In this document: in pieces, positions 1 to 64,000 of the stretch
Layout: each line of letters opens with the position of its first letter
Position numbering within the stretch: position 1 is the stretch's first letter
Assembly: GCF_023078475.1 (NCBI RefSeq)
Contig: NZ_CP095741.1
Coordinates: 1,798,001 to 1,862,000 of the forward strand
Length of the DNA stretch: 64,000 bases
Reading direction: 5' to 3'
Source of the DNA: Luteibacter aegosomaticola
Lineage (GTDB): Bacteria; Pseudomonadota; Gammaproteobacteria; Xanthomonadales; Rhodanobacteraceae
Translations under genes and position numbers: made by a program
Notes under the pieces: generated by a model
Seen by the model: only the letters and a program-made list of their open reading frames with translations
The model's database searches: none
What the model was told of the DNA's origin: nothing

Positions 1-96
1 GGCTGGACGGGCGTGGCGGTGTATGTCGCGGTGCTCGTTGTCGCAGGCCTCGCCATCGCAATCAAGTTGCGAGGCCTGAAGCCGCTCGCCACCTGA
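1..96 (+). CDS. C-terminal end of a membrane protein (partial)
   Basis: The window opens inside a reading frame that ends with TGA at 94-96. The 31 visible residues form one hydrophobic helix (VAVYVAVLVVAGLAIAI) followed by a short basic tail. This is what the last transmembrane helix and cytoplasmic tail of an inner-membrane transporter usually look like, an MFS permease for example. The family cannot be decided from this much sequence. A strong hairpin terminator follows 17 bases after the stop, so the transcription unit ends here. Confidence 0.55.
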   Translation, partial: GWTGVAVYVAVLVVAGLAIAIKLRGLKPLAT

Positions 97-113
97 TTAT
101 CCCTGATATGACG

Positions 114-141
114 AAGCCCCGGGCTCACACCCGGGGCTTTT
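114..141 (+). terminator. Rho-independent terminator
   Basis: A perfect 10-bp stem (AAGCCCCGGG at 114-123, CCCGGGGCTT at 130-139) encloses a 6-base loop and is followed by further T residues. It sits just after the stop codon at 96 and ends the transcript of the partial membrane protein gene. Confidence 0.85.
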
Positions 142-334
142 GGCTAGGGTGGAAGACTCGTCAACGCCTTCGTCCCTGCTGCAATTGCCGCCCCTGAGGG
201 GCCTGACTGCAGACTTGGAGGTCGTGTGTTCTCGACGAGGTGGAATCTAGGGATGCCTTAGCCGCTTGTCAAACATCTGGTTCGTTCTTGGAGCGGTGTA
301 CTGTCGATGGATCGTTCGAAGATGGCTCCGCCTC

Positions 335-817
335 TTAATATGGGGGGACTTCCAAAGACGTGTCCGCTTTCTGCACGACAGACTCTTGATGTAAGACGTC
401 CGTGGTGATGTTGAGAACAGTCGCAAGAGCGCGCTTAACAGCGACGTACGTCGACATGTCAGCGCGTCCTTCCTGAAACACTCGCCTGCCACTCCTCATC
501 GGTGCTTCATATCGATTGAGTCGCCCCCAGCCGACTGTTGAGATCATGTCGCACTTTGCCCAGCGATCGCCTTTGCGATGCCTTGAAGCCGCTGGCAGGC
601 AATCAATGGGTACCTGTACGTGCCACGGCATGATCGGAGCAGGTGCCGTCATGCTGATAGGCACGACATTGACGAGCTTCCCGCGGCCAGGAAGCGGCTT
701 GTTCATGACGATCACCAGGCGATCTTTCGCCATCTCGCCGTCAATCAAGTCGCGCTGATCGGTCGGAAACGCGCAGATCAGGATCTCGCCCGGCTTGGGC
801 TTGTTGCTAATGGGCAT
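335..817 (-). CDS. PemK/MazF-like protein, no antitoxin seen
   Basis: This 160-residue protein begins with a segment typical of the PemK/MazF (CcdB-fold) family: a PKPGEILICAFP strand, then DRLVIVMNK and VNVVPISMT. Known family members are mostly mRNA-cleaving toxins of type II toxin-antitoxin systems. The C-terminal half is less typical and includes basic stretches (RSGRRVFQEGR). No small antitoxin ORF lies immediately upstream or downstream, so it may be solitary, or only a fold relative. The gene and its flanks (about 150-880) are visibly poorer in GC than the neighbours, which suggests acquisition. The 97-334 gap holds the terminator and nothing else I recognise. Toxic activity is not shown by the sequence. 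Confidence 0.6.
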   Translation of the reverse strand: MPISNKPKPGEILICAFPTDQRDLIDGEMAKDRLVIVMNKPLPGRGKLVNVVPISMTAPAPIMPWHVQVPIDCLPAASRHRKGDRWAKCDMISTVGWGRLNRYEAPMRSGRRVFQEGRADMSTYVAVKRALATVLNITTDVLHQESVVQKADTSLEVPPY

Positions 818-881
818 GCGAAGCGTCCTTGCTTCAGTACAGATGGGCGCTGAGTATAGCGATGCGGCGCGTCAGCACGCA

Positions 882-1772
882 TCACGCGCTGAGCATCAGT
901 TGCATGAACGCTTTAACTAGCGGTGACGTGTCTGTGCGGCGGTGTACGAGGTGTAGCGCGCTGGCGGCATCGGGTGAATCGATGGGGACGTATGCGACGC
1001 CTTCGACATGGAGGAGGCGCATGGATTCGGGAAGCACGGCTACGCCGAGGCCGGCAGCGACGAGGCCCACCATCGTGGCGGATTCACCGGCTTCCTGCGC
1101 GATACGCGGCGCGAACCCTGCGTTTCGGCACATCTGCTGCACCTGCGCGGCGACGCCTGTGCCAGCGTTCCGGCTGAAGATCACGAACGGTTCGTCGGCG
1201 AGCTGCTCCACGCGAACACGCGGACGACGGCCCTTGGCCAAGTGATGATCGGCGCGAAGCACGGCCACCAGTGGATCATCGACCAGCTTGCGCGCGACGA
1301 GCGGCGGCGGAAGATCCGTGCCGCGAATCAGGCCCACCTGCTGCGTCCCTTCAAGCAAGCGTTCGATCTGCTGCAGTGTGTTGTGTTCTTTCAACACCAG
1401 GCGCACGGCCGGATAAGCTTCGCGAAACGCACGCACCGCGCGCGGGAAGCGCGCGATCAGCGGCGTGCTCTGGGTGAAGCCCACATGCAACTCGCCAATC
1501 TCACCGCGTTCAGCCCGCCGGGCCATGTCGCCGGCTTCGTCGACGCGCGCGATGATGTCGCGCGCTGCATCGAGGTAAACGCGGCCCGCGTCGGTGAGTT
1601 CAACGCGGCGATTCGTACGGCGCAGCAGGCGTACGCCAAGCTGCGCTTCGAGATCACGGATCTGCTGGCTCAACGGCGGCTGGGAAATACCCAGCCGCTC
1701 GGCCGCGCGGCTGAAGTGCAGCTCATCGGCTACGGCGATGAAATAGCGCAGGTGCCGCAGCTCAATCTGCAT
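882..1772 (-). CDS. LysR-family transcriptional regulator (BenM/CatM-like)
   Basis: This 296-residue protein has a winged helix-turn-helix at about residues 5-64 (LRHLRYFIAVADELHFSRAA ... SQPPLSQQIRDLE), which is classic for LysR-type regulators. An effector-binding domain of the periplasmic-binding-protein fold follows (about 90-295). The opening ELRHLRYF resembles the BenM/CatM/CbnR branch, which responds to small organic acids. The start lies only 6 bases beyond the tesB stop, so the two genes are probably one leftward transcript. LysR genes usually control a divergent target, and here none is adjacent. The effector and targets are unknown. Confidence 0.85.
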   Translation of the reverse strand: MQIELRHLRYFIAVADELHFSRAAERLGISQPPLSQQIRDLEAQLGVRLLRRTNRRVELTDAGRVYLDAARDIIARVDEAGDMARRAERGEIGELHVGFTQSTPLIARFPRAVRAFREAYPAVRLVLKEHNTLQQIERLLEGTQQVGLIRGTDLPPPLVARKLVDDPLVAVLRADHHLAKGRRPRVRVEQLADEPFVIFSRNAGTGVAAQVQQMCRNAGFAPRIAQEAGESATMVGLVAAGLGVAVLPESMRLLHVEGVAYVPIDSPDAASALHLVHRRTDTSPLVKAFMQLMLSA

Positions 1773-1778
1773 GGGATA

Positions 1779-2645
1779 TCAGTCGGGGCGTACGCGGATG
1801 AGGCCTTCCTGCGCGGTGCTGGCGATGAGCTTGCCATCCCGCGTGTAGATCATGCCGCGGGCCAGGCCGCGGCCACCCTGCGAGGTGGGGCTGTCGAAGG
1901 AATACAGCAGCCACTCGTCGATGCGGAAGGGGCGGTGGAACCACAGGGCGTGATCCAGACTGGCCATCTGCATGTTGCGGGTGAGGTACGAGATGCCGTG
2001 CGGCAGGGTGGCGGTGCCGATCAGGTGGAAATCCGATGCATAAGCCAGCAGGGCCTGGTGCAGCGAGAGCGTGTCGGCGATCGGTGCGGTCAGGCGGAAC
2101 CAGATGTGCTGGTACGGCGGACGCTTGGCCGGGCGCAGTTCGTCGCGCGGCCACACGTGGCGGAATTCGAACGGGCCATCCTTGCCGAGCCAGCGCTGGG
2201 TTTTCTCCGGCAGGCGGGAGAGCTGCTCGGCCGACATGGCCGGCATCGGCTCCACGTCTTCCGGGGCAGGCACTTCGGGCATCGACATCTGGTGCTCGTA
2301 ACCCTCTTCGGGCACCTGGAACGAGATGGAACCGTTGAGGATGGGCTGGCCATGCTGGATCGCGACCACGCGGCGTGCCGAGAACGATCCGCCATCGCGG
2401 GTGCGCTCCACGCTGTAGACGATCGGTGCATCGATATCGCCGGCGCGCAGGAAATAAGCGTGCAGCGAGTGAGCCACGCGATCGGCAGGCACGGTGCGTG
2501 CCGCGGCGGAGAGCGCCTGGCCCAGCACCTGGCCGCCGAAGACGAAGCGTGTGCCGATATCGCGGCTCTGGCCGCGGAACAGGTTGTCTTCGAGGCGTTC
2601 GAGTTCGAGCAGTTCGACAAGCTCGGCGACGTGGTTGTCCTGCAT
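1779..2645 (-). CDS. tesB: Acyl-CoA thioesterase II
   Basis: This 288-residue protein, the normal length for TesB, hydrolyses acyl-CoA to free fatty acid and CoA in the cytoplasm. The double hot-dog fold is recognisable from FRGQSRDIGTRFVFGGQVLGQAL-type sequence at about 23-45 and from SLDHALWFHRPF near 229-240. The catalytic triad known from E. coli TesB (Asp204, Thr228, Gln278) maps to Asp205 in YASDFHLIG, Ser229 in ASLDHA and Gln279 in TAQEG. Ser in place of Thr is a conservative change. The gene is followed after 6 bases by the LysR regulator, and no recognisable terminator separates them. Confidence 0.93.
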   Translation of the reverse strand: MQDNHVAELVELLELERLEDNLFRGQSRDIGTRFVFGGQVLGQALSAAARTVPADRVAHSLHAYFLRAGDIDAPIVYSVERTRDGGSFSARRVVAIQHGQPILNGSISFQVPEEGYEHQMSMPEVPAPEDVEPMPAMSAEQLSRLPEKTQRWLGKDGPFEFRHVWPRDELRPAKRPPYQHIWFRLTAPIADTLSLHQALLAYASDFHLIGTATLPHGISYLTRNMQMASLDHALWFHRPFRIDEWLLYSFDSPTSQGGRGLARGMIYTRDGKLIASTAQEGLIRVRPD

Positions 2646-2692
2646 GGGTGACCCTTTGGAAACGGTGCGCGATAGCGACGGATTATAGGGAA

Positions 2693-3250
2693 TCAGGCCT
2701 TGATCCGGCCGAGCCGGCCGTCGTCGTACGCCCGCGCCCAGGGAAATTGCGGGCCCGGGTCGCGCTTGCGCGGCACTTCGTTCTCCGGGTCGTCGCTGGA
2801 CGGGACCATCGCCGTATCGAGGTCTTCGTGGCCAGCGATATGGCGGAGGGACGGAAAGCGGGCCACAAGGTCGTCAAGCAGGGCCCGTAGGGCGGTGATC
2901 TGCGCCGGCGGGTAGGGTTCGGTCATTTCCTGCTTCGCCGTGTGGAACCAGTCCGGGTAGCGGCCCAGGTTTACCAGCTCAATGCCGATGGAGCGGGGGT
3001 TGTAGCCACGGGTGTGGTTGGCCACGCGCATCGGGTCCACATAGCAGAGGATCGTGCCATCGCGGTCGATGTAGTAATGGCCGGAGGCGCCCGTACCGCG
3101 GTCTTCGTAGAGCACCCGTTCGCCATACTCGCGGGCCATCGCCAGGTCGGGCAGTTCGGTGCAGTGGATGACCACGAGGTCGACGGTGTCGGCGGCTCGC
3201 TCGGGTAGCCGGGATTCATAGGGCAGGGGGGCGTACAGGATGTCGATCAT
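2693..3250 (-). CDS. N-acetylmuramoyl-L-alanine amidase, AmpD-like (Amidase_2)
   Basis: I chose the start at 3250 (MIDILY), giving 185 residues. The open frame continues upstream to 3748, but that part is antisense to the next gene. The zinc ligands of the AmpD family are visible as His29 (VVIHCTE), His141 (AGHEDLD) and Asp164 (RKRDPGPQFPW), and the ANHTRG motif lies at 77-82. Family members cut the amide bond between N-acetylmuramic acid and L-alanine of muropeptides, in peptidoglycan recycling or remodelling. There is no signal peptide, so a cytoplasmic recycling role is more likely than cell-wall lysis. The gene is divergent from the hydrolase at 3296, sharing a 45-base promoter gap. Confidence 0.88.
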   Translation of the reverse strand: MIDILYAPLPYESRLPERAADTVDLVVIHCTELPDLAMAREYGERVLYEDRGTGASGHYYIDRDGTILCYVDPMRVANHTRGYNPRSIGIELVNLGRYPDWFHTAKQEMTEPYPPAQITALRALLDDLVARFPSLRHIAGHEDLDTAMVPSSDDPENEVPRKRDPGPQFPWARAYDDGRLGRIKA

Positions 3251-3295
3251 GCCGCTTTGATAACATAGCCAGTCGATCCGCGTACGGAGACCGCC

Positions 3296-3814
3296 ATGCG
3301 CGGCCACATCATTCTTTCCCACGGGTCCGATTCCGGTCCCGACGCCACCAAGGTGAGCGCCCTGGCGGCCACGGCCGAGGCTCTCGGCTGGACCACCCAC
3401 CGCCCGGATTACCGGGAGGACGACCTGAAGGGCCATGCCGGCTCCGTCGATCCGCGGCTGGCGCGACTGGCCGAGGCCATCGCCGCCTCGCCCGTGCCGC
3501 CGGTCCTGGTGGGCTCGAGCATGGGCGCCTTCGTCTCTGGCCTGGCCTCGCTGGACGCCCCGGTCGCCGGCCTTTTCCTGCTGGCCCTGCCAGCCGAAAT
3601 CCCCGGTTACCCGCGCGCTTTCGCCGCCGAACCGGGCGTGCCTTCGTTCCTGGTCCACGGTTATGCCGATGACGTCTGCCCGGTGGAGGGCGCTATCGCG
3701 TTCGCCCGGGGCCAGGGCGCCCCGTTGCTCCTGGTCCAGGACGACCACCGCCTTTCCGACACCCTTGGCGACATCGACGCCGAATTCCGCCGCTTCCTGG
3801 ACAGCCTGGCATGA
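3296..3814 (+). CDS. Small alpha/beta hydrolase
   Basis: This 172-residue cytoplasmic protein has a likely catalytic triad: Ser75 in the nucleophile elbow GSSMG, Asp125 or Asp126 in HGYADDVCP, and His151 in QDDHRLSD. The short size without a lid domain fits the YqiA/RBBP9/KANL3-like group of hydrolases. The substrate is unknown. Its last codons overlap the start of rlmKL by four bases (ATGA), so the two proteins are translationally coupled; no functional link with rRNA methylation is apparent. Confidence 0.8.
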   Translation: MRGHIILSHGSDSGPDATKVSALAATAEALGWTTHRPDYREDDLKGHAGSVDPRLARLAEAIAASPVPPVLVGSSMGAFVSGLASLDAPVAGLFLLALPAEIPGYPRAFAAEPGVPSFLVHGYADDVCPVEGAIAFARGQGAPLLLVQDDHRLSDTLGDIDAEFRRFLDSLA

Positions 3815-5955
3815 ACTTTTTCGCCACTTGCCCGAAGGGCCTCGAGTACCTGCTGAAGGACGAACTGGTCGCCCTCGGCGCCACCGATGTGAAGGAAGCC
3901 CTCGCGGGCGTGGCCTTCAGCGGCGGCATGGAGACGGCTTACCGCGCCTGCCTCTGGTCGCGCATGGCCAGCCGCGTGTTGTTGCCGCTGGCCGAGTTCG
4001 ATGCCGCGACGCCGGAAGACCTCTACCAGGGCGTGCAGTCGATCAACTGGGCTGAGCACCTGGCCCCGCACGGCACCCTGGCCGTGGACGCCAACACCGC
4101 GCAGAGCAAGCTCACCCACAGCCAGTTCATCGCGCTAAAGACCAAGGACGGCATCGTCGACCAGTTCCGCACGGCCAGCGGCGCGCGCCCGGATGTGGAA
4201 ACCGACGAGCCCGACGTACAGGTGAACGTACGCGTGCGCCGCGACCGCGCCACGCTTTCCATCGACCTTTCCGGCTCGCCGTTGCATCGCCGCGGCTGGC
4301 GCGAGCGCCAGGGCGAAGCGCCGCTGAAGGAAAATCTTGCCGCCGCCATGCTGGTCCGCGCGCAGTGGCCGCGCCTGTACGCGGAAGGTGGTGCCCTGGT
4401 CGATCCGATGTGCGGCTCGGGCACCCTGCTGATCGAAGGCGCCCTGATGGCCGCCGGCGCGGCCCCGGGCCTGCGTCGTGGCTACTTCGGCTTCCTCGGT
4501 TGGCTGAAGCACGATTACGCGATGTGGAAGCAGTTGTGGGAGGAGGCCAAGGCCACCACCGATGAAGGCATGCGCAACCTGCGCCCGGTGTTCTTCGGTA
4601 GCGATACCGATGCGCACATGGTGCAGACCGCCAAGCGCAACGCTCAGACCGCCGGCGTGGCGGGTTTCATCACGCTGGACCGCCGCGACGCGATCCACGT
4701 GACGCCTCCGCCGGAGACGCCGCTAGGCCTCGTTATCACCAACCCGCCGTACGGTGAGCGCCTTGGCGACCGCGCCGAGCTGCCGCACCTGTACCGTCAG
4801 CTGGGCCAGGCGCTGAAGGAGCGCTTCCCGGGCTGGCGCGCCGCCGTGCTGGCCGGCGATGAGGAGCTGGGCCGTGCCCTGCGCCTGTCGCCGGACAAGC
4901 GCTATGCGCTTTACAACGGTGCGCTGGAAACGCCGCTGCTCACCTTCAGCCTGCGCGCGGTGGGCGACGCCCCGGCGCGCGAACTCAAGCCGCTCTCCGA
5001 CGGCGCGCAAATGCTCAAGAACCGCCTTGAGAAGAACGTGCGCCACCTGCGTAAGCGCCTGAGCCGCGAGGGCATCACCTGCTGGCGCGCCTACGACCAG
5101 GACCTGCCGGAATACGCGGCCGCCATCGACGTCTACGAAGACTGGCTGCACATCCAGGAATACAAGGCACCACAGGACATCCCCGTGGACGTGGCCCGCA
5201 CCCGCCTGCGCGAAGTCGTGCGCGTAGCGGCCGAGGTGCTGGACATTTCGCGCGACCGTATCGCGGTGAAAACCCGTGAGAAGGGCAAGGGTGGCTCCAA
5301 GTACGGCCAGTTCGACCAGCAGGGCCAGTTCGTCGAGGTGAACGAGGGTGGGCTGAAGTTCCTGATTAACCCGACCGATTACCTGGATACCGGCCTGTTC
5401 CTCGACCATCGCCTGGTCCGCGCGAAGATCCGGGAACTTGCCGCCGGCAAGCATTTCCTCAATCTGTTTGCCTATACCGGCACGGCCAGCGTGTATGCCG
5501 CCGATGGCAATGCGCGCGACACCACCACGGTCGATCTGTCGGGCACCTACCTCGACTGGGCCTCGAAAAACCTGGCCCTGAACGGCTTCACGGGCAACCG
5601 CCACCGCCTGGTGCAGGAAGACGCCCTGAAGTTCCTCGAGACCCGCTCGATGCAGTACGGGCTGATCTACGTCGATCCGCCGACCTTCTCCAACTCGAAG
5701 AAGGCCGATGACTTCGACGTGCAGCGCGACCATGTGAAATTGCTGCTGCTGTGCGCCGAGCGCCTGCTGCCGGAAGGGGTGATTGTTTTCTCGAACAATT
5801 TCCGCCGTTTCCAGCTTGATAAGGCGGCTCTCGAACCCCATCTTTCCATTGAAGACTGGAGCGCACCGAGCATCCCGTTCGACTTCGCCCGCCGCCACGA
5901 TATCCATGGCTGCTGGCTGCTCAGGAAGCCGTTCGTGAACCCGTGGAAAACGTGA
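3811..5955 (+). CDS. rlmL: Bifunctional 23S rRNA methyltransferase RlmK/RlmL
   Basis: This 714-residue fusion has the usual gammaproteobacterial length. Using S-adenosylmethionine it makes m2G2445 (RlmL part) and m7G2069 (RlmK part) in 23S rRNA during 50S assembly. An N-terminal ferredoxin-like/THUMP RNA-binding region covers roughly residues 1-155. The first methyltransferase domain carries VDPMCGSGTLLIEGAL and the catalytic NPPYGE near 311. The second domain, in the C-terminal 300 residues, carries FAYTGTASVYAA and the DPPTFSNSK motif near 620. Both active-site motifs look intact. The start codon overlaps the hydrolase stop (ATGA). Confidence 0.96.
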   Translation: MNFFATCPKGLEYLLKDELVALGATDVKEALAGVAFSGGMETAYRACLWSRMASRVLLPLAEFDAATPEDLYQGVQSINWAEHLAPHGTLAVDANTAQSKLTHSQFIALKTKDGIVDQFRTASGARPDVETDEPDVQVNVRVRRDRATLSIDLSGSPLHRRGWRERQGEAPLKENLAAAMLVRAQWPRLYAEGGALVDPMCGSGTLLIEGALMAAGAAPGLRRGYFGFLGWLKHDYAMWKQLWEEAKATTDEGMRNLRPVFFGSDTDAHMVQTAKRNAQTAGVAGFITLDRRDAIHVTPPPETPLGLVITNPPYGERLGDRAELPHLYRQLGQALKERFPGWRAAVLAGDEELGRALRLSPDKRYALYNGALETPLLTFSLRAVGDAPARELKPLSDGAQMLKNRLEKNVRHLRKRLSREGITCWRAYDQDLPEYAAAIDVYEDWLHIQEYKAPQDIPVDVARTRLREVVRVAAEVLDISRDRIAVKTREKGKGGSKYGQFDQQGQFVEVNEGGLKFLINPTDYLDTGLFLDHRLVRAKIRELAAGKHFLNLFAYTGTASVYAADGNARDTTTVDLSGTYLDWASKNLALNGFTGNRHRLVQEDALKFLETRSMQYGLIYVDPPTFSNSKKADDFDVQRDHVKLLLLCAERLLPEGVIVFSNNFRRFQLDKAALEPHLSIEDWSAPSIPFDFARRHDIHGCWLLRKPFVNPWKT

Positions 5956-6031
5956 ACGGGCGGTGCAGAAAACTTCAGTATGGATTCAGTGGCCGGGCGC
6001 GAATCTGCGCTCACCTGAGGAGGTGACTGTC

Positions 6032-6436
6032 ATGAAAGCCAAGTTCGTTAAGTCCGCTGTTGCCCTTGCTGCCGTGGGCCTTATGGCGTTTGCACCAGCC
6101 TCGTTCGCAGGTGGCTGGGGCCGTGGCGGTTACGGATACCATGGCGGCGGCTACTATCACGGTGGTGGTTACTACGGTGGTTATCACCGCGGTGGCTACT
6201 ACGACCACAGTGGCCGCTGGATCGCCGGCGCCATTGTCGCCGGTACGGTAGGCGCCCTGGTTTACAATGCCACGCAGCCGCGTACGGTCGTGTACGACAA
6301 TGGCCCGGCGTACTACAGCCGTCCGGCCACGGTGGTCTACGAAGACGCCCCGCCGGTGCGCCGTGTCACGACCACCACGACCACGTACGATGATGGCTAT
6401 AGCACCACCCGTTACGTGCGCGACGACGGCTATTGA
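6032..6436 (+). CDS. Secreted Gly/Tyr/His-rich protein
   Basis: I chose the ATG at 6032 because a near-perfect Shine-Dalgarno (GAGGAGGTG) precedes it; the open frame itself starts at 5963. The 134-residue product has a signal peptide of about 24 residues ending at SFAGG. Next comes a low-complexity stretch of GGGYYHGG-type repeats (about 25-60), a hydrophobic helix (WIAGAIVAGTVGALVY) and a tail rich in Tyr, Asp, Val and Thr (TTTTTTYDDGYSTT). The helix could anchor it in a membrane or be glycine-zipper-like. Such proteins are common cell-envelope hypotheticals in Xanthomonadales; I know no defined function. A strong terminator follows. Confidence 0.75.
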   Translation: MKAKFVKSAVALAAVGLMAFAPASFAGGWGRGGYGYHGGGYYHGGGYYGGYHRGGYYDHSGRWIAGAIVAGTVGALVYNATQPRTVVYDNGPAYYSRPATVVYEDAPPVRRVTTTTTTYDDGYSTTRYVRDDGY

Positions 6437-6457
6437 TCGCCGTTTAGCCTGAACGAG

Positions 6458-6487
6458 AAAAGCCCGGCGTATGCCGGGCTTTTTTTT
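6458..6487 (+). terminator. Rho-independent terminator
   Basis: An 11-bp perfect stem (AAAAGCCCGGC at 6458-6468, GCCGGGCTTTT at 6473-6483) has a GTAT loop and runs into a tract of eight T residues. It ends the transcript of the Gly/Tyr-rich protein and, read in reverse, has A residues that could serve the opposite strand. Confidence 0.92.
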
Positions 6488-6498
6488 GCACCGCTCCT

Positions 6499-6563
6499 GT
6501 AGGAGCGAGCTTGCTCGCGATGTACCTGCGGCAAGCCCCAATCGCGCGCAAGCGCGCTCCTAC
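6499..6563. repeat. REP/BIME-like inverted pair
   Basis: Two 23-base units face each other: GTAGGAGCGAGCTTGCTCGC at 6499 and its near-reverse complement ending at 6563. Each unit can itself fold into a hairpin. The same unit recurs at 9451 and 50495. This is the arrangement of bacterial interspersed mosaic elements built from REP sequences; the GTAGGAGCG core is known from pseudomonads. No RAYT transposase gene is visible in the window. Confidence 0.8.
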
Positions 6564-6571
6564 AAGAGCCG

Positions 6572-7003
6572 CTAGTGCACACCGCCGCTAGTGCCCGGGC
6601 CCGAGGTCCGGTGCTTCTTGTTGAGCTGCTGGTACGTAGCCTTGTCGATCTTCTCAACCGACTGGATGGCGCACGGCGGATCGTCGCGGCGGATGATCTG
6701 TTCGTTGATGCTGCCGCAGATCGCCATGGGCTGGACGGCCTTGATATTCTCCGACGACTTGAAGCGAACGCCTCCGCCGATGTCCATTCGCGGGCAAGCC
6801 ACGGTGGTGGTGATTTTGTAGAAATTGGGGCCGTTGGCCACGGTCAGCGTGCGGTCGTCGACCACGGTGTAATTCGAGATCCGGTCGGTGCGCATGCAAT
6901 CGTTCACCGGGAGCTCTTGGCGCGCCTGGGGTGGGGCCCCGGCGGCATGGGCCGCTACTGAGACGAGGAGCAGGCAGGTGGCGGTCAGGTAACGGGCGTT
7001 CAT
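6572..7003 (-). CDS. Small periplasmic protein, DUF6491-like
   Basis: I placed the start at 7003 (MNARYL), which gives 143 residues beginning with a clear signal peptide (TATCLLLVSVAAHAAGA). The mature part has four cysteines (NDCMRTDRI, VACPRMDI, AICGSINE, PPCAIQS) that could form two disulphides, with a YTVVDDRTLTV strand between the first two. The pattern matches my recollection of the DUF6491 family of Xanthomonadales, whose function is unknown. The last 15 residues are low complexity (TSGPGTSGG). It lies between a REP pair and the egt promoter region and appears monocistronic. Confidence 0.65.
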   Translation of the reverse strand: MNARYLTATCLLLVSVAAHAAGAPPQARQELPVNDCMRTDRISNYTVVDDRTLTVANGPNFYKITTTVACPRMDIGGGVRFKSSENIKAVQPMAICGSINEQIIRRDDPPCAIQSVEKIDKATYQQLNKKHRTSGPGTSGGVH

Positions 7004-7153
7004 GGCGAAACCCTCGGTGGCAGGGAATACCACGTTAAGCCGGTTCACAGGAAAAAACGAGAGGAGATGGGGCCTTGGTCCACCTTCCGTTAAGGCCCTC
7101 CACGCAACCACTCACACCCATTGAACGTTTCCTAGGGCATGGTCGTGCGTCAC

Positions 7154-7172
7154 GGCTGACGGATCGTCAGCC
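7154..7172. promoter_or_regulatory. Inverted repeat upstream of egtB
   Basis: A perfect 8-bp inverted repeat, GGCTGACG-GAT-CGTCAGCC, lies 18 bases before the egtB ATG. It could be an operator or a leader hairpin that affects translation. No regulator gene is adjacent, so its role is a guess. The rest of the 7004-7190 gap shows no clear -10/-35 pair. Confidence 0.35.
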
Positions 7173-7190
7173 GAGCATGGAATCCAGCGC

Positions 7191-8459
7191 ATGACCGCAC
7201 GTCCGCTCGGCATCGTTCCCCCCACGTCCCCCAGCGTGGCGCTCGCCGAACGTTTCCTCCGCATCCGTCGCCGCACGCTTGAGCTGGCGGCGCGCTTGCA
7301 GCCCGAGGACACCGTCATCCAGTCGATGCCCGATGCCAGCCCAACCAAGTGGCACCTGGCGCATACGACGTGGTTCTTCGAGCAGTTCATCCTGGGGCGC
7401 GATGACACGTATGTCTCGCCGAACCCTGAGTGGTTCTTCCTGTTCAACAGTTACTACCAGTCCGTTGGGCCGATGCATGCGCGGCCGCGCCGCGGCATGC
7501 TCGCGCGTCCGTCGTTAGCCGAGGTGTACGCCTATCGTTCGCGCATCGACGATGCGCTCGCTGAACGTATCGCGCGGGGCGATGACGATGCGTTGCCCAT
7601 GCTCGTCGAACTCGGCGTGCAGCATGAGCAGCAGCACCAAGAGCTCCTGCTTACCGATATCAAGCACGCGTTCGCCCAAAATCCGCTGGAACCTGCGTAT
7701 GCGCCGGACGCGCCGCGCGCGCTTTCCGTCGCCGCGCCCGCACTACGTTACGTGCAGTTCGACGAGGGCGTTGTTGATATCGGCTACGCCGGCGATGGTT
7801 TTCATTTCGACAATGAAGAACCGCGGCATCGCACTTATCGGCAGGCGGGATCGATCGCTAACCGTCCTGTCACGAACGCGGAGTACCGTGCATTCATCGA
7901 GGACGGCGGATACCGCACGCCGACGCTATGGCTTTCCGATGGCTGGGCCACCGTGCAAACCGAACAATGGCAACGCCCGTTGTATTGGGACGAGGCTTGC
8001 GACACCGAGTTCACGCTGCAGGGTCGTCACGCCATCGATCCGCATGCACCGGTGTGCCACATCAGCTATTTCGAAGCCGATGCGTTCGCACGGTGGGCCG
8101 GTGCACGCCTGCCGACGGAAGCCGAATGGGAAACGATGGCCGCGCCGCTCCCCGTGCGCGGGAACCTTCAGGACAGCGGGGTGTTCCAACCCCGTGCCAC
8201 CTCGTTCGAGACGGAGCTCGGGCAGATGTACGGCGACTGTTGGGAATGGACAATGAGCCCTTATGTCAGTTATCCGGGGTTTCGTCCGCTCGATGGCGCG
8301 CTGGGTGAATACAACGGAAAGTTCATGAATGGGCAGTGGATCCTCCGCGGAGGTTCGTGCGCTACACCCGCTGACCATGTGCGTGCGAGCTATCGCAATT
8401 TTTTTCCGCCCCACGCCCGCTGGCAGTTTTCGGGGCTACGACTTGGAAACGATCGATGA
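7191..8459 (+). CDS. egtB: Ergothioneine biosynthesis protein EgtB
   Basis: This 422-residue protein is a non-haem iron sulfoxide synthase that joins a thiol donor to hercynine using O2. The N-terminal DinB-like domain supplies the iron-binding histidines: His55 in KWHLAHT (His58 is nearby) and His145/His149 in QHEQQHQE. The C-terminal half is the FGE/sulfatase-modifying domain, ending in GGSCATPADHVRASYRNFFPP-type sequence. Whether it uses gamma-glutamylcysteine or cysteine cannot be read with confidence. It is followed with a four-base overlap by egtD. No egtA, egtC or egtE is in the window. Confidence 0.93.
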   Translation: MTARPLGIVPPTSPSVALAERFLRIRRRTLELAARLQPEDTVIQSMPDASPTKWHLAHTTWFFEQFILGRDDTYVSPNPEWFFLFNSYYQSVGPMHARPRRGMLARPSLAEVYAYRSRIDDALAERIARGDDDALPMLVELGVQHEQQHQELLLTDIKHAFAQNPLEPAYAPDAPRALSVAAPALRYVQFDEGVVDIGYAGDGFHFDNEEPRHRTYRQAGSIANRPVTNAEYRAFIEDGGYRTPTLWLSDGWATVQTEQWQRPLYWDEACDTEFTLQGRHAIDPHAPVCHISYFEADAFARWAGARLPTEAEWETMAAPLPVRGNLQDSGVFQPRATSFETELGQMYGDCWEWTMSPYVSYPGFRPLDGALGEYNGKFMNGQWILRGGSCATPADHVRASYRNFFPPHARWQFSGLRLGNDR

Positions 8460-9439
8460 GCGCTCAACCGAAAGACATCCGCCTGGATGATCGCCACCCG
8501 GATGTCGAAGACACCCTCCACACTGTCCGTCGCGGCCTGGCCGCCAAACCCAAGAAACTGCCTTCCCGTCTTTTCTACGATGAGCGCGGCTCTGCACTGT
8601 TCGAAGCCATCTGCGAACAACCCGAGTACTACCTGACCCGCACCGAGATCGCGATCATGCGCGACCATGCGGCCGATATCGCCGAGACGCTCGGCCCCGA
8701 CGTGCGCCTTGTCGAATACGGCAGCGGGAGTGGCATCAAGACCCGCATGCTACTGGAGCACCTCGAGAGCCCGGTGGCCTACGTGCCCGTGGAAATTTCC
8801 CGCACGGCCTTGATGGAAAGCGTCGCCGAGCTGGCTACCCGCTTCCCCCACGTGCCCATGCAGCCGGTGTGCGCGGATTTCACCCAGCCCCTGCGTCTGC
8901 CTGTCGCGGCGCGGTCTCCGCGCCGTACGGCTATCTACTTCCCCGGTTCCACGATCGGTAACTTCGAAGCGAAGGAAGCGGTCAAGATCCTGCGCCAGAT
9001 GCGCGCAGAAATGAGCGATGGCGGTGGCGTCATCATCGGTGTGGACCTGAAGAAGGATCCCGCCGACATCGAGGCCGCCTACAACGATGCGGCCGGTGTC
9101 ACTCGTGATTTCACCCTCAACATGCTCGTGCGCCTGAATCGTGAGATCGGCACCGACTTCGATGTGGATGCGTTCCGTCACCGCGCCCGCTACAACGCAC
9201 TGGCCGGCCGCATCGAAACCACCCTGGTGAGCACGAAGCGCCAGGATGTGCATGTAGGCCACGATGTGTTCGCGTTCCGCGAAGACGAAGCCATGCAGGT
9301 GGAATACAGCTGCAAGTATTCGCTGGATGATTTCGCGCAACTGGCGAACAAGGCCGGCCTGTCGGTGCAGAAGGTGTGGATGGACGCCGATAAGCGCTTC
9401 AGCGTGCAGTACCTGGTGCGTTCAGCGCTAGCTGCATAA
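8456..9439 (+). CDS. egtD: L-histidine N(alpha)-methyltransferase EgtD
   Basis: This 327-residue enzyme trimethylates the alpha-amino group of histidine with three S-adenosylmethionines to make hercynine, the EgtB substrate. The methyltransferase Rossmann motif is VEYGSGSGIKTRMLLEHL at about residues 83-100, and the histidine-site region FPGSTIGNF is present near 162. Its ATG overlaps the egtB stop (ATGA), which secures coupled synthesis of the two enzymes. A GTAGGAGC hairpin lies 11 bases after the stop and separates it from the convergent mfd gene. Confidence 0.94.
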   Translation: MSAQPKDIRLDDRHPDVEDTLHTVRRGLAAKPKKLPSRLFYDERGSALFEAICEQPEYYLTRTEIAIMRDHAADIAETLGPDVRLVEYGSGSGIKTRMLLEHLESPVAYVPVEISRTALMESVAELATRFPHVPMQPVCADFTQPLRLPVAARSPRRTAIYFPGSTIGNFEAKEAVKILRQMRAEMSDGGGVIIGVDLKKDPADIEAAYNDAAGVTRDFTLNMLVRLNREIGTDFDVDAFRHRARYNALAGRIETTLVSTKRQDVHVGHDVFAFREDEAMQVEYSCKYSLDDFAQLANKAGLSVQKVWMDADKRFSVQYLVRSALAA

Positions 9440-9450
9440 CCACCGAACCT

Positions 9451-9476
9451 GTAGGAGCGCGCTTGCGCGCTCCTAC
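9451..9476. repeat. REP-like palindrome between convergent genes
   Basis: GTAGGAGCGCGC and GCGCGCTCCTAC flank a TT, a 12-bp perfect stem. It is the single-unit version of the REP-like repeat at 6499 and 50495. It lies between the convergent egtD and mfd stops and could act as a bidirectional transcription barrier. Confidence 0.75.
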
Positions 9477-9487
9477 AAGAGCGGCGC

Positions 9488-12400
9488 TTAGCCCGGCCGG
9501 CGGGCGCCTAGCGAGACCAGCGTTTCCTGCGCCGTGCGGATGCGTTCGGCGCTGCCCGGCAGCTCCATGATCACGCGCAGCTTGTCCTGGCCATCCATCT
9601 TGAAGATGCGCGGCTGCTGCTGGATCAGGCGGATCAGTGCGACCGGATCGATATCCGGCTTTTCGCGGAACGTGATGCGGCCACCGTTGGGGCCGAAATC
9701 CACCTTGCGGACACCCAGTGGCGTGGCCATCAGCTTCAGCTGAGCCACGGCGAACAGGTTCTTTGCCTGGTCGGGGAGCAGGCCGAAACGATCGATCATC
9801 TCCACCTGCAGCTCGCGCAGGCCGTCGTCGTTGCGTGCGCTGGCGATGCGCTTGTAGAGCGTCAGGCGCGTGTGCACGTCAGGCAGGTAATCGTCGGGGA
9901 TCAGTGCCGGCACGTGCAGCTCCACCTCGGTCTCGTGCTCCGAAGTGAGATCGAAGTCGGGGATCTTGCCCGAGCGCAGCGCACGCACGGCGCGGTCCAG
10001 CAACTCGGTATACAGGCCGAAACCGATTTCCTGGATCTGGCCTGATTGCTCTTCGCCCAGCATTTCGCCTGCGCCGCGAATCTCGAGATCGTGCGTTGCG
10101 AGGGTGAAACCGGCGCCGAGCTCTTCCAGCGAGGCCAGCGCCTCGAGGCGCTTCTCGGCGTCTGCCGTCATCGCTTTGCGATCGGGCACGATCAGGTACG
10201 CATAAGCGCGATGGTGCGAGCGGCCTACGCGGCCACGTAGCTGGTGCAACTGGGCCAGGCCGAAGCGATCCGCGCGGTTCACGACGATCGTATTTGCTGT
10301 CGGGATATCGATGCCCGACTCGATGATGGTGGTGGAGACCAGGACGTTGAAGCGCTGGCGATGGAAATCCGCCATGACCTGTTCGAGCTCGCGTTCCGGC
10401 ATCTGGCCGTGCGCCACACGGATGCGCGCTTCGGGAATCAGCTCGCCAAGCTCGCGTGCCTGGCGCTCGATCGATTCCACCTCGTTGTGCAGGAAATACA
10501 CCTGGCCGCCACGGGCCAGCTCGCGCTGGATCGCTTCGCGGATCAGTGCGGGCTGCCAGGTCGAGATCAGCGTGCGTACGGCGGTGCGGTGCGCGGGCGG
10601 CGTGGCGATGATCGAGAGATCACGCAGGCCGCTCATGGCCATGTTCAGCGTGCGGGGGATCGGCGTCGCGGTGAGCGTGAGCAGGTCTACCTCGGCGCGC
10701 AGCTTCTTCAGCTGCTCTTTCTGGCGCACACCAAAGCGCTGCTCCTCGTCGACGATGACAAGGCCCAGGTTCTTGAAGCGGATATCGGGCTGCAGCAGCT
10801 TGTGCGTGCCGACCATGACATCGACCTGGCCATCGGCCAGGCGCTCCAGTGCGTTATCCACTTCTTTCTTCGATTTGAAGCGGGAAAGCACCTCAACGCG
10901 CACCGGCCAATCGGCAAAGCGGTCGGCGAAGTTCCGGTAGTGCTGCTGGGCGAGCAGGGTGGTCGGCACCAGCACGGCGACCTGCTTGCCCGCGGTAGCT
11001 GCGGCGAAGGCGGCGCGAAGGGCGACTTCGGTCTTGCCGAAACCCACGTCGCCGCAGACGACGCGATCCATCGCGCGCGGGGCGGCGAGGTCCACGATCA
11101 CGGCGTCGATCGCGCGCTGCTGATCCAGGGTTTCTTCGAACGGGAAGGTGGCGGCGAATTCCTCGATCATCTGCCGGTCGACGGAAAGTGCTTCGCCTTG
11201 CTTGGCTTCGCGCTGCGCGTAAATCGCGAGCAGTTCGGCAGCGACGTCGCGGACCTTCTCCGCCGCCTTCTTGCGCGCGCGTTCCCAGGCGTCGCCGCCG
11301 AGTGAATGCAGCGGTGCCAGTTCGGGCGCCGTGCCGGTATAGCGGCTGACCAGGCCCAGCTGGGCCACGGGCACGTAAAGCTTGTCGCCCTTGGCGTACT
11401 CGATGGTGAGGAACTCACCCGGCATATCGCCGACGTCGAGCGTAAGCAGGCCCTGGTAGCGGCCCACGCCGTGGTCGATGTGGACGATAGGCGAGCCGAT
11501 CTGCAGCTCGGTGAGGTCCTTGATGATGCTTTCGGGATCGCGCGCGGCGCCAGCGCGCTTGCGCCGGTCGGTGCGTACGCGTTCGCCGAAGAGCTCGCGC
11601 TCGGTAAGCACCGTAAGCGCCGGCTCGGTGAGCGCGAAGCCCTGTTCCAGCGATGCCACGGTGATCGTGAATTTATCGTCCGACGCGAGGAAGGCTTTCC
11701 AGCCATCGATGGTCGCCGGCTTCATGCCCGCGCCAGCGAGCTGTTCGATCAGCGCCTCGCGCCGGCCGGCCGAATCGGCGGCGATCAACGTGCGGCCCGG
11801 ATAGTGGGCCAGGAAGTGGCGCAGCGCGGTGCCGGGTTCCTCACCCTTGCGGTTGAGCGGTAGGTCGGGCGCGGGTTGCGTGCCCAGGTCGGCCGCGTGT
11901 TCGTGGCCTTTCTCGACCACATCGATGCGCACCTGCTTGTTGAGGTGCTCGCGGAGAAGCTCCGGCGGCAGGTAGATCTCCGCCGGTGGCAGCACCGGGC
12001 GTTCGATGTCGTGGGCGCGCTGGTCGTAGCGGTCGCCGACCTGCTGCCAGAAAGCGGCAGCGGATTCGAGTACGCCTTCGCCCAGTACGAACAAGGCATG
12101 GTCGGCGATGTATTCGAAGAGGGTTTCGGTCTTCGCGAAGAACAGCGGCAGGTAGTACTCGATGCCGCCGGGCGTCACGCCTTCCTTCATGTCCTGGTAG
12201 AGCGGGCAGCGGCGCACGTCGATCGGGAAGCGGTCGCGCAGCGCGACGCGGAAGGCTTTCGCGGCCTCGTCGGTCACCGGGAATTCGCGCGCGGGAAGCA
12301 GGTCGACGCCTTCGACCTGGTGCTGCGAGCGCTGGGTTTCCGTATCGAACGTGCGGATCGATTCGATCTCGTCATCGAACAGTTCGATGCGGTAGGGCTC

Positions 12401-12937
12401 GCTGGCACCCATGGCGTAGATATCGATCAGCGCGCCGCGTACGGCGAAGTCGCCCGGCTCGGCCACCTGCGGCACGTTGCGGTAGCCCGCGGCTTCGAGG
12501 CGGCGCTGCTCGGCGCTGATGTCGAGTTTCTGGCCCTTGCGCAGCACCAGGCCGGAACCGGTGATATGCGTGCGCGGGGCGATCCGCTGCATGAGCGTCG
12601 CCACCGGCACAACCAGCACGCCGCGCTTGACCGAGGGCAGGCGGTACAGCGTGGCGATGCGCTGGGAGACTACCTCGGGGTGGGGGCTGAAGACGTCGTA
12701 GGGCAGGGTTTCCCAATCCGGGAAATGCAGCACCGGCAGCTCACCGGCGAAGACGCCCAGCTCGCTCTCAAGGGTATCGGCGCTGCGCGTATCGCGCACC
12801 ACGACCACCAGCAAGCCCTCGTGCGCCCGGGCCGCCTCGGCCACCTCCATGGCCCAGGCCGAGCCGTGTGGCACGGCCCAGTAACGGCGGGTCTTGGCGT
12901 TGGCGGGCAGGGGCGGGCGCGGGAGCGTTACGGGCAT
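9488..12937 (-). CDS. mfd: Transcription-repair coupling factor Mfd
   Basis: This 1149-residue ATP-dependent translocase displaces stalled RNA polymerase and recruits UvrA. The order of parts is the family's: a UvrB-homology region (about 1-330), a spacer, an RNA-polymerase-interacting domain (about 480-550, HIDHGVGRYQGL), then the RecG-like motor. The motor has Walker A GDVGFGKTE near 629, the DEEQRFG box near 730, TATPIPRTLNMAMSG, and the GRVGRSHHRAYAYL motif of the second RecA domain. The TRCF C-terminal domain starts around residue 1000 (VELHVPALIPDDYLPD). A TACAAT -10-like hexamer for this strand lies at 12973-12978. Confidence 0.97.
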   Translation of the reverse strand: MPVTLPRPPLPANAKTRRYWAVPHGSAWAMEVAEAARAHEGLLVVVVRDTRSADTLESELGVFAGELPVLHFPDWETLPYDVFSPHPEVVSQRIATLYRLPSVKRGVLVVPVATLMQRIAPRTHITGSGLVLRKGQKLDISAEQRRLEAAGYRNVPQVAEPGDFAVRGALIDIYAMGASEPYRIELFDDEIESIRTFDTETQRSQHQVEGVDLLPAREFPVTDEAAKAFRVALRDRFPIDVRRCPLYQDMKEGVTPGGIEYYLPLFFAKTETLFEYIADHALFVLGEGVLESAAAFWQQVGDRYDQRAHDIERPVLPPAEIYLPPELLREHLNKQVRIDVVEKGHEHAADLGTQPAPDLPLNRKGEEPGTALRHFLAHYPGRTLIAADSAGRREALIEQLAGAGMKPATIDGWKAFLASDDKFTITVASLEQGFALTEPALTVLTERELFGERVRTDRRKRAGAARDPESIIKDLTELQIGSPIVHIDHGVGRYQGLLTLDVGDMPGEFLTIEYAKGDKLYVPVAQLGLVSRYTGTAPELAPLHSLGGDAWERARKKAAEKVRDVAAELLAIYAQREAKQGEALSVDRQMIEEFAATFPFEETLDQQRAIDAVIVDLAAPRAMDRVVCGDVGFGKTEVALRAAFAAATAGKQVAVLVPTTLLAQQHYRNFADRFADWPVRVEVLSRFKSKKEVDNALERLADGQVDVMVGTHKLLQPDIRFKNLGLVIVDEEQRFGVRQKEQLKKLRAEVDLLTLTATPIPRTLNMAMSGLRDLSIIATPPAHRTAVRTLISTWQPALIREAIQRELARGGQVYFLHNEVESIERQARELGELIPEARIRVAHGQMPERELEQVMADFHRQRFNVLVSTTIIESGIDIPTANTIVVNRADRFGLAQLHQLRGRVGRSHHRAYAYLIVPDRKAMTADAEKRLEALASLEELGAGFTLATHDLEIRGAGEMLGEEQSGQIQEIGFGLYTELLDRAVRALRSGKIPDFDLTSEHETEVELHVPALIPDDYLPDVHTRLTLYKRIASARNDDGLRELQVEMIDRFGLLPDQAKNLFAVAQLKLMATPLGVRKVDFGPNGGRITFREKPDIDPVALIRLIQQQPRIFKMDGQDKLRVIMELPGSAERIRTAQETLVSLGARRPG

Positions 12938-13006
12938 CGTTGGGCGGCGATCTTCGGTCGGGTTAGCCCGCTATTGTACAGGGGCCGCGTTAGCGCTCCG
13001 TAGGCT

Positions 13007-13028
13007 GATCGCGCGCATGCGCGCGATC
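13007..13028. repeat. 22-bp perfect palindrome (possible terminator)
   Basis: GATCGCGCGCA/TGCGCGCGATC reads the same on both strands. It sits 3 bases beyond the stop of the cation efflux gene and about 70 bases upstream of mfd. No T tract follows, so termination would have to be Rho-assisted; a DNA-level role is equally possible. Confidence 0.6.
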
Positions 13029-13031
13029 CCG

Positions 13032-13940
13032 TCAGTCCGTGTAATCCGGCTCGAAGAAGCTCCAGCGCACATCCTTGAAGCGCGCCTTGAAATCCGCCTC
13101 GACCACGTTGATGGCCTCGATCATGGCCCGGGCGGTGGGGGTGGGCGCCATCTTCGCCTTGGTGGCCACCATCACGTCGCTGCCCATCTGCAGGGTCAGT
13201 ACGTTGTAGACCTGGTCGATCTCCGGGCGGGCTTCGAGGAAGGCGACCATTTCGGCACGGCGCCGCGGCTCCACACCCTGGCCGATCAGCAGTGCCTTGA
13301 CCTCGCGGGCCACCGCCACGGCCACCACGATCAGCAGCACGCCGATGCAAATCGTGCCGACGGCGTCGAAAATCAGGTTGCCGGTGAGCATGGTCAGGAG
13401 GATCGCGGCCAGCGCCAGGCACAGGCCGATCAGCGCGGCGAGGTCTTCACCGAAGATCACCAGCAGCTCGCTGGCGCGGGTTTCACGGAACCACTGCCAG
13501 AGCGGCTGGTCGCCACGGGCCTTGTTCACTTCCTGCATGCAACCATGCATGGAAATGCCCTCGGTAACGATCGAGAACACCAGCACGCCCACGGCCAGCC
13601 ACGGCCAGCTCAGTGGCTCGGCGTGGGTAAGCTTGTGCACGCCCTCGTACACCGAGAACATGCCGCCCACGCTGAAGAGCAGGATGGCGACAAGGAACGA
13701 CCAGAAATACAGGGCGCGGCCCCAGCCCAGGGGATAGTCGGGCGAGGGCGGCCGTTTGGCCTGGCGCATGCCGAGCAGGAGCAGCCCCTGGTTACCGCAA
13801 TCGGCCAGCGAGTGCACGGCCTCGGCCAGCATCGCGCCCGAGCCCGTGAACAATGCCGCCACCAGCTTGGCGACGAAAATGGCGAAGTTGGCACCCAGCG
13901 CGAGGAAGATCGCGCGCTTTGAATCAGCGTGGCCCGACAT
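13032..13940 (-). CDS. Cation diffusion facilitator transporter
   Basis: This 302-residue inner-membrane protein has the CDF layout: six hydrophobic helices in the first 200 residues and a soluble C-terminal domain of about 90 residues (LIGQGVEPRRRAEMVAFLEARPEID). The helix with HSLADCGNQ carries the His and Asp expected for metal coordination. Family members export divalent metals, usually Zn, Mn or Fe, in exchange for protons. The MMT/YdfM-like branch is suggested by GNQGLLLLGMRQAKRPP. Metal specificity cannot be assigned. The gene is monocistronic, with the sigma-factor gene ending 35 bases upstream. Confidence 0.9.
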   Translation of the reverse strand: MSGHADSKRAIFLALGANFAIFVAKLVAALFTGSGAMLAEAVHSLADCGNQGLLLLGMRQAKRPPSPDYPLGWGRALYFWSFLVAILLFSVGGMFSVYEGVHKLTHAEPLSWPWLAVGVLVFSIVTEGISMHGCMQEVNKARGDQPLWQWFRETRASELLVIFGEDLAALIGLCLALAAILLTMLTGNLIFDAVGTICIGVLLIVVAVAVAREVKALLIGQGVEPRRRAEMVAFLEARPEIDQVYNVLTLQMGSDVMVATKAKMAPTPTARAMIEAINVVEADFKARFKDVRWSFFEPDYTD

Positions 13941-13975
13941 ATGGATCCTTATCCCTGTGATCGCAGGATCTTACT

Positions 13976-14545
13976 TCAACGGTTGAGTTCGCGTTGGAGC
14001 CATGCGCGGGCGACCCGCCATTCGCGTTGTACCGTGGACGGGGATATCCCAAGCGTCGCGCCGATGTCCTCTGCGCTCAGGCCCACGAAGAAGCGAAGCG
14101 TGACGATCTGTGCCTGGCGTGGGTCCAGGCGCTCCAGTTCGTCCAGGCAATCGGATAGCGCAGCGGGGTCGGTGTCATTGCCGACGGACGCTGCGATTTC
14201 TGTCAGCTGGAGGCGATCAGCCTCCTGCGGCCGCTTGGCGGCCTTGCGCCGGCGCGCCGCATCGATCAGCACCTCGCGCATGGCTCGCGCCGCCACGCCG
14301 AGCATGTGGCCGCGGTCGTCCCATACGGGGCCGGCGTTGTTGCCGAACACCTTCAGGTAAGCCTCGTTCACCAACGCGGTGGCGCTCAACGTGCGTTCGC
14401 TGCGGTTCTGGCGAAGCTTGCCCTGGGCCAGCCCGTGCAGGGCGGCGTACATCTCGCGCAGGGCCAGGTCGAGCGCCTGCGCATCGCCCGCGCGTGCCCG
14501 GTGTAACCAAGCGGTGACGTCGTTATCGGTCGTCGTATCGTTCAT
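13976..14545 (-). CDS. ECF-family RNA polymerase sigma factor
   Basis: This 189-residue sigma-70-family protein has region 2 (AYLKVF ... RGHMLGVAARAMREVLIDAARRR, about 65-105) and region 4 (LDPRQAQIVTLRFFVGLSAEDIGATLGISPSTVQREWRVAR, about 140-182). The sequence fits the TIGR02999 group, whose members are often linked to Ser/Thr kinases rather than anti-sigma factors. Its ATG overlaps the kinase stop (TGA inside ATGA), so it is made together with the kinase. The likely mechanism, phosphorylation by the neighbour instead of release from an anti-sigma factor, is inferred from context. Confidence 0.9.
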   Translation of the reverse strand: MNDTTTDNDVTAWLHRARAGDAQALDLALREMYAALHGLAQGKLRQNRSERTLSATALVNEAYLKVFGNNAGPVWDDRGHMLGVAARAMREVLIDAARRRKAAKRPQEADRLQLTEIAASVGNDTDPAALSDCLDELERLDPRQAQIVTLRFFVGLSAEDIGATLGISPSTVQREWRVARAWLQRELNR

Positions 14546-17013
14546 GGCGTGGCCGTCGTGCCTCCGGCAGCAAGCAGGCGTGCCCGCAGCTCATTCATGG
14601 CGGCCGCGGCATCGGGCGCACGCGACGGGTCCGGCAGCGCGGGCATCCGCGCGTAGTAGGCGCGGGCGTCTGCCAGGTTGCCGCGTTGCAAGGCGATGCC
14701 ACCCGCGATATCCAGTGCCTGGGCGAAATTGGCCAGCGGCCAGGGCGCGCCCTGGTGAGCCTGCGTGGCGAGTGATTCCCAGTGCGGCTCGAGCAAGGTC
14801 ATCGCATCGTTGGCGCGGCCGAGCGCGACGTATTCCCGGGCAAGCTCAACCAGGACGTTGTGCTGGAAATCCACGCGGGGTTCCGGCTCGGCGAGCGCCG
14901 ACCGGTACGCCTGCTCCAGCACGCGGGCCGCGTGGGCGTGCTCGCCCTGGCGGGCCAGCGTGCTGCCCAGCGTGCCTTGCAGTGACGACATGCCTGCACC
15001 CGACGGCCCAAGCATGCGCTCGCGCTCCGCGATCAGCCGCTCGTAGATCCGCGAGGCGGCGGCAGGATCGGTGGGGGCCGTGACAGCGGCCAGGATGTAG
15101 TCGGCGTGCATGCGTTCGGGGTCGTCCTTGCCGAAGGTCGTGGCAGATAGCGCCGAGGCGCGTTGGCCCACACGGATGGCGTCGCCATCTTTTCCCGCAT
15201 TGCCGAGGGCGAGAGCCCAGGTCGTGAGTGCCTGTTCCTGTTCGACGGGTAGGGCGGGGCTCTGTTGGTCGAGTTCGGTGACGAGGGACTCCAGCTGCGC
15301 CGCCAGCCGATCGGGCGGCACGGCGCCCGAGATCAGCTGCTGCAGGTACAGATGGGTGCGTAGCGTGTACATGTCGCCGCGAGCCAGGGCCTGCGCGCCA
15401 TCAAGGAGGGCAAGGGCGCGATGGTCGGCCTCGACGGCATGCACGGCGTCTGTCTGGATGCCATAGGCTCGCCCGAGCGCCATCCAGGTCCGGCCGCGTT
15501 CGGTGCGCGTCGCCCCATCGGCCTCCTGCAATGCAATCGCTTGCTTCAGGAGCGGAATCGCTCGCGCGCCCTGGTCGAGCGCGTTGTAGCTCGTACCGAT
15601 GGATAGAAGCAGCGCGGCACGCGTTTCGGGGGACAAGCGTGGATCGGCACGCACCTGCGCCGCGCCGCGATCGAGCATGTCGCGTACGCGCAGGTTTTCG
15701 CCCTGCGCGTGGCCCGGATCGGCGTGTTCAAAGAGATCGGCCATGAAACTGGCGACCGCTTGTGTCTTGTCGCGTTCGCGTTGCACGCGCTGCAATTGCA
15801 CGAACAGCGTTACGACGAAGGCGACGAGCAGCAGTGCCACGCCGGCAGCTACGCCGAGTGCCGCGCGATGGCGGCGCATGAACAGGCGCGCGCGATACCA
15901 GCGGCGCCCCTGCCGGGCGAGGACCGGGCGAGCGTCGAGGAAGCGGCGCAAATCGTCGGCCAGCGCGGTCACACTGGCATAGCGGGCAGCCGGATCGCGA
16001 CGCAGCGCCTTCATGACGATTGCGTCCATATCGGCGGGCACCGCCGCGGGTGCGAGGCGCGCCGGGGCGATGAGCGGGCCATCGACAATGGCTTGCGAGA
16101 CCGCAAGCGCCGACGTGTCATCGGCGATGCCGAACGGCCGCTTGCCGCACACGAGCTGGTAAAGCACGACGCCGAGCGACCACACATCGGTGCGCACATC
16201 GAGCGGTTGCGCGCGGACTTGCTCAGGGCTGGCGTAGGCGAACGTGAGCGCGCGATGCATGGTGACCGTGGGGGCATCGACCGCGCTGCCCGTGGCGTCG
16301 AGCAGGCGCGAGATACCGAAATCGAGAAGCTTGGGCTCACCCTCTGCCGTCACGAGGAGGTTGGCGGGCTTGATATCGCGGTGGAGGACGAGCTTGCCAT
16401 GGGCATACTGCACGGCGTCACACACCTTCAGGAATAGTGTGATCCGCTCGCGCAGGGACGCCTGCCGTGCTTCGCACCAGTGGTCGATGCGGTCGCCGTC
16501 CACGTATTCCATCGCGATAAAGGGCCGCCCGTCGGCTGTGCGCCCCGCATCGAGCAGGTGGGCGATATGCGGGTGATTCAGTGTCGCGAGCACGCGCCGT
16601 TCGGCGGCGAAGCGACGGTGGGCCTCGCTCGCCTCCGTGCCAATAAAGCGAAGCAGCTTCAGGGCGACCGCTTGTCGCCATTCACCTGGTGTGCCCGCGT
16701 CGGTCGTGCGGGCCGCGAGGTAAACCACGCCCATGCCGCCTTCGCCAAGCAAGCGTTCGATGCGGTATTCGCTGGGCAACTCGCCGTGAAAACGGGCCCC
16801 ATCGGTGGGCAGCGCGATGTCGGCAGGCAGCAGTGACCAGCCGGGCTCCGTGACGTCGGCCGCACCCAGCATCCATGCGACCTCGGCCGCCAGGGCTTCG
16901 TCGCCTTCGCACAACGCGGCGACCCGTGCCGCCCGGTCATCGGGCGGCAAGTCGAGTGCGGTAAGTGCGATGGCTTTTGCGCGCAGGTAAAGCTGGCCAC
17001 GGTGTTCCGTCAA
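14542..17013 (-). CDS. Membrane Ser/Thr protein kinase with repeat-rich C-terminus
   Basis: The 823-residue reading frame begins at a TTG at 17013; the first internal Met is only at residue 48, so TTG is preferred. A Hanks-type kinase domain covers about 83-360, with glycine loop GEGGMGVV at 90-97, Lys119, catalytic HRDIKPAN at 211-218, DFG at 231-233 and ASPEQ. A transmembrane helix (about 385-406) follows. About 400 periplasmic or extracytoplasmic residues rich in Ala and Leu look like TPR-type helical pairs. The first 75 residues match the short N-terminal extension often seen in this kinase type. It probably senses a signal and acts on the coupled sigma factor. Confidence 0.93.
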   Translation of the reverse strand: MTEHRGQLYLRAKAIALTALDLPPDDRAARVAALCEGDEALAAEVAWMLGAADVTEPGWSLLPADIALPTDGARFHGELPSEYRIERLLGEGGMGVVYLAARTTDAGTPGEWRQAVALKLLRFIGTEASEAHRRFAAERRVLATLNHPHIAHLLDAGRTADGRPFIAMEYVDGDRIDHWCEARQASLRERITLFLKVCDAVQYAHGKLVLHRDIKPANLLVTAEGEPKLLDFGISRLLDATGSAVDAPTVTMHRALTFAYASPEQVRAQPLDVRTDVWSLGVVLYQLVCGKRPFGIADDTSALAVSQAIVDGPLIAPARLAPAAVPADMDAIVMKALRRDPAARYASVTALADDLRRFLDARPVLARQGRRWYRARLFMRRHRAALGVAAGVALLLVAFVVTLFVQLQRVQRERDKTQAVASFMADLFEHADPGHAQGENLRVRDMLDRGAAQVRADPRLSPETRAALLLSIGTSYNALDQGARAIPLLKQAIALQEADGATRTERGRTWMALGRAYGIQTDAVHAVEADHRALALLDGAQALARGDMYTLRTHLYLQQLISGAVPPDRLAAQLESLVTELDQQSPALPVEQEQALTTWALALGNAGKDGDAIRVGQRASALSATTFGKDDPERMHADYILAAVTAPTDPAAASRIYERLIAERERMLGPSGAGMSSLQGTLGSTLARQGEHAHAARVLEQAYRSALAEPEPRVDFQHNVLVELAREYVALGRANDAMTLLEPHWESLATQAHQGAPWPLANFAQALDIAGGIALQRGNLADARAYYARMPALPDPSRAPDAAAAMNELRARLLAAGGTTATP

Positions 17014-17088
17014 CGCCCTGATCCCCCGACGCCGCGACCCCGTGCGGCTGGGCAGAGTATAAAGCGGCGCGGCGTGCGTGCCTGCGGT

Positions 17089-17595
17089 TTAACGGATAAC
17101 GCCGACACCCACGCCGAAGCTGATGTTCGGGTGGCCGCCCTGCATTTCCTTGGCGGTCCAGACGTGCGACTGGTTCACCGACACCAGCGGGAAGGTGTAG
17201 CTGGCCTGGCCAACATTGCCCGTGCGCGTGCCATTCAAGCGCCCGGCGAAGGTGACCAGTCCACCCGCCGGAAAGTCCAGGCTCTCCACATACCCTGGCA
17301 TGGCGGCGATGAAGCGGCCGTTGCCGGTGTCGTTGGCCTTGGGCCGCTGTGAGCTATCCAGCGGGTAGGCGAGCACTTCAATCTCGCTGTGGTCGGCGTA
17401 ATTCTTGACCTGCACGATGCGGCCGCCCCAGATCACATCGGAGCTGCCATAACGCTCCGGCTCGCGCGCCACCTGGGAAGGCGGCACGGCAGCGGTGTTC
17501 GGCGTCGGCTTGTAGATCGGCGCAGGCGCGCAGCCGGCGAGGGCAAGCGAGAGAACGGCGGCAGGGACGGCGAGACGGACGGTGGACGGGCGCAT
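17089..17595 (-). CDS. slp: Slp-family outer membrane lipoprotein
   Basis: The 168-residue precursor has a lipoprotein signal with lipobox LALAGC, so Cys22 would be lipidated. The mature part begins with PAPIYKPTP and contains the Slp signature: PERYGSSDVIWGGRIVQVKN followed by EIEVLAYPLDSSQRP. Slp proteins are outer-membrane lipoproteins induced by starvation or stationary phase in enterobacteria; the molecular function is unsettled. The C-terminus ends in a Gly/Val-rich strand (FGVGVGVIR). It is transcribed leftward and is separate from the kinase operon. Confidence 0.88.
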   Translation of the reverse strand: MRPSTVRLAVPAAVLSLALAGCAPAPIYKPTPNTAAVPPSQVAREPERYGSSDVIWGGRIVQVKNYADHSEIEVLAYPLDSSQRPKANDTGNGRFIAAMPGYVESLDFPAGGLVTFAGRLNGTRTGNVGQASYTFPLVSVNQSHVWTAKEMQGGHPNISFGVGVGVIR

Positions 17596-17623
17596 GGGTC
17601 GACTCCTGACGTGTAGCCTGACT

Positions 17624-18526
17624 TTAGCGCCTTGGTACTGAACGCGGTGGATGCGCGACGTGTAGGGGCGCGGGATCCTTGCCTTCTTCCACCAGCCAGG
17701 TCAGCCGGTATTCGGATTCGCCAGGCTGGCCAAGCAGCTTAGGCAGCGCCTTGAGGCTATCGCGGATCGTTTCATCGAGCTTCCACGGGGCGTTCACGAT
17801 GACCATCCCGGTGCCGTTGAGGCGAAGCGGGGAGTCGTCCTTATGCAGGAGGAACTCCGCGGCCAGTACGCGCTTGGCCCCGCTCTTCGTTGCCAGCCAG
17901 CGGTGGAACGGCTGGACCTGGCTGCGCACCTTGATCGGGTACCACACGGCGAAGATGCCGGTGGGCCATTTTTCCATGGCAGCCTTCAGGGCCTTTTCGA
18001 TGGTGCGGAATTCGCCTTCCTGCTGTTCGAACGGCGGGTCGATCAACACGAAGCCGCGCTTTTCCTTCGGCGGCACCAGCGCTTTCATGGCTTCGTAGCC
18101 ATCGCGGTTGTGCACGTGGACGCGGGCGTCGTGGTGGAAGAGCTGGCGCAGGCGGTCGGCTTCCTCGGTGTGTAGTTCGCACAACTGGGCGCTGTCGCTT
18201 TCGCGCATGAGGTGCGCGGCGATCCAGGGCGAGCCGGGGTAGTAGCGGATCTCGTCACCATCGTTGCAGGCGCGGACGACTTCGAGCCACTTCCAGAGGA
18301 GGGGCGGGAGGCCGGTGGCGGCTTTGAGCTGGGCGACGCCTTCGTCGGCTTCGCCGGTTTTACGGGCTTGGACGCCTTTGAGATCGTAGCGGCCGCTGCC
18401 GGCGTGGGTGTCGATGTAGCAGAAGGGGGTGTTTTTCTGCTTCATGGTGTCGAGCAGGGCGACGAGCACCATGTGCTTCATGACATCGGCGAAGTTGCCG
18501 GCGTGGTAGGCGTGACGATAATTCAT
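17624..18526 (-). CDS. rlmJ: 23S rRNA (adenine(2030)-N6)-methyltransferase RlmJ
   Basis: This 300-residue enzyme methylates A2030 of 23S rRNA with S-adenosylmethionine. It starts with the hallmark MNYRHAYHAGNFADVMKH, has DTHAGSGRYDL as the cofactor loop, and carries the N6-adenine methyltransferase catalytic motif IDPPFEQ near residue 163. The last 20 residues (APLHVAHPPRSVPRR) are a variable tail. A 1-kb gene-free repeat begins within 50 bases upstream of its start, so its promoter must lie inside or at the edge of that repeat. Confidence 0.95.
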   Translation of the reverse strand: MNYRHAYHAGNFADVMKHMVLVALLDTMKQKNTPFCYIDTHAGSGRYDLKGVQARKTGEADEGVAQLKAATGLPPLLWKWLEVVRACNDGDEIRYYPGSPWIAAHLMRESDSAQLCELHTEEADRLRQLFHHDARVHVHNRDGYEAMKALVPPKEKRGFVLIDPPFEQQEGEFRTIEKALKAAMEKWPTGIFAVWYPIKVRSQVQPFHRWLATKSGAKRVLAAEFLLHKDDSPLRLNGTGMVIVNAPWKLDETIRDSLKALPKLLGQPGESEYRLTWLVEEGKDPAPLHVAHPPRSVPRR

Positions 18527-18570
18527 TCCCCGATTATACCCGGCTGGCGGGGGTATCCCGTCTCCGGCAC

Positions 18571-19526
18571 GGCGCGGCTCGCCTTCGGCATCGCGTTGGG
18601 CTGGCTCGGCTTACGCCATCGCGTTAGCGCTCGGACGTCTCTGGAAAGAGCCCTCGGCGCCCACCCTCGCTGCTCAGACAGGTCCTCGTCGTTCGAAAGG
18701 GATGCCCCTCCGGGGCCATGTACTTATTTGGCCTACGGCCGCGAACCGGTCGCCGGGCGGGGGTTTGAAACTCGCCATCCTGGCTCGGTTTCAAACGAGC
18801 GGCCATCCATGGCCGCTCCCGCCTTCGGCGGCTGTTCCCGCCCGGCGCCCTCGCCTGCGAAACTCGCCTCGAGGGTGGGCGCCGAGGACTCTCCGAGTCA
18901 CTGAGGGCGTGTGATGGGAGAGCCAGCACCATGGTCGTGGCGGCAGGCCTTGTCGCCCGAGGTGCGACCTACCAACAAGCCAACGCCCACCCCCGTAGGA
19001 GCCCACCCTGTGGGCGACGCCGTTCGCGGCAGACTGCGGATCTTGCGGCGTCTGGCCCTTGATCGATCGTGCCGTACGACAGGGCCTGGGCGTTGAGGCG
19101 AAAGATGTCGCCCACAGGGTGGGCTCCTACGGCCGTTTGGCAGGTGCGGGGCGTCGCGAGGTCGGCCGTGTTGGTGGCGGTGGCTTTCCCATCGATCAGC
19201 CTCAGTGTGTCCGAGAGGCCTTGGCGCCCACCCTCGAGGCGAGTTGTCGGAGACGAGGCGGGCGGACGGGAACAGCCGCCGCAGGCGGGGCCGGCCATGG
19301 AGGGCCGGTCGTTTGAAACCGAGCCAGGAAGGCGAGTTTCAAACCCCCGTCCGCACGCCGGTTCGCGCCCGTAGGGCAATAAGTACATGGCCCCGGAGGG
19401 GCATCCCTTTCGAACGTTGGAGACTTGTCTGAGCAGCGAGGGTGGGCGCCAAGGGCTCTTTCCGGAGACGTCCGAGCGCCAACGCTATGGCCAAAGGCCG
19501 AGCAACGCGAAGCCGAAGGCGAGCCC
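18571..19526. repeat. Nested near-palindromic element, about 950 bases
   Basis: This gap has no credible gene. Its left arm (about 18571-18886) and right arm (about 19217-19526) are imperfect inverted copies of each other. Both carry, in opposite orientation, the blocks GCTCGGACGTCTCTGGAAAG, CACCCTCGCTGCTCAGACA, GGGATGCCCCTCCGGGGCCA, GTTTGAAACTCGCC and CTCGAGGGTGGGCGCC. The inner flanks (CACTGAGG ... GATGGGA) also match at lower similarity, and a perfect inverted pair sits at the centre (18995-19130). Within each arm there are smaller hairpins, such as CCCCTCCGGGG and GGCCATCCATGGCC. The element lies between rlmJ and an oxidoreductase gene. Confidence 0.85.
18995..19130. repeat. Central inverted pair of GTAGGAGCCCACC units
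   Basis: A 24-base unit beginning GTAGGAGCCCACCCTGTGGG at 18995-19018 is repeated exactly in reverse complement at 19107-19130. Each unit contains its own hairpin, GCCCAC-CCT-GTGGGC. It shares the GTAGGAGC head with the other REP-like units of the window but has a different stem, so it looks like a second subtype. The 88 bases between the units hold no gene. Confidence 0.8.
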
Positions 19527-19539
19527 TATCGCGAAGGCC

Positions 19540-20172
19540 TCAATAAGCCAACGTAATCCGCTTCCGCGCGGCGTCGCCCTTTTCGAGGCGGTCGAGCAGG
19601 CCGATCGCGTAGTCCGCCTGCGAAATGCGGCTATTTCCCTCAGCATCCACCAGAAGCTGATCACCGCCCACGCGGTACTTGCCCGTACGCTCACCCGGCT
19701 CGATGTGCGCTGCCGGGCTGATAAACGTCCAGTCGATATCCGCCTTGCTCGCCCGGAAAACCTCCAGCGCCTTCACCATGCCCATCGCCGACGGCTTCCA
19801 GGCCGCCGGAAAGTTCGGATCGTCGATCACTCGCACGCCCGGCGCCACTTCAAGCGAACCCGCGCCGCCCACCCACGCAAAACGCTTCACGCCCGCCTTC
19901 GACAACGCCGCCAGCAACGTTTCAGCCTGCTTCGGCACGTTATCCGGGTTCGGATCGTTCACGCTCGCGATCGCCGCCTCCGCGCCGGTCAGCGCCGCGG
20001 CATAGGTTGACGGATTCAGAAGATCACCCTGGGCAACCTTCAACAGCGGGCTCGTCACCGACAGTTTCGACGGGTCGCGCACGATCGCCGTCACATGATG
20101 GCCGCGGTCCAGCGCCTCCTGGAGGATGACCTTGCCAATGTTGCCGGTGGCGCCGAAGAGAACGATGTTCAT
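19540..20172 (-). CDS. NAD(P)H-binding oxidoreductase, NmrA/YwnB-like
   Basis: I took the ATG at 20172 (MNIVLFGATGNIGKV), giving 210 residues; the open frame runs further upstream without support. The dinucleotide-binding motif GATGNIG (7-13) opens an atypical short-chain-dehydrogenase Rossmann fold, followed by AIVRDPSKL. There is no YxxxK active site in the usual place, as expected of the NAD(P)H-binding NmrA-like group. Its natural substrate is unknown. It is divergent from the LysR gene at 20294, a standard target arrangement, and the 23-base inverted repeat between them is a candidate operator. Its stop lies just past the right end of the palindromic element. Confidence 0.82.
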   Translation of the reverse strand: MNIVLFGATGNIGKVILQEALDRGHHVTAIVRDPSKLSVTSPLLKVAQGDLLNPSTYAAALTGAEAAIASVNDPNPDNVPKQAETLLAALSKAGVKRFAWVGGAGSLEVAPGVRVIDDPNFPAAWKPSAMGMVKALEVFRASKADIDWTFISPAAHIEPGERTGKYRVGGDQLLVDAEGNSRISQADYAIGLLDRLEKGDAARKRITLAY

Positions 20173-20256
20173 GGAGATCCTTGAATACGGAGCGGAAGGG
20201 ATAACCGGTAGCATGCGCCTATCATCGTTGCGCAAAAATGCCCTTATCGGTAATTC

Positions 20257-20279
20257 ATCGTAAAGTGCGGCTTTACGAT
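20257..20279. promoter_or_regulatory. Candidate LysR operator
   Basis: A perfect inverted repeat ATCGTAAAG-TGCGG-CTTTACGAT lies 14 bases before the LysR start and in the only gap shared with the divergent oxidoreductase. Position and dyad symmetry fit an autoregulated LysR-type binding site, though the half-site spacing is not the textbook T-N11-A. Confidence 0.55.
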
Positions 20280-20293
20280 CGCCGGGCATCCGC

Positions 20294-21214
20294 ATGGCCA
20301 CCGACATCAACCTCAACCGCCTCGCGGTCTTCGTCACCCTTGTCCAGGCCGGCTCCTTTACCGCGGCCGCCGAGCAGTTGGGTACCACCAAGGCCATGGT
20401 CAGCCAGCACCTCGCCAAGCTCGAGGACGAGCTCGGCATGACCCTCATGCTCCGCAGCACGCGCAAGATGTCGCTGACCGACGCTGGTGAGCGGTTCTAT
20501 CAGGATTGCGCCCAGGTGGTCGCCGATGCCGAAGCCGCCATTACGCGCCTCGGTGAATGCCGGGACACGCCCATGGGCAGCCTCCGCATCGCCGCCGCCG
20601 GGGACCATGGTCCGTTTATCGTGGCCCCGGCGCTCGCTGACTACGTGCGCCGCTACCCGCAGGTACGGCCCGAGCTGGTCGTGAGCGACACCATCGTCGA
20701 CCTCATTGCGGAGCGCTTCGACGTGGCTGTGCGCATCGGTTGGCTGCGCGATTCGTCGTTGCGCTCGGCGAAGCTGGCTGACGTGGCCCAGTGCCTGGTG
20801 GCCACGCCGGCTTATCTGGCCGCGCATGGCACGCCGACGGCACCGGAAGACCTCGCGGCACACCGGTGGGTCGCGCTGACGGTGCTTCCTTCCCCCACGC
20901 GCTGGACCTTCAGCGACGGGGCAGGGGCGAAGCAGGCCGTGCAGGTCGAGGCCGCGGCTAGCGCCAACAGCACGCTCGCTGTCCACGCGCTGGTGATGGC
21001 CGGGGTGGGCATCGCGGTGCTTCCGGATTACGTGGCCCGTGACGATCTCGCGGCGGGCCGCCTCATGCCGCTACTTCCCGCCTACACGCTGCCCGCGGGT
21101 GGCGTTTATGCGGTGTATGCCGGGCAGCCGACCGTGAAGGTGCGGGCCTTCATCGATTTGTTGAAGGAGCGCATGCAAGCCGAAGGCGTGGGGCTGCAAG
21201 CCAGCGGCGCCTGA
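20294..21214 (+). CDS. LysR-family transcriptional regulator
   Basis: This 306-residue regulator has its winged helix-turn-helix at about 6-64 (LNRLAVFVTLVQAGSFTAAAEQLGT ... VSQHLAKLE). It has the substrate domain of the group that often controls quinone or short-chain oxidoreductases (VRIGWLRDSSLRSAKLADV). It is divergent from an NmrA-like oxidoreductase and followed after 72 bases by a medium-chain quinone reductase on the same strand, so both redox genes are plausible targets. The inducer is unknown. Confidence 0.88.
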   Translation: MATDINLNRLAVFVTLVQAGSFTAAAEQLGTTKAMVSQHLAKLEDELGMTLMLRSTRKMSLTDAGERFYQDCAQVVADAEAAITRLGECRDTPMGSLRIAAAGDHGPFIVAPALADYVRRYPQVRPELVVSDTIVDLIAERFDVAVRIGWLRDSSLRSAKLADVAQCLVATPAYLAAHGTPTAPEDLAAHRWVALTVLPSPTRWTFSDGAGAKQAVQVEAAASANSTLAVHALVMAGVGIAVLPDYVARDDLAAGRLMPLLPAYTLPAGGVYAVYAGQPTVKVRAFIDLLKERMQAEGVGLQASGA

Positions 21215-21286
21215 AGATGGAACGCTCGGCGCCTGACCCTGCCGGAGACGCGTCATGCACGTTTGCCTTGCCCATGGGCGCCGGCC

Positions 21287-22240
21287 ATGAAGGCCGCATG
21301 GATTGCCGATGCCAACGCAGGCGATCTCAGCATTCGCGTGGGCGAGATCGATGCGCCCGCGCCCGCTGATGATCGCTTGTTGATCGACGTGGAGGCGGTT
21401 GGCCTCACGTTCGCTGAGCCGACATGGGTCACGAATGGAGCGACGCCGCTGGCCGACGGAAGCCGGCGGCCGCTACCGGTGGTGATCGGCCACGAGTTTG
21501 CCGGGACCGTCGCCCAGGTGGGCAGCGCCACGCATGGTTTCAGCGTGGGCGATCGCGTTGTCGGGCTCATCGACTTCTGGCGAAACGGTGCGGCGGCAGA
21601 GCAAGCCAGCGTGTTGCCCGGCGAGGTGGCGAAGCTTCCGGATCGCGTGACGTCCGTTGATGCGAGCACCTTGCCCATCGGCGCGCTCACCGCCTGGCAG
21701 GCGTTCTTCGACCACGCCAGGCTGGCCACGGGAGAAACGGTGCTTGTCCATGGAGGCGCGGGTGCGGTGGGTACGTTCGCTATCCAGATCGCCAAAGCGG
21801 CGGGTGCGCGCGTCGTGGCTACGGCGCGTGGTGGCGAGGCAGTAGCCCTGTGCCTTGCGCTTGGCGCCGACGTGGCGATCGATACCGAAACCCAGCGCTT
21901 CGAAGATTTCGCAGGCCACGTCGATGTCGTCTTCGACACCGTGGGCCGCGATCTGCTGGAACGCAGCTGGCGCTTTGTAAAGCCGGCCGCACGCCTTGTG
22001 ACAATTTCCGGTGAAGCGGAAGACGCACCTTCGCCGGAGCGCGCCGCGTCACTCGGCATCGAGGCTTACTGGTTCATCGTGCGACCCGATGCGGCGCAAC
22101 TTGGCGAAATCGCGCAATGGGTCGCCGATGGGCGCATCAAGGCGCAGGTCGATCTCGTCTATGCGCTGGCTGATGCCGCGAAAGCATTCGCTGAAGCGCC
22201 TGGCCGCAAGAAGAGGGGAAAGACCGTCCTTACGATATGA
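21287..22240 (+). CDS. Zinc-independent quinone oxidoreductase (MDR family)
   Basis: I chose the ATG at 21287 (MKAAWIADA); a TTG eight codons earlier is in frame but less likely. The 317-residue product has the GroES-like fold (VVIGHEFAGTVAQVG, about 68-82) and the Rossmann fold with GGAGAVGTFAIQIAK near 160. No cysteine cluster for structural zinc is visible, which fits NADPH:quinone reductase-type enzymes acting on quinones or alpha,beta-unsaturated carbonyls. It follows a LysR gene on the same strand and may be co-transcribed with it. Confidence 0.85.
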   Translation: MKAAWIADANAGDLSIRVGEIDAPAPADDRLLIDVEAVGLTFAEPTWVTNGATPLADGSRRPLPVVIGHEFAGTVAQVGSATHGFSVGDRVVGLIDFWRNGAAAEQASVLPGEVAKLPDRVTSVDASTLPIGALTAWQAFFDHARLATGETVLVHGGAGAVGTFAIQIAKAAGARVVATARGGEAVALCLALGADVAIDTETQRFEDFAGHVDVVFDTVGRDLLERSWRFVKPAARLVTISGEAEDAPSPERAASLGIEAYWFIVRPDAAQLGEIAQWVADGRIKAQVDLVYALADAAKAFAEAPGRKKRGKTVLTI

Positions 22241-22256
22241 CGGCCTTCCCGTTGCT

Positions 22257-22793
22257 TCACATCACCTGGTTGCCAAGGCGGAGATTGACGCCAAGTGCGG
22301 TCGCGACGATGCGCATGTTTTCATCATCACGCGACGACGTGATCCAGCCCGCGTACACATCGTCTTTTTCGGCCTCGCGTGACCAGAGCGTGTAGCCGCG
22401 TTCATTCAGTGAATCGAAGGCGCGCGAGAAGATTTCCGGGCCGTCGACGTCCTCATGGAATTCGTCGTCGTCCGGATCGCCACCCCAATCGATTTCCACG
22501 CCGCTCCAGCGTGAGACGAGTTCGTTGATGGCTTCGACCAGTACGCGGGTATCGTCCGCGTCCACCTCGAAACTGGCGCGCCAGTCCGTCACCCGGGCCA
22601 CGATGCCGATAGGGTCCTCGTCGCCTTCTTCTTCCACGGTCTCGCGGTACGCCGTGAACTGCTGCAGCGCCGCGTCCTCGTCATTCGGGTTGATCAGGAG
22701 CAGGAGCTGCCAGACGTTCGATTCGGTGTTTTCTTCACCGTCCTCGTCGTCGTGCTCACGCTCGTAGTCGAAATCGTCTTCGTAGTCGCTCAT
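22257..22793 (-). CDS. Acidic cytoplasmic protein of unknown function (DUF6630-like?)
   Basis: The 178-residue product starts with a strongly acidic segment (DYEDDFDYEREHDDEDGEE) and continues as a mixed alpha/beta domain with WQLLLLINPNDEDAALQQF, DWRASFEVDADDTRVLVEAINEL and FDSLNERGYTLW. I considered the RNase E inhibitor RraB, also acidic, and a DUF6630 domain. The second seems closer from memory, but I cannot confirm either. No signal peptide or membrane segment is present. It is convergent with the quinone reductase and is read away from the TonB receptor promoter region. Confidence 0.6.
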   Translation of the reverse strand: MSDYEDDFDYEREHDDEDGEENTESNVWQLLLLINPNDEDAALQQFTAYRETVEEEGDEDPIGIVARVTDWRASFEVDADDTRVLVEAINELVSRWSGVEIDWGGDPDDDEFHEDVDGPEIFSRAFDSLNERGYTLWSREAEKDDVYAGWITSSRDDENMRIVATALGVNLRLGNQVM

Positions 22794-23158
22794 GGAGGGG
22801 CCTGTGGAGGGGCGAAGCAGGGGAGTCGCATGATCGCATAGGCGGCTTTCGGAAAAAATCCTAGGAAATTATGTGGCTACGTCAAAAAAACCATGTGCCG
22901 CAAGTACTTGCCTACGAAATTCTACGTAGCTGCCGAATTCGCAATAAAAAAAGGAATCGCAAGTATTGACGACGTAAATCCGTAACGTTTAATTTCGGGC
23001 TAACACACGGGCAAACGTGTGGCGACAGGCGGAAATGCTTGTCTTTGCACTCCTTGGGAGGGGGCGTGCAATAGGGATAGGGGACAAGACTCCGCGTGAG
23101 ACCGCCGGCAATTGCCGGCCTTACGCAGGCCGCTCGCGGCCGCTTTGGGGAGTCCTAC
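22794..23158 (+). promoter_or_regulatory. Promoter and leader region of the TonB receptor gene
   Basis: This 365-base gap has no gene. A likely sigma-70 promoter is TTGACG at 22966-22971 and TTTAAT at 22988-22993 (16-base spacer). The transcript would have a leader of about 160 bases containing the perfect palindrome GCCGGCAATTGCCGGC (23104-23119) and a second GC-rich dyad (GGCCGCTCGCGGCCGC). The part before the promoter is AT-rich for this genome (TCAAAAAAACC, AATAAAAAAAGG). No Fur-box-like sequence was seen. Confidence 0.55.
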
Positions 23159-26100
23159 ATGAATTCGAATAACGCACGAAAGGCGCAGTTCCTGCGCCGG
23201 TCCGCGCTGGCGTTCGCCCTCGCGGCAGGCCTTGGTGGCACGGGAGCTGTGTTCGCACAGGCCACCACGGGTTCGATTTTCGGCCAGGCCGCGCCTGGCT
23301 CCACCATCCAGGTCGCTGGCAGCACGGGCGTGAGCCGTGAAGTACCGGTGGGCGAGGATGGCCGCTACCGCATCGGTAACCTGCCGCTGGGTTCGTATAC
23401 CGTCAACGTCGTGCAGAACGGCCAGGTGGTCGATTCGCGCAAGAACGTGGGCCTGACCGTCGGTGCCAGCTCCGAAGTGTCGTTCGCGGGCGCCGCGACG
23501 GCCGCCAACGCCCAGGCGCTGGAATCGGTCACCGTCAATGCGAGCGCGCTGCCGCCGATCGACGTGTCCGCAGTCGACTCGCGCACCGTCGTCACCTCCG
23601 AACAGCTCGCCCGCCTGCCGCTGGGCCGCACTGCCGAAGCGATCGCGCTGCTGGCACCGGGTGCGGTGACCGGTAACGGCGCCTTCGGTCGCACCGTGTC
23701 GTTCGGTGGCGCTGGCGTCTCCGAGAACGCGTACTACATCAACGGCTACAACACCTCCGATCCGCTGAAGAACCTCGGCGGCGTCAGCCTGCCGTACGGC
23801 GCCATCGACCAGCAGGAAGTCTACACGGGCGGTTACAGCGCCATGTATGGCCGTTCCGATGGCGGCGTTATCTCGCAGGTCGGCAAGCGCGGTACCAACG
23901 AATGGCACTTCGGTGCCCAGCTCCTTTGGGAGCCGAAGTTCGCGCGCGCATCGCGCCCGAACCAGTACTTCCCGAACGCGACCCTGCCTGACAGGTACTC
24001 CTACACGGACGACACGCTGCCTGGCACGCTGTACCGCAGCCGCGAGGGTGATACCCAGTGGACCCGTACCGTCAGTGCCTACATCGGCGGCCCGCTGATC
24101 AAGGACAAGCTGTACATGTTCGTGGCGGCAGAGACCGAGAAGTCGGAAGGCACCACCACGAATTCGGTGCTGCTCACGCCTAACGCGACGAACCATTACA
24201 CGTACGACCTGCCGAAGTACTACGCCAAGCTGGACTGGAACATCAACGACAGCAACATCCTTGAATTCACCGGCATCCGCTCGGTGGACGAGGAGTCGGG
24301 CAAGTACAGCACGTTCGATTACGACGATCGCGTCCATACCGGTTTCGAAGGCCAGTACCCGGATACGACCAAGATCGCGTCGAAGTACGGCATCGCCAAG
24401 TACACCAGCTACATCACCGATGACCTGACGTTCTCGGCGACGTACGGTAAGAGCCACACCGACGATATCCGCCGTAACCCGGGCGACCAGGGCCTGCCGT
24501 TCATCAGCAGTGCGACCAACCAGGATCCGGCGCTGAACGGCGGCGACCCGATCCGTAACTCCACGGCTACCACGCAGAAGAACGCGCCGGATGCCAACAG
24601 CAAGACCCGCGGCCTGCGTGCCGACCTCGAATGGCAGGTGGGCGACCACCGCCTGACGGGCGGTATCGATAACATGTTCTACAGCGCCCATAACGAGGGC
24701 GTGGCAACGACCGGCCCGGGCTACCTGTGGATCTACGGTCACGCCGGCGATCCCACCCTCGATCTCGTGCCGGCGCTCGGCGTTGGTGCGCCGGGCGGCG
24801 ATGGCTACTACGCACGCCGCTACATCTTCAACACGACCACCAGCATGTCGGTGGACCAGAAGGCCTACTTCCTCGAAGACAAGTGGCAGATCACGGACAA
24901 GTTCCTGGTCACCGTCGGTGTTCGCAACGACCGCTTCAAGAACTTCAATAACAACGGCCGCACGTACGTCAACAGCGGTAACCAGTGGGCTCCGCGCCTC
25001 GGCGCGTCGTGGGATGTCTTCGGCGATTCCTCGCTGAAGATCTACGGCAACCTCGGCCGTTACTACCTGGCGCTGCCGAACAGCGTGGCGATTCGTGGTG
25101 CGTCGTCGTCGACGTTCACCAACGAATACTTCACGTACACGGGCATTTCCCCGATCGGCGAGCCGACCGGCCTGACGCCCATCGGCCCGGGCCCCGTGTC
25201 GTCCAACGGCGAATACGGCCAGCCGAACGACCCGAAGTCGATCACCGCGACCGACCTCGATTCGCAGTACCAGGATGAAGCGATCCTCGGCTTCGACAAG
25301 ACCCTGGGTGCCAACTGGGTCACCGGTGCCAAGTTCACGCTGCGCCGCCTGCAGGCTGCGATCGATGACGTTTGCGATCCGGTTAAGGTCGAAGACAAGC
25401 TCGCTGCCCAGGGTGTCGATCCGGATAGCGTGACGATCCCCGGCTGCGTCATTTTCAACCCGGGTAAGTCGAATAACTTCAGCTTCGCCAATGTCGATGG
25501 CAGTGGCCGTACCGAAGTGACGATGAGCAAGGACGACTGGGGCTTCACCCAGGGCGCCAAGCGTAAGTACTACGCACTCGACCTTTACCTGCTGCATCCG
25601 TTCGATGGCAAGTGGTTCGCACGCTTCGACTACACCTTCTCGAAGAGCTACGGCAACACGGAAGGCCAGGTGAAGTCGGACATCGGCCAGGATGACATCT
25701 CGAAGACGCAGGATTGGGATGCCGCCGAGCTAATGATCCACAGCAATGGCCTGCTCGCCAACGACCGCAAGCACCAGTTCAAGGCTTACGGTTACTACCA
25801 GCTGACCCCGGAATGGATGGTCTCGGGCGCGGTCCGGCTGACCTCCGGCGCACCGAAGTCCTGCCTTGGCTACTTCGGTCCGGAAGAAGACGATCCGATC
25901 GGCTATGGCTCGTCGTACCACTCGTGCGCGGGTTCGTTGTACGCCCCGGGCGACCAGCGCCAGCCGTGGGTCAAGCAGCTTGACCTCGCGATCGAGTATC
26001 GCCCGTCGTTTGCCGACCACAAGCTCGCGTTTGGCTTCCAGGTGTTCAACGTCACCAACGAAAACAAGCCGCTGGCCACCGACGCTACGTACGAAGACGA

Positions 26101-26188
26101 CCGCTTCACCGTGTCGAACAGCTACAACACCGGCACGTACTTCCAGACGCCGCGCTACGCCCGCCTCACGGCGACGTACGACTTCTAA
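23159..26188 (+). CDS. Oar-like TonB-dependent receptor
   Basis: I used the ATG at 23159 (MNSNNARK), giving 1009 residues with a signal peptide ending near AVFAQ. The mature protein opens with a carboxypeptidase-regulatory-like Ig fold (SIFGQAAPGSTIQVAG ... GRYRIGNLPLGSYTV). A plug domain follows (LESVTVNASALPPIDVSAVDSRTVVTSEQL), then a long beta-barrel ending in the aromatic C-terminal strand YARLTATYDF. Such Oar/CarboxypepD-reg receptors are expanded in Xanthomonadales and take up large or unusual substrates; the ligand is unknown. It is closely similar along its whole length to the receptor at 47486. A terminator follows at 26298. Confidence 0.93.
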   Translation: MNSNNARKAQFLRRSALAFALAAGLGGTGAVFAQATTGSIFGQAAPGSTIQVAGSTGVSREVPVGEDGRYRIGNLPLGSYTVNVVQNGQVVDSRKNVGLTVGASSEVSFAGAATAANAQALESVTVNASALPPIDVSAVDSRTVVTSEQLARLPLGRTAEAIALLAPGAVTGNGAFGRTVSFGGAGVSENAYYINGYNTSDPLKNLGGVSLPYGAIDQQEVYTGGYSAMYGRSDGGVISQVGKRGTNEWHFGAQLLWEPKFARASRPNQYFPNATLPDRYSYTDDTLPGTLYRSREGDTQWTRTVSAYIGGPLIKDKLYMFVAAETEKSEGTTTNSVLLTPNATNHYTYDLPKYYAKLDWNINDSNILEFTGIRSVDEESGKYSTFDYDDRVHTGFEGQYPDTTKIASKYGIAKYTSYITDDLTFSATYGKSHTDDIRRNPGDQGLPFISSATNQDPALNGGDPIRNSTATTQKNAPDANSKTRGLRADLEWQVGDHRLTGGIDNMFYSAHNEGVATTGPGYLWIYGHAGDPTLDLVPALGVGAPGGDGYYARRYIFNTTTSMSVDQKAYFLEDKWQITDKFLVTVGVRNDRFKNFNNNGRTYVNSGNQWAPRLGASWDVFGDSSLKIYGNLGRYYLALPNSVAIRGASSSTFTNEYFTYTGISPIGEPTGLTPIGPGPVSSNGEYGQPNDPKSITATDLDSQYQDEAILGFDKTLGANWVTGAKFTLRRLQAAIDDVCDPVKVEDKLAAQGVDPDSVTIPGCVIFNPGKSNNFSFANVDGSGRTEVTMSKDDWGFTQGAKRKYYALDLYLLHPFDGKWFARFDYTFSKSYGNTEGQVKSDIGQDDISKTQDWDAAELMIHSNGLLANDRKHQFKAYGYYQLTPEWMVSGAVRLTSGAPKSCLGYFGPEEDDPIGYGSSYHSCAGSLYAPGDQRQPWVKQLDLAIEYRPSFADHKLAFGFQVFNVTNENKPLATDATYEDDRFTVSNSYNTGTYFQTPRYARLTATYDF

Positions 26189-26208
26189 TAAGCGGCAAGC
26201 CATGTCGC

Positions 26209-26247
26209 TGCTGGCATGGCGGACCGGAGATGTCCGCCATGCCAGCA
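26209..26247. repeat. 16-bp perfect hairpin after the receptor gene
   Basis: TGCTGGCATGGCGGAC (26209-26224) pairs perfectly with GTCCGCCATGCCAGCA (26232-26247) across a 7-base loop. It begins 21 bases after the receptor stop and has no T tract. It may protect the mRNA 3' end or be a repeat; the real terminator lies further downstream. Confidence 0.65.
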
Positions 26248-26297
26248 ACGGCAATAACAACAGCTGGGCCCCCGATGGCCCTGTGCAATTCTCCCCT

Positions 26298-26327
26298 CGC
26301 CGCCGTTCACCACGGTGGCGTTTTTTT
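26298..26327 (+). terminator. Rho-independent terminator
   Basis: CGCCGCCGT and ACGGTGGCG form a 9-bp stem with one G-T pair and a TCACC loop, followed by seven T residues (26321-26327). It ends the Oar-like receptor transcript. Confidence 0.88.
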
Positions 26328-26335
26328 ACGCTTGG

Positions 26336-26366
26336 TTGACAAATGCACTGTGCAGTGCAACAAATA
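26336..26366 (+). promoter_or_regulatory. Promoter with overlapping dyad operator
   Basis: A consensus -35 box TTGACA (26336-26341) is followed by the dyad TGCACTG-TG-CAGTGCA (26344-26359), which fills the spacer. The -10 box is poor; AACAAA or CAAATA around 26359-26366 is the best candidate. A repressor bound at the dyad would block RNA polymerase. The site drives the receptor and peptidase genes starting at 26719. The dyad is not a Fur box. Confidence 0.5.
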
Positions 26367-26718
26367 GCTTGCAGTCATGGTTCAGTGGCTGCAGCCCACT
26401 GCCATCCGCCGCCTTCGGGCGGCATCAGCCAGGCGATCCACACTCCCAGTGAACACACACAACAACCACACCGCCATGCTTCCGAACATCTCCGCGGCCA
26501 CGCCGCGATGTTTCGTGGTGCGCGCGTGTTGTTGTTGCCTGGGCTGATCCCGGCGCACCTGCCGCACCCGTAATACGCTGATGCAGCACTTGCCGCGGGC
26601 TTGCCCGCGGCCTGCTTCGCCGTCCCTCTTTTACATCTGCTCGTAACCCTGGTGGCGCCGTTTGCGCCGCCACGGGCATTCGTTGCTCCCGTTTTCCAAT
26701 CCAGGGGAATCGCACCTC
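26367..26718 (+). other. Long structured 5' leader of the receptor-peptidase operon
   Basis: About 350 bases separate the candidate promoter from the ATG at 26719. The region holds no credible ORF but several hairpins: GCCGCC-TTCG-GGCGGC with a UUCG-type loop at 26408-26423, and CCGCGGG-CTTG-CCCGCGG at 26593-26610. A GC dyad also lies near 26650-26675. A regulatory leader is possible; I do not recognise a known riboswitch class such as the cobalamin box. Confidence 0.4.
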
Positions 26719-29103
26719 ATGTCTCACCGCTCCATTCGCGGCCGCGCGCCGTTGTTCGTTGCCGTATCGCTTGCTCTAGCCAGCGCGGCGCAGGCACAGG
26801 AGGCCAGCAAGGCCAGCAACCTCGACACCGTCATCGTCACGGGTACGCGCAGCACCGAACGCACCGTGTCCAGCTCGTTGCAGCCGATCGATGTGATTAC
26901 ACCGCAACAGTTGCAGCAGACCGGCGCCACCCAGCTCACCGCGGCGCTGGCGCGGCTGGTGCCTTCGCTTAGTTTCCCGCAGCCCACCACGATCAGTGGC
27001 GCCGAAGTGGCACGGCCGGTGACCTTGCGCGGGCTTAGCCCGGATCAGGTGCTCGTGCTGATCGACGGCAAGCGACAGCATGCCGGCGCGTTCCTCAACC
27101 TGGGTGGCGCGATCGGACGCGGCTCGAACCCGGTGGACCTCAACGCGATTCCTATTTCCGCTATCGAGCGCATCGAAGTGCTGCGCGACGGCCAGTCGGC
27201 GCGTTACGGTTCCGACGCGATCGGCGGCGTGATCAACGTGATCCTGAAGAAAGGCGGGGAGGGCGGCCAGGTCACGGCGAAGTTTGGCGGCTACGACGCA
27301 GGTGACGGCCTGCAACGCCAGCTCAGCGCGGATACGGGCTTCCGCCTGGGTGACAAGGGCTCGATCCATGTGGCGATCGATACCCAGAACAACGACGGTA
27401 CGAATCGCGCGGGGCTGGATCGGAGCAGCTCGGCGGTCGGCACCACCTATGGCAAGAAGGTCTACTGGCTGGGTGATCCGGCCGTGCAGTCGAACAAGGT
27501 CTCGCTGACGGGCCAGTACGAGTTCAGCAAGGCGGCCGAGGTTTACTTCACCGCGATCTATCGCCGCGACCGTGATGAAACGGCCAGCCTCTACCGCCAC
27601 CGTGGCGATTCCACCAACGTGCCGGCGATCTACCCGGATGGCTACCTGCCGGTGAGCATTCCCATCGTCAACGACACCACCCTGACCGCGGGCCTGCGCG
27701 GCGAACTGGGCGATGGCTGGCACTACGATGTCTCGGCCACGCATGGCTCCAACGAGTACGACCAGCGTAGCCATGCGATCAACGCGGACTGGTACAAGAC
27801 GTACGGCTATACGCCGTTCTTCATCCAGGGGGCGGATTACAAGACCCAGCAGCAGACCGGCAACGTGGATATCAGCAAGGAGTTCACGCCTTCGTGGCTG
27901 CCCAACTCGGTGAGCGTGTCGTTTGGGCTCGAATACCTGCGCCAGGCGTACAAGGTGACCCCCGGTGATGCGGTCTCGCAGTACGGTGCCAACGGCGGCA
28001 TCACGGGTGATCTCCAGGGTAACTGGCAGCGCCACGACGTGTCCGAATACATCGACCTGGAAACCAACCTGACGGACCGTTTCGCCGTTTCGCTGGCGGG
28101 CCGTCACGAACATTACAGTGACTTTGGCGGCACGACATCGGGTTCGCTTTCGGGCCGCTTCGATTTCACACCGCGCATCGCGGTGCGCGGCAGCGTCGGT
28201 ACCGGTTTCCGTGCGCCCACCCTTGTGCAGCAGCACTATGCCGATATCTCCTCGCAGCTGCAGGATCTCGGGCAGGGCCAGGTGATGGTGCAGTCGGGCA
28301 CGTTCCCGGTGGATGCGCCGGCCGCCAGCCTGCTCGGTGCGCAGCAGCTCAAGCCGGAAAAATCGCGTAGCGCCACGATCGGGCTGGTGGCTGAGCCGCT
28401 GACCGGCTGGAACCTCAGCGTGGATGCTTACTGGATCAAGATCACCAACCGCATCAACCTCTCGTCGAACATCCCGGTGAACACCCCGGCGGTGAGCGCC
28501 TATCTCGCCGCGAATGGCGTGGATGCCAACTACCAGTCCATCCGCTATTTCACCAATGCCGTGGACACGCGGACGCGCGGCCTCGATTTCGTCAGCCAGT
28601 ACGGTTTCGACTTCTCGAATGGCGATCGCCTCAACACCACGCTGGGCTGGGCGTACAACGAGAACAAGGTCATCAAGGTGAAGGACAACCCGGCCATCCT
28701 CGATGAGCTCGGTGTGGCGGTGCAGCGCGTCGAAAGGCGTGAGCGCCTGGGCCTCCTGGGCGATACGAACCCACGGACGAAGCTCGACCTCGGCTTCGAC
28801 TACCTGCATGGGCGCTGGGGCGGCCATGCCAACGTACAGCGTTACGGCAGCTACACGGTCTACAGCAACAGCGGCCCGGCGCTCGACCAGAACTTCGACC
28901 ATCGCTGGACGCTAGATCTTTCGGCGGACTACAACCTCGATAGCTGGACCTTCACCGCTGGCGCGGACAACGTGACCAACGCGCGCCCGGAGCAGGTGAA
29001 GTATGCCAACTCGACCAGCGGAAACTTCAAGTACAGCCTGTTCTCGCCACTGAGCTGGAACGGCCGCTACTACTACGCCAGCGTCACGTACCGGTGGAAG
29101 TGA
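26719..29103 (+). CDS. TonB-dependent receptor
   Basis: From the ATG at 26719 the product has 794 residues with a signal peptide (FVAVSLALASAAQAQ). The TonB box region is LDTVIVTGTRS. The plug domain is well conserved (VTLRGLSPDQVLVLIDGKR, IERIEVLRDGQSARYGSDAIGGVINVI), and a barrel follows that ends ASVTYRWK. It has no N-terminal Ig-like domain and is shorter than the two Oar-like receptors. Its stop and the ATG of a secreted metallopeptidase share a base (TGATG), so the pair is coupled. This suggests that the receptor imports a product of that peptidase, such as a small peptide or a chelated ligand. The ligand is inferred only from context. Confidence 0.92.
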   Translation: MSHRSIRGRAPLFVAVSLALASAAQAQEASKASNLDTVIVTGTRSTERTVSSSLQPIDVITPQQLQQTGATQLTAALARLVPSLSFPQPTTISGAEVARPVTLRGLSPDQVLVLIDGKRQHAGAFLNLGGAIGRGSNPVDLNAIPISAIERIEVLRDGQSARYGSDAIGGVINVILKKGGEGGQVTAKFGGYDAGDGLQRQLSADTGFRLGDKGSIHVAIDTQNNDGTNRAGLDRSSSAVGTTYGKKVYWLGDPAVQSNKVSLTGQYEFSKAAEVYFTAIYRRDRDETASLYRHRGDSTNVPAIYPDGYLPVSIPIVNDTTLTAGLRGELGDGWHYDVSATHGSNEYDQRSHAINADWYKTYGYTPFFIQGADYKTQQQTGNVDISKEFTPSWLPNSVSVSFGLEYLRQAYKVTPGDAVSQYGANGGITGDLQGNWQRHDVSEYIDLETNLTDRFAVSLAGRHEHYSDFGGTTSGSLSGRFDFTPRIAVRGSVGTGFRAPTLVQQHYADISSQLQDLGQGQVMVQSGTFPVDAPAASLLGAQQLKPEKSRSATIGLVAEPLTGWNLSVDAYWIKITNRINLSSNIPVNTPAVSAYLAANGVDANYQSIRYFTNAVDTRTRGLDFVSQYGFDFSNGDRLNTTLGWAYNENKVIKVKDNPAILDELGVAVQRVERRERLGLLGDTNPRTKLDLGFDYLHGRWGGHANVQRYGSYTVYSNSGPALDQNFDHRWTLDLSADYNLDSWTFTAGADNVTNARPEQVKYANSTSGNFKYSLFSPLSWNGRYYYASVTYRWK

Positions 29104-31319
29104 TGGCCATGCGTGCAGTGATTTCTTCGTTGGTTCTCACGGCCGCCGTGGCGGCGACCACAGCGGCGGCGCAGGATGCGGCACTGGCCGGCTTCGGGCC
29201 CACGGCTGCATCGGCTGAGCGCGGGCTTGAGCAGCGCGCCGATGCTTCGATCGATAAGGCGGATCTCGATGGTTGGCTGAAGCAGCTGACCTCGGCGCCC
29301 AACAACGTCGGGGCGGCGCACAACAAGGAGAACGCCGACTTCATCGCGGCCAGCCTACGCAGCTGGGGTTGGGATGTGAAGGTCGAGCCGGTGAAAGTGC
29401 TGGTGGCCTATCCCACGACCCAGAAACTGTCGCTGAGCGGCGGCGACCCCTACGCCGCCGATTTCACCGAGCCTGCCGTGGCGGGCGACCCTGATACCGC
29501 GAAGCAGGCTGGTGTGTTGCCCGGCATGGAGTCGTATAGCCCCGATGGACGCGTGGATGCGCCACTGGTCTTCGTCAACGAAGGCCTGGCTCGCGACTAC
29601 GACGACCTCGAGCGGCTCGGTGCATCGGTGAAGGGCAAGGTCGTGCTGGTGAAATCCAGCGGTGCGGGGCGGTGGGTGAAGCCGCGGCTCGCGCAGCAGC
29701 ATGGTGCCGTCGGCGTGGTGATCTACTCGGATCCCGAAGCAGACGGGTTCCCCAAGGGTGATGTGTATCCGACGGGCGCCTGGCGTACCGAGCGAACCCT
29801 TCAGCGCGGCACGCTCGGTATTGATAGCGTGCTGGATGCGAAGGGCGCGAAGACCTTGCAGGCCGAGCATCACACGGCCGACCTCTCGATCCCGGTGGTG
29901 ACCATCGGTTACGGCGATGCCGAACACTTCCTGCGCGCGCTGGGCGGCAAGCCCGTGCCGTTGCGTTGGCAGGGTGGCTTGCCGCTCACGTACCACGTCG
30001 GTGGCGATGCCGGTGTCCATCTGGAAGTGGCGTCGCCGTGGGAGTGGCGAACCTTGTACAACGTGGTGGCGACCTTGCGGGGCAGCACATGGCCTGATGA
30101 ATGGGTGATCCGTGGCGTGCACCACGATGCATGGGTTTTCGGTGCGTGGGATCCGCTGGCGGGTACCACGGCCTTGCTTGCCGAAGCCAAAGCGCTCGGT
30201 GAATTGGCCCGGGCGGGGCAGCGGCCTAAGCGCACGCTGGTCTTCGCCAGTTGGGATGGCGAAGAGCTGGGCATCCTCGGTTCGAAAGCCTGGGCGGAAC
30301 GCCACGCCGGCGAGCTTGCGACGCATGCCGTGTTCTATCTCAACAACGACACGACCGGTCGCGGCTTTCTCTCGGCGGGTGGTGACCCCTCGCTGGCGGC
30401 GCTCGTGGATGGTGTGGCGGCTGATCTGAAGGATCCCGAGACAGGTGCGACCGTGCAGGCCCGGCGTCTGGCAAAGCGCGCCGTGGATGCTGCGGAGAAG
30501 GGCCGGAACGCCGAAGGCGAGATCGTGCCGCAGCGGTTGGGCACGGGTTCGGACTACCTGCCGTTCGCGCATCGCTTCGGCGTGCCGTCGCTCCATGTGC
30601 GTTACGGTTACGACCGCGATGGCGATGAGGAGAGCGTGCCGGTCTATCACTCGCTGTACGACACCTACACGCACTACCAGCGTTTCGGTGACCCGGGGCT
30701 GGCTTACGTGGGCCTGCTCGCGAAGACCAATGCGCGGCTCGTGTTGCGTACCGCGAATGCCGACGTGCTGCCGTGGCGGTACACCTCGTTTGCGACGTCG
30801 CTGGGGAAGGATATCGATCGGCTGCAGGCCAGCGCCGACGCGGCGCATCGCGAATCGCAGCGGCATAACGCGCTCGTCGACAACGGTGCCTACGGGCTTG
30901 CCTCGGTGGCCTACCGCCAGCTCCAGCCTCCCGCGCGGGTCGACGAGGCCCTGCAAGCGCCGGATCTGGCGCCATTGCGCGATGCGCAGCAGGAGCTCCT
31001 GGCCGCGGCCAGGGCCTATGACGAGGCGGCTGGCGCGGCTAGCGAGCTGCCTGCGGCGAAGGCAGCGAAGGTCAATGCCACCCTGCGCGCGTTTGCCACG
31101 GCATGGCTACAGCCAGCGGGCCTCCCGCAGCGCCCCTGGTACCGCCATCTGTTGCAGGCCCCGGGCCGTAAGGAAGGTGAGGACGTGGCACCGCTGCCGG
31201 CGATCGGCGATGCGCTCGATGCGAAGGACACAGCCCAGGTGAAGCAAGAAATTACGCTCACGACGGAGGCCACCCGTAAGGCGGCTGCACTACTGAAGAC
31301 CGCGACGACGCAGCTGTAA
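29103..31319 (+). CDS. Secreted M28 peptidase, glutamate carboxypeptidase II-like
   Basis: The 738-residue protein starts at 29103 and has a signal peptide (SSLVLTAAVAATTAAAQ). The order is a PA domain insert (about 120-270), the M28 catalytic domain (about 310-540) and a C-terminal helical domain like the transferrin-receptor dimerisation domain. The di-zinc site of human glutamate carboxypeptidase II can be traced completely. His340 and Asp350 lie in HHDAWVFGAWDP, Glu387 (base) and Glu388 in WDGEELG, Asp416 in LNNDT and His516 in VYHSLYDTY. It should therefore be an active zinc carboxypeptidase or aminopeptidase in the periplasm or outside, and it is coupled to a TonB receptor. Confidence 0.92.
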   Translation: MAMRAVISSLVLTAAVAATTAAAQDAALAGFGPTAASAERGLEQRADASIDKADLDGWLKQLTSAPNNVGAAHNKENADFIAASLRSWGWDVKVEPVKVLVAYPTTQKLSLSGGDPYAADFTEPAVAGDPDTAKQAGVLPGMESYSPDGRVDAPLVFVNEGLARDYDDLERLGASVKGKVVLVKSSGAGRWVKPRLAQQHGAVGVVIYSDPEADGFPKGDVYPTGAWRTERTLQRGTLGIDSVLDAKGAKTLQAEHHTADLSIPVVTIGYGDAEHFLRALGGKPVPLRWQGGLPLTYHVGGDAGVHLEVASPWEWRTLYNVVATLRGSTWPDEWVIRGVHHDAWVFGAWDPLAGTTALLAEAKALGELARAGQRPKRTLVFASWDGEELGILGSKAWAERHAGELATHAVFYLNNDTTGRGFLSAGGDPSLAALVDGVAADLKDPETGATVQARRLAKRAVDAAEKGRNAEGEIVPQRLGTGSDYLPFAHRFGVPSLHVRYGYDRDGDEESVPVYHSLYDTYTHYQRFGDPGLAYVGLLAKTNARLVLRTANADVLPWRYTSFATSLGKDIDRLQASADAAHRESQRHNALVDNGAYGLASVAYRQLQPPARVDEALQAPDLAPLRDAQQELLAAARAYDEAAGAASELPAAKAAKVNATLRAFATAWLQPAGLPQRPWYRHLLQAPGRKEGEDVAPLPAIGDALDAKDTAQVKQEITLTTEATRKAAALLKTATTQL

Positions 31320-31395
31320 ACCGCAAACCACAAGGCACGCCCCCTGTAGGAGTGTGCACATACCACCCACGAACGCAGCGGCTATAGTCCGCCGC

Positions 31396-32061
31396 ATGAC
31401 CGGACAACCCGCAGCCCATCCCTGGTGGGGCCGCCGCTACCTCAACGCGCGGCCCCGCCTGCTTATCGGTACCGTGGTCGCCGCGGCGACCTTTGGCGTC
31501 CTCGAATGCACGCGGCTGCCGCACGCGCTGAGTTTCATGCTGGGCTTCGACCTGGGGGCGCTGCTCTACCTCGTCCTTATCGTGCGCACCTTTCACGATT
31601 GCACGCCCGCTGCCATGCGCGACGAAGCGCGGAAGCAGGATGTCGGACGCTGGGGGACGCTGCTCGCCGGCGTGGTCTTGTCGGCCGCGGTATTGGTGGC
31701 CGTGAGCACCGAACTGGAATCGGCGGAGAAGGGCGGTGCCATGGCCATTGCCATCGCCGCGACCACGCTCATCCTGTCCTGGGCGTTCATGAATACGCTG
31801 TTCGCGCTGCACTACGCGCACGGCTTCTACGGCAACTTTGGCGATCAGCACAAAGGCCTCGACTTCCCCGGTGACGAGAAGCCCGACTACTGGGACTTCG
31901 CGTACTTCTCGTTCACCATCGGCATGACCTTCCAGGTATCCGATGTGCAGATCAGCACGCGCTACCTGCGCCGCATCGCGCTGATGCACAGCGCCATCGC
32001 GTTCTTCTTCAACGTGTTCATCATCGCGATCAGCGTGAACATCGCCGCCGGCAAGGCGTGA
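31396..32061 (+). CDS. DUF1345 membrane protein
   Basis: I placed the start at 31396 (MTGQPAAH), giving 221 residues. Five hydrophobic helices are visible, for example LLIGTVVAAATFGVL, FMLGFDLGALLYLVLIV, LLAGVVLSAAVLVAV and FFFNVFIIAISVNIAAG. The soluble loop contains DEKPDYWDFAYFSFTIGMTFQVSDV, the signature of DUF1345 proteins, which are inner-membrane proteins of unknown function. A lone REP-like fragment (TGTAGGAGTGTGC) lies in the gap before it. It is convergent with the EamA transporter, the stops being four bases apart. Confidence 0.85.
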   Translation: MTGQPAAHPWWGRRYLNARPRLLIGTVVAAATFGVLECTRLPHALSFMLGFDLGALLYLVLIVRTFHDCTPAAMRDEARKQDVGRWGTLLAGVVLSAAVLVAVSTELESAEKGGAMAIAIAATTLILSWAFMNTLFALHYAHGFYGNFGDQHKGLDFPGDEKPDYWDFAYFSFTIGMTFQVSDVQISTRYLRRIALMHSAIAFFFNVFIIAISVNIAAGKA

Positions 32062-32064
32062 CGG

Positions 32065-32985
32065 TCAGCGGCGGTGGGCGTGCAGGCACGAGAGCACGCT
32101 CAGGCCCACGCAGGCCATCGCGATCCACTCCGTGGCGACGGGCAGGCGTGCTTCCCAGATAAAGCCGTAGAGCAGCGCGAAGAGCGTTTCGAACAGGATC
32201 ATCTGGCCGACCAGGGTCAGGGGTAGCAGGCGGCTCATGCGGTTCCAGAAGCCGTTGCCGAGGATCGAGGCGAAAATCGCCATGCCCGCGCTGATCGCCG
32301 CGAACCGCAGCCAGGCACCGCAGGAGTGGGTGGCGTTGTCGAAGTACAGGGCGGCGGGCACCAGCAGGAGCGAAAGCGCACCGGTCACAAGGCCCGTGAG
32401 CAGGTTCCAGTCGTGTGCCGAGACGTGGGGCAGCGCGTGGAGCCAGCGCGCGTTGCGCAGGGCGTAGATCGTCCACGAAACGAGCGCCGTCACCGCGAAG
32501 GCAAACCCGGCCACGCGGCGCCATTCGAACCCGGCGCTACCGGTAAACGCCTGCCAGCCGATGCACACGATGGCAATGGCGCTGAAGCCCAGCGAGGGAA
32601 GCAGACGGCGCAGCGGAACCGCGCCCACCGCCCGGCTCCCTACGACGGTCACGGCGACCGGCAGGAAGCCGATGACCAGTGACGCCATGGCGACACCACC
32701 CCATTGCACCGCCGTGGCGAGCGCCACGTAGTAGATGATGTTGGCCAGCAGGCTGAGCCCGATCAGGGCGCGCCAGTGGCGAGGCTCCAGCCACCCGCGC
32801 AGGCTCGGCCAGCGTGGCATGAGCAGCAATGCAGAAATGGCCCCGTAGACGAGATAGCGGCCCGCCGCGAGCTGCAATCCGGTGAAGTCCCGGGCGAGCT
32901 GCGGTGCCACGAATACGGTGCCCCAAAGCGCGCCCGCCACGATGCCAAAGGCGATGCCCAGGGGGATGTTGGTCTTGCCGTCCAC
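32065..32985 (-). CDS. EamA/DMT-family transporter
   Basis: This 306-residue protein starts with GTG at 32985, preceded by AGGAA at a suitable distance. About ten transmembrane helices in two similar halves are visible (GIAFGIVAGALWGTVFVAPQLA ... and LLTGLVTGALSLLLVPAALYF ...), the drug/metabolite transporter layout. Such proteins usually export metabolites or amino acids. The gene lies 64 bases downstream of an AraC-family regulator on the same strand, which probably controls it. The substrate is unknown. Confidence 0.85.
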   Translation of the reverse strand: MDGKTNIPLGIAFGIVAGALWGTVFVAPQLARDFTGLQLAAGRYLVYGAISALLLMPRWPSLRGWLEPRHWRALIGLSLLANIIYYVALATAVQWGGVAMASLVIGFLPVAVTVVGSRAVGAVPLRRLLPSLGFSAIAIVCIGWQAFTGSAGFEWRRVAGFAFAVTALVSWTIYALRNARWLHALPHVSAHDWNLLTGLVTGALSLLLVPAALYFDNATHSCGAWLRFAAISAGMAIFASILGNGFWNRMSRLLPLTLVGQMILFETLFALLYGFIWEARLPVATEWIAMACVGLSVLSCLHAHRR

Positions 32986-33049
32986 GCTGATTCCTCGAAA
33001 TGCGCATGGCCATCATGGCAGCGTGCGCAGGGGAGGCGCTTGGCATGGG

Positions 33050-33811
33050 CTACGGGATGTTTGTCGCCGTCTCGCGTTGCTGGCGCCGATAGGCGCCGGG
33101 TGTGGTGTCCATGGCGTCGCGCATGGCCCGGGTTAGCGCGCTCTGGTCGCCGTAGCCGGCCTCGGTGGCGATCGCGGCGATCGAGCGGTCGCTGTGCACC
33201 AGCCATTCGCGGACGCGCGCCAGGCGTCTTTCCGCGAGCCAGACGCGCGGGGTCGTGCCGAGTTCGGCACGGAACACCTCATGCAGCCGGCTGACGCTCA
33301 GGTTCGCGTGCCGGGCCATGAGGGCTGCGGTCCACGGCTGGCCGATAGCGTTATCGACCACGGCCAGGGTGGCCTGGAGGCGGCTCACCGGGCGGGGCCG
33401 CTCCCTTCCCAGCGCATCCAGCAGCAAGGGCACCCAGCGCACCAGCTGTTCGCCGGTGTGGGCGCGGTCTTCCACCTGCAGGCGCATGTACTCCACGAGC
33501 GCGGACGCGGCGGGTGCCATGGGCACGAAAGCGGAGGAGGCCAGCCGGTCGGCAATGCCCGCCGGGATATCGGCCGCCGACACGTCGAGCACCAGCGAGC
33601 GGTTGGGGCGGTCGCCGATGGTGGTGTGCCAGGCGCCGGCGGGCACGTAGGCCGCGCGGGCCACGCCGAACCGGTTCTCGCGCCCGGCGATGGCGAGGGT
33701 CAGCGAGCCGCGCACGGGCAGCACCAGCTGCGCCCAGTCGTGGCGATCGGTGCCTTCATCGCCGTCATAACTGCGCAGGGTCAAGTCCGGTTGGGCGGGG
33801 ATAGCGGCCAT
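33050..33811 (-). CDS. AraC-family transcriptional regulator
   Basis: This 253-residue protein has an N-terminal cupin-like sensor domain (about 1-110, DWAQLVLPVRGSLTLAIAGRENRFGVARAAYVPAGAWHT). Its C-terminal AraC domain has two helix-turn-helix motifs (about 160-250: LSVSRLHEVFRAELGTTPRVWLAERRLAR and IAAIATEAGYGDQSALTRAMR). The family responds to small ligands bound by the cupin. It is followed by the EamA exporter, a common regulator-exporter pair. Confidence 0.88.
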   Translation of the reverse strand: MAAIPAQPDLTLRSYDGDEGTDRHDWAQLVLPVRGSLTLAIAGRENRFGVARAAYVPAGAWHTTIGDRPNRSLVLDVSAADIPAGIADRLASSAFVPMAPAASALVEYMRLQVEDRAHTGEQLVRWVPLLLDALGRERPRPVSRLQATLAVVDNAIGQPWTAALMARHANLSVSRLHEVFRAELGTTPRVWLAERRLARVREWLVHSDRSIAAIATEAGYGDQSALTRAMRDAMDTTPGAYRRQQRETATNIP

Positions 33812-33935
33812 ACCGGCATTCTAAGCCCAGTTTCATGCCCATTTTTCTTATTGACGCGATGCGTCAAGGGGGCCAGTCTCCGTTCAGCCGTCCAAACGGC
33901 GGGGCCGCGAGGCCCGTGACGATGGGGGAATCCGC

Positions 33936-34352
33936 ATGAACGTGCCAACTTTTATCCGGGTGACGGGGGTCACCCTGGGCCTTGTTTTCGCTACCAGCCC
34001 GGCTGCGGCTCGCGGAGACGAGACACCGCCGGACAGCCTGTGCGCCGTACTCGATACGGCCGCGCGCTATGTCGGCACCACGATTACCGTGCGTGGCACG
34101 GCCACCAGCGAAGGCAAGATCACGATCCTTGCCGATGCACAGTGCAAGGGTGGCGTGTCGCTGACCATGGACGACGGCAACGGCCGCAAGCGTGACGTGC
34201 TGAGTTTCCGCAGGGTGCTGTCGGAGAAAAACACGCGCGCCGACGCCACCGTCTTCGGCCGGTTCACGTCCACCGGCGATGCCGCCGCGCCGTACGCGAT
34301 CGATGTGTACAGCGTGCGCGACGTGAAGGAAGTGATCGCCGACGGAAGCTGA
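33936..34352 (+). CDS. Small secreted protein of unknown function
   Basis: The 138-residue product has a signal peptide (VTLGLVFATSPAAARG) and a mature domain of about 115 residues. That domain has the strand-rich pattern YVGTTITVRGTATSEGKITILADAQCKGG and ends with YSVRDVKEVIADGS. Its alternation of short strands and a conserved-looking Cys pair (DSLCAVL, AQCKGG) suggests an OB-fold-like periplasmic protein. I do not recognise the family. The gene stands alone, convergent with the MFS gene. Confidence 0.65.
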   Translation: MNVPTFIRVTGVTLGLVFATSPAAARGDETPPDSLCAVLDTAARYVGTTITVRGTATSEGKITILADAQCKGGVSLTMDDGNGRKRDVLSFRRVLSEKNTRADATVFGRFTSTGDAAAPYAIDVYSVRDVKEVIADGS

Positions 34353-34362
34353 TCCGTCGCGC

Positions 34363-35547
34363 TCAGGGGGCCGTGCGGCGCCATGCCGCCGGCCGCCACG
34401 CGATCGCCAGCGCCGCCACGATCAGTGGCAGGGTGCTCCATGCCAGTGCGCCGGCGCCCGCATGATCGAGCACGGCGCCACCGACGATGCCACCCAGGGC
34501 CAGCGCCAGGTTCCAGCCGGTCACCAGTAGCGATTGCGCCACATCCGCCCATTCGCCCGCGTTACGGGAGAGCGCGGTCTGTAGCAGCGTGGGCGTGGCG
34601 CCAAAGCCAAGCCCCCATACCGCGAGCGCCACGGCGAGCACGGGCAGCGCGCGGGGAAAGAGCGCGATAGCCAGCGCCGAGGCGAGCAGTGCGATCACGC
34701 CACCCACGACCAGCAGGCGCATGTGCCGGTCGCCGAAGGCACCCGCGAGCCATATCCCGCCGACGGACGCCACGCCGAACACCAGCAGGTAGCGATCCAC
34801 CGCCGTGCCCGCACCGGCGAGCGTCACCAAGGGCGCGATATAGGTGTAGATGGTGTTGTGGGCCAGGATGAAGAGCAGCAGGGTGCCCAGTACCTGAGCC
34901 ACGCCAGGCAGCGCGATAACCCGGCGCAGACGCAGCGGGCCGGGATTCGCGAGGCCCGGGTAGTCGGGCAGGGCGAACCGGGCCCAGGCGAACAGCGCCA
35001 CGCTGAAGGCCGACATGATGCCGAACGTCGCCCGCCAGCCGATGGCATTGCCGAGCCACGTGCCGGCGGGGATGCCGAGCGAGAGCGCGAGTGGCGCGCC
35101 GACGAGGGCCACCGCCATCGCCCGGCCCTGGCGCTCGCCGGGCACCATGCGCAGTGCGTGTCCAGCGACAAGCGCCCACAGCAAGCCGCCGCTAACCCCG
35201 GCGACGAAGCGTGCAACGAGAATCAAGGCATAGGAGCCGGACAGCGCGGTGATCGTGTTTGCGATGGCGAACCCGGCGATAGCGGTCAGCAGTAGCGGGC
35301 GTCGGCGGAACCGGCGCGTATGGGCCACGACGGGAATGGCGGCGAGCACGGAGCCCAGCGCATACACCGTGACGAGCTGGCCGATCAGCGCTTCGCTCAC
35401 GCCCAGGCTCGCGCTCATGGTCGGCAGCAAGCCGGCGGGCAGGGCCTCGGTGATGATCGTGATAAAGCCGGCCGCCGCGAGACAGGCCAGGCCCACCCAA
35501 GGGAAGGAGGGCGCGACGGTCGTGGCCTCCTGCTGCATCCGGGTCAT
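34363..35547 (-). CDS. MFS efflux transporter (DHA1-like)
   Basis: I set the start at 35547 (MTRMQQEATT) because AAAGGATATT precedes it; a longer frame exists. The 394 residues form about 12 transmembrane helices. Motif A-like basic loops appear after helix 2 (HTRRFRRRPLLL) and helix 8. The start FPWVGLACLAAAGFITIITEALPAGLLP resembles the AraJ/sugar-efflux branch of the drug:H+ antiporters. It is divergent from a LysR regulator and is therefore its likely target. The substrate cannot be predicted. Confidence 0.87.
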   Translation of the reverse strand: MTRMQQEATTVAPSFPWVGLACLAAAGFITIITEALPAGLLPTMSASLGVSEALIGQLVTVYALGSVLAAIPVVAHTRRFRRRPLLLTAIAGFAIANTITALSGSYALILVARFVAGVSGGLLWALVAGHALRMVPGERQGRAMAVALVGAPLALSLGIPAGTWLGNAIGWRATFGIMSAFSVALFAWARFALPDYPGLANPGPLRLRRVIALPGVAQVLGTLLLFILAHNTIYTYIAPLVTLAGAGTAVDRYLLVFGVASVGGIWLAGAFGDRHMRLLVVGGVIALLASALAIALFPRALPVLAVALAVWGLGFGATPTLLQTALSRNAGEWADVAQSLLVTGWNLALALGGIVGGAVLDHAGAGALAWSTLPLIVAALAIAWRPAAWRRTAP

Positions 35548-35629
35548 GGGAATATCCTTTAAAAACAATGCCTCCAAGCGTATCCGGGATGCGATAGCGG
35601 ATAAAGTCGGGTAGAGTTCTGCACATACC

Positions 35630-35643
35630 GGACAAAAATGTCC
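35630..35643. promoter_or_regulatory. Candidate LysR operator
   Basis: The dyad GGACA-AAAA-TGTCC lies in the 113-base gap between the divergent MFS and LysR genes, 17 bases from the LysR start. Position and symmetry suggest a regulator site; the arms are short, so this is tentative. Confidence 0.4.
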
Positions 35644-35660
35644 TCTAAGCGGATTCCACC

Positions 35661-36539
35661 GTGGATAGCTTTGGCAGCCTGCACACCTTCGTTCGCGTGG
35701 CGGAAACGCGCAGCTTCGTCGATGCCGGCCGCGCCCTGGGCGTTTCCGCGGCAGCCGTGGGCAAAAGCATCGCGCGCCTTGAAGCCTCGATGGGGGTGCG
35801 CCTGTTCCATCGCAGCACGCGCAGCATCACGCTAACCGCCGAAGGGCATCTGTTCCTCGCGCGTTGCCGACGCATCCTTGAAGAAGCCGAGGCCGCGCGC
35901 ACCGAGCTCTCCGAGCGGGTCGGCAACCCGCAAGGCCGCCTGCGCGTAAGCCTGCCGACGGTCAACGACCTCATCCTGCCGGTGCTCGCTGATTTCGTCG
36001 CGGCATACCCGGATATCGCGCTCGATCTCGACTTTACCGATCGCATGGTCGATGTGATCGAGGAAGGTTTCGATGCGGTGCTTCGCGTTGGGGAGCCTGC
36101 GGATTCGCGTCTTGCTGGCCGTTTTCTCGGCAGCTTCAACCGCTACCTGATCGCCTCGCCGGACTATCTCCGCGAACACGGCACGCCGCGCGTGCCTGCG
36201 GATCTCGTGCGCCACCGCTGCATGCACTATCGCTACTCAAGCACGGGCCGGCTCGAAACATGGCCGCTGCGCGATGGCGAAGACCTGCGCCTTCCCGCGT
36301 CGCTGGTTTGCAACGATGTGCAGAGTCGCGTGCACTTCGCCTCGCGTGGACACGGTATCGCCTTCGTGCCTGACCACTCCGCTCGCCACGCGCTCGAAAG
36401 TGGAGCCGTGGTGACGTTGCTCGATGATTACCTCGAGGCATCCAGCAGCTTCCACCTGCTATGGCCCTCGGGCCGCCACGTGCTGCCCAAGCTGCGAGTG
36501 TTCATCGATTTCTTCAGTGAGCACATGTTCCCGTCTTAG
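35661..36539 (+). CDS. LysR-family transcriptional regulator
   Basis: This 292-residue regulator starts with GTG at 35661. The helix-turn-helix is at about 4-62 (FGSLHTFVRVAETRSFVDAGRALGVSAAAVGKSIARLE), and the DNA-recognition helix is followed by the usual RLFHRSTRSITLTAEG linker. The ligand domain (DRMVDVIEEGFDAVLRVGEPADSRLAGR) is of the CrgA-like type often found beside MFS exporters. It probably represses or activates the divergent MFS gene. Confidence 0.9.
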   Translation: MDSFGSLHTFVRVAETRSFVDAGRALGVSAAAVGKSIARLEASMGVRLFHRSTRSITLTAEGHLFLARCRRILEEAEAARTELSERVGNPQGRLRVSLPTVNDLILPVLADFVAAYPDIALDLDFTDRMVDVIEEGFDAVLRVGEPADSRLAGRFLGSFNRYLIASPDYLREHGTPRVPADLVRHRCMHYRYSSTGRLETWPLRDGEDLRLPASLVCNDVQSRVHFASRGHGIAFVPDHSARHALESGAVVTLLDDYLEASSSFHLLWPSGRHVLPKLRVFIDFFSEHMFPS

Positions 36540-36641
36540 CGTCGTGACGGTGACGGAACGTCGCAGGGTGCTGACATCACCTCAAGATGACGCATGCAAC
36601 CGCCGTTACGCGAGCTCCCCAAGCAGTAACCGGAGCAGTAC

Positions 36642-38045
36642 ATGGGTGCGTGGCTGGAACGCTGGCAGCGTTGGTGGCATCGTCGCGATCGCGCGCTGCC
36701 GGTGGTGGAAGAGGACGCGGGCCGCCGTGCCTATATCACGTTCGAGCAGACCCTCGAGCAGGCGCTCGATGCGGTGGTGAGCATCGACGCAGGCAATCAC
36801 GTGACCTTCTACAACGCCGCGGCCGAGCGGTTGTGGGGCTACCCGCGCGAGGCGGTGATCGGCCGCAACGTATCGATGCTGGTGCCCGTCGCCCTCCAGG
36901 CTGGCCACGATGGCATGGTGAACGCGAATCGCGCCGGCCGGCCTGATCGCATCGTCGGCAAGAGCCGCGAAGTGCGCCTGGAGCGTGCTGACGGCACGCT
37001 GCTCTGGGTATCGCTCGCCATGTCGCGCATTCACCTGCCTGATGGCATTCATTACACCGCGTTCGTGCGTGACGTGAGCGAGGACGTTGCGCGGCGCGAA
37101 ACGCTGCGCTTGCTCTCGATGGTGGCCGATCACACGGACAACGCCGTGGTCATCACCGATGCGCAGGGCCTCACGGAATTCGTGAACGATGGTTTCTCGC
37201 GTATGTCGGGTTACGCCGCCGCCGACCTCGTGGGCCAGAAGCCGGGGCACATCCTGCAGGGGCGTGCCACGGATGCCGGTGTCGTCACCACGGTGCGCCG
37301 CAAGCTGATGGCGGGCGAAGCGATGCACGAGGAGATCCTGAATTACCGCAAGGACGGCACGCCTTACTGGGTATCCATGGTAATCAACCCCGTGCGGGGC
37401 GCCGATGGCGCGGTCGAAAAGTACGTCGCGATTCTCTCGGATATCACCCGCGTGAAGCTGCGTAGCGAGGAGGATCGCATCCGCTTGCAGGCGATCGACC
37501 GAAGCAACCTCGTGGCTGAGTGGGCGCTCGATGGCTGCTGGCTCAACGGCAATCCGCTGCTGCGTGATCTACTGGGCGCGGAGGCGCCCGCGCAGGCGGT
37601 CAACGTTCTCGATACCGTGGGCGCGGGCGGCAGGGAAGCGCTCGCCAGCCAGCGCGATGCGACCGCGTCGCTGTTGCTGGCGCGTGCCGAGGGGGAGGGC
37701 GTACGCATCGCCGCCACGGTCAGTGTCCTACGCGACGTGGAAGGACAGCCGGCGAAGCTGGTGATGCACGGCCACGACGTAACGGCACGCCATGACGCCA
37801 GCCTGCACGTACTCGACCTCACCGGCCGTGTTGAAGCGATCGCCAGCACGGTCACGAAGATTTCCTTCCAGACCCACGTGCTTTCCCTGAATGCTGCGAT
37901 CGAAGCCGCACGCGCCGGCAGCGACGGCAAGGGCTTCGCCATCGTCGCCGACGAAGTCCGCGCATTGGCCGCTCAGTCCAGGGATGCCGCCACCCGCATC
38001 AGCCACCTGCTGGCCACCGCTCGCGAACGCCTGGCGGTGATGTAA
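36642..38045 (+). CDS. Soluble PAS-PAS protein with short chemoreceptor signalling tip
   Basis: This 467-residue protein has no transmembrane helix. PAS1 (about 35-145, [36 protein letters not shown]) and PAS2 (about 160-272, [41 protein letters not shown]) are clear, and a weaker third PAS-like region lies at about 285-385. The C-terminus holds only about 70 residues of a chemoreceptor signalling domain: the hairpin [19 protein letters not shown] and [25 protein letters not shown]. The long helical arms are missing. BdlA of Pseudomonas has a similar PAS-PAS-MCP plan but a full signalling domain. PAS2 may bind flavin (the LQG region), but the NCRFLQ motif is absent. Confidence 0.85.
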
Positions 38046-38091
38046 TCTCGCCGCCGGGGTATCGTTACCCAGGGATAAGGGAGGGGGCGGG

Positions 38092-39369
38092 ATGAAGCAA
38101 AGGATCTGGGCATGCGCTGCGCTGGTTTGCATGTCGGTCGTGGCGGCGGACGAGTACAAGCCATATCGGCCAACCACTGAGCAGGTGGCGCTGGCCAGAA
38201 CGCTGCAGACGCCGTCACAGCCGACCGGCCGCAACGCTTATCCCGTGGCGTGGTCGCTGGAATTCGATATGACGCCGGCCGAGGCTGAGAAGGCCTATCA
38301 GGCTGATCACGCCGTGGCGTCAGACTGGGCCCGTCGCCATTGGGCGGATGGGGCGCAGGGTAAGTGGCCATCATTTCCCTATGCGGCAGCCGCCACGGCG
38401 AAGCGGCTTCCTGATATCACAGCGGCGGAATATGCCCTGATGTGTGGCAAGTCGACGCCATCATGTCTTGACGCGGTGCGCGCGCACCGCAATGACCTCC
38501 GGGCGGTGCTCAAGCGACATGAGCGCTTGCTCGCGCGCGTGAAAAGTCTGGTCGGCTACGACATCTGGTGGAACACCATGCCGCCGGATCCGCTCATGCC
38601 GGTCGCCCGGGTCCAGCCCGCGCTTCAACTCTGGAATACCGCTGCGGCGCTTCAGTTCGTCGACGGCGATACGTCGGGTGGCCTGGCGTCGGCGTGCACG
38701 GCTTCAGCGTCGTTCCGCCGCTTTCAGGCAAGCGCGAACACACAACTGGATCGCGTCTTCATGTCGGCGGGTGCCAGGCTTAACCTCCAGCTGGCGACGG
38801 ATATGCTTGCGGCGATGCCGATAGACGTGCCTTTACCCGCGCCTTGCCGGAAAGCATTTGCGACGCCGACGATAGAGGAAGTCCAATTCGGCGGCGTGGC
38901 AGCCAATGAATGGGTGGCCTCTCAGCGCGCCCAGGAAATGGCGGGCGCGAAGGGGTGGGAGTACATCAGCGAAGGTTGGGCGCTCGCCCTGGGGGACGAG
39001 GTCACGCGACGCGCCGCGTTCGAGGATATCGAGGTGCCCGCCACGGTCCTTGACAGAGCTCCCATGGATGAAGCCCAAATCAGGGAAGGGTGGCCGGGGG
39101 CCTCGCTACGCGAAGGCAGGCTCGCGAACCTCAACGCCTTTGTCGATCGCGCCGCCGACTACGTCGCGACATTACGGATGGCATCGCTCATGTTGTGGCT
39201 CCACGAGCACCCATCACCCCAATCCCTGCAAGCACGCTTGTCCGCCGCGCCCCTGGGACCGTTGGCAAAGCGTATCTCCGTAGGGTGTTCCGGCAGGTGC
39301 CTCGTCATGACGGAGCGCAAGACTTACGTGGTTAACCGCACCTGGGCCGTCAGACCAACTGAACCCTGA
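38092..39369 (+). CDS. Secreted hypothetical protein, 425 residues
   Basis: A good ribosome site (GGGAGGGGGCGGG) precedes the ATG, and a signal peptide ending near VVAAD is visible. The mature protein is mostly helical, with SLEFDMTPAEAEKAYQADH, DIWWNTMPPDPLMPV and GASLREGRLANLNAFVDRAADYVATLRMASLMLWLHEH. It has two C-terminal cysteines in VGCSGRCLVM. I recognise no family. It overlaps the end of the convergent DeoR gene by 20 bases. Confidence 0.6.
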   Translation: MKQRIWACAALVCMSVVAADEYKPYRPTTEQVALARTLQTPSQPTGRNAYPVAWSLEFDMTPAEAEKAYQADHAVASDWARRHWADGAQGKWPSFPYAAAATAKRLPDITAAEYALMCGKSTPSCLDAVRAHRNDLRAVLKRHERLLARVKSLVGYDIWWNTMPPDPLMPVARVQPALQLWNTAAALQFVDGDTSGGLASACTASASFRRFQASANTQLDRVFMSAGARLNLQLATDMLAAMPIDVPLPAPCRKAFATPTIEEVQFGGVAANEWVASQRAQEMAGAKGWEYISEGWALALGDEVTRRAAFEDIEVPATVLDRAPMDEAQIREGWPGASLREGRLANLNAFVDRAADYVATLRMASLMLWLHEHPSPQSLQARLSAAPLGPLAKRISVGCSGRCLVMTERKTYVVNRTWAVRPTEP

Positions 39370-40153
39370 CGCCCTGCTCGCGTAGCGCGTGGATGGCATC
39401 GGTGGGGGCCGTCGTATCGGTGATCACCACGTTGAGGCCGGTGATCGGGGCGATGACGGCGAGGCTGCGCTGGCCGATCTTGCTGGCATCGAGCACGGCG
39501 ACCACTTCGCGCGAGCACTTCACCATCATGGCGTTGAGACTCGCTTCCTGCGGGTCGGGCGTGGTGACGCCGATGGCGGTATCCAGGCCATCGACGCCGA
39601 GGAACAGGCGATCAGCGGAGAGGCGGGAGAGGGCGCGCTCGGCATCCATGCCCACCAGCGAGTAGGAGGTCTGGCGCAGCATGCCGCCCAGCATCATCAC
39701 GCGGACGGTGGGCAGGCCACTGAGCTCGAGCGCGATATTCAGCGCATTGGTGATGACGGTGAGCGAACTCCACTTGCGCTGGCGGATGCAGCGCGCGATT
39801 TCCACCGTGGTGGAGCCGGAGTCGAGGATGATCGTCTCGCCGTCGGACACCATGCGTGCGGCGGCATCGCCAATGCGGCGTTTCTCGGCCAGCCGGCGCG
39901 TTTCCTTGATCGGGAGCGGAACGTCTTGCGGCGAAGGCTCCGCTGGCACGGCGCCGCCGTGGGAGCGCTTGGCCATGCCAACGATCTCCAGGGCTTCGAG
40001 ATCGCCACGAATGGTGACGGCCGAGACACCGTAGCGTGCCACGAGATTATCGACGGTAACGCGGCCATCGGTGCGCAGCAGGTCGACGATGGCGCGTCGA
40101 CGTTCTTCGATCAGCAGTTTCTTCGGCGGCGCCTTCACGCGTCGTTCGCTCAT
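39350..40153 (-). CDS. DeoR/GlpR-family repressor, AgaR-like
   Basis: This 267-residue regulator has a DeoR helix-turn-helix at about 18-56 (RRAIVDLLRTDGRVTVDNLVARYGVSAVTIRGDLEAL). A sugar-phosphate-sensing domain follows (MVSDGETIILDSGSTTVEIARCI ... FLGVDGLDTAIGVTTPDPQEASLNAMMV). Family members are repressors relieved by a phosphorylated sugar. The gene is the last of a leftward run with the amidohydrolase (11-base gap) and aldolase. The repeated TTTCGTT elements at 42329-42370 are its likely operator, comparable to AgaR sites of enterobacteria. The inducer could be GalN-6-P or tagatose-6-P. Confidence 0.88.
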   Translation of the reverse strand: MSERRVKAPPKKLLIEERRRAIVDLLRTDGRVTVDNLVARYGVSAVTIRGDLEALEIVGMAKRSHGGAVPAEPSPQDVPLPIKETRRLAEKRRIGDAAARMVSDGETIILDSGSTTVEIARCIRQRKWSSLTVITNALNIALELSGLPTVRVMMLGGMLRQTSYSLVGMDAERALSRLSADRLFLGVDGLDTAIGVTTPDPQEASLNAMMVKCSREVVAVLDASKIGQRSLAVIAPITGLNVVITDTTAPTDAIHALREQGVRVQLV

Positions 40154-40164
40154 GTCGTCGGGAG

Positions 40165-41385
40165 TTAGTCCAGGCGCAACAGTCGCGCCGCGTTGTCGTG
40201 GTACACGTTGCGCAGGATAGCCGAAGATAGCCCCAGCCCGTAGATCGACCAGCGTCCCTGCGGCGGCGTGGCCGCTGGCGCGTAGTCAAAGTACTCGTCA
40301 TCGGTCTCGAGAAAACGGTAGTAGATCTCGTATAGCTCGTCGCAAAGGCGTTGTTGCGGCACAGCATCGCCGAACGGTGGCGGCACCGCATCGGTGCCAA
40401 ACAGCACGCGATCCTGGAACCGGTCGATGAATGCGCGACTGCGCCGCGGCTGTCGGCCCAACTCACCGATCCTCGCGCTGATATCGATGAGGGTGTTGGG
40501 AAAACGGGCCAGCGTGGTGGCGAGATCGTCCAGCCGTTCGCCCTGGTTGCCGACGTGAAGAAGGACGAAGGTCGTGTTGGGGTGGCGGGCGATCACGCGG
40601 TCGCGCGCCGCCATGAGTGCCGCGTGCGTGGGGTAATCGCGGCCGTAGAACGACCAGTCCGGGTGCTGGGCCAGTTCTTCGTAGCGCTCGTTGTGGCGGT
40701 CGGTGGGTTCGAAAAAGGCCAGTGGATCGGCCGTGTGCAGGAACACGGGAAGGCCTTGGGCCGCGCAGGTTTCCCACATGGGATCGAAGCGGGGATCATC
40801 CAGGCCGACAAGCGCGCCCTGGTCGATGCCTTCACGCAGGTAGAGGCCGAGCGTCTTCAGCAGCTTGAGGCCGCGGGCGCCGAGCCGCGCGGCGTCCGCC
40901 AGCGCATCGGCCTGGCGCGCGGGATAATCCGCCTCACCGAACAGGTGGAACGATGGCTCGGTAAGTGTCAGGAACCGCCCGGGCGCGGCCCGGTCGAAGC
41001 GGGCGATGGAATCCTCCAGTCCGCGGCCCACGCCGCCGGTGAGATTCACCATGCAGCGGATGCCCTTGCGGTCCATCAGCGGCAGGAGCTCCGCGGGGCT
41101 CGCGAACTGCACCATCTCTTCGCCAAGGGATACACCACCGCGAGTGCGCTTCATCCAGGTCAGGTGGGTATGCATGTCGATGACCGGGAAACGCGGTGTT
41201 TCGATGCGGGTGCCGGTGTTCGCGAGCATGCTGCGCGGGGCGAAGTCCACCAGGCGGAGGCTGGCGTCCATGGGCGCTGTTTCCAGCGGGTTCTTGCTGG
41301 CGCCGCCGGCCGCCGCGCCGCGGGCAGCGGGTGGCGAGCAGCACAGGCAGCCAGCCCAGGCCTCGTCGTGGCGGTCGTCGGTCAT
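40165..41385 (-). CDS. Amidohydrolase (metal-dependent TIM-barrel hydrolase)
   Basis: I used the ATG at 41385, ten bases after the aldolase stop, giving 406 residues; an alternative Met lies at codon 39 (MDASLR). The metal-binding motifs of the amidohydrolase superfamily are visible: IDMHTHL near 70, GLPVFLHTADP, FVLLHVGN and LFGTDAVPP. These place it in the amidohydrolase-2 group (PF04909-like) rather than the NagA/AgaA deacetylases. The N-terminal 40 residues are unusual, with a cysteine cluster GCLCCSPP and a glycine/alanine stretch. Its place in an amino-sugar operon makes a role in deacetylation or lactone hydrolysis possible but unproven. Confidence 0.8.
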   Translation of the reverse strand: MTDDRHDEAWAGCLCCSPPAARGAAAGGASKNPLETAPMDASLRLVDFAPRSMLANTGTRIETPRFPVIDMHTHLTWMKRTRGGVSLGEEMVQFASPAELLPLMDRKGIRCMVNLTGGVGRGLEDSIARFDRAAPGRFLTLTEPSFHLFGEADYPARQADALADAARLGARGLKLLKTLGLYLREGIDQGALVGLDDPRFDPMWETCAAQGLPVFLHTADPLAFFEPTDRHNERYEELAQHPDWSFYGRDYPTHAALMAARDRVIARHPNTTFVLLHVGNQGERLDDLATTLARFPNTLIDISARIGELGRQPRRSRAFIDRFQDRVLFGTDAVPPPFGDAVPQQRLCDELYEIYYRFLETDDEYFDYAPAATPPQGRWSIYGLGLSSAILRNVYHDNAARLLRLD

Positions 41386-41395
41386 CAGCAAGCCC

Positions 41396-42301
41396 TTAGC
41401 GCGAGTAGCGCTGCATGATCTCATGCACCTGGCGGGTGAGCGCCACGGCCTGTTCGAACGGACGCAGCCACATATTGCGGCCGAACATCACGCCGGTGGC
41501 ACCCTGCTGCATGTAGAACTCCACCTTGCGCAGCACGGCGTCATCGTCGTCGTTCTTTTCGCCACCGGAGAACAGCACGATGGTGCGGCCAGCGGAACGC
41601 ACAACGCGCGAAGTGCGGCCTGCCGCGTCTTCGTCCAGCGAAGCGTAAGGGCCCGGGACGCCGTCACGGCGATCGTCCGGTTCGTGCAGCTTGACGATGT
41701 CCGCGCCCACTTCCAGCGCCACGCGCGCTGCGTAATCCTGGGCGTAAAGCGAACCCTTGCCACCGCGGGCATCGATCGCCGAGCCGCGCGGGTACGACCA
41801 CAACACCAGCGGCATGCCGTAGCGATCGCAGTCTTCACGCACCTGGCGGAGCTGGCGCAGCTCATCGTGCTGGCGCGGCGAGCCCACGTAGAGTGTGTAG
41901 CCGACCGCGTCGGCGCCGAGGCGCACGGCATCTTCGACCGAGGCGAACTGCGGCGAGGTGGCATCGCCATCGCCGGGGATGTTGGTCTTGCCGTTGAGCT
42001 TAAGAATCAGCGGCACACGCCCCGCATACTCGCCGATGTATTTCTGGGCCAGCCCGATGCCCAAGGCGATGGCCGAGAAGCCACCGGCCTCGGCCAGGCG
42101 AAACTGGTAGCTCGGATCCAGCGCCGGCGGGTGGGGGAAGAAATCCGTCGGGCCGTGCTCCAGGCCCTGGTCCAGCGGCAGGACAAGCAGGGTGCCGTTG
42201 CCCGGGCCGTGCCCGTAGAGCATGCGCTGAAGGCGAGTACGCTTCCCCGGAGGCAGGTCGAGGGTGGCCAGGGTGGGGGCGGTGTGCGTCGGGGCTTGCA
42301 T
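41396..42301 (-). CDS. Class I fructose/tagatose-bisphosphate aldolase (DhnA type)
   Basis: From the ATG at 42301 the product has 301 residues, the size of the archaeal-type class I aldolases (FbaB/DhnA, PF01791). It has VLPLDQGLEHGP at the start of the barrel, ILKLNGKTN, VLWSYPRGSAID and TIVLFSGGEKN. A lysine in the barrel is expected to form the Schiff base. It cleaves a ketose 1,6-bisphosphate to dihydroxyacetone phosphate and glyceraldehyde 3-phosphate. In this locus, where an AgaS-type isomerase and a tagatose-6-phosphate-kinase-like protein are encoded, tagatose-1,6-bisphosphate is the likelier substrate. It heads the leftward arm of the divergent operon. Confidence 0.88.
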   Translation of the reverse strand: MQAPTHTAPTLATLDLPPGKRTRLQRMLYGHGPGNGTLLVLPLDQGLEHGPTDFFPHPPALDPSYQFRLAEAGGFSAIALGIGLAQKYIGEYAGRVPLILKLNGKTNIPGDGDATSPQFASVEDAVRLGADAVGYTLYVGSPRQHDELRQLRQVREDCDRYGMPLVLWSYPRGSAIDARGGKGSLYAQDYAARVALEVGADIVKLHEPDDRRDGVPGPYASLDEDAAGRTSRVVRSAGRTIVLFSGGEKNDDDDAVLRKVEFYMQQGATGVMFGRNMWLRPFEQAVALTRQVHEIMQRYSR

Positions 42302-42328
42302 GTCGTGATTCCTCGGGGCTACTCTGCA

Positions 42329-42370
42329 ATCGAAAGTTTCGTTATCTTTCGTTTTCAACCTATCGAAAGT
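42329..42370. promoter_or_regulatory. AgaR-like operator between the divergent arms
   Basis: The 80-base gap between the aldolase and agaS starts contains ATCGAAAG at 42329-42336 and 42362-42369, with GTTTCGTTATCTTTCGTTTT between them (42337-42356). TTTCGTT occurs twice in tandem 10 bases apart, and the outer ATCGAAAG copies repeat the motif on the other strand. Tandem TTTCGTTT-type repeats are the known pattern of the enterobacterial AgaR (DeoR family) operator. The repressor encoded at 39350 is therefore the natural binder and would control both arms. Confidence 0.7.
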
Positions 42371-42381
42371 CAAGCCCCACG

Positions 42382-43557
42382 ATGACCCTTCCGTCCCACG
42401 AATCCGCTCCATCCCTTGCAGCCTTGCGCGGCGTGCCTGAGGCCCGGCAACGGGAACTAGGCTACGCCGACACCCTGCGGGAAATCCTGCAACAGCCGTC
42501 CACCTGGCGTACCACGGCCGGGTCACAGGGCGTTGCGTTCCGCGCGGTCCTGGACCGCGCCCTGGCCGGCCGCCCCGCACAACTCGCGTTCACCGGTTCG
42601 GGCAGCTCGGTTTATGTGGGTGAAGCGCTGGCCCCGGTGTTGCAGGCTGAACTCGGCATCCCGGCTCGCGCAATCCCGGCGGGCGACTTGCTGACCCACC
42701 GTGCTGGCGTCTTGCCAGGCCCCGCGGGTCTGCTCGTGTCGATCGCCCGCTCAGGCGACAGCCCTGAAAGTGTCGGCGCGGTGGACGCGGTGCTCGCCAA
42801 CGCACCGGGCTGGCGCCATCTCGTCATCACCTGCAATGCGCAGGGGCGCCTGGCGACCCGTTACGTGAATGAATCCCGCGTCGAGGTGATCGTGCTGGAT
42901 CCGCGCACGAACGATCGCAGCCTGGTGATGACGAGCAGCTTCACCAACATGTTGCTCGCGGGCAGTGCGCTCGGCGGCACGCGGCCTGCCGATGGTGCCG
43001 CGGCGCTCGTCGAGCGCGTGTTCGATGTGTATGCCGATGCACTGGCCGCCATGGCCGCGGCCGAGCGCGATACCACGGTCTACCTGGGCAGCGCGGGTGC
43101 TTACGGCGCGGCCCGCGAGTCCGCGCTGAAGATGCTCGAGATGAGCGGCGGCGATACGGTGACACTGGCCGAGAGTTTCCTCGGCTTCCGCCACGGCCCG
43201 ATGGCCTGGTTGAATCGCGGCGGTGTGCTGGTCGCGTACCTGTCGGGCGATGGTGCCGTGCGTGCCTACGAGATGGATCTGCTGCGCGAGCTCGATGCGA
43301 AGGACCTCGGTGCCACGCGTATCGTGGTGGGCCAGGACATCGAGCCTGGCGTAGCTGGTGAACGTGGGCTGGCGGTCGACCTGCCGGGGCTCTACGCGCT
43401 GCCGCCAGCGCAACAATTGCTGGTCCATACCGCGGTGGGCCAGCTGTTCGCTTTCTTCCGCTGCCTGCAGCTAGGCCACCGCCCGGATACGCCCTCAGAA
43501 GGCGTACTTACCCGGGTGGTGGGCGAGTTCACCCTGCACGATGGTGATGCCGCGTGA
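42382..43557 (+). CDS. agaS: SIS-domain sugar-phosphate isomerase/deaminase AgaS
   Basis: This 391-residue protein has two SIS domains (about 45-190 and 215-360). The sequence FTGSGSSVYVGEALAPVL and LLVSIARSGDSPESVGAVDAV marks the phosphosugar site, and SALKMLEMSGGDTVTLAESFLGFRHGPMAWL marks the second domain. It matches AgaS, the galactosamine-6-phosphate deaminase/isomerase giving tagatose-6-phosphate and ammonia, rather than GlmS, because no glutaminase domain is present. It is the first gene of the rightward arm, 12 bases after the operator, and overlaps the next gene by four bases (GTGA). Confidence 0.92.
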   Translation: MTLPSHESAPSLAALRGVPEARQRELGYADTLREILQQPSTWRTTAGSQGVAFRAVLDRALAGRPAQLAFTGSGSSVYVGEALAPVLQAELGIPARAIPAGDLLTHRAGVLPGPAGLLVSIARSGDSPESVGAVDAVLANAPGWRHLVITCNAQGRLATRYVNESRVEVIVLDPRTNDRSLVMTSSFTNMLLAGSALGGTRPADGAAALVERVFDVYADALAAMAAAERDTTVYLGSAGAYGAARESALKMLEMSGGDTVTLAESFLGFRHGPMAWLNRGGVLVAYLSGDGAVRAYEMDLLRELDAKDLGATRIVVGQDIEPGVAGERGLAVDLPGLYALPPAQQLLVHTAVGQLFAFFRCLQLGHRPDTPSEGVLTRVVGEFTLHDGDAA

Positions 43558-44477
43558 GTACCGTTGTCGTCGCCGGCGAGATGAACGTCGACCTGATCCT
43601 TACCGGGATCGACGGCTTGCCAGCGTTCGGCACCGAGCAACTGGCCCGTGGCGCAAGCCAGGTGCCTGGCAGCTCATCGATGATCTGTGCGCTTGGCCTC
43701 GCGCGGCTGGGCGACACGGTGCGTTTCATTGGCCGTGCGGGTGATGACGAGCGCGGGCGCTATTGCGCGGCTGCCTTGCGCGATGCCGGCGTGGATACCC
43801 GTGGCGTGATCATCGATCCAGCGCATGAAACGGGCCTTACCGTCGCGCTCTCGGGGGCGAGCGATCGCGCGCTGGTGACCTTTCCCGGTGCGATTGCCGA
43901 ACTTCGCGGCGCCGATGTATCCGACGACATGCTGCAAGGTGCCACGCATTTGCACGTGTCCTCTTACTACCTGCAGGAAAAACTGCAGGGCGATCTCGGC
44001 TCGCTATGTACTCGCGCGCACGCGGCGGGCCTGACGGTGTCGCTCGACCCGGGTTTCGATCCGCGCGCCGCCTGGGATGCGGGGCTGCGCGATGTGTTGC
44101 CGAGCGTGGATATTTTCCTTCCCAACGCTGTCGAAGCATGTGCGCTGGCCGGAACAGACGATGTCGAAGCCGCCCTGCGCGCGCTTTCGGGCTTTGGGCC
44201 GCGCGTCGTCGTCAAGCACGGCCGCGAGGGCTGTCTCGCGCTCGACGGTGAGCACATCGTGCATGTGCCGAGCTTCGCGGTCGACGCGGTGGATACGACG
44301 GGCGCTGGCGACAACTTCAACGCCGGTTTCCTGCATGCATGGCTCCGCGGCGAGTCGCTGGTGGCGAGCATGCGCTGGGGTGCGGCATGTGGTGCGTTGT
44401 CGACGCGCGCGCTGGGTGGCACGAGCGCGCAGGCGGGCGAAGACGAGGTGCGTGCGTGGCTCGGAGCCCATGCATGA
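43554..44477 (+). CDS. PfkB-family sugar kinase
   Basis: This 307-residue ribokinase-fold protein starts with GTG overlapping the agaS stop. It has the PfkB N-terminal signature region (GEMNVDLILTG, GSSSMICALGLARLGDTVRFIGRAGDDERG). The C-terminal signature is DTTGAGDNFNAGFLHAW, whose second Asp is the catalytic base and whose GAGD loop binds the phosphate. Within this operon it may phosphorylate the imported amino sugar (GalNAc or galactosamine) at O6, a job done by unrelated kinases in other bacteria. That is an inference from position only. Confidence 0.85.
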   Translation: MSTVVVAGEMNVDLILTGIDGLPAFGTEQLARGASQVPGSSSMICALGLARLGDTVRFIGRAGDDERGRYCAAALRDAGVDTRGVIIDPAHETGLTVALSGASDRALVTFPGAIAELRGADVSDDMLQGATHLHVSSYYLQEKLQGDLGSLCTRAHAAGLTVSLDPGFDPRAAWDAGLRDVLPSVDIFLPNAVEACALAGTDDVEAALRALSGFGPRVVVKHGREGCLALDGEHIVHVPSFAVDAVDTTGAGDNFNAGFLHAWLRGESLVASMRWGAACGALSTRALGGTSAQAGEDEVRAWLGAHA

Positions 44478-45397
44478 TTACCGTCGCTGGATTCAATAGC
44501 GCTATCGATCGTCTCGTTGATCTCTCGACCTTGCATCCCGGCGCCGTGAACCGGTGTACCCCTGCGGATGAACGGCCCGGTGGCAAGGGCGTGCATGTGG
44601 CGCAGACGCTTGCGGTGCTCGGTATGCCGGTGACCCTGGTGGGTCTATGTGACGACAGCCACGCGGCGGAATTCAGCGAACGCCTGCGGCTGCGCGGCGT
44701 CGACTTTCGTGCCGTGCGCTCGCCGGTTCCGTTGCGCCAGTGCCTGGCCATTCGCGAGACCAATGGCCGCATGACCGAAATCCTCGAGCGTAGTGACGAT
44801 CCGGGTGATGACACCCGCTTCGTGCTCGACCAGGTGTTGCGCCACTGGGCAGGCGAAAGCGAAGCCGTGGTCTGCACGGGCAGCCTGCCGCCAGGTTTCG
44901 ACCCTGGGTATTACGCGAAGGTCGCAGGTGATCTCGCCTTACCGTGTGCCATCGATGCGAGTGGTGATGCGCTACGCGCCGCCGCCGACGCGTCGCCCTG
45001 GCTGCTGAAGCCCAATGCAGCGGAGGCCGCGGACCTTGTTGGTGCGCCTGTCTCCACGCTCGCCGATGCGGCCGTGGTGGCCCGTGCGTTGCACGCGCGT
45101 GGCGTGCGCCACGCGGTGCTCACCCTGGGCGGCCTTGGTGCCGTGGGCGTCGATGAGCAGGGCGCCTGGCAGGCCTCGCTCAGCGTGGACGGCGTGCGCA
45201 ATACCGTGGGCTCGGGCGATTGCTTCCTCGGCGGTCTCGTCGCGGCGCTGGTGCGCGGGGAAGGCATGGCTGACGCGTTGCGCCTTGCGGTGGCCTGTGG
45301 CGCCGCGAACGCGCTGGGCGATGAAACAGGATTTGTACGGCTGGATACGGTGGATGGCCTTAGGCCACTCGTCCGTCTCGAGCCCTTGGTGAAATAG
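44474..45397 (+). CDS. Tagatose-6-phosphate kinase/1-phosphofructokinase-like
   Basis: The start at 44474 overlaps the previous stop (ATGA); a longer frame is antisense-like and was not used. The 307-residue protein belongs to the LacC/FruK/PfkB subgroup, with MITVAGFNSAIDRLVDL, RPGGKGVHVAQTLAVLG, CTGSLPPGF, LKPNAAEAADLVG and the anion-hole motif GSGDCFLGG, in which the catalytic Asp is present. It should phosphorylate a ketose phosphate to the bisphosphate, here tagatose-6-P made by AgaS, which feeds the class I aldolase. Confidence 0.88.
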   Translation: MITVAGFNSAIDRLVDLSTLHPGAVNRCTPADERPGGKGVHVAQTLAVLGMPVTLVGLCDDSHAAEFSERLRLRGVDFRAVRSPVPLRQCLAIRETNGRMTEILERSDDPGDDTRFVLDQVLRHWAGESEAVVCTGSLPPGFDPGYYAKVAGDLALPCAIDASGDALRAAADASPWLLKPNAAEAADLVGAPVSTLADAAVVARALHARGVRHAVLTLGGLGAVGVDEQGAWQASLSVDGVRNTVGSGDCFLGGLVAALVRGEGMADALRLAVACGAANALGDETGFVRLDTVDGLRPLVRLEPLVK

Positions 45398-45418
45398 CAA
45401 CAGATCGGGAGAGGGTGG

Positions 45419-47377
45419 ATGGGGAAGGCAGGGTTTCGGGTACGTGCGCTGGTAGCGGCCTGCGCGATGACACTGGCGCCACTGGCGCTGGCGGATACGT
45501 TCGGCGAAGGCGCGGTCACGCTGGCGTGGAAGGTGGCGGATGGCCGGGTCAGCGATGTCGTCGTGACCGATCACATCAATCAGCGTGAGCTGCCCATCGC
45601 GGTGCCGTTCCAGCTCATGCTGGCCGATGGCAGCGTGCTTGGCCCGGCCGAATTCCGGCTCGACGGCAAGCTCCGCACCGAGACCCTCAAGGCCGACCCG
45701 AAGGCTTCGCGCGCTGCGGAGCAGCTGCCCGGCAAGCGCCTGGTCGCGCGCTTCACCGACAAGGACCAGCGCTTTCGCGTCGACGTCAGCTGGGTCCAGC
45801 GCAAGGGCTCCGATTACCTGCGTGAAATCGTCACCATCAGCGCGCTGAAGACGGACGAGCCCGTGCGCCGCGTGGATCTGCTGCAGGCGAAGCTGCCTGA
45901 TTCCGAAGTCGTCGGCAGCGTGGACGGGTCGCCGGTTATTTCCGGGCACGACTGGCTCGGTTTCGAGAACCCGCTCTCGAAAAGCCTGGTCAGCGGCGGC
46001 ACGAAGGTGCAGCTGTGGGTCGAGCGTGAGTTGCCGTTGCGCAAGGGCACGTCGGTGACCTATTCGGCATCGATTGGCGCCACGCACGACAACCAGCTTC
46101 GCCGCGACTTCCTCACCTACATCGAACGCGAGCGCGCGCACCCGTATCGCACCTTCCTGCACTACAACTCGTGGTACGACATCGGCTACTTCACGCCGTA
46201 TACCGAGCAGCAAGCGCTTGAGCGCATCCACCACATCGGCGAGGAGCTGGCGACCAAGCGTGGCGTTACCCTCGATTCGTTCCTGTTCGATGATGGCTGG
46301 GATGACTACAGCGGCACGTGGGCCTTCAGCAAGGATTTCCCGCACGGCTTCAAGCCGCTGGCCGAGGCAGCGAAAGCCTATGGCGCCGCGCCGGGCATGT
46401 GGCTCTCCCCGTGGGGTGGCTATGGGCCGCCGTCGAAGGAGCGTGCGAAGCGCGCAGGCGAGGCGGGGTACGAGATTGTCGACAAAGGCATGGCCCTGTC
46501 CGGTCCGAAGTACTACCAGCGCTTCCATGACGTGACCATGGCGCTGGTCAAGGACAACGGCGTCAACCAGTTCAAACTCGACGGTACCGGCAATGCCAAC
46601 AAGGTCTTCCCGGGCAGCGTCTTTGATAGCGACTTCGATGCGGCGATCCACCTGATCGACGACCTGCGTGCCGCCAAACCCGATCTCTTCATCAACCTGA
46701 CCACGGGTACGCTCGCCTCGCCGTTCTGGCTGATGTATGCGGATTCGATCTGGCGCGATGGTGAGGATGATGAGCTGGTGGGCGTCGGTAGCAAGCGCGA
46801 ACGCTGGATCACCTACCGCGACCGCGAGACGTACCACAACATCGTCGAGAAGGGACCGCTCTTCCCGCTGAACTCGCTCATGCTGCACGGGATCATCTAC
46901 GCGCGCGAGAATCGCAAGCTCAACACGGATCCGGGCCATGACTTCGCCAACGAAGTGCACTCGTACTTCGGCAGTGGTACCGCGTTGCAGGAGCTCTACA
47001 TCACGCCGGAGCTGCTTTCGAACGATGACTGGGACACGTTGGCCGAGGCCGCGCGCTGGTCGCGGACGAATGCCGGCGTACTTCGTGACACCCACTGGGT
47101 GGGTGGTGACCCGGGCCGACTCGACGTTTACGGCTGGGCCTCCTGGACCCCGGCGAAAGCGATCCTGACCCTGCGTAACCCGTCGGACAAACCACAGGCT
47201 TTCGTCGTCGACCTTGACCGGCAACTCGAGCTGCCGCCTGGCGCGAAGCGCCGCTTCCAGGCACGTAGTCCGTGGAAGGCCGATGCAGGTAAGCCTGTCC
47301 AGGCCTTCGATGCGGATACGCCCACCACGATCACGTTGCAGCCGTTCCAGGTGCTGACACTCGAACTGACACCGTAA
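45419..47377 (+). CDS. Secreted glycoside hydrolase, clan GH-D-like (alpha-galactosidase/alpha-GalNAcase type)
   Basis: The 652-residue precursor has a signal peptide (LVAACAMTLAPLALADT). An N-terminal beta-sandwich (about 30-235) precedes a TIM barrel with HYNSWYDIGYF, DSFLFDDGWDDYSGTW and GMWLSPWGGYG, and a short C-terminal beta domain follows. The probable nucleophile is Asp388 in QFKLDGTGN, and Asp442 or Asp447 in YADSIWRDGED is the candidate acid/base. This matches retaining alpha-galactosidases and alpha-N-acetylgalactosaminidases of clan GH-D. Beside agaS, removal of terminal alpha-GalNAc from a glycan or glycoprotein is a sensible role. Proteins of this type are sometimes mislabelled enterotoxin. 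Confidence 0.82.
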   Translation: MGKAGFRVRALVAACAMTLAPLALADTFGEGAVTLAWKVADGRVSDVVVTDHINQRELPIAVPFQLMLADGSVLGPAEFRLDGKLRTETLKADPKASRAAEQLPGKRLVARFTDKDQRFRVDVSWVQRKGSDYLREIVTISALKTDEPVRRVDLLQAKLPDSEVVGSVDGSPVISGHDWLGFENPLSKSLVSGGTKVQLWVERELPLRKGTSVTYSASIGATHDNQLRRDFLTYIERERAHPYRTFLHYNSWYDIGYFTPYTEQQALERIHHIGEELATKRGVTLDSFLFDDGWDDYSGTWAFSKDFPHGFKPLAEAAKAYGAAPGMWLSPWGGYGPPSKERAKRAGEAGYEIVDKGMALSGPKYYQRFHDVTMALVKDNGVNQFKLDGTGNANKVFPGSVFDSDFDAAIHLIDDLRAAKPDLFINLTTGTLASPFWLMYADSIWRDGEDDELVGVGSKRERWITYRDRETYHNIVEKGPLFPLNSLMLHGIIYARENRKLNTDPGHDFANEVHSYFGSGTALQELYITPELLSNDDWDTLAEAARWSRTNAGVLRDTHWVGGDPGRLDVYGWASWTPAKAILTLRNPSDKPQAFVVDLDRQLELPPGAKRRFQARSPWKADAGKPVQAFDADTPTTITLQPFQVLTLELTP

Positions 47378-47385
47378 TCCAACCG

Positions 47386-47406
47386 TGCCCCCGTGCCGCG
47401 GGGGCA
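47386..47406 (+). terminator. Hairpin after the glycosidase gene
   Basis: TGCCCCCG-TGCCG-CGGGGGCA forms an 8-bp GC-rich stem 9 bases beyond the stop. No T tract follows, so it may only attenuate transcription into the receptor gene at 47486 or stabilise the upstream mRNA. Confidence 0.5.
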
Positions 47407-47485
47407 GCAACCTGGCTGACTCTGGCGATCGCGGGGGCTCCATCGCGAGGGACGGCTTTTGCCTGAAAAATGGGGAGAGCAGGGC

Positions 47486-50400
47486 ATGAAGCAGCGTAAG
47501 CGTGTTCTGGCCGCGGTGATCGCGGCGGGCCTGGCCAGCGGGGGAGCGCTGGCGCAATCGACCACGGGCGCCATCAGTGGCCAGGTGGCCCAAGGCACCG
47601 GCGACACGGTGCATATCGAAAGCGGTACCGGTTTCCAGCGTGACGTGCCCGTAGACGCGCGGGGCCGCTATGCGATCGCGCAGCTGCCGCTGGGCAACTA
47701 CACCGTCTCGCTGCGCAAGGCGGGCGCCACCGTGCAATCACGCGAAAACGTGGGGTTGCGCGTGGGTGTCGCGACGGACGTCTCGTTTGCCGCACCCGCC
47801 ACCGCGTCGGGCGCACAGCAGCTGGAAGGGGTTTCCGTATCGGCCAGCGCCTTGCCGCCGATCGACGTGACCAGCGTCGATTCACGTACGGTGATCACCT
47901 CGCAACAGTTGGCCAAGCTGCCGCTTGGCTTCAATGCCGAGGCGGCGGCGCGGCTGGCGCCGGGCGTCGTCGGCAATGCTGGCGGCTTCACCGGTCCTAC
48001 CGGGCAATCGCTGATCAGCTTCGGTGGCTCGGCCGCCAACGAGAACGCGTACTACATCAATGGATTCAACACGACCGATCCGCTCCAGGCGGCCGGTGGC
48101 CTGACGCTTCCCTATGGCTCGATCGATCAGCAGGAGGTCTACACGGGCGGCTATAGCGCCCAGTACGGCCGTTCGGATGGCGGCGTGCTGAACATGGTGG
48201 GCAAGCGCGGCACCAACGACTGGCACTTCGGCGGCAAGCTCAGCTGGGATCCGGCTTCGCTGCGTGCCTCGTATGACAACACGTATTACCAGAACGGCCT
48301 GCCGCCGGTGCCGGTCGCGGGCAACCTGTACACGCCGCGCAGCAAGAACAGCAACTGGAACACCGTGTACGACGCCTACGTGGGCGGCCCGCTGATCAAG
48401 GACAAGCTGTTCTTCTTCGCGTCGGGTGAATGGGCGAAGAGCGAGGGCAACCGCCTGGGAACGGTGACCTCGACCAGCCCCTATACCTCGTACGACTACA
48501 AGATGCCCAAGTGGTATGCCAAGGTCGACTGGAATATTTCCGACAGCAACATCCTGGAAGTGACCGGTGCGTCGAACACGCGCGAAACCAGCGGCGATAT
48601 CTACGGCTACGATTTCAATACGCTTAAGCGCGGTGATGTCATTGGCCACGCCGACACGATCAAGACCGGCGGCAACCTGTGGACGGCCAAGTACACCGGT
48701 TACCTTACCGACACGCTGACGCTGAGTGCGCAGTACGGCAAGATGCACACGCAGAACTTCGAAGTGCCCGTCGGTTACAACGATGCGCTTACCTACGTGA
48801 CCGGCACCGAGAACCAGAACCCCGCGATCACCGGTGGCTCGGCGCGTTCGGCAGGGCAGACCGTGTCGAGCATCTATGACCCTGACCAGGGCAACCGTTC
48901 TAACAACCTGCGGATCAGCCTGGCCTGGCAGCTGGGTGATCACACGATCACGGCCGGCATCGATAACCTGCATTCCACCGCGGAGAACCAGGGTGCGCGC
49001 ACCTCCGGGCCGGGTTATTCGTGGTCGTACGGATTCACCACCTTGCCGGGCAACAGCCCGGCGCCCAGCCTAGGTGTTGCACCGCCGAACAGCACGCTCG
49101 ACGGTGCCGGTGGCTACTACGCGATGAAGAACGTGTCGTCGGCGGTGGCGACGGTGCGCAGTACGGAGCGTGCGCAATACATCGAGGACCAGTGGCAGGC
49201 GAGCGATCGCCTGCTGCTTTCGCTGGGCCTGCGCAACGACCAGTTCACCAACTACAACAGCGACAACCAGCCCTATATCGCGCAAACCAAACCGCAGTGG
49301 GCGCCACGGCTTGGCTTCAGCTGGGATGTGGAGGGTGATGCATCGTTCAAGGTCTACGGCAACGCGGGGCGCTATTACCTTGGGTCACCGCTGGCTCCCG
49401 CACTGAGCGCCGCTGCCGGATATACCAGCACGACCCAGTACTTTACCTATTCGGGTATCGGTGCCGACGGCACGCCCTCCGGCCTGACGGCGCTATCGGG
49501 TCCGGTGTCCGCGAATAACGCGTTCGGCGTGCCGCCTGATCCGCGTACCGTTACGGCGAAGGGCCTGAAGTCCGAGTACCAGGACGAGTACATGCTCGGC
49601 TTCAGCAAGAGTATCGATAACCGTTGGGTCTACGGGGCCAAGCTTTCCCGTCGCGTGTTGCGCACGGGGATCGACGATTTCTGCGATGTCGACCGGATCA
49701 CGAATGCCGCGGCGGCGCAGGGCATTACCGCGGCCTCGGTCAATAGCTGTTACCTGATCAACCCGGGCAAATCGAACACGTTTGTGGTGCTCGATGATGC
49801 GGGCAATGCGCACGACGTGAAGCTCAGCAACAAGGAAATGGGCTTCCCGAAGATCAAGCGCAATTACTACGCCCTGGATACGTTCCTCGAGCACCCGTTC
49901 GATGGTAGCTGGTATGGCCGGATCGATTACACGTACTCACGCAGCTACGGCAACACGGAAGGGCTGACCCAGTCCAACGTGCAGTCCGATGGTCCCTCGC
50001 AGTCGGAAGACTGGGATTTTCCTGCCTTGATGGTCTATAGCAATGGCCTGCAGGGTAATAATCACAAGCACCAGCTCAAGCTCTACGGTTACTGGCAGAT
50101 CACCCCGGAGTGGATGGTGTCCGGCAATCTCTCCCTGATCTCGGGTAGCCCCTCGACCTGCCTGGGCCTGTTCGGTAACGACAACAGCGATCCGGCGGGC
50201 TACAACTCGAACTACCACTTCTGCGACGGCCGCCCGGCACCTCCGGGATCCACCGGCAACATGCCGTGGCAACGCCAGCTCGACCTTGGCCTGCACTGGA
50301 CCCCGGCCTTCGCCGAACACAAGCTCGGCCTGAACCTCGACGTCTTCAACGTCACCAACGAGCAGGCCACGCTGAGCCTCAACCCGCATTACTACCAGGA

Positions 50401-50491
50401 CGCCACGGCGACCCCGAACCCGCTCTATCGCACCCCGCTGTACCTGCAGGACCCGCGCTACGTCCGCTTCTCCATCACCTACGACTACTAA
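47486..50491 (+). CDS. Oar-like TonB-dependent receptor of the amino-sugar locus
   Basis: The ATG at 47486 follows GGGGAGAGCAGGGC; an in-frame TTG at 47459 is not needed. The 1001-residue product has a signal peptide ending at GGALAQ. After it come a carboxypeptidase-regulatory Ig domain (GAISGQVAQGTGDTVHIESG), a plug (LEGVSVSASALPPIDVTSVDSRTVITSQQL) and a large barrel that ends PRYVRFSITYDY. It is a paralogue of the receptor at 23159 with similar sequence in the plug and barrel. Its place after the glycosidase suggests import of GalNAc- or galactosamine-containing oligosaccharides across the outer membrane. Confidence 0.93.
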   Translation: MKQRKRVLAAVIAAGLASGGALAQSTTGAISGQVAQGTGDTVHIESGTGFQRDVPVDARGRYAIAQLPLGNYTVSLRKAGATVQSRENVGLRVGVATDVSFAAPATASGAQQLEGVSVSASALPPIDVTSVDSRTVITSQQLAKLPLGFNAEAAARLAPGVVGNAGGFTGPTGQSLISFGGSAANENAYYINGFNTTDPLQAAGGLTLPYGSIDQQEVYTGGYSAQYGRSDGGVLNMVGKRGTNDWHFGGKLSWDPASLRASYDNTYYQNGLPPVPVAGNLYTPRSKNSNWNTVYDAYVGGPLIKDKLFFFASGEWAKSEGNRLGTVTSTSPYTSYDYKMPKWYAKVDWNISDSNILEVTGASNTRETSGDIYGYDFNTLKRGDVIGHADTIKTGGNLWTAKYTGYLTDTLTLSAQYGKMHTQNFEVPVGYNDALTYVTGTENQNPAITGGSARSAGQTVSSIYDPDQGNRSNNLRISLAWQLGDHTITAGIDNLHSTAENQGARTSGPGYSWSYGFTTLPGNSPAPSLGVAPPNSTLDGAGGYYAMKNVSSAVATVRSTERAQYIEDQWQASDRLLLSLGLRNDQFTNYNSDNQPYIAQTKPQWAPRLGFSWDVEGDASFKVYGNAGRYYLGSPLAPALSAAAGYTSTTQYFTYSGIGADGTPSGLTALSGPVSANNAFGVPPDPRTVTAKGLKSEYQDEYMLGFSKSIDNRWVYGAKLSRRVLRTGIDDFCDVDRITNAAAAQGITAASVNSCYLINPGKSNTFVVLDDAGNAHDVKLSNKEMGFPKIKRNYYALDTFLEHPFDGSWYGRIDYTYSRSYGNTEGLTQSNVQSDGPSQSEDWDFPALMVYSNGLQGNNHKHQLKLYGYWQITPEWMVSGNLSLISGSPSTCLGLFGNDNSDPAGYNSNYHFCDGRPAPPGSTGNMPWQRQLDLGLHWTPAFAEHKLGLNLDVFNVTNEQATLSLNPHYYQDATATPNPLYRTPLYLQDPRYVRFSITYDY

Positions 50492-50494
50492 CCT

Positions 50495-50558
50495 GTAGGA
50501 GCGCGCTTGCGCGCGATGTGCTTGCCGCAAGCCCTATCGCGCGCAAGCGCGCTCCTAC
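50495..50558. repeat. REP/BIME-like inverted pair
   Basis: GTAGGAGCGCGCTTGCGCGC at 50495 (23-base unit to 50517) is matched exactly in reverse complement at 50536-50558, separated by 18 bases with a TTGCCGCAA dyad. It is almost the same element as 6499-6563. It lies 3 bases after the receptor stop and may serve as the transcript end. The rest of the 226-base gap has no clear promoter. Confidence 0.82.
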
Positions 50559-50717
50559 GAGGGCGTGGTAGACTTCGGAACTTCGCACGTCTTCCGAGAG
50601 CTTTCCGGTGCTTACGCCACCCTGAAACATCGCCGTCCCACACTCTGACGGCCGCGGCTTCTTGCCGCGGGGTTGACGCTTGCCGGCTATTTTCCGGCGC
50701 ACCTGGAACATCCCTCA

Positions 50718-52196
50718 ATGCATACCTCTCGTTGGAACCAGCAGTGGTTCTTCAACGTGCGTGGCGACGTCCTTTCGGGCCTCGTTGTCGCACTCGCGCT
50801 TATTCCCGAAGCCATCGCGTTCTCGATCATCGCGGGCGTCGATCCCAAGGTGGGCCTCTACGCGTCGTTCTCGATGGCGGTGGTGATCGCCTTCGCGGGC
50901 GGCCGTCCGGCCATGATTTCGGCGGCCACCGGTGCCATGGCGCTGCTGATGGTCGGGCTGGTCAAGGAGCACGGGCTGCAATACCTGTTCCTTACGACGA
51001 TCTGCACCGGCCTCATCCAGATGGCCATCGGCGCGTTGAAGCTGGGTTCGTTGATGCGCTTCGTCTCGCGTTCGGTCGTGACAGGTTTCGTCAACGCGCT
51101 GGCCATCCTGATCTTCCTGGCACAGCTGCCTGAGCTGATCGGCGTGCCCTGGCTGGTTTACCCGATGTGTGCCGCGGGCCTTGGCATCATTTACCTGTTC
51201 CCGTATGTCACGAAGGCCGTGCCGTCGCCGCTCGTGGCCATCGTGGTGCTGACGATCGTGGCCATCGTGTTCAAGATGGATATCCACCGTGTCGGCGATA
51301 TGGGCGCGCTGCCGGATTCGCTGCCGCACTTCCTGTGGCCTGACGTGCCTCTGAACCTGGATACGCTGAAGATCGTGCTCCCGCACGCGTTGACCATGGC
51401 CGTGGTTGGGCTGCTCGAGTCGATGATGACGCTGCAGATCGTCAACGACATGACCGACACGCGCTCGAACAAGAACCGCGAGTGCGTTGGCCAGGGCCTC
51501 GCCAATATCGCGACGGGCCTCATCGGCGGCATGGCCGGTTGCGCCATGATCGGCCAGTCCGTCATTAACGTGAAATCCGGTGGGCGCGGCCGCCTGTCCA
51601 CGCTGATCGCGGGCGTGGTGCTATTGATCCTCGTGGTGTTCGGCGCTCCCTGGGTGAGCCAGATCCCCATGGCAGCGCTGGTCGCCGTGATGATCATGGT
51701 CTCGCTCAGTACCTTCAGCTGGCGCTCGCTCGCCACGCTGCGTTCGCATCCCACCTCGTCCAGCGTGGTGATGCTGGCGACGGTGGTGGTCACGGTGTGG
51801 ACCCACGACCTTGCCCGCGGCGTGCTGACCGGCGTCGTCCTCTCGGCGGTGTTCTTCGCCACCAAGGTGGGGCGCATGCTCGATGTGGATAGTTCGCTTG
51901 CCGACGACGGGGTACGCACGTATTCGGTCAGGGGCCAGGTGTTCTTCGCCTCGTCCGACCTTTTCGTCGAGACGTTCGACGTGCGCGAGGATGGGCTTTC
52001 CGCCGTGGTCATCGACGTCGAAGATGCCCACTTCTGGGACCTGACCGCCGTGGGCGCGCTCGACAAGGTGGTACTCAAATTCCGCGAATTGGGCCTTCCC
52101 GTGGAGGTGCGTGGCCTGAACCAAGCTAGCGCCACCCTGGTTACCCGGCTGGGCACCCATGACAAGGAAGGGGCACGTCCGGCTACCGGTCACTGA
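50718..52196 (+). CDS. SulP-family anion transporter with STAS domain
   Basis: I used the ATG at 50718 (MHTSRWNQ), giving 492 residues. The membrane part (about 12-390) holds the SulP signature [25 protein letters not shown] and the [16 protein letters not shown] segment [20 protein letters not shown]. The C-terminal 100 residues form a STAS domain ([40 protein letters not shown]). Family members exchange or import sulfate, bicarbonate or C4-dicarboxylates with H+ or Na+. No carbonic anhydrase or sulfate-assimilation gene is adjacent, so the substrate is open. Confidence 0.93.
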
Positions 52197-52261
52197 CACC
52201 GCAGGTTTCCGTTCCGTTTCGTTGTAGCAGAATACGGCCCAACGAACGTTCGGAGGTTTCC

Positions 52262-52927
52262 GTGAACATCATCGTGGTCGAGGACGACGAGCGGCTTGGC
52301 GCCGCCATCAAGCGTGCGCTGGAACAGCTGACCCATGCCGTGATGTGGCTGCAGACCGGCAACGAGGCGCTGGAGGCCTTGCGCCAGGAGAACGTCGATC
52401 TGGTCCTGCTGGACCTGGGCCTGCCCAACAAGGATGGCGTGCAGGTCCTGCGCGAGGCTCGCCGCGCGGGCATCCGTACGCCCATCCTGGTGATGACGGC
52501 GCGCGACAGCATCGAGTCGCGCGTGGAGGGCCTGGATGCCGGTGCGGACGACTACCTGGTTAAACCCTTCCATCTCGACGAACTGGCAGCACGCATCCGG
52601 TCGCTGGCCCGACGCGCCCAGGGGCTGGCTGATAACGTGATCGAAGCCGGCACGCTGCGCCTTGACGTGGGCCGCATGGAGCTCACCCATGAAGGCCAGC
52701 GGATCGAACTCACCCGGCGTGAGTTCGCACTGGTCCACGTCCTGATGGAGCGGGCAGGGCGCATTGTCCGTCGCGAGACGATCGAGCGCTCCGTCTACGG
52801 CAACGAATCGGATGTCGGCCCCAACGCCCTCGAAGTGCTGGTGCACGCGCTGCGTCGCAAGCTCGGGCCGGATAGCATCCGAACCGTGCGCGGCTTTGGC
52901 TACATGGTGCCGACGGATCCCGCGTGA
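52262..52927 (+). CDS. OmpR-family response regulator
   Basis: This 221-residue protein has a receiver domain with acidic pocket Glu7/Asp8/Asp9, phosphoacceptor Asp51 (VLLDLGLP), Thr79 and Lys101 (DYLVKPF). A winged-helix DNA-binding domain follows (about 125-218, ELTRREFALVHVLMERAGRIVRRETIE). The sequence is of the QseB/PmrA type. The stop overlaps the GTG of the kinase gene (GTGA), the usual coupled arrangement. A gap of 65 bases follows the SulP gene, which could be a target, but no direct evidence of this is visible. Confidence 0.93.
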   Translation: MNIIVVEDDERLGAAIKRALEQLTHAVMWLQTGNEALEALRQENVDLVLLDLGLPNKDGVQVLREARRAGIRTPILVMTARDSIESRVEGLDAGADDYLVKPFHLDELAARIRSLARRAQGLADNVIEAGTLRLDVGRMELTHEGQRIELTRREFALVHVLMERAGRIVRRETIERSVYGNESDVGPNALEVLVHALRRKLGPDSIRTVRGFGYMVPTDPA

Positions 52928-54324
52928 CCGACGATTCGCTCCAGCGCCGCCTGCGCCGCTACGTGATGTTCGCGGTGCTCGCGGTGTTGCTGCCGCTCGG
53001 GTTGCTTACGGCCGTGCGGACCATCGACGAGATGAATGACCTCTCGGATATCCGCTTGCGGCAGACTGCCGAGACCCTCGATGCATTGCTGCGCCAGACC
53101 GGCGTCGCGGCACTCCCGATCCAGGAGCGGCTGGAAGCGCTGCCCTCGGTGCCGGTGGTGGCGAACGGGCAGGGGCCCGCATCCACGTTTGAGGCGGAAG
53201 TGGGCTACCGGGTGACCGATAAGGACGGCGATACCTTGCTCGTGACGGACAACATGCGCGACCTGCCTCGCGAGCTTGCCGCGGATGGCGTGATTCGCTC
53301 GTTCGAGGTGCACCGCAGGCGCTGGCACGTGTATACCCGCATGGATCCCACCCTGGGTGTGACCATCAGCGTGGCCGAACGCCACGATTCGCGTCGCGAC
53401 ATGACCAACGCCGTGGCGGTGGAGCGGACGCTACCGATCGTCGTTGGCCTGCCGCTCCTGTTGCTTGCCCTGCGCTGGGCGGTTCGCCGCGGCCTGCGCC
53501 CGCTGGAAGTGCTTGCAGGCGTGCTTTCCCGGCGGCGTCCGGGTGAGCGAGAGCCGGTGGTGCTGGCCGATTCGCCACGTGAAGTCACGCCGCTTGTCGA
53601 CGCGCTGAATGCACAGATCGACACGATTGAATCCGCCCTGGAGCGTGAGCGGCGTTTCAGTGCCGATGTGGCGCACGAGCTGCGCACGCCTATCGCGGCC
53701 ACCATGATCAACCTCGACAGCGTGGCGGTGTTCGGTGCCGATGACGCTTCGCCCTCGGCCTTGCCCGACGCACTGGCTAGCTTGCGCCTGCTTTCGCGCC
53801 GTACCGACCAGCTACTCGTGCTGGCACACCTGGATGAGCACGCGCACCTGCCGCTAGTGCAGGTAGATCTGGCTGCCGTGGCGCGCGATGTCGTGGCCGA
53901 ATGGTCGCCGACGGTCGACTGCACGCGCTTCTCGCTCGCCGTGGGCCTGCCACCCGTACCGGTGGTCGTGATGGGCTACCCCGCGGCGCTTTCCGCCATG
54001 CTGCGCAACCTGCTGGAAAACGCGGCCCGCCACGCGCCGATGGGCGGCCGTGTGGTGCTGGCGGTGGAGGCTGGTGACGGGGAAGCCTGCATGGATGTCA
54101 TGGACGATGGCCCCGGCATCCCGCCCGAGCGTCGAGCCGCCGTATTCGCGCGGTTCCACCGCGAGGCGACGGGTCTCGGCGACGGCTTTGGCGTGGGCCT
54201 GTCGATCGTGCAGCGCGTCGCGCAACTGCACGGTGCCGCAGTGAGTCTCGAGGACGCGCCGTGGGGCCACGGCCTTCGCGTGCACGTGCGCATGCCGCTC
54301 GCACCCGCGGGGGCCGCCGCTTAG
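52924..54324 (+). CDS. Sensor histidine kinase
   Basis: This 466-residue membrane protein starts with GTG. TM1 is at about 15-35 (VMFAVLAVLLPLGLLTAV), a periplasmic sensor of about 120 residues follows, then TM2 at about 165-180 (TLPIVVGLPLLLLAL) and a HAMP-like linker. The dimerisation domain has His251 in ADVAHELRTPIAA, and the ATPase has NLLENAARHAP, DDGPGIPPE and GDGFGVGLSIVQR. It phosphorylates the coupled OmpR-type regulator. The QseC-like order is evident; the signal is unknown. The stop codon overlaps that of the convergent glycosyltransferase by four bases. Confidence 0.92.
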   Translation: MTDDSLQRRLRRYVMFAVLAVLLPLGLLTAVRTIDEMNDLSDIRLRQTAETLDALLRQTGVAALPIQERLEALPSVPVVANGQGPASTFEAEVGYRVTDKDGDTLLVTDNMRDLPRELAADGVIRSFEVHRRRWHVYTRMDPTLGVTISVAERHDSRRDMTNAVAVERTLPIVVGLPLLLLALRWAVRRGLRPLEVLAGVLSRRRPGEREPVVLADSPREVTPLVDALNAQIDTIESALERERRFSADVAHELRTPIAATMINLDSVAVFGADDASPSALPDALASLRLLSRRTDQLLVLAHLDEHAHLPLVQVDLAAVARDVVAEWSPTVDCTRFSLAVGLPPVPVVVMGYPAALSAMLRNLLENAARHAPMGGRVVLAVEAGDGEACMDVMDDGPGIPPERRAAVFARFHREATGLGDGFGVGLSIVQRVAQLHGAAVSLEDAPWGHGLRVHVRMPLAPAGAAA

Positions 54325-55421
54325 GCGTTCGTTCCCTGCGCACCGAGCAGCATCGCGACACGTCGCGCGGTCTGCTCCGGGCCGGCCTCGTCACAGGTGA
54401 TGCCCGCGTTGCGTGCTCCGTAAGGTGCATAACGCAGGGGATCGGTGCGGTTGAACAGCCCGATCGCCGTGGCCCGTGTCGCCGCCGCGAGATGCATCAC
54501 GCCGCAATCCGCGCTGATGTAGATGCCAGCCGCTTCGATGAAGGCCGCGAGCTTGCGCGGATCGCTGGTGAAATACGTGGGATAGGTGTTATCGAGCCGA
54601 GACAGGCCATCGGCCGCCACGAGTTCGACCACGCGGCGTTCGCCGATCCGCTCGAACAGCGCGGCGAGGAACGCTTGCCACCACGACGCGTCCTGGCACT
54701 TCGCACCGGTGGCGTTGGGGAAGATGGCGAGCACGGGCGCATCGCGGTCGCTGTTCGCTTCCAGCACGCGGTTCAGCGTGGCCATGCCTTTGGCCCGTTC
54801 GGCGTCACCCAGGCGCAGATCGAGCAGCGGCCATGCACCGGCAGGCACACCCAGGGCTTCGCGCAGCGCATGTACCGGACGCGCGGCGAAATGCGCCGGT
54901 GCGTCACGCATGCCTTCCACGCGTAACTGGAACCGCGCCCGCGCGAGGCTCGCGGCGAGCCGGCCAGACGATGAGCCGGAGGCCGCATCGATCACCAGGT
55001 CGTAGCGCTTCGAACGCAGGCGGCTGAGCGTGCGGATCGTGGCAATCGGGTGGCGCACCGCGCGCCGGTCGATCAGGAACAATTCTCCGAGCGATGAGAA
55101 CCCCGCAAAGATGCTGCGTGCAGCACCCCCGGAGGCTAGCAGGTCGACCTCGGCTCCCGGGAAGTGCGTTTCAAGTTCGGCCAATAGCGGCGTCACCATT
55201 AGCGTATTGCCCAGCCGGTGATTCGGGCGGCAGACGAGGATGCGCTGCATGCCGCTGCGCGGAAGTTGCCCCGGCGCTACGACATTGCCTGCGGAAGGAA
55301 ACGCTTTACGAACGAACCAGGCCATGGCCCGGCGGCGAAAGGCTTGCAGGCGCCCATGCATGGGCGTGCGCTTTCCTTCCGTGGAAGCCGTGCTGCGTGA
55401 CGAAGCGACGATCGAAGACAT
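54321..55421 (-). CDS. Glycosyltransferase family 9 (heptosyltransferase-like)
   Basis: The 366-residue frame starts at 55421, but the ATG at 55361 (MHGRLQAF, preceded by AAGGAAAG) may be the true start. GT9 features are RILVCRPNHRLGNTLMVTPLLAELE (N-terminal nucleotide-sugar fold), FPNATGAKCQDASWWQAF, and the C-terminal SADCGVMHLAAATRATAIGLFNRTDP. These enzymes add heptose to the lipopolysaccharide core from an ADP-activated donor at the inner membrane. It is not next to other LPS genes here, so the acceptor is unknown. No clear promoter lies in the 196-base gap upstream. Confidence 0.85.
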   Translation of the reverse strand: MSSIVASSRSTASTEGKRTPMHGRLQAFRRRAMAWFVRKAFPSAGNVVAPGQLPRSGMQRILVCRPNHRLGNTLMVTPLLAELETHFPGAEVDLLASGGAARSIFAGFSSLGELFLIDRRAVRHPIATIRTLSRLRSKRYDLVIDAASGSSSGRLAASLARARFQLRVEGMRDAPAHFAARPVHALREALGVPAGAWPLLDLRLGDAERAKGMATLNRVLEANSDRDAPVLAIFPNATGAKCQDASWWQAFLAALFERIGERRVVELVAADGLSRLDNTYPTYFTSDPRKLAAFIEAAGIYISADCGVMHLAAATRATAIGLFNRTDPLRYAPYGARNAGITCDEAGPEQTARRVAMLLGAQGTNA

Positions 55422-55617
55422 GCGTAGTCCGAAAAGCGCCCGGACTGGCCGGGCGATACGCGTACCTTGCCTCCCCGACCTTAGTCGCTCCTGTCAGCCA
55501 GATGACGGGAGGCTTACTTAGCCTAGCCTTAGCTGAGCAAAACCCAAATGCACCTGCGCGACGCGAAGGTGCCGCTAAGGATCGTTCGCGATGCTCCGCG
55601 CTCCAAGGAGATGGCTG

Positions 55618-56640
55618 ATGTTTCTGGCAGTACTTTTCATATGCACCATCGTGGCGTTCACGATCAGCGCGGTGAGCGGCGGCGGGGCAGGCCTGGTGTT
55701 GATGCCTGTCCTGCGCGCGGGCTTGCCCATGGCGCAGGTGCCTGTCGCGTTGTCGCTCGGCAGCGCCGCGAGTTCGGTGATGCGGATGGGCGTGTTCATC
55801 CGCCATATCGACTGGCGCATCGTGCGCTGGTTCGTACCCGCATCGTTACCCGGTGCGCTGTTGGGCACGTGGCTTCTTCGCCATGCGAGCCCAGCGTATG
55901 CCGAGCTCGTCATCGGGCTGTTCCTCATGGGCAACCTGCCGATGCTATGGCGCAAGCCTCGTATCGTTGCGGCATCTCGCCCGGCGACGCATGGCACGCT
56001 GGCCGTCATCGGGTTCCTGGCGGGCGGGATATCGGGCTTCACCGGCGCGGTGGGCCTCCTCTTCAACGGCTTTTACCTCCGCTACGGGCTTTCGCGCGAG
56101 CGGCTCGTGGCGACGCGGGCGGCGAACGAGATCGTGCTCCACCTCGTCAAGCTCGTGCTTTACGCGTACTTCGGTCTAATGACGCGTGAGGCACTGGTGG
56201 CCGGTGCCGTCCTTGGCGCCGCAGCCATCGTTGCGGCGTTCGTATCGCGTCAGGTCATTCCGCGGCTGGGCGAAGCGTTGTTCCGGCGCGCGGGTTACGC
56301 CGCGATGATCGTGGCCGGCGTCGCGATGCTCGATGGTTCGACGGCGGACCTTGCGCAGCGGCATGGCGTCACCGTACAGGCCAGCCGCGTGGCCGGAGGT
56401 TTCGATGCCCAGGTTCGTGGATTCGGTCGCGAGGCCACCCTGGAATTCCGGCGCACGGAGGCCATGGAGGTTGAGTACGTGGTGGCTGTCGCCGACCTCC
56501 CACACCACGTGCGCACACAGGTTGAACAACTGGCCGAAGGCGCGGATCACGTCATGGTGGAGGCCGTGCACACGCTCACGCGCCGCGCCTTCGAGGTGCA
56601 TGTGTGGCGCGGAGGTGTGATGGAGAAGTACACCCTTTGA
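55618..56640 (+). CDS. TauE/SafE-family membrane protein with C-terminal soluble domain
   Basis: The start at 55618 is chosen because AAGGAG precedes it; an upstream in-frame Met at 55591 is not supported. The first 235 or so residues of 340 form about eight helices with the TSUP duplicated repeat (FTISAVSGGGAGLVLMPVLRAGL and FLAGGISGFTGAVGLLFNGF). The final 100 residues (HGVTVQASRVAGGFDAQVRGFGREATLEFR ...) form a soluble domain I cannot name. TSUP proteins move sulfite, sulfoacetate or other small organosulfur anions. The tail is an unusual addition for this family. Confidence 0.82.
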   Translation: MFLAVLFICTIVAFTISAVSGGGAGLVLMPVLRAGLPMAQVPVALSLGSAASSVMRMGVFIRHIDWRIVRWFVPASLPGALLGTWLLRHASPAYAELVIGLFLMGNLPMLWRKPRIVAASRPATHGTLAVIGFLAGGISGFTGAVGLLFNGFYLRYGLSRERLVATRAANEIVLHLVKLVLYAYFGLMTREALVAGAVLGAAAIVAAFVSRQVIPRLGEALFRRAGYAAMIVAGVAMLDGSTADLAQRHGVTVQASRVAGGFDAQVRGFGREATLEFRRTEAMEVEYVVAVADLPHHVRTQVEQLAEGADHVMVEAVHTLTRRAFEVHVWRGGVMEKYTL

Positions 56641-56643
56641 GGC

Positions 56644-58125
56644 TTACTTCCGTGCGCTTAGCGGATCCGCCCTGAGCCCGGTGTAACCGTGAAGGGTGTC
56701 GAGCGATGCCGTAGGGTCCGCTTTCGTGTCGTGCGCCAGGTTCGTCAGAAGCGGGAGCAGGTCGCGCGTGCTCTCGCCATGCGAGGGCGTATCGGTATCG
56801 TCGATGAGCTGGCCGACCATGTACTTCTTCACGTGCGTGTCCTGGCTGGCGTCGTGCTGGATGCTGGCCGAGACGAGCTTGCCCTTGGCATAGGCGATAT
56901 CGGTGCTGGCGTGCGCCGAGTCATCGATCTGCGTGTAGTTGTAATTCTGCGAGCCGAGCTTGTCGGTGAGGTGCAGCGGCGTGTCGGGCCATGGCGACGT
57001 GTGGAAGCTCGCCGTCAGGTGGCTGGCCAGCGTCTGCGTGAGGTGGCGATCGCTGGCGTTGCGTCCGCTCAGCGTGGTCGATTGGGAAACGTCATAGTTG
57101 AACGTGTCCAGCTCGTCACCGTGCATGGGATTGGGCGCGCTGCTGGCTTGCGAGATCGATGCGTTGAAATCGGCGAGACCGGTCAGCAAGGCGTGGTCCG
57201 TGCTGGAAAGGGCGCGCGTGGTGCCGCGCGTGGATGCGCTGGTGGGGGAGGTCGGGTAATGGCTGTTGAGCTGGCTGAACCCGTCCTTGAACAGGGCGAC
57301 CAGTGACGCATCAGCGTGGCCCCGGCTTGCGGCGGCATCCACCTGGCCAAGGTAGCTCGCCACCGCGGCATCGCGCTGCGTGCGGTTGCCCCAGGTCGCG
57401 GGTTGGCTCATGTCCAGGTCCATCGCGATGGAACCCGATGGGCCATCGACCTTGAGCGATCGGGCATCGGTACCCGTATGCAGTGCGATGGTTTCGTGCA
57501 CGCCTGGCATGGTCGCGACCGTGGCGTTCAGGTCGACGCTGCTGAGTACCGAGGTGTCGGCACCCATCAGGCCATCGAGCGAGAGCGAGGGAGGCTGTTT
57601 GCTGAGGCCATCCACGGCATCCTGGAAAGCGCTCGCAAGGCTGGCGATAGCCTGCTTCTCGCTGTCGGTAAGCGTGCGGTCCGAGTTCAGGCTGACGGAG
57701 AGGCCACTCGATGACGCGTTGAGGGCTAGCTTGACCGTCGCCCCGCTGGCCGTGCGGATACCGAGGCTGATGGCCGCATCGGCGCCGCTTGAGCTGGCGG
57801 CATCGGTGCTGAAATTCGTGCCTTCGGTGTTGAACCGCCCGAGCAGGGCTTGCCCCAGTCCGGCAAACACGGTGCTGCTATTGGCGGATGCCGCATTGCG
57901 CGTGATGATCGCGGCGATCGCGTCGTCCGACGACGGATCGACGGCCGCCTTGGAGGCATCGCCATAGGTGGCCGCGGCCGACTGTGCCGCGGATGGCTCG
58001 AACACGACGGACGGCTTCGCGACGGCGGCGGTCGCCGCCGTGGGCCGCGAGGCGAGCGCAACGATCCGATCCTGCCAGGAGGTGGGTGCGGTGGGCGTGC
58101 TGGTTTTCAGGAGAAGGGGATTCAC
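56644..58125 (-). CDS. Unrecognised Ala/Ser/Thr-rich protein, 493 residues
   Basis: The sequence has no signal peptide and no membrane helix, and it is dominated by Ala, Ser, Thr and Asp. Repeated helical or coiled stretches occur (DSEKQAIASLASAFQDAVDGLSK), and beta-like alternation appears in its middle (VKLALNASSSGLSVSLNSDRTL). It opens MNPLLLKTSTPTAPTSWQDRIVALASRP. The composition resembles secreted or surface proteins, including substrates exported without a cleaved signal, but I recognise no family. It stands alone between a TauE/SafE gene and the RidA-SDR pair and is convergent with the former. Confidence 0.6.
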   Translation of the reverse strand: MNPLLLKTSTPTAPTSWQDRIVALASRPTAATAAVAKPSVVFEPSAAQSAAATYGDASKAAVDPSSDDAIAAIITRNAASANSSTVFAGLGQALLGRFNTEGTNFSTDAASSSGADAAISLGIRTASGATVKLALNASSSGLSVSLNSDRTLTDSEKQAIASLASAFQDAVDGLSKQPPSLSLDGLMGADTSVLSSVDLNATVATMPGVHETIALHTGTDARSLKVDGPSGSIAMDLDMSQPATWGNRTQRDAAVASYLGQVDAAASRGHADASLVALFKDGFSQLNSHYPTSPTSASTRGTTRALSSTDHALLTGLADFNASISQASSAPNPMHGDELDTFNYDVSQSTTLSGRNASDRHLTQTLASHLTASFHTSPWPDTPLHLTDKLGSQNYNYTQIDDSAHASTDIAYAKGKLVSASIQHDASQDTHVKKYMVGQLIDDTDTPSHGESTRDLLPLLTNLAHDTKADPTASLDTLHGYTGLRADPLSARK

Positions 58126-58214
58126 AACGATCCTTCGTCAGATTCTCCCATGCGTAACGGCGGGCGGCCCCTTATCTTGAGGCCGCCCGCCACGCCGTGA
58201 TCATCACGCCATCA

Positions 58215-58700
58215 TTAATGGGCGACTTCGAGCAGGACTTCCAGTTCCACCGGCACGCCCAGGGGCAGGCTAGCCATGCCGAGCACGACGCGAGGGGCGA
58301 GCAGCTCATCGCCGAAGACGCTTGCCATGAGCTCAGACGCGCCATCGGCGATGGCCGGGTGCTCACGAAAATCGCCCACCGTCGCGATGTAGATGCCGAG
58401 TTTGGCGACGGCGGTGACCCGGTCAAGCGAGCCCAGGAACTCCCTGGCTGCGGCGAGTGCGCTGAGGGCGGCCATTTCCGCAGCCTTGCGGCCCTCGGCC
58501 ACGCTCAGTGCCTCGCCCACGCGGCCCAGCAGGGGCAGGTCGTGGCCTACGGCCGGCAACATGCCGCTGAAGTACACCATGTTGCCGACCCGCACCGCCT
58601 CGACGTACTTGCCGAACGGTGACGGCGGCGGGGGCAGCGTGATGCCGAGTTCCACCAGCCGCCGTTCTGCGCCAGCGGCATGCGCTTGCGGGGCGTTCAT
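58215..58700 (-). CDS. RidA-family protein (YjgF/YER057c/UK114)
   Basis: I chose the ATG at 58700 because it shares its A with the SDR stop (TAATG); a GTG two codons earlier is in frame. The 161-residue product is longer than classic RidA (about 130) and belongs to the YjgF-like subgroup with VGNMVYFSGMLPAV and LDRVTAVAKLGIYIATVGDFREHP. RidA proteins form trimers and hydrolyse reactive imines or enamines. Coupling with an SDR oxidoreductase suggests that both act on the same metabolite. The key Arg of canonical RidA may correspond to APRVVLG, which I cannot verify. Confidence 0.87.
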   Translation of the reverse strand: MNAPQAHAAGAERRLVELGITLPPPPSPFGKYVEAVRVGNMVYFSGMLPAVGHDLPLLGRVGEALSVAEGRKAAEMAALSALAAAREFLGSLDRVTAVAKLGIYIATVGDFREHPAIADGASELMASVFGDELLAPRVVLGMASLPLGVPVELEVLLEVAH

Positions 58701-59422
58701 TACCACTTACCCAGATGGGCGCCGCCATCCACGCGGAGCGCCTCACCGGTGACGCGCGGGGCCTCCGTGACGAACACCACGGCGTCCACGATTTCCTGGA
58801 TGCTCGAGATGCCGTTGATCGGCGACAACGTGGCCAGGATCTCCTTCGGGCCATTCGCATGCATCGGCGTATCGACAATGCCCGGGCCGACGGTGTTCAC
58901 GCGGATGCCCTGCGTGGCGTATTCCATCGCGAGGTTCAGCGAGGCCGACTCGATACCGCCCTTGGTGATCATCGCCACGCTAGCCGGCACGCCCGCGATC
59001 GGGTGATCGGCCAACGGAGAGGTGATGCTGGTGATGGCGCCACCGGTGCCCTGGGCGAGCAGTTGCTTCACCACGCGCTGGGTCATGTAGAGAAAGCCAT
59101 CGAGGTTGGTTGCCAACAGCTGGCGGTAGTCCTCTTCGGTCGTGTCGGTGAACGGCTTGGCGATGAAGACGCCAGCGTTGTTCACCAGGCCGTCGACCTT
59201 GCCGAACGCCTTGACCGCGGCGTTCACCACGGCTTCGGCGGTGGCGGCATGGGCGACGTCGCCGTCGATGCGCACCAGGCGCTCCGACACCGGCAGCTCC
59301 TTCGATGCGCTCACGTTGCGGGAGGTGGCGACCACGTTGTAACCGCGATCGAGGAAGGTCTTGACGAGGCCCGCGCCGATACCCTGCGAAGCGCCCGTGA
59401 CGATGATGGTTTTAGCGTTCAT
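58700..59422 (-). CDS. SDR-family oxidoreductase with altered active site
   Basis: This 240-residue Rossmann protein has the cofactor motif TGASQGIGAG, NNAGVF and a C-terminal segment GIRVNTVGPGIVDTPMHANGP. The usual catalytic YxxxK has become AMITK: residue 150, codon GCG at 58973-58975, is Ala where Tyr is expected, and Lys154 remains. From memory a subfamily with P-A-S-V-A-x-x-T-K-G exists, so this may be a natural variant rather than a defect. It is divergent from a LysR regulator and coupled to RidA downstream, so the likely role is reduction of a reactive carbonyl or imine intermediate. Confidence 0.85.
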   Translation of the reverse strand: MNAKTIIVTGASQGIGAGLVKTFLDRGYNVVATSRNVSASKELPVSERLVRIDGDVAHAATAEAVVNAAVKAFGKVDGLVNNAGVFIAKPFTDTTEEDYRQLLATNLDGFLYMTQRVVKQLLAQGTGGAITSITSPLADHPIAGVPASVAMITKGGIESASLNLAMEYATQGIRVNTVGPGIVDTPMHANGPKEILATLSPINGISSIQEIVDAVVFVTEAPRVTGEALRVDGGAHLGKW

Positions 59423-59514
59423 AAGTAACTCCGGATCTATGGGGGAGGTGTCTTGCTGGAGGGGTATGCTCCGCCGATCCGGATTGCTTGATTAGACGGA
59501 AAAGTCTGGAAACT

Positions 59515-59534
59515 CTTTTCCATTTATGGAAAAG
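59515..59534. promoter_or_regulatory. Candidate LysR operator
   Basis: CTTTTCC-ATTTAT-GGAAAAG is a perfect 7-bp dyad with a 6-base spacer, 7 bases before the LysR start. A further GGAAAAG copy lies at 59498-59504, so three half-sites occur in 37 bases between the divergent LysR and SDR genes. This suits cooperative binding by a tetrameric LysR protein. Confidence 0.55.
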
Positions 59535-59541
59535 TGGCCGC

Positions 59542-60441
59542 ATGGTCGATCTCAACGACATCGAGGTCTTTGTCCGCGTGGCCCAACTGGGCAGCTTCAG
59601 CCGCGCCGCGCAGGCACTGGGCATGCCGGTGTCCACCGTCAGCCGGCGGGTGACCACGCTGGAAGAGTCGCTGGGCGTGACCCTGCTCCAGCGCAGCACG
59701 CGCAAGCTCAGCCTTACCGTGCAGGGCAGGGCTTATTACGAACAGTGCAGCGAACCCCTGCATGAGTTGCACGATGCGGAGCGCGCGCTCACGCAGACCC
59801 AGCGCGCGCCGGAAGGCCTGTTACGCATCTCGGTGCCGGTCATCCTTGGCCAGCCCCCGTTCTTCGAATTCGTCTCCGATTTCATGCGGGCGTACCCGCG
59901 CATCCGCGTCGATCTGCACATCACCAACGCGTTCCTCGACCTGATTGGGGAGAACATCGACGTCGCGATCCGCTACGGCGATCTGCACGATTCGTCGCTC
60001 GTGGCGCGCAACATCGGCACCAGCGAGCGCTACGTGGTCGCCACCCCCGGCTTTCTCGCCGGACGCGCGCTGCCACAGAAGCCGGCGGACCTTGCCAGCT
60101 TCGAATGCGTGATGATCAATGCCCGGAACAACCAGGCGGAATGGGTGCTGGTGAAGGGCAGGCGCACGGAACGCGTGCACGTGAACGGCCCGCTATCCAG
60201 CCGTGATTTCAACTCGGTCAGTGCGTTCGTGTATCACGGGCATGGGGTTGGCTTCCTGCCCACCGCCTACTGTGACGAACGGATTGCTTCCGGCGAACTG
60301 GTGCGCTTGCTGCCGGATTGGGCGTCGCCGGAATTCCCGGTGCACGCCGTGTACCCGACGCGGCGCTTCATGCCGCAGCGGCTGCAGGTGTTCCTGGATG
60401 CGCTGGCGGCGTGGCAAAGCCCGTCGTGGCGACGGGCCTGA
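59542..60441 (+). CDS. LysR-family transcriptional regulator (CrgA-like)
   Basis: The start at 59542 (MVDLNDIEVF) matches family N-termini; the frame is open from 59488. The 299-residue protein has its helix-turn-helix at about 3-62 (IEVFVRVAQLGSFSRAAQALGMPVSTVSRRVTTLE) followed by LLQRSTRKLSLTVQG. The ligand domain is of the CrgA/YafC type (IDVAIRYGDLHDSSLVARNIG). It is divergent from the SDR-RidA operon and probably controls it through the dyad at 59515. Confidence 0.9.
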   Translation: MVDLNDIEVFVRVAQLGSFSRAAQALGMPVSTVSRRVTTLEESLGVTLLQRSTRKLSLTVQGRAYYEQCSEPLHELHDAERALTQTQRAPEGLLRISVPVILGQPPFFEFVSDFMRAYPRIRVDLHITNAFLDLIGENIDVAIRYGDLHDSSLVARNIGTSERYVVATPGFLAGRALPQKPADLASFECVMINARNNQAEWVLVKGRRTERVHVNGPLSSRDFNSVSAFVYHGHGVGFLPTAYCDERIASGELVRLLPDWASPEFPVHAVYPTRRFMPQRLQVFLDALAAWQSPSWRRA

Positions 60442-60481
60442 TCGAAGCGGGCCTGATCGAAGAAGGAACGGGCGGAACCGG

Positions 60482-60679
60482 TTAGCGGTGACGGCGGCGC
60501 GTTTCGTCGCGCTTGACCTCGATGCGAACAGGGCGCGGCTTGCGCCGTAGCGTGATCCAGAAGGCCGCTTCAAAAAGGGCGCCCGCAGCAAAGAGGAACA
60601 TGGCGCCGGTAGCGAAGCCTGCGATGTAGAACGCGGCGCCGGCACTGAGGATCGCTGCCAGGATCGTGAAACGCTTCAT
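60482..60679 (-). CDS. Small membrane protein, 65 residues
   Basis: The ATG at 60679 is preceded by CAGGAGCAGCA, a good ribosome site. The product has two hydrophobic helices (RFTILAAILSAGAAFYIAGF and GAMFLFAAGALFEAAFWITL) and a very basic tail (RRKPRPVRIEVKRDETRRRHR) that should lie in the cytoplasm. No family is recognised. It is convergent with the LysR gene and divergent from the TIR locus. Confidence 0.6.
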   Translation of the reverse strand: MKRFTILAAILSAGAAFYIAGFATGAMFLFAAGALFEAAFWITLRRKPRPVRIEVKRDETRRRHR

Positions 60680-60823
60680 TGCTGCTCCTGTCGGAAGTCG
60701 ACTGACCTTGGTGTAGGACGTGGGGCCAGCATCGCATGAAAGCCAGCCAGGTGGCTGAATGTTGAGAAAAAGCCCCAGGTGCGCCCCACTGACTGCAATT
60801 AGCCCGGATAAAACCGGCAAAAG

Positions 60824-60839
60824 CGTGATGCGCATCACG
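60824..60839. promoter_or_regulatory. CRP/Clp-like palindrome upstream of the TIR operon
   Basis: CGTGATGCGCATCACG is a perfect 16-base palindrome and fits the GTGA-N6-TCAC core of CRP/Clp/FNR-type sites. It lies about 100 bases before the TIR gene start and about 145 from the small membrane protein gene, in a divergent gap. Whether Clp or another factor binds cannot be told from the sequence. Confidence 0.5.
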
Positions 60840-60941
60840 TTTTGGTGGTAGCGTAAGGTTTCGCGTGTCCGGGCAGGCGGGCAAGCCGGTGCCTTACCGT
60901 GGGGTGGGGCGGCTTCGGCATTCGTCGTGGGGAGAGCACGC

Positions 60942-63149
60942 GTGGTTGCCCAACGTCCGGCGGCCCCGGCGTTCCGCTATCGGGCCTTCATCAGTTATAG
61001 CCACCGGGACAAAGCCTGGGCGGCGTGGCTGCACCGCGCGCTCGAGCGTTACACCATCCCCCATCGCCTCGTCGGCACGTTGACCGAGACCGGTGTGGTG
61101 CCGCGCCGGCTCAGTCCCATATTTCGCGACGCCGATGAACTTGCCACGGCCCGCGATCTCGGCCAGAAGGTCACCCAGGCGCTCGGGCAATCGGCGTGCC
61201 TGGTGGTGGTCTGCTCTCCGGCTGCAGCTTTGTCCCGTTGGGTCGATGAAGAGATCCGGACCTACCAGCGCCTCGGTGGCGGCGAGCGGATCTTCTGCCT
61301 CGTGGTCGGCGGTGAGCCCAACGCCAGCCGCATCCCCGGCCGTGGGGCCGAGGAATGTTTTCCGCCTGCGTTGCGCCAGCGCTACGACGCGGAGGGCGGC
61401 CTCAGCGACGACGTCATCGAGCCACTCGCTGCGGATGTCCGTTCCGGCGGCGACGGCAAGGCCGATGCACTGTGCAAGCTGGTGGCGGGGATGCTGGGCG
61501 TCGGCCTCGATACCCTGAAGCGACGCGACCTGCAGCGCCGCGCACGGCGCGCGGTGGCGCTCTCCGCCGTGGCCCTGGCCGTGGCGCTGGTAATGACCCT
61601 TCTTGCGCTCCGTGCGACCCTCGCACGGCGAGATGCCGTGGTCGCAAGCCACGTCGCGGAGCGCCGGCAGAAGGATGCAGAGGATCTGGTCGCCTTCATG
61701 CTGGGTGACCTGAATGACCGGCTGGCCCAGGTATCGCGGCTGGATATCCTCGAAGCGGTGGATGACCGCGCGATGGCGTATTTCCAGGCCCAGCCCACGA
61801 ACGAGGTGAGCGACCGGGCTTTGCTCCAGCGTGCGACGGCGCTGGAAAAGATTGGCAGCGTGCGACTGGATCAGGGGCGGCTGGATGCGGCGCTCGCATC
61901 GTACGAAGCGGCGCGCGTCGTTGCCGTCCGGCTGGCGGCCGACCAGCCTTCCGACGTGTCCCGCCAGGGGTTGCTCGGAGAGATCACGACCTTCATTGGC
62001 ATGGTGCACTGGCGGCAGGGCCGGCTGGATGACGCGCAGCGCACGTTCGCTGACGCACGCGGCGTGTTGGTCGCTGCGGAACAGGCGTCGCCCACGAACG
62101 ATGACCTGCACTTCCAGCTTGCCCTGCTCGATAACAACATGGGACGGGTGATGGAAGCGCGCGGTGCGCTGGATGAGGCGGGCGCGCATTACCGCGACAT
62201 GCTCGGCCGCTTGCAACGTCTTGCGGCGGCCGATGGCGGCAATGTGGATGTTGCGGAGTGGCTCGGGTCCGCGCATTACAACCTGGGCAAGCTGGCATTG
62301 ATGCGCGGCGAGCTTGCCCACGCCGTGGCGGAATTTTCTGCCGACGAAGCCATCCAGGCACGGCTGAGCCGTGCCGAGCCCAAGGATGCCAATCGCCAGG
62401 ACAGCCTGCTCAACGTGCAGGCCATGCTCGGCCGTGTACAGGTGCTCGCGGGCGATGTGCCTGCGGGGACGGCGCGCCTGCAACAAGCGGTCGACGCCGC
62501 GCGCGCGCTCGTTGCCCTCGACCTGAGCAACACGGATGCGCAGGAGCACGTCGCGCTGTTCTCCATCCAGCTCGCGCGTCTGCGCCGACTCGCGGGGGAG
62601 CACGCGGCCGCGCGCGATCTCCTTGCAGCGGCCATGCCCATCTTCGCGATGCTGCGCAAGCAGGACCCGCGTAACGCCGCGTGGCAGCGCGAGTACGCCG
62701 AAGCCCAGGTCGAGGCATCGGCCCAGGCGTTGCTGCGCGGTGATCGCGTGGCGGCCAACGCCGCCGCAAACGACGCCATGCGCTGGCTAGGGCCACTGCG
62801 CGCCGCACAACCCGCCGACCGGGCGACGCTGCTTGCCGCGCTCAGCGCGTGCCTCGCGGCCGCGGATGCCGCGCCCGACGCTGTTGCAGCGCGCATGCTT
62901 CGCGAGCGCGCACTGGGCGAGGCCGGTGCGGATGGGGCCCAGGCGGACCCCCGGCTCCTCGCGTTACGGACCGAGGCCATGCTCGCGCTTGGACGCCGGG
63001 CGGATGCCGCGCCACTCATCGAAACGTTGCGGGTAGCGGGCTACCGCGACCCCGCGCTCGTACAGCGCCTGCGCAGCCAGCACATTGATTACCCCGTCAA
63101 CGAGGCCTTCCAGCGCGAGCTGGTCGCCGCGACGGGCGGCAGCCGTTAG
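60942..63149 (+). CDS. TIR-domain protein with transmembrane helix and helical repeats
   Basis: I prefer the GTG at 60942, which has GGGGAGAG in front of it (735 residues); a GTG at 60927 adds five residues. Counting from 60927, the TIR domain is about 17-150 (RAFISYSHRDKAWAAWLH, FRDADEL). It contains the SRWVDEE motif, whose first Glu (108) matches the catalytic glutamate position of TIR NADases. A transmembrane helix follows at about 208-228 (VALSAVALAVALVMTLLAL). About 480 residues of TPR-like helical repeats come next (SDRALLQRATALEKIGSVRLDQGRLDAALASYEAARVV). A membrane-tethered sensor-effector is suggested. Two more genes follow, 38 bases away. Confidence 0.88.
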   Translation: MVAQRPAAPAFRYRAFISYSHRDKAWAAWLHRALERYTIPHRLVGTLTETGVVPRRLSPIFRDADELATARDLGQKVTQALGQSACLVVVCSPAAALSRWVDEEIRTYQRLGGGERIFCLVVGGEPNASRIPGRGAEECFPPALRQRYDAEGGLSDDVIEPLAADVRSGGDGKADALCKLVAGMLGVGLDTLKRRDLQRRARRAVALSAVALAVALVMTLLALRATLARRDAVVASHVAERRQKDAEDLVAFMLGDLNDRLAQVSRLDILEAVDDRAMAYFQAQPTNEVSDRALLQRATALEKIGSVRLDQGRLDAALASYEAARVVAVRLAADQPSDVSRQGLLGEITTFIGMVHWRQGRLDDAQRTFADARGVLVAAEQASPTNDDLHFQLALLDNNMGRVMEARGALDEAGAHYRDMLGRLQRLAAADGGNVDVAEWLGSAHYNLGKLALMRGELAHAVAEFSADEAIQARLSRAEPKDANRQDSLLNVQAMLGRVQVLAGDVPAGTARLQQAVDAARALVALDLSNTDAQEHVALFSIQLARLRRLAGEHAAARDLLAAAMPIFAMLRKQDPRNAAWQREYAEAQVEASAQALLRGDRVAANAAANDAMRWLGPLRAAQPADRATLLAALSACLAAADAAPDAVAARMLRERALGEAGADGAQADPRLLALRTEAMLALGRRADAAPLIETLRVAGYRDPALVQRLRSQHIDYPVNEAFQRELVAATGGSR

Positions 63150-63187
63150 CAGGGTCACAACGTAGTCCACCCCAGCAGGAGAACGAG

Positions 63188-63337
63188 ATGTCCAACGCAG
63201 ACGATCGTGACGATGCACCGGATGACCAACGCAAGGACCTGCCTGAAAACGACGCCGATGCCGCCGCCGGAGCCGCCGCGCGGCCATTGATGGAGCCGTC
63301 GCTCATCACCAAGAAGCCAGGCATCAAACCCTCATGA
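63188..63337 (+). CDS. 49-residue acidic protein in the TIR operon
   Basis: An ATG at 63188 has GGAGAACGAG before it and an open frame of 49 codons. Its stop overlaps the next ATG (ATGA). The peptide begins MSNADDRDDAPDDQRKDLP, then has an Ala-rich centre and a basic C-terminal end (MEPSLITKKPGIKPS). It is probably disordered. The tight coupling and the ribosome site support a real gene; the role could be adaptor, inhibitor or antitoxin-like, which is speculation. Confidence 0.6.
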   Translation: MSNADDRDDAPDDQRKDLPENDADAAAGAAARPLMEPSLITKKPGIKPS

Positions 63338-64000
63338 TGCCGCTGGTGGTCGGTGTCACGAGCCATCGCGACATTGCACCCGAGGATATCGAGCCCGTCC
63401 GCGAGGCGGTCAGGGCATTCTTCCGCCAACTCCAGGAGCACATCCCGGGGACGCCGTTGCTCGTGCTTTCCGCGCTGGCGGAAGGCGGCGACCAGCTGGT
63501 GGCGGAAGAAGCGCTGGCCATCGGTGCAAAGCTCGTGGCGCCGCTGCCCTTGCCACCGGATCTGTACGTCGATGATTTCGACGACGTGGGCGTGCGCGCG
63601 TTATTCGAATCGTTGCGCAAGCGGGCCGAGGTCGTGCTGCTGCCGCGGTTGATGGAGACCCCACGGCACGTCGTGGGATCCCCCGGTGCGGCACGCGATC
63701 GGCAATACGCCAAGGCCGGCGTCTACATTGCCAGCCATTGCCACGTGTTGCTGGCGTTGTGGGACGGCAACGAAGCCAACGGTATCGGCGGCACGGCGCA
63801 AATCGTGCACTACCACCTCACCGGTGGCCTACCTGGGCCGACGCTCCGCCACCAGCACATCCGCCATGTACTGGCGGGGGGTGACGAGAGCCTGCTGTAC
63901 CACATCGTGTGCCCGCGGGCCGGCGAGTCCGTCGCGGAGGGATTGCGCCCCCTGCAGGCGGGTTGGCGCACTGTCGACGACATGTCATTCAGACCGGAGT
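63334..64000 (+). CDS. GHR/SLOG-like nucleotide-sensing protein, N-terminal part (truncated by window)
   Basis: The frame starts at ATG 63334 (a second ATG follows at 63337) and stays open to the window end, giving about 222 residues. The start MPLVVGVTSHRDI and the later LLVLSALAEGGDQLVAEEAL are typical of Rossmann-like GHR/SLOG proteins, related to LOG and DprA folds and often predicted to bind nucleotide-derived signals. Further on, SHCHVLLALWDGNEANGIGGTAQIVHYHLTG fits the same fold: a sensor-type strand, then a glycine-rich turn. Similar N-termini occur in proteins with a C-terminal RyR domain, which may lie beyond 64000. The TIR gene upstream suggests a signalling or conflict system. Confidence 0.75.
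   Translation, partial: MMPLVVGVTSHRDIAPEDIEPVREAVRAFFRQLQEHIPGTPLLVLSALAEGGDQLVAEEALAIGAKLVAPLPLPPDLYVDDFDDVGVRALFESLRKRAEVVLLPRLMETPRHVVGSPGAARDRQYAKAGVYIASHCHVLLALWDGNEANGIGGTAQIVHYHLTGGLPGPTLRHQHIRHVLAGGDESLLYHIVCPRAGESVAEGLRPLQAGWRTVDDMSFRPE

Follow-up and report, generated by a model that had tools for sequence, protein, structure and literature searches.

A TIR-TM-TPR gene and a SLOG-SLATT gene accompanied by small proteins with a shared C-terminal tail: a possible three-part NAD-signal switch

The window analysed here is a stretch of 64,000 nucleotides (bases 1798001-1862000) of a single-contig genome of 5.09 Mb; the closest named proteins are mostly from Luteibacter, with one at 85% labelled Bacillus sp. 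NP157. Three genes of the forward strand were studied. The first (60927-63149) encodes a TIR-TM-TPR protein of 740 aa, or of 735 aa from the GTG at 60942, the start given in a preliminary description of the locus, which fits the 735-aa length of a 99% identical protein. The TIR domain (60987-61310, residues 21-128 numbered from 60927) was recognised by the Pfam models TIR_2 (E 7.5e-13) and ThsB_TIR (E 1.1e-7), and PADLOC gave a SAVED-TIR match (4.6e-7). The SRWVDEE motif already reported for this domain lies at 61233-61253, and its residues S103, W105, V106 and E109 are invariant in 17 aligned homologues. In a solved-structure search, E109 aligned with the Glu of SKWCLMEL in the plant L6 TIR (a weak match, E 0.057), which we take to have the same NADase role. 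The accessible part of PMC7282519 states that NADase activity depends on this Glu in those prokaryotic TIRs that were examined. The predicted transmembrane helix corresponds to a single hydrophobic segment (Kyte-Doolittle, residues 210-228, 61554-61610) between the TIR domain and the remainder of the protein. The TPR region (61830-63131, limits approximate, from Pfam and the family profile) is the less conserved part across the 17 homologues. Its TPR-like repeats are weak in the window member (Pfam TPR_12 2.1e-5, under its cut-off), but the family profile shows them clearly (best hit among solved TPR proteins in the PDB 4.7e-10). Judged by its domains, the protein is a probable NAD-cutting enzyme.

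The second gene (63188-63337, forward strand) encodes a tiny acidic protein of 49 aa with no Pfam match. It ends in LITKKPGIKPS, and its last residues, KPGIKPS (63314-63334), represent the [N/D]PxIxN tail described below in its IKPS form. The IKPS ending was also found in L033, L036, L038/L097, L039/L098, L101 and L103, and IKPT in L130; the recurrence of this ending in other loci suggests a variant of the lineage rather than decay.

The third gene overlaps the second by ATGA at 63334, and its product starts MMPLVVGVTSHRDI with LSALAEGGDQLVA, both as first described. The window holds the N-terminal 222 of its 561 aa (63334-64000, forward strand). When the sequence was extended beyond position 64000, as had been recommended, the complete gene was recovered (63334-65019 in window numbering, L002:6335-8020), with four hydrophobic segments arranged as two pairs in the C-terminal part of the protein. 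The SLOG/LOG fold on which the earlier proposal depended was found (SLOG, from model and sequence), while the name GHR used there was backed by no model. The C-terminal part resembles SLATT proteins: Pfam DUF4231 scored 24.8 bits against a cut-off of 24.7, Pfam SLATT_1 and SLATT_3 scored 14.6 and 11.1 bits (cut-off 26.3 for each), and NCBIfam SLATT_1 and SLATT_3 scored 27.7 bits (2.2e-6, cut-off 41) and 22.4 bits (9.8e-5, cut-off 45). The predicted structure has long helices, which together with the paired segments fits 2-TM hairpins with adjoining helices. Owing to the four hydrophobic segments and the weak SLATT matches, gene 3 looks like a sensor and a membrane effector in one chain, that is, a probable signal-gated membrane protein. 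No SIR2 or macro model matched it at E<=1 (Pfam, NCBIfam), and PADLOC gave no match for the 49-aa protein or gene 3. Foldseek searches with either structure model gave no match at E<=0.001. RyR, suggested earlier as a partner, was rejected as part of the locus, as Pfam showed no RyR model in the four locus proteins scanned. At L052, a 100-aa fragment (L052:10009-10311) resembling the first SLOG residues lies upstream of a full SLOG-SLATT gene and may be a duplication remnant.

The TIR and SLOG-SLATT genes travel together. Gene 3 was found in 50 of 147 family genomes, and the TIR protein gave a match in 69 (all 50 with gene 3 and 19 more, 17 of these 19 covering the TM-TPR part only). A match reaching the TIR domain was present in 49 of the 50 gene-3 genomes; the exception, G128, has TPR parts only, in G097 and G140 the match covers approximately 45 residues of the TIR domain, and the TIR copy of G108 contains stops. 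Among the 97 family genomes without gene 3, two (G018 and G120) have a TIR match, a count based on at most 7 candidates scored per genome, so that a TIR gene may be missed where SLOG is absent. Around the SLOG genes, a TIR gene was present in the retrieved stretch of 37 of 41 wide loci (own locus counted), either upstream in the same orientation or divergently oriented, and downstream in some named loci; the arrangement is therefore above chance. The co-occurrence across the 147 family genomes thus upholds the expectation that the genes are conserved together and, with the fold and the TM segments, agrees with the view of the preliminary description that TIR and SLOG are membrane-linked partners.

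Beyond the family, the SLOG-SLATT profile was found in 4 of 274 genomes at class level (own counted). In G406, from another order, all three parts occur together, with the tail DDPRIRNRPV (L201). In another gammaproteobacterial family, a TIR_2-TPR gene adjoins a distant SLOG-SLATT gene (L200:6497-10398); a tailed ORF was looked for at L200 and none was found. In other classes of the phylum (L210-L212), distant SLOG-SLATT relatives lie near RyR genes, accompanied by TrkA_N in L211 and L212; in L210 (L210:3327-8742) a patatin-like phospholipase gene lies between and shares a few bases with the SLOG-SLATT gene. A WD40 protein gene lies near the distant relative in L209. No TIR gene was present among the part of the neighbours scanned in L208, L209 and L213-L215.

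The small ORFs between or beside the TIR and SLOG genes are very unlike in length and sequence but alike in their endings. The tail consensus of 108 unique ORFs is [N 55, D 23]-P-x-[I 101, V 7]-[K 75]-N-x, in which the search pattern itself dictates P, I or V, and N; 93 of the 108 have at most one residue after the tail Asn. The idea of one conserved sequence family was discarded, as the 108 ORFs (a few including an N-terminal stretch read from the TIR frame) split into 21 clusters of 66, 12, 6, 5, 2 and 2 members plus 15 singletons. Described by eye, these comprise a beta-sandwich group (the 66), acidic proteins, a second beta-rich type, mini-proteins with signal-peptide-like starts, and the singletons. 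Judged by eye, the N-terminus of some tailed proteins resembles a signal peptide; others appear to be cytosolic or tail-anchored. The 49-aa protein belongs to this class, which the preliminary description had missed; it had stated that the order and the small gene matched no arrangement that it could name. Searches of the tailed proteins or tails, and of the profiles of alignments A4 and A3, against PDB sequences gave nothing informative, and literature searches including C-terminal motifs (motif letters excluded, subscription papers scarce) gave no paper on the tail or the cluster.

The strict tail was present in 74 of 2536 ORFs near TIR/SLOG and in 2 of 4034 elsewhere (odds ratio 61, p 1.5e-28) in the own locus and 80 named loci, the best 80 of 229 relatives; the pattern was derived from L033-L072 and the named loci come partly from the same genomes. 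The two strict tails away from TIR/SLOG belong to one unrelated family, PVPGVxNIWR; this pair and at least two singletons (L046:12814 and L143:3013) look like chance. The 61 loci with both genes gave 44 strict tails, 3 pattern variants and 13 variants accepted by eye, for which the pattern was widened once they had been inspected (60 of 61 in total, against a strict count of 44); the only locus with no tail was L122, where TIR is truncated. In the 147 genomes, which overlap those supplying the pattern, NPxIKNx-stop gave 34 matches in 23 genomes, compared to 1 match for the reversed pattern. Three of the 34 end in TGG, which is not a stop; 30 of the remaining 31 lie at most 1 kb from a TIR gene or remnant, and one (G051) lies beside a SLOG gene without TIR.

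Loci with only one of the two genes show which of them the tail accompanies. TIR genes without an adjoining SLOG had a tailed ORF in 8 of 9 cases (L073-L078 by pattern, L080 and L203 by eye; none in L079), a count outside which stand L081, L082 and L084, which are cut or partial, and L083, which has another make-up. By contrast, 17 of 20 SLOG loci without TIR on the stretch had no tail (strict or IKPS pattern; looser inspection covered 10 of the 20). The other three, L117, L120 and L143, carry a tail and, together with the G051 tail near SLOG only, count against the switch proposed below; L117 and L143, but not L120, lie near a contig start. In G158, SLOG stands without TIR at L202 while TIR and a tail stand together at L203. 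No tail was found by pattern in the eight TPR-only relatives (L085-L088, approximately 1100-1180 aa, presumably kinases) and longer TIR proteins of different make-up (L204-L207). An ORF flagged by the looser pattern in L214 was dismissed as chance; it lies inside the SLOG gene on the opposite strand. The tail is nearly restricted to the TIR gene, and the whole suggests that the tailed proteins are interchangeable sensors plugging into one enzyme.

Among known systems, Thoeris of the SIR2-SLOG type (ThsB and ThsA) shares with the locus, judging from the protein sequences, a TIR with a catalytic-type Glu and a SLOG domain, whereas its SIR2-SLOG effector has no equivalent here: gene 3 has no SIR2 and its effector part is SLATT-like, and the TIR protein carries TM and TPR parts and is accompanied by tailed small proteins. 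SLATT effectors reportedly act in nucleotide-centred conflict systems (Burroughs 2015). The accessible parts of PMC9503650 and PMC7159879 describe SLATT as a predicted nucleotide-responsive membrane effector found beside TIR genes, including in phage neighbourhoods. The SLATT-like part beside a TIR gene is the likeness to those systems; the difference is that two SLATT-like hairpins are fused here to SLOG and come with a TIR-TM-TPR protein and tailed proteins. The closest working analogue is Thoeris with a TM-macro effector, in which the TIR makes an NAD-derived nucleotide and membrane disruption is presumed to come from a TM effector that carries a nucleotide sensor (PMC11204291, as far as its accessible text goes). 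Its sensor is macro, whereas here it is SLOG, and the same text describes no counterpart of the tailed proteins. For the tail, the closest analogue is the FxSxx-COOH class, in which fast-diverging small precursors share a conserved C-terminal peptide and accompany TIR/TPR effectors; in this class and its relatives a metallopeptidase processes the peptide, with a radical-SAM enzyme too for FxSxx (PMC7159879 section 24). Its motif differs from the [N/D]PxIxN or IKPS-like tails, which sit on several unlike proteins, and Peptidase_M20 in 2 genes and no radical SAM appeared among the matches listed for the neighbours (25 of 136 Pfam families, 120 of 371 genes). Neither the TM-macro Thoeris nor the FxSxx-COOH class covers the present system.

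We propose, with about an even chance of being right as a whole, a three-part membrane-linked NAD-signal switch. Its variable front end would be the tail-tagged small proteins, of differing kinds and one or several per locus. The shared C-terminal tail would be a recognition element for the TIR-TPR protein, with the TPR repeats as the simplest binder; that this protein reads the tail is a possibility we hold with slightly more doubt than belief. Stress or phage infection would change the tailed protein and thereby switch on the TIR domain, which has the invariant Glu seen in TIRs that cleave NAD and, to judge by its family, would yield a nucleotide derived from NAD. The SLOG domain of gene 3 would bind this nucleotide, and the SLATT-like part with its four hydrophobic segments would perturb the inner membrane, perhaps as a pore, and stop the cell. 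That TIR and SLOG-SLATT act in one pathway is very likely; a division of labour with TIR as the signal maker and SLOG as its sensor is fairly likely. The preliminary description had offered the TIR protein as signal maker or effector and the third protein as sensor: the maker and sensor roles are retained as likely, and the effector role would pass to gene 3. The scales are about level for an anti-phage role.

Some observations sit awkwardly with this proposal. The beta-sandwich model packs the tail, with high confidence, as a strand onto its own domain, so the tail may not be free for TPR binding. The single TM segment would put TIR and TPR on opposite sides of the membrane, and the predicted topology is awkward because the tailed proteins are of mixed apparent location. 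As the less conserved region, TPR is not an obvious reader of a conserved tail. The sub-threshold SLATT scores and the lack of a visible PADLOC excess among the neighbours sampled weigh on the same side.

The tailed TIR genes without an adjoining SLOG (L073-L078, L080, L203) imply that TIR and tail may work alone, and thus favour a reading in which TIR kills through NAD depletion while SLOG-SLATT is a separate membrane effector or regulator sensing NAD products. We consider this unlikely: the source genomes (G051, G093, G102, G107, G141, G144 and G158) all have SLOG-SLATT elsewhere, and a TIR match is as rare as reported above in SLOG-less family genomes (2 of 97). It is similarly improbable that the tail serves as a signal for sorting, secretion or assembly while the cluster answers envelope or surface stress outside immunity. 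The signal-peptide-like N-termini or C-terminal TM segment of some tailed proteins, the absence of a defence-island signal in the genes sampled, and the structural relatives PixA and MakD, which belong to other biology, point that way, and it may be envelope stress that the system serves rather than defence against phage; against this, the presence is patchy (50 of 147 family genomes), and such patchiness, the TIR-SLOG pairing and a diversified set of small proteins are features that conflict systems typically show. The likeness of the tails might also be due to chance or to a DNA-level effect (the ribosome-binding site of the next gene or a recombination site), given that several tails, that of the window included, finish near the SLOG start codon. 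This is very improbable indeed, since tails occur without SLOG downstream, the control gave 1 match against 34, and the tail codons vary synonymously (all four for Pro, both for Asn, both for Lys, and variation for Ile too), so that the signal lies in the protein.

The tailed beta-sandwiches have the fold of SO1698 (Shewanella oneidensis; DP-EP family PF08985, formerly DUF1888), for which we know of no TIR link. PF08985 matched none of the 29 sequences of A4 at E<=0.5 and 3 of the 32 of A6 (best E 0.0037), while the L203 protein scored 16.8 bits against a cut-off of 25, so that the Pfam cut-off was not reached; in 185 class genomes its controls were silent and the comparison uninformative. By phmmer, Gly97 seems to be placed at Lys98 of SO1698, the position at which the alignment ends. 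The DP-EP family has Asp-Pro, whereas Asn-Pro is commoner in the tails (55 vs. 23 of 108). A speculative reading, to which we give a low probability, is that the tail is held as the last beta-strand until a trigger, when the DP-EP-like sandwich would free the [N/D]PxIxN tail by Asp/Asn-Pro self-cleavage; the freed peptide would activate the TIR-TPR protein, and the acidic mini-proteins would mimic it. If true, bacteria would here possess a modular immune receptor, a single TIR enzyme that unrelated sensors address by way of a C-terminal peptide they have in common. To the question of how TIR systems in bacteria recognise what triggers them, the shared tail of the three-part switch offers an answer that can be tested: one connector for many exchangeable sensors. 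SLOG and a SLATT-like part fused in a single protein, next to a TIR partner of their own, likewise make a compact test of the predicted role of SLATT as a nucleotide-gated membrane effector.

The defence island that had been suggested as a check was unsupported in the sampled neighbours: PADLOC matches to 120 of 371 neighbour genes, compared to 40 window genes (25 of 29 and 25 of 34 families listed, respectively), were scattered with no visible excess. By Pfam the neighbours have mostly ordinary functions, with another TIR_2 in 2 of the 120 sampled (alignment A7). One of the 40 window genes scanned (885-60438) gave a PADLOC PD-T4-6 match (1.1e-68). The downstream DUF488 gene (L002:8154-8687, 65153-65686 in window numbering) matched the PADLOC candidate model PDC-M45B (8.3e-27) and was rejected as a part of the system, with a relative in 5 of 23 genus genomes. 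In two genus genomes the upstream LysR-type gene is present and SLOG is absent. Dyella-type loci have short Ala-Pro-repeat tailed proteins on the far side of the TIR gene (L046:4770-4943, L047:13276-13461 and L114:3761-3940). In two further proteins, L070:9722-10345 (DPVIRNGG) and L091:2482-3072 (DPQIKNGG), the tail motif is non-terminal: a hydrophobic segment forms the C-terminus behind it, as though to tether the tail to the membrane.
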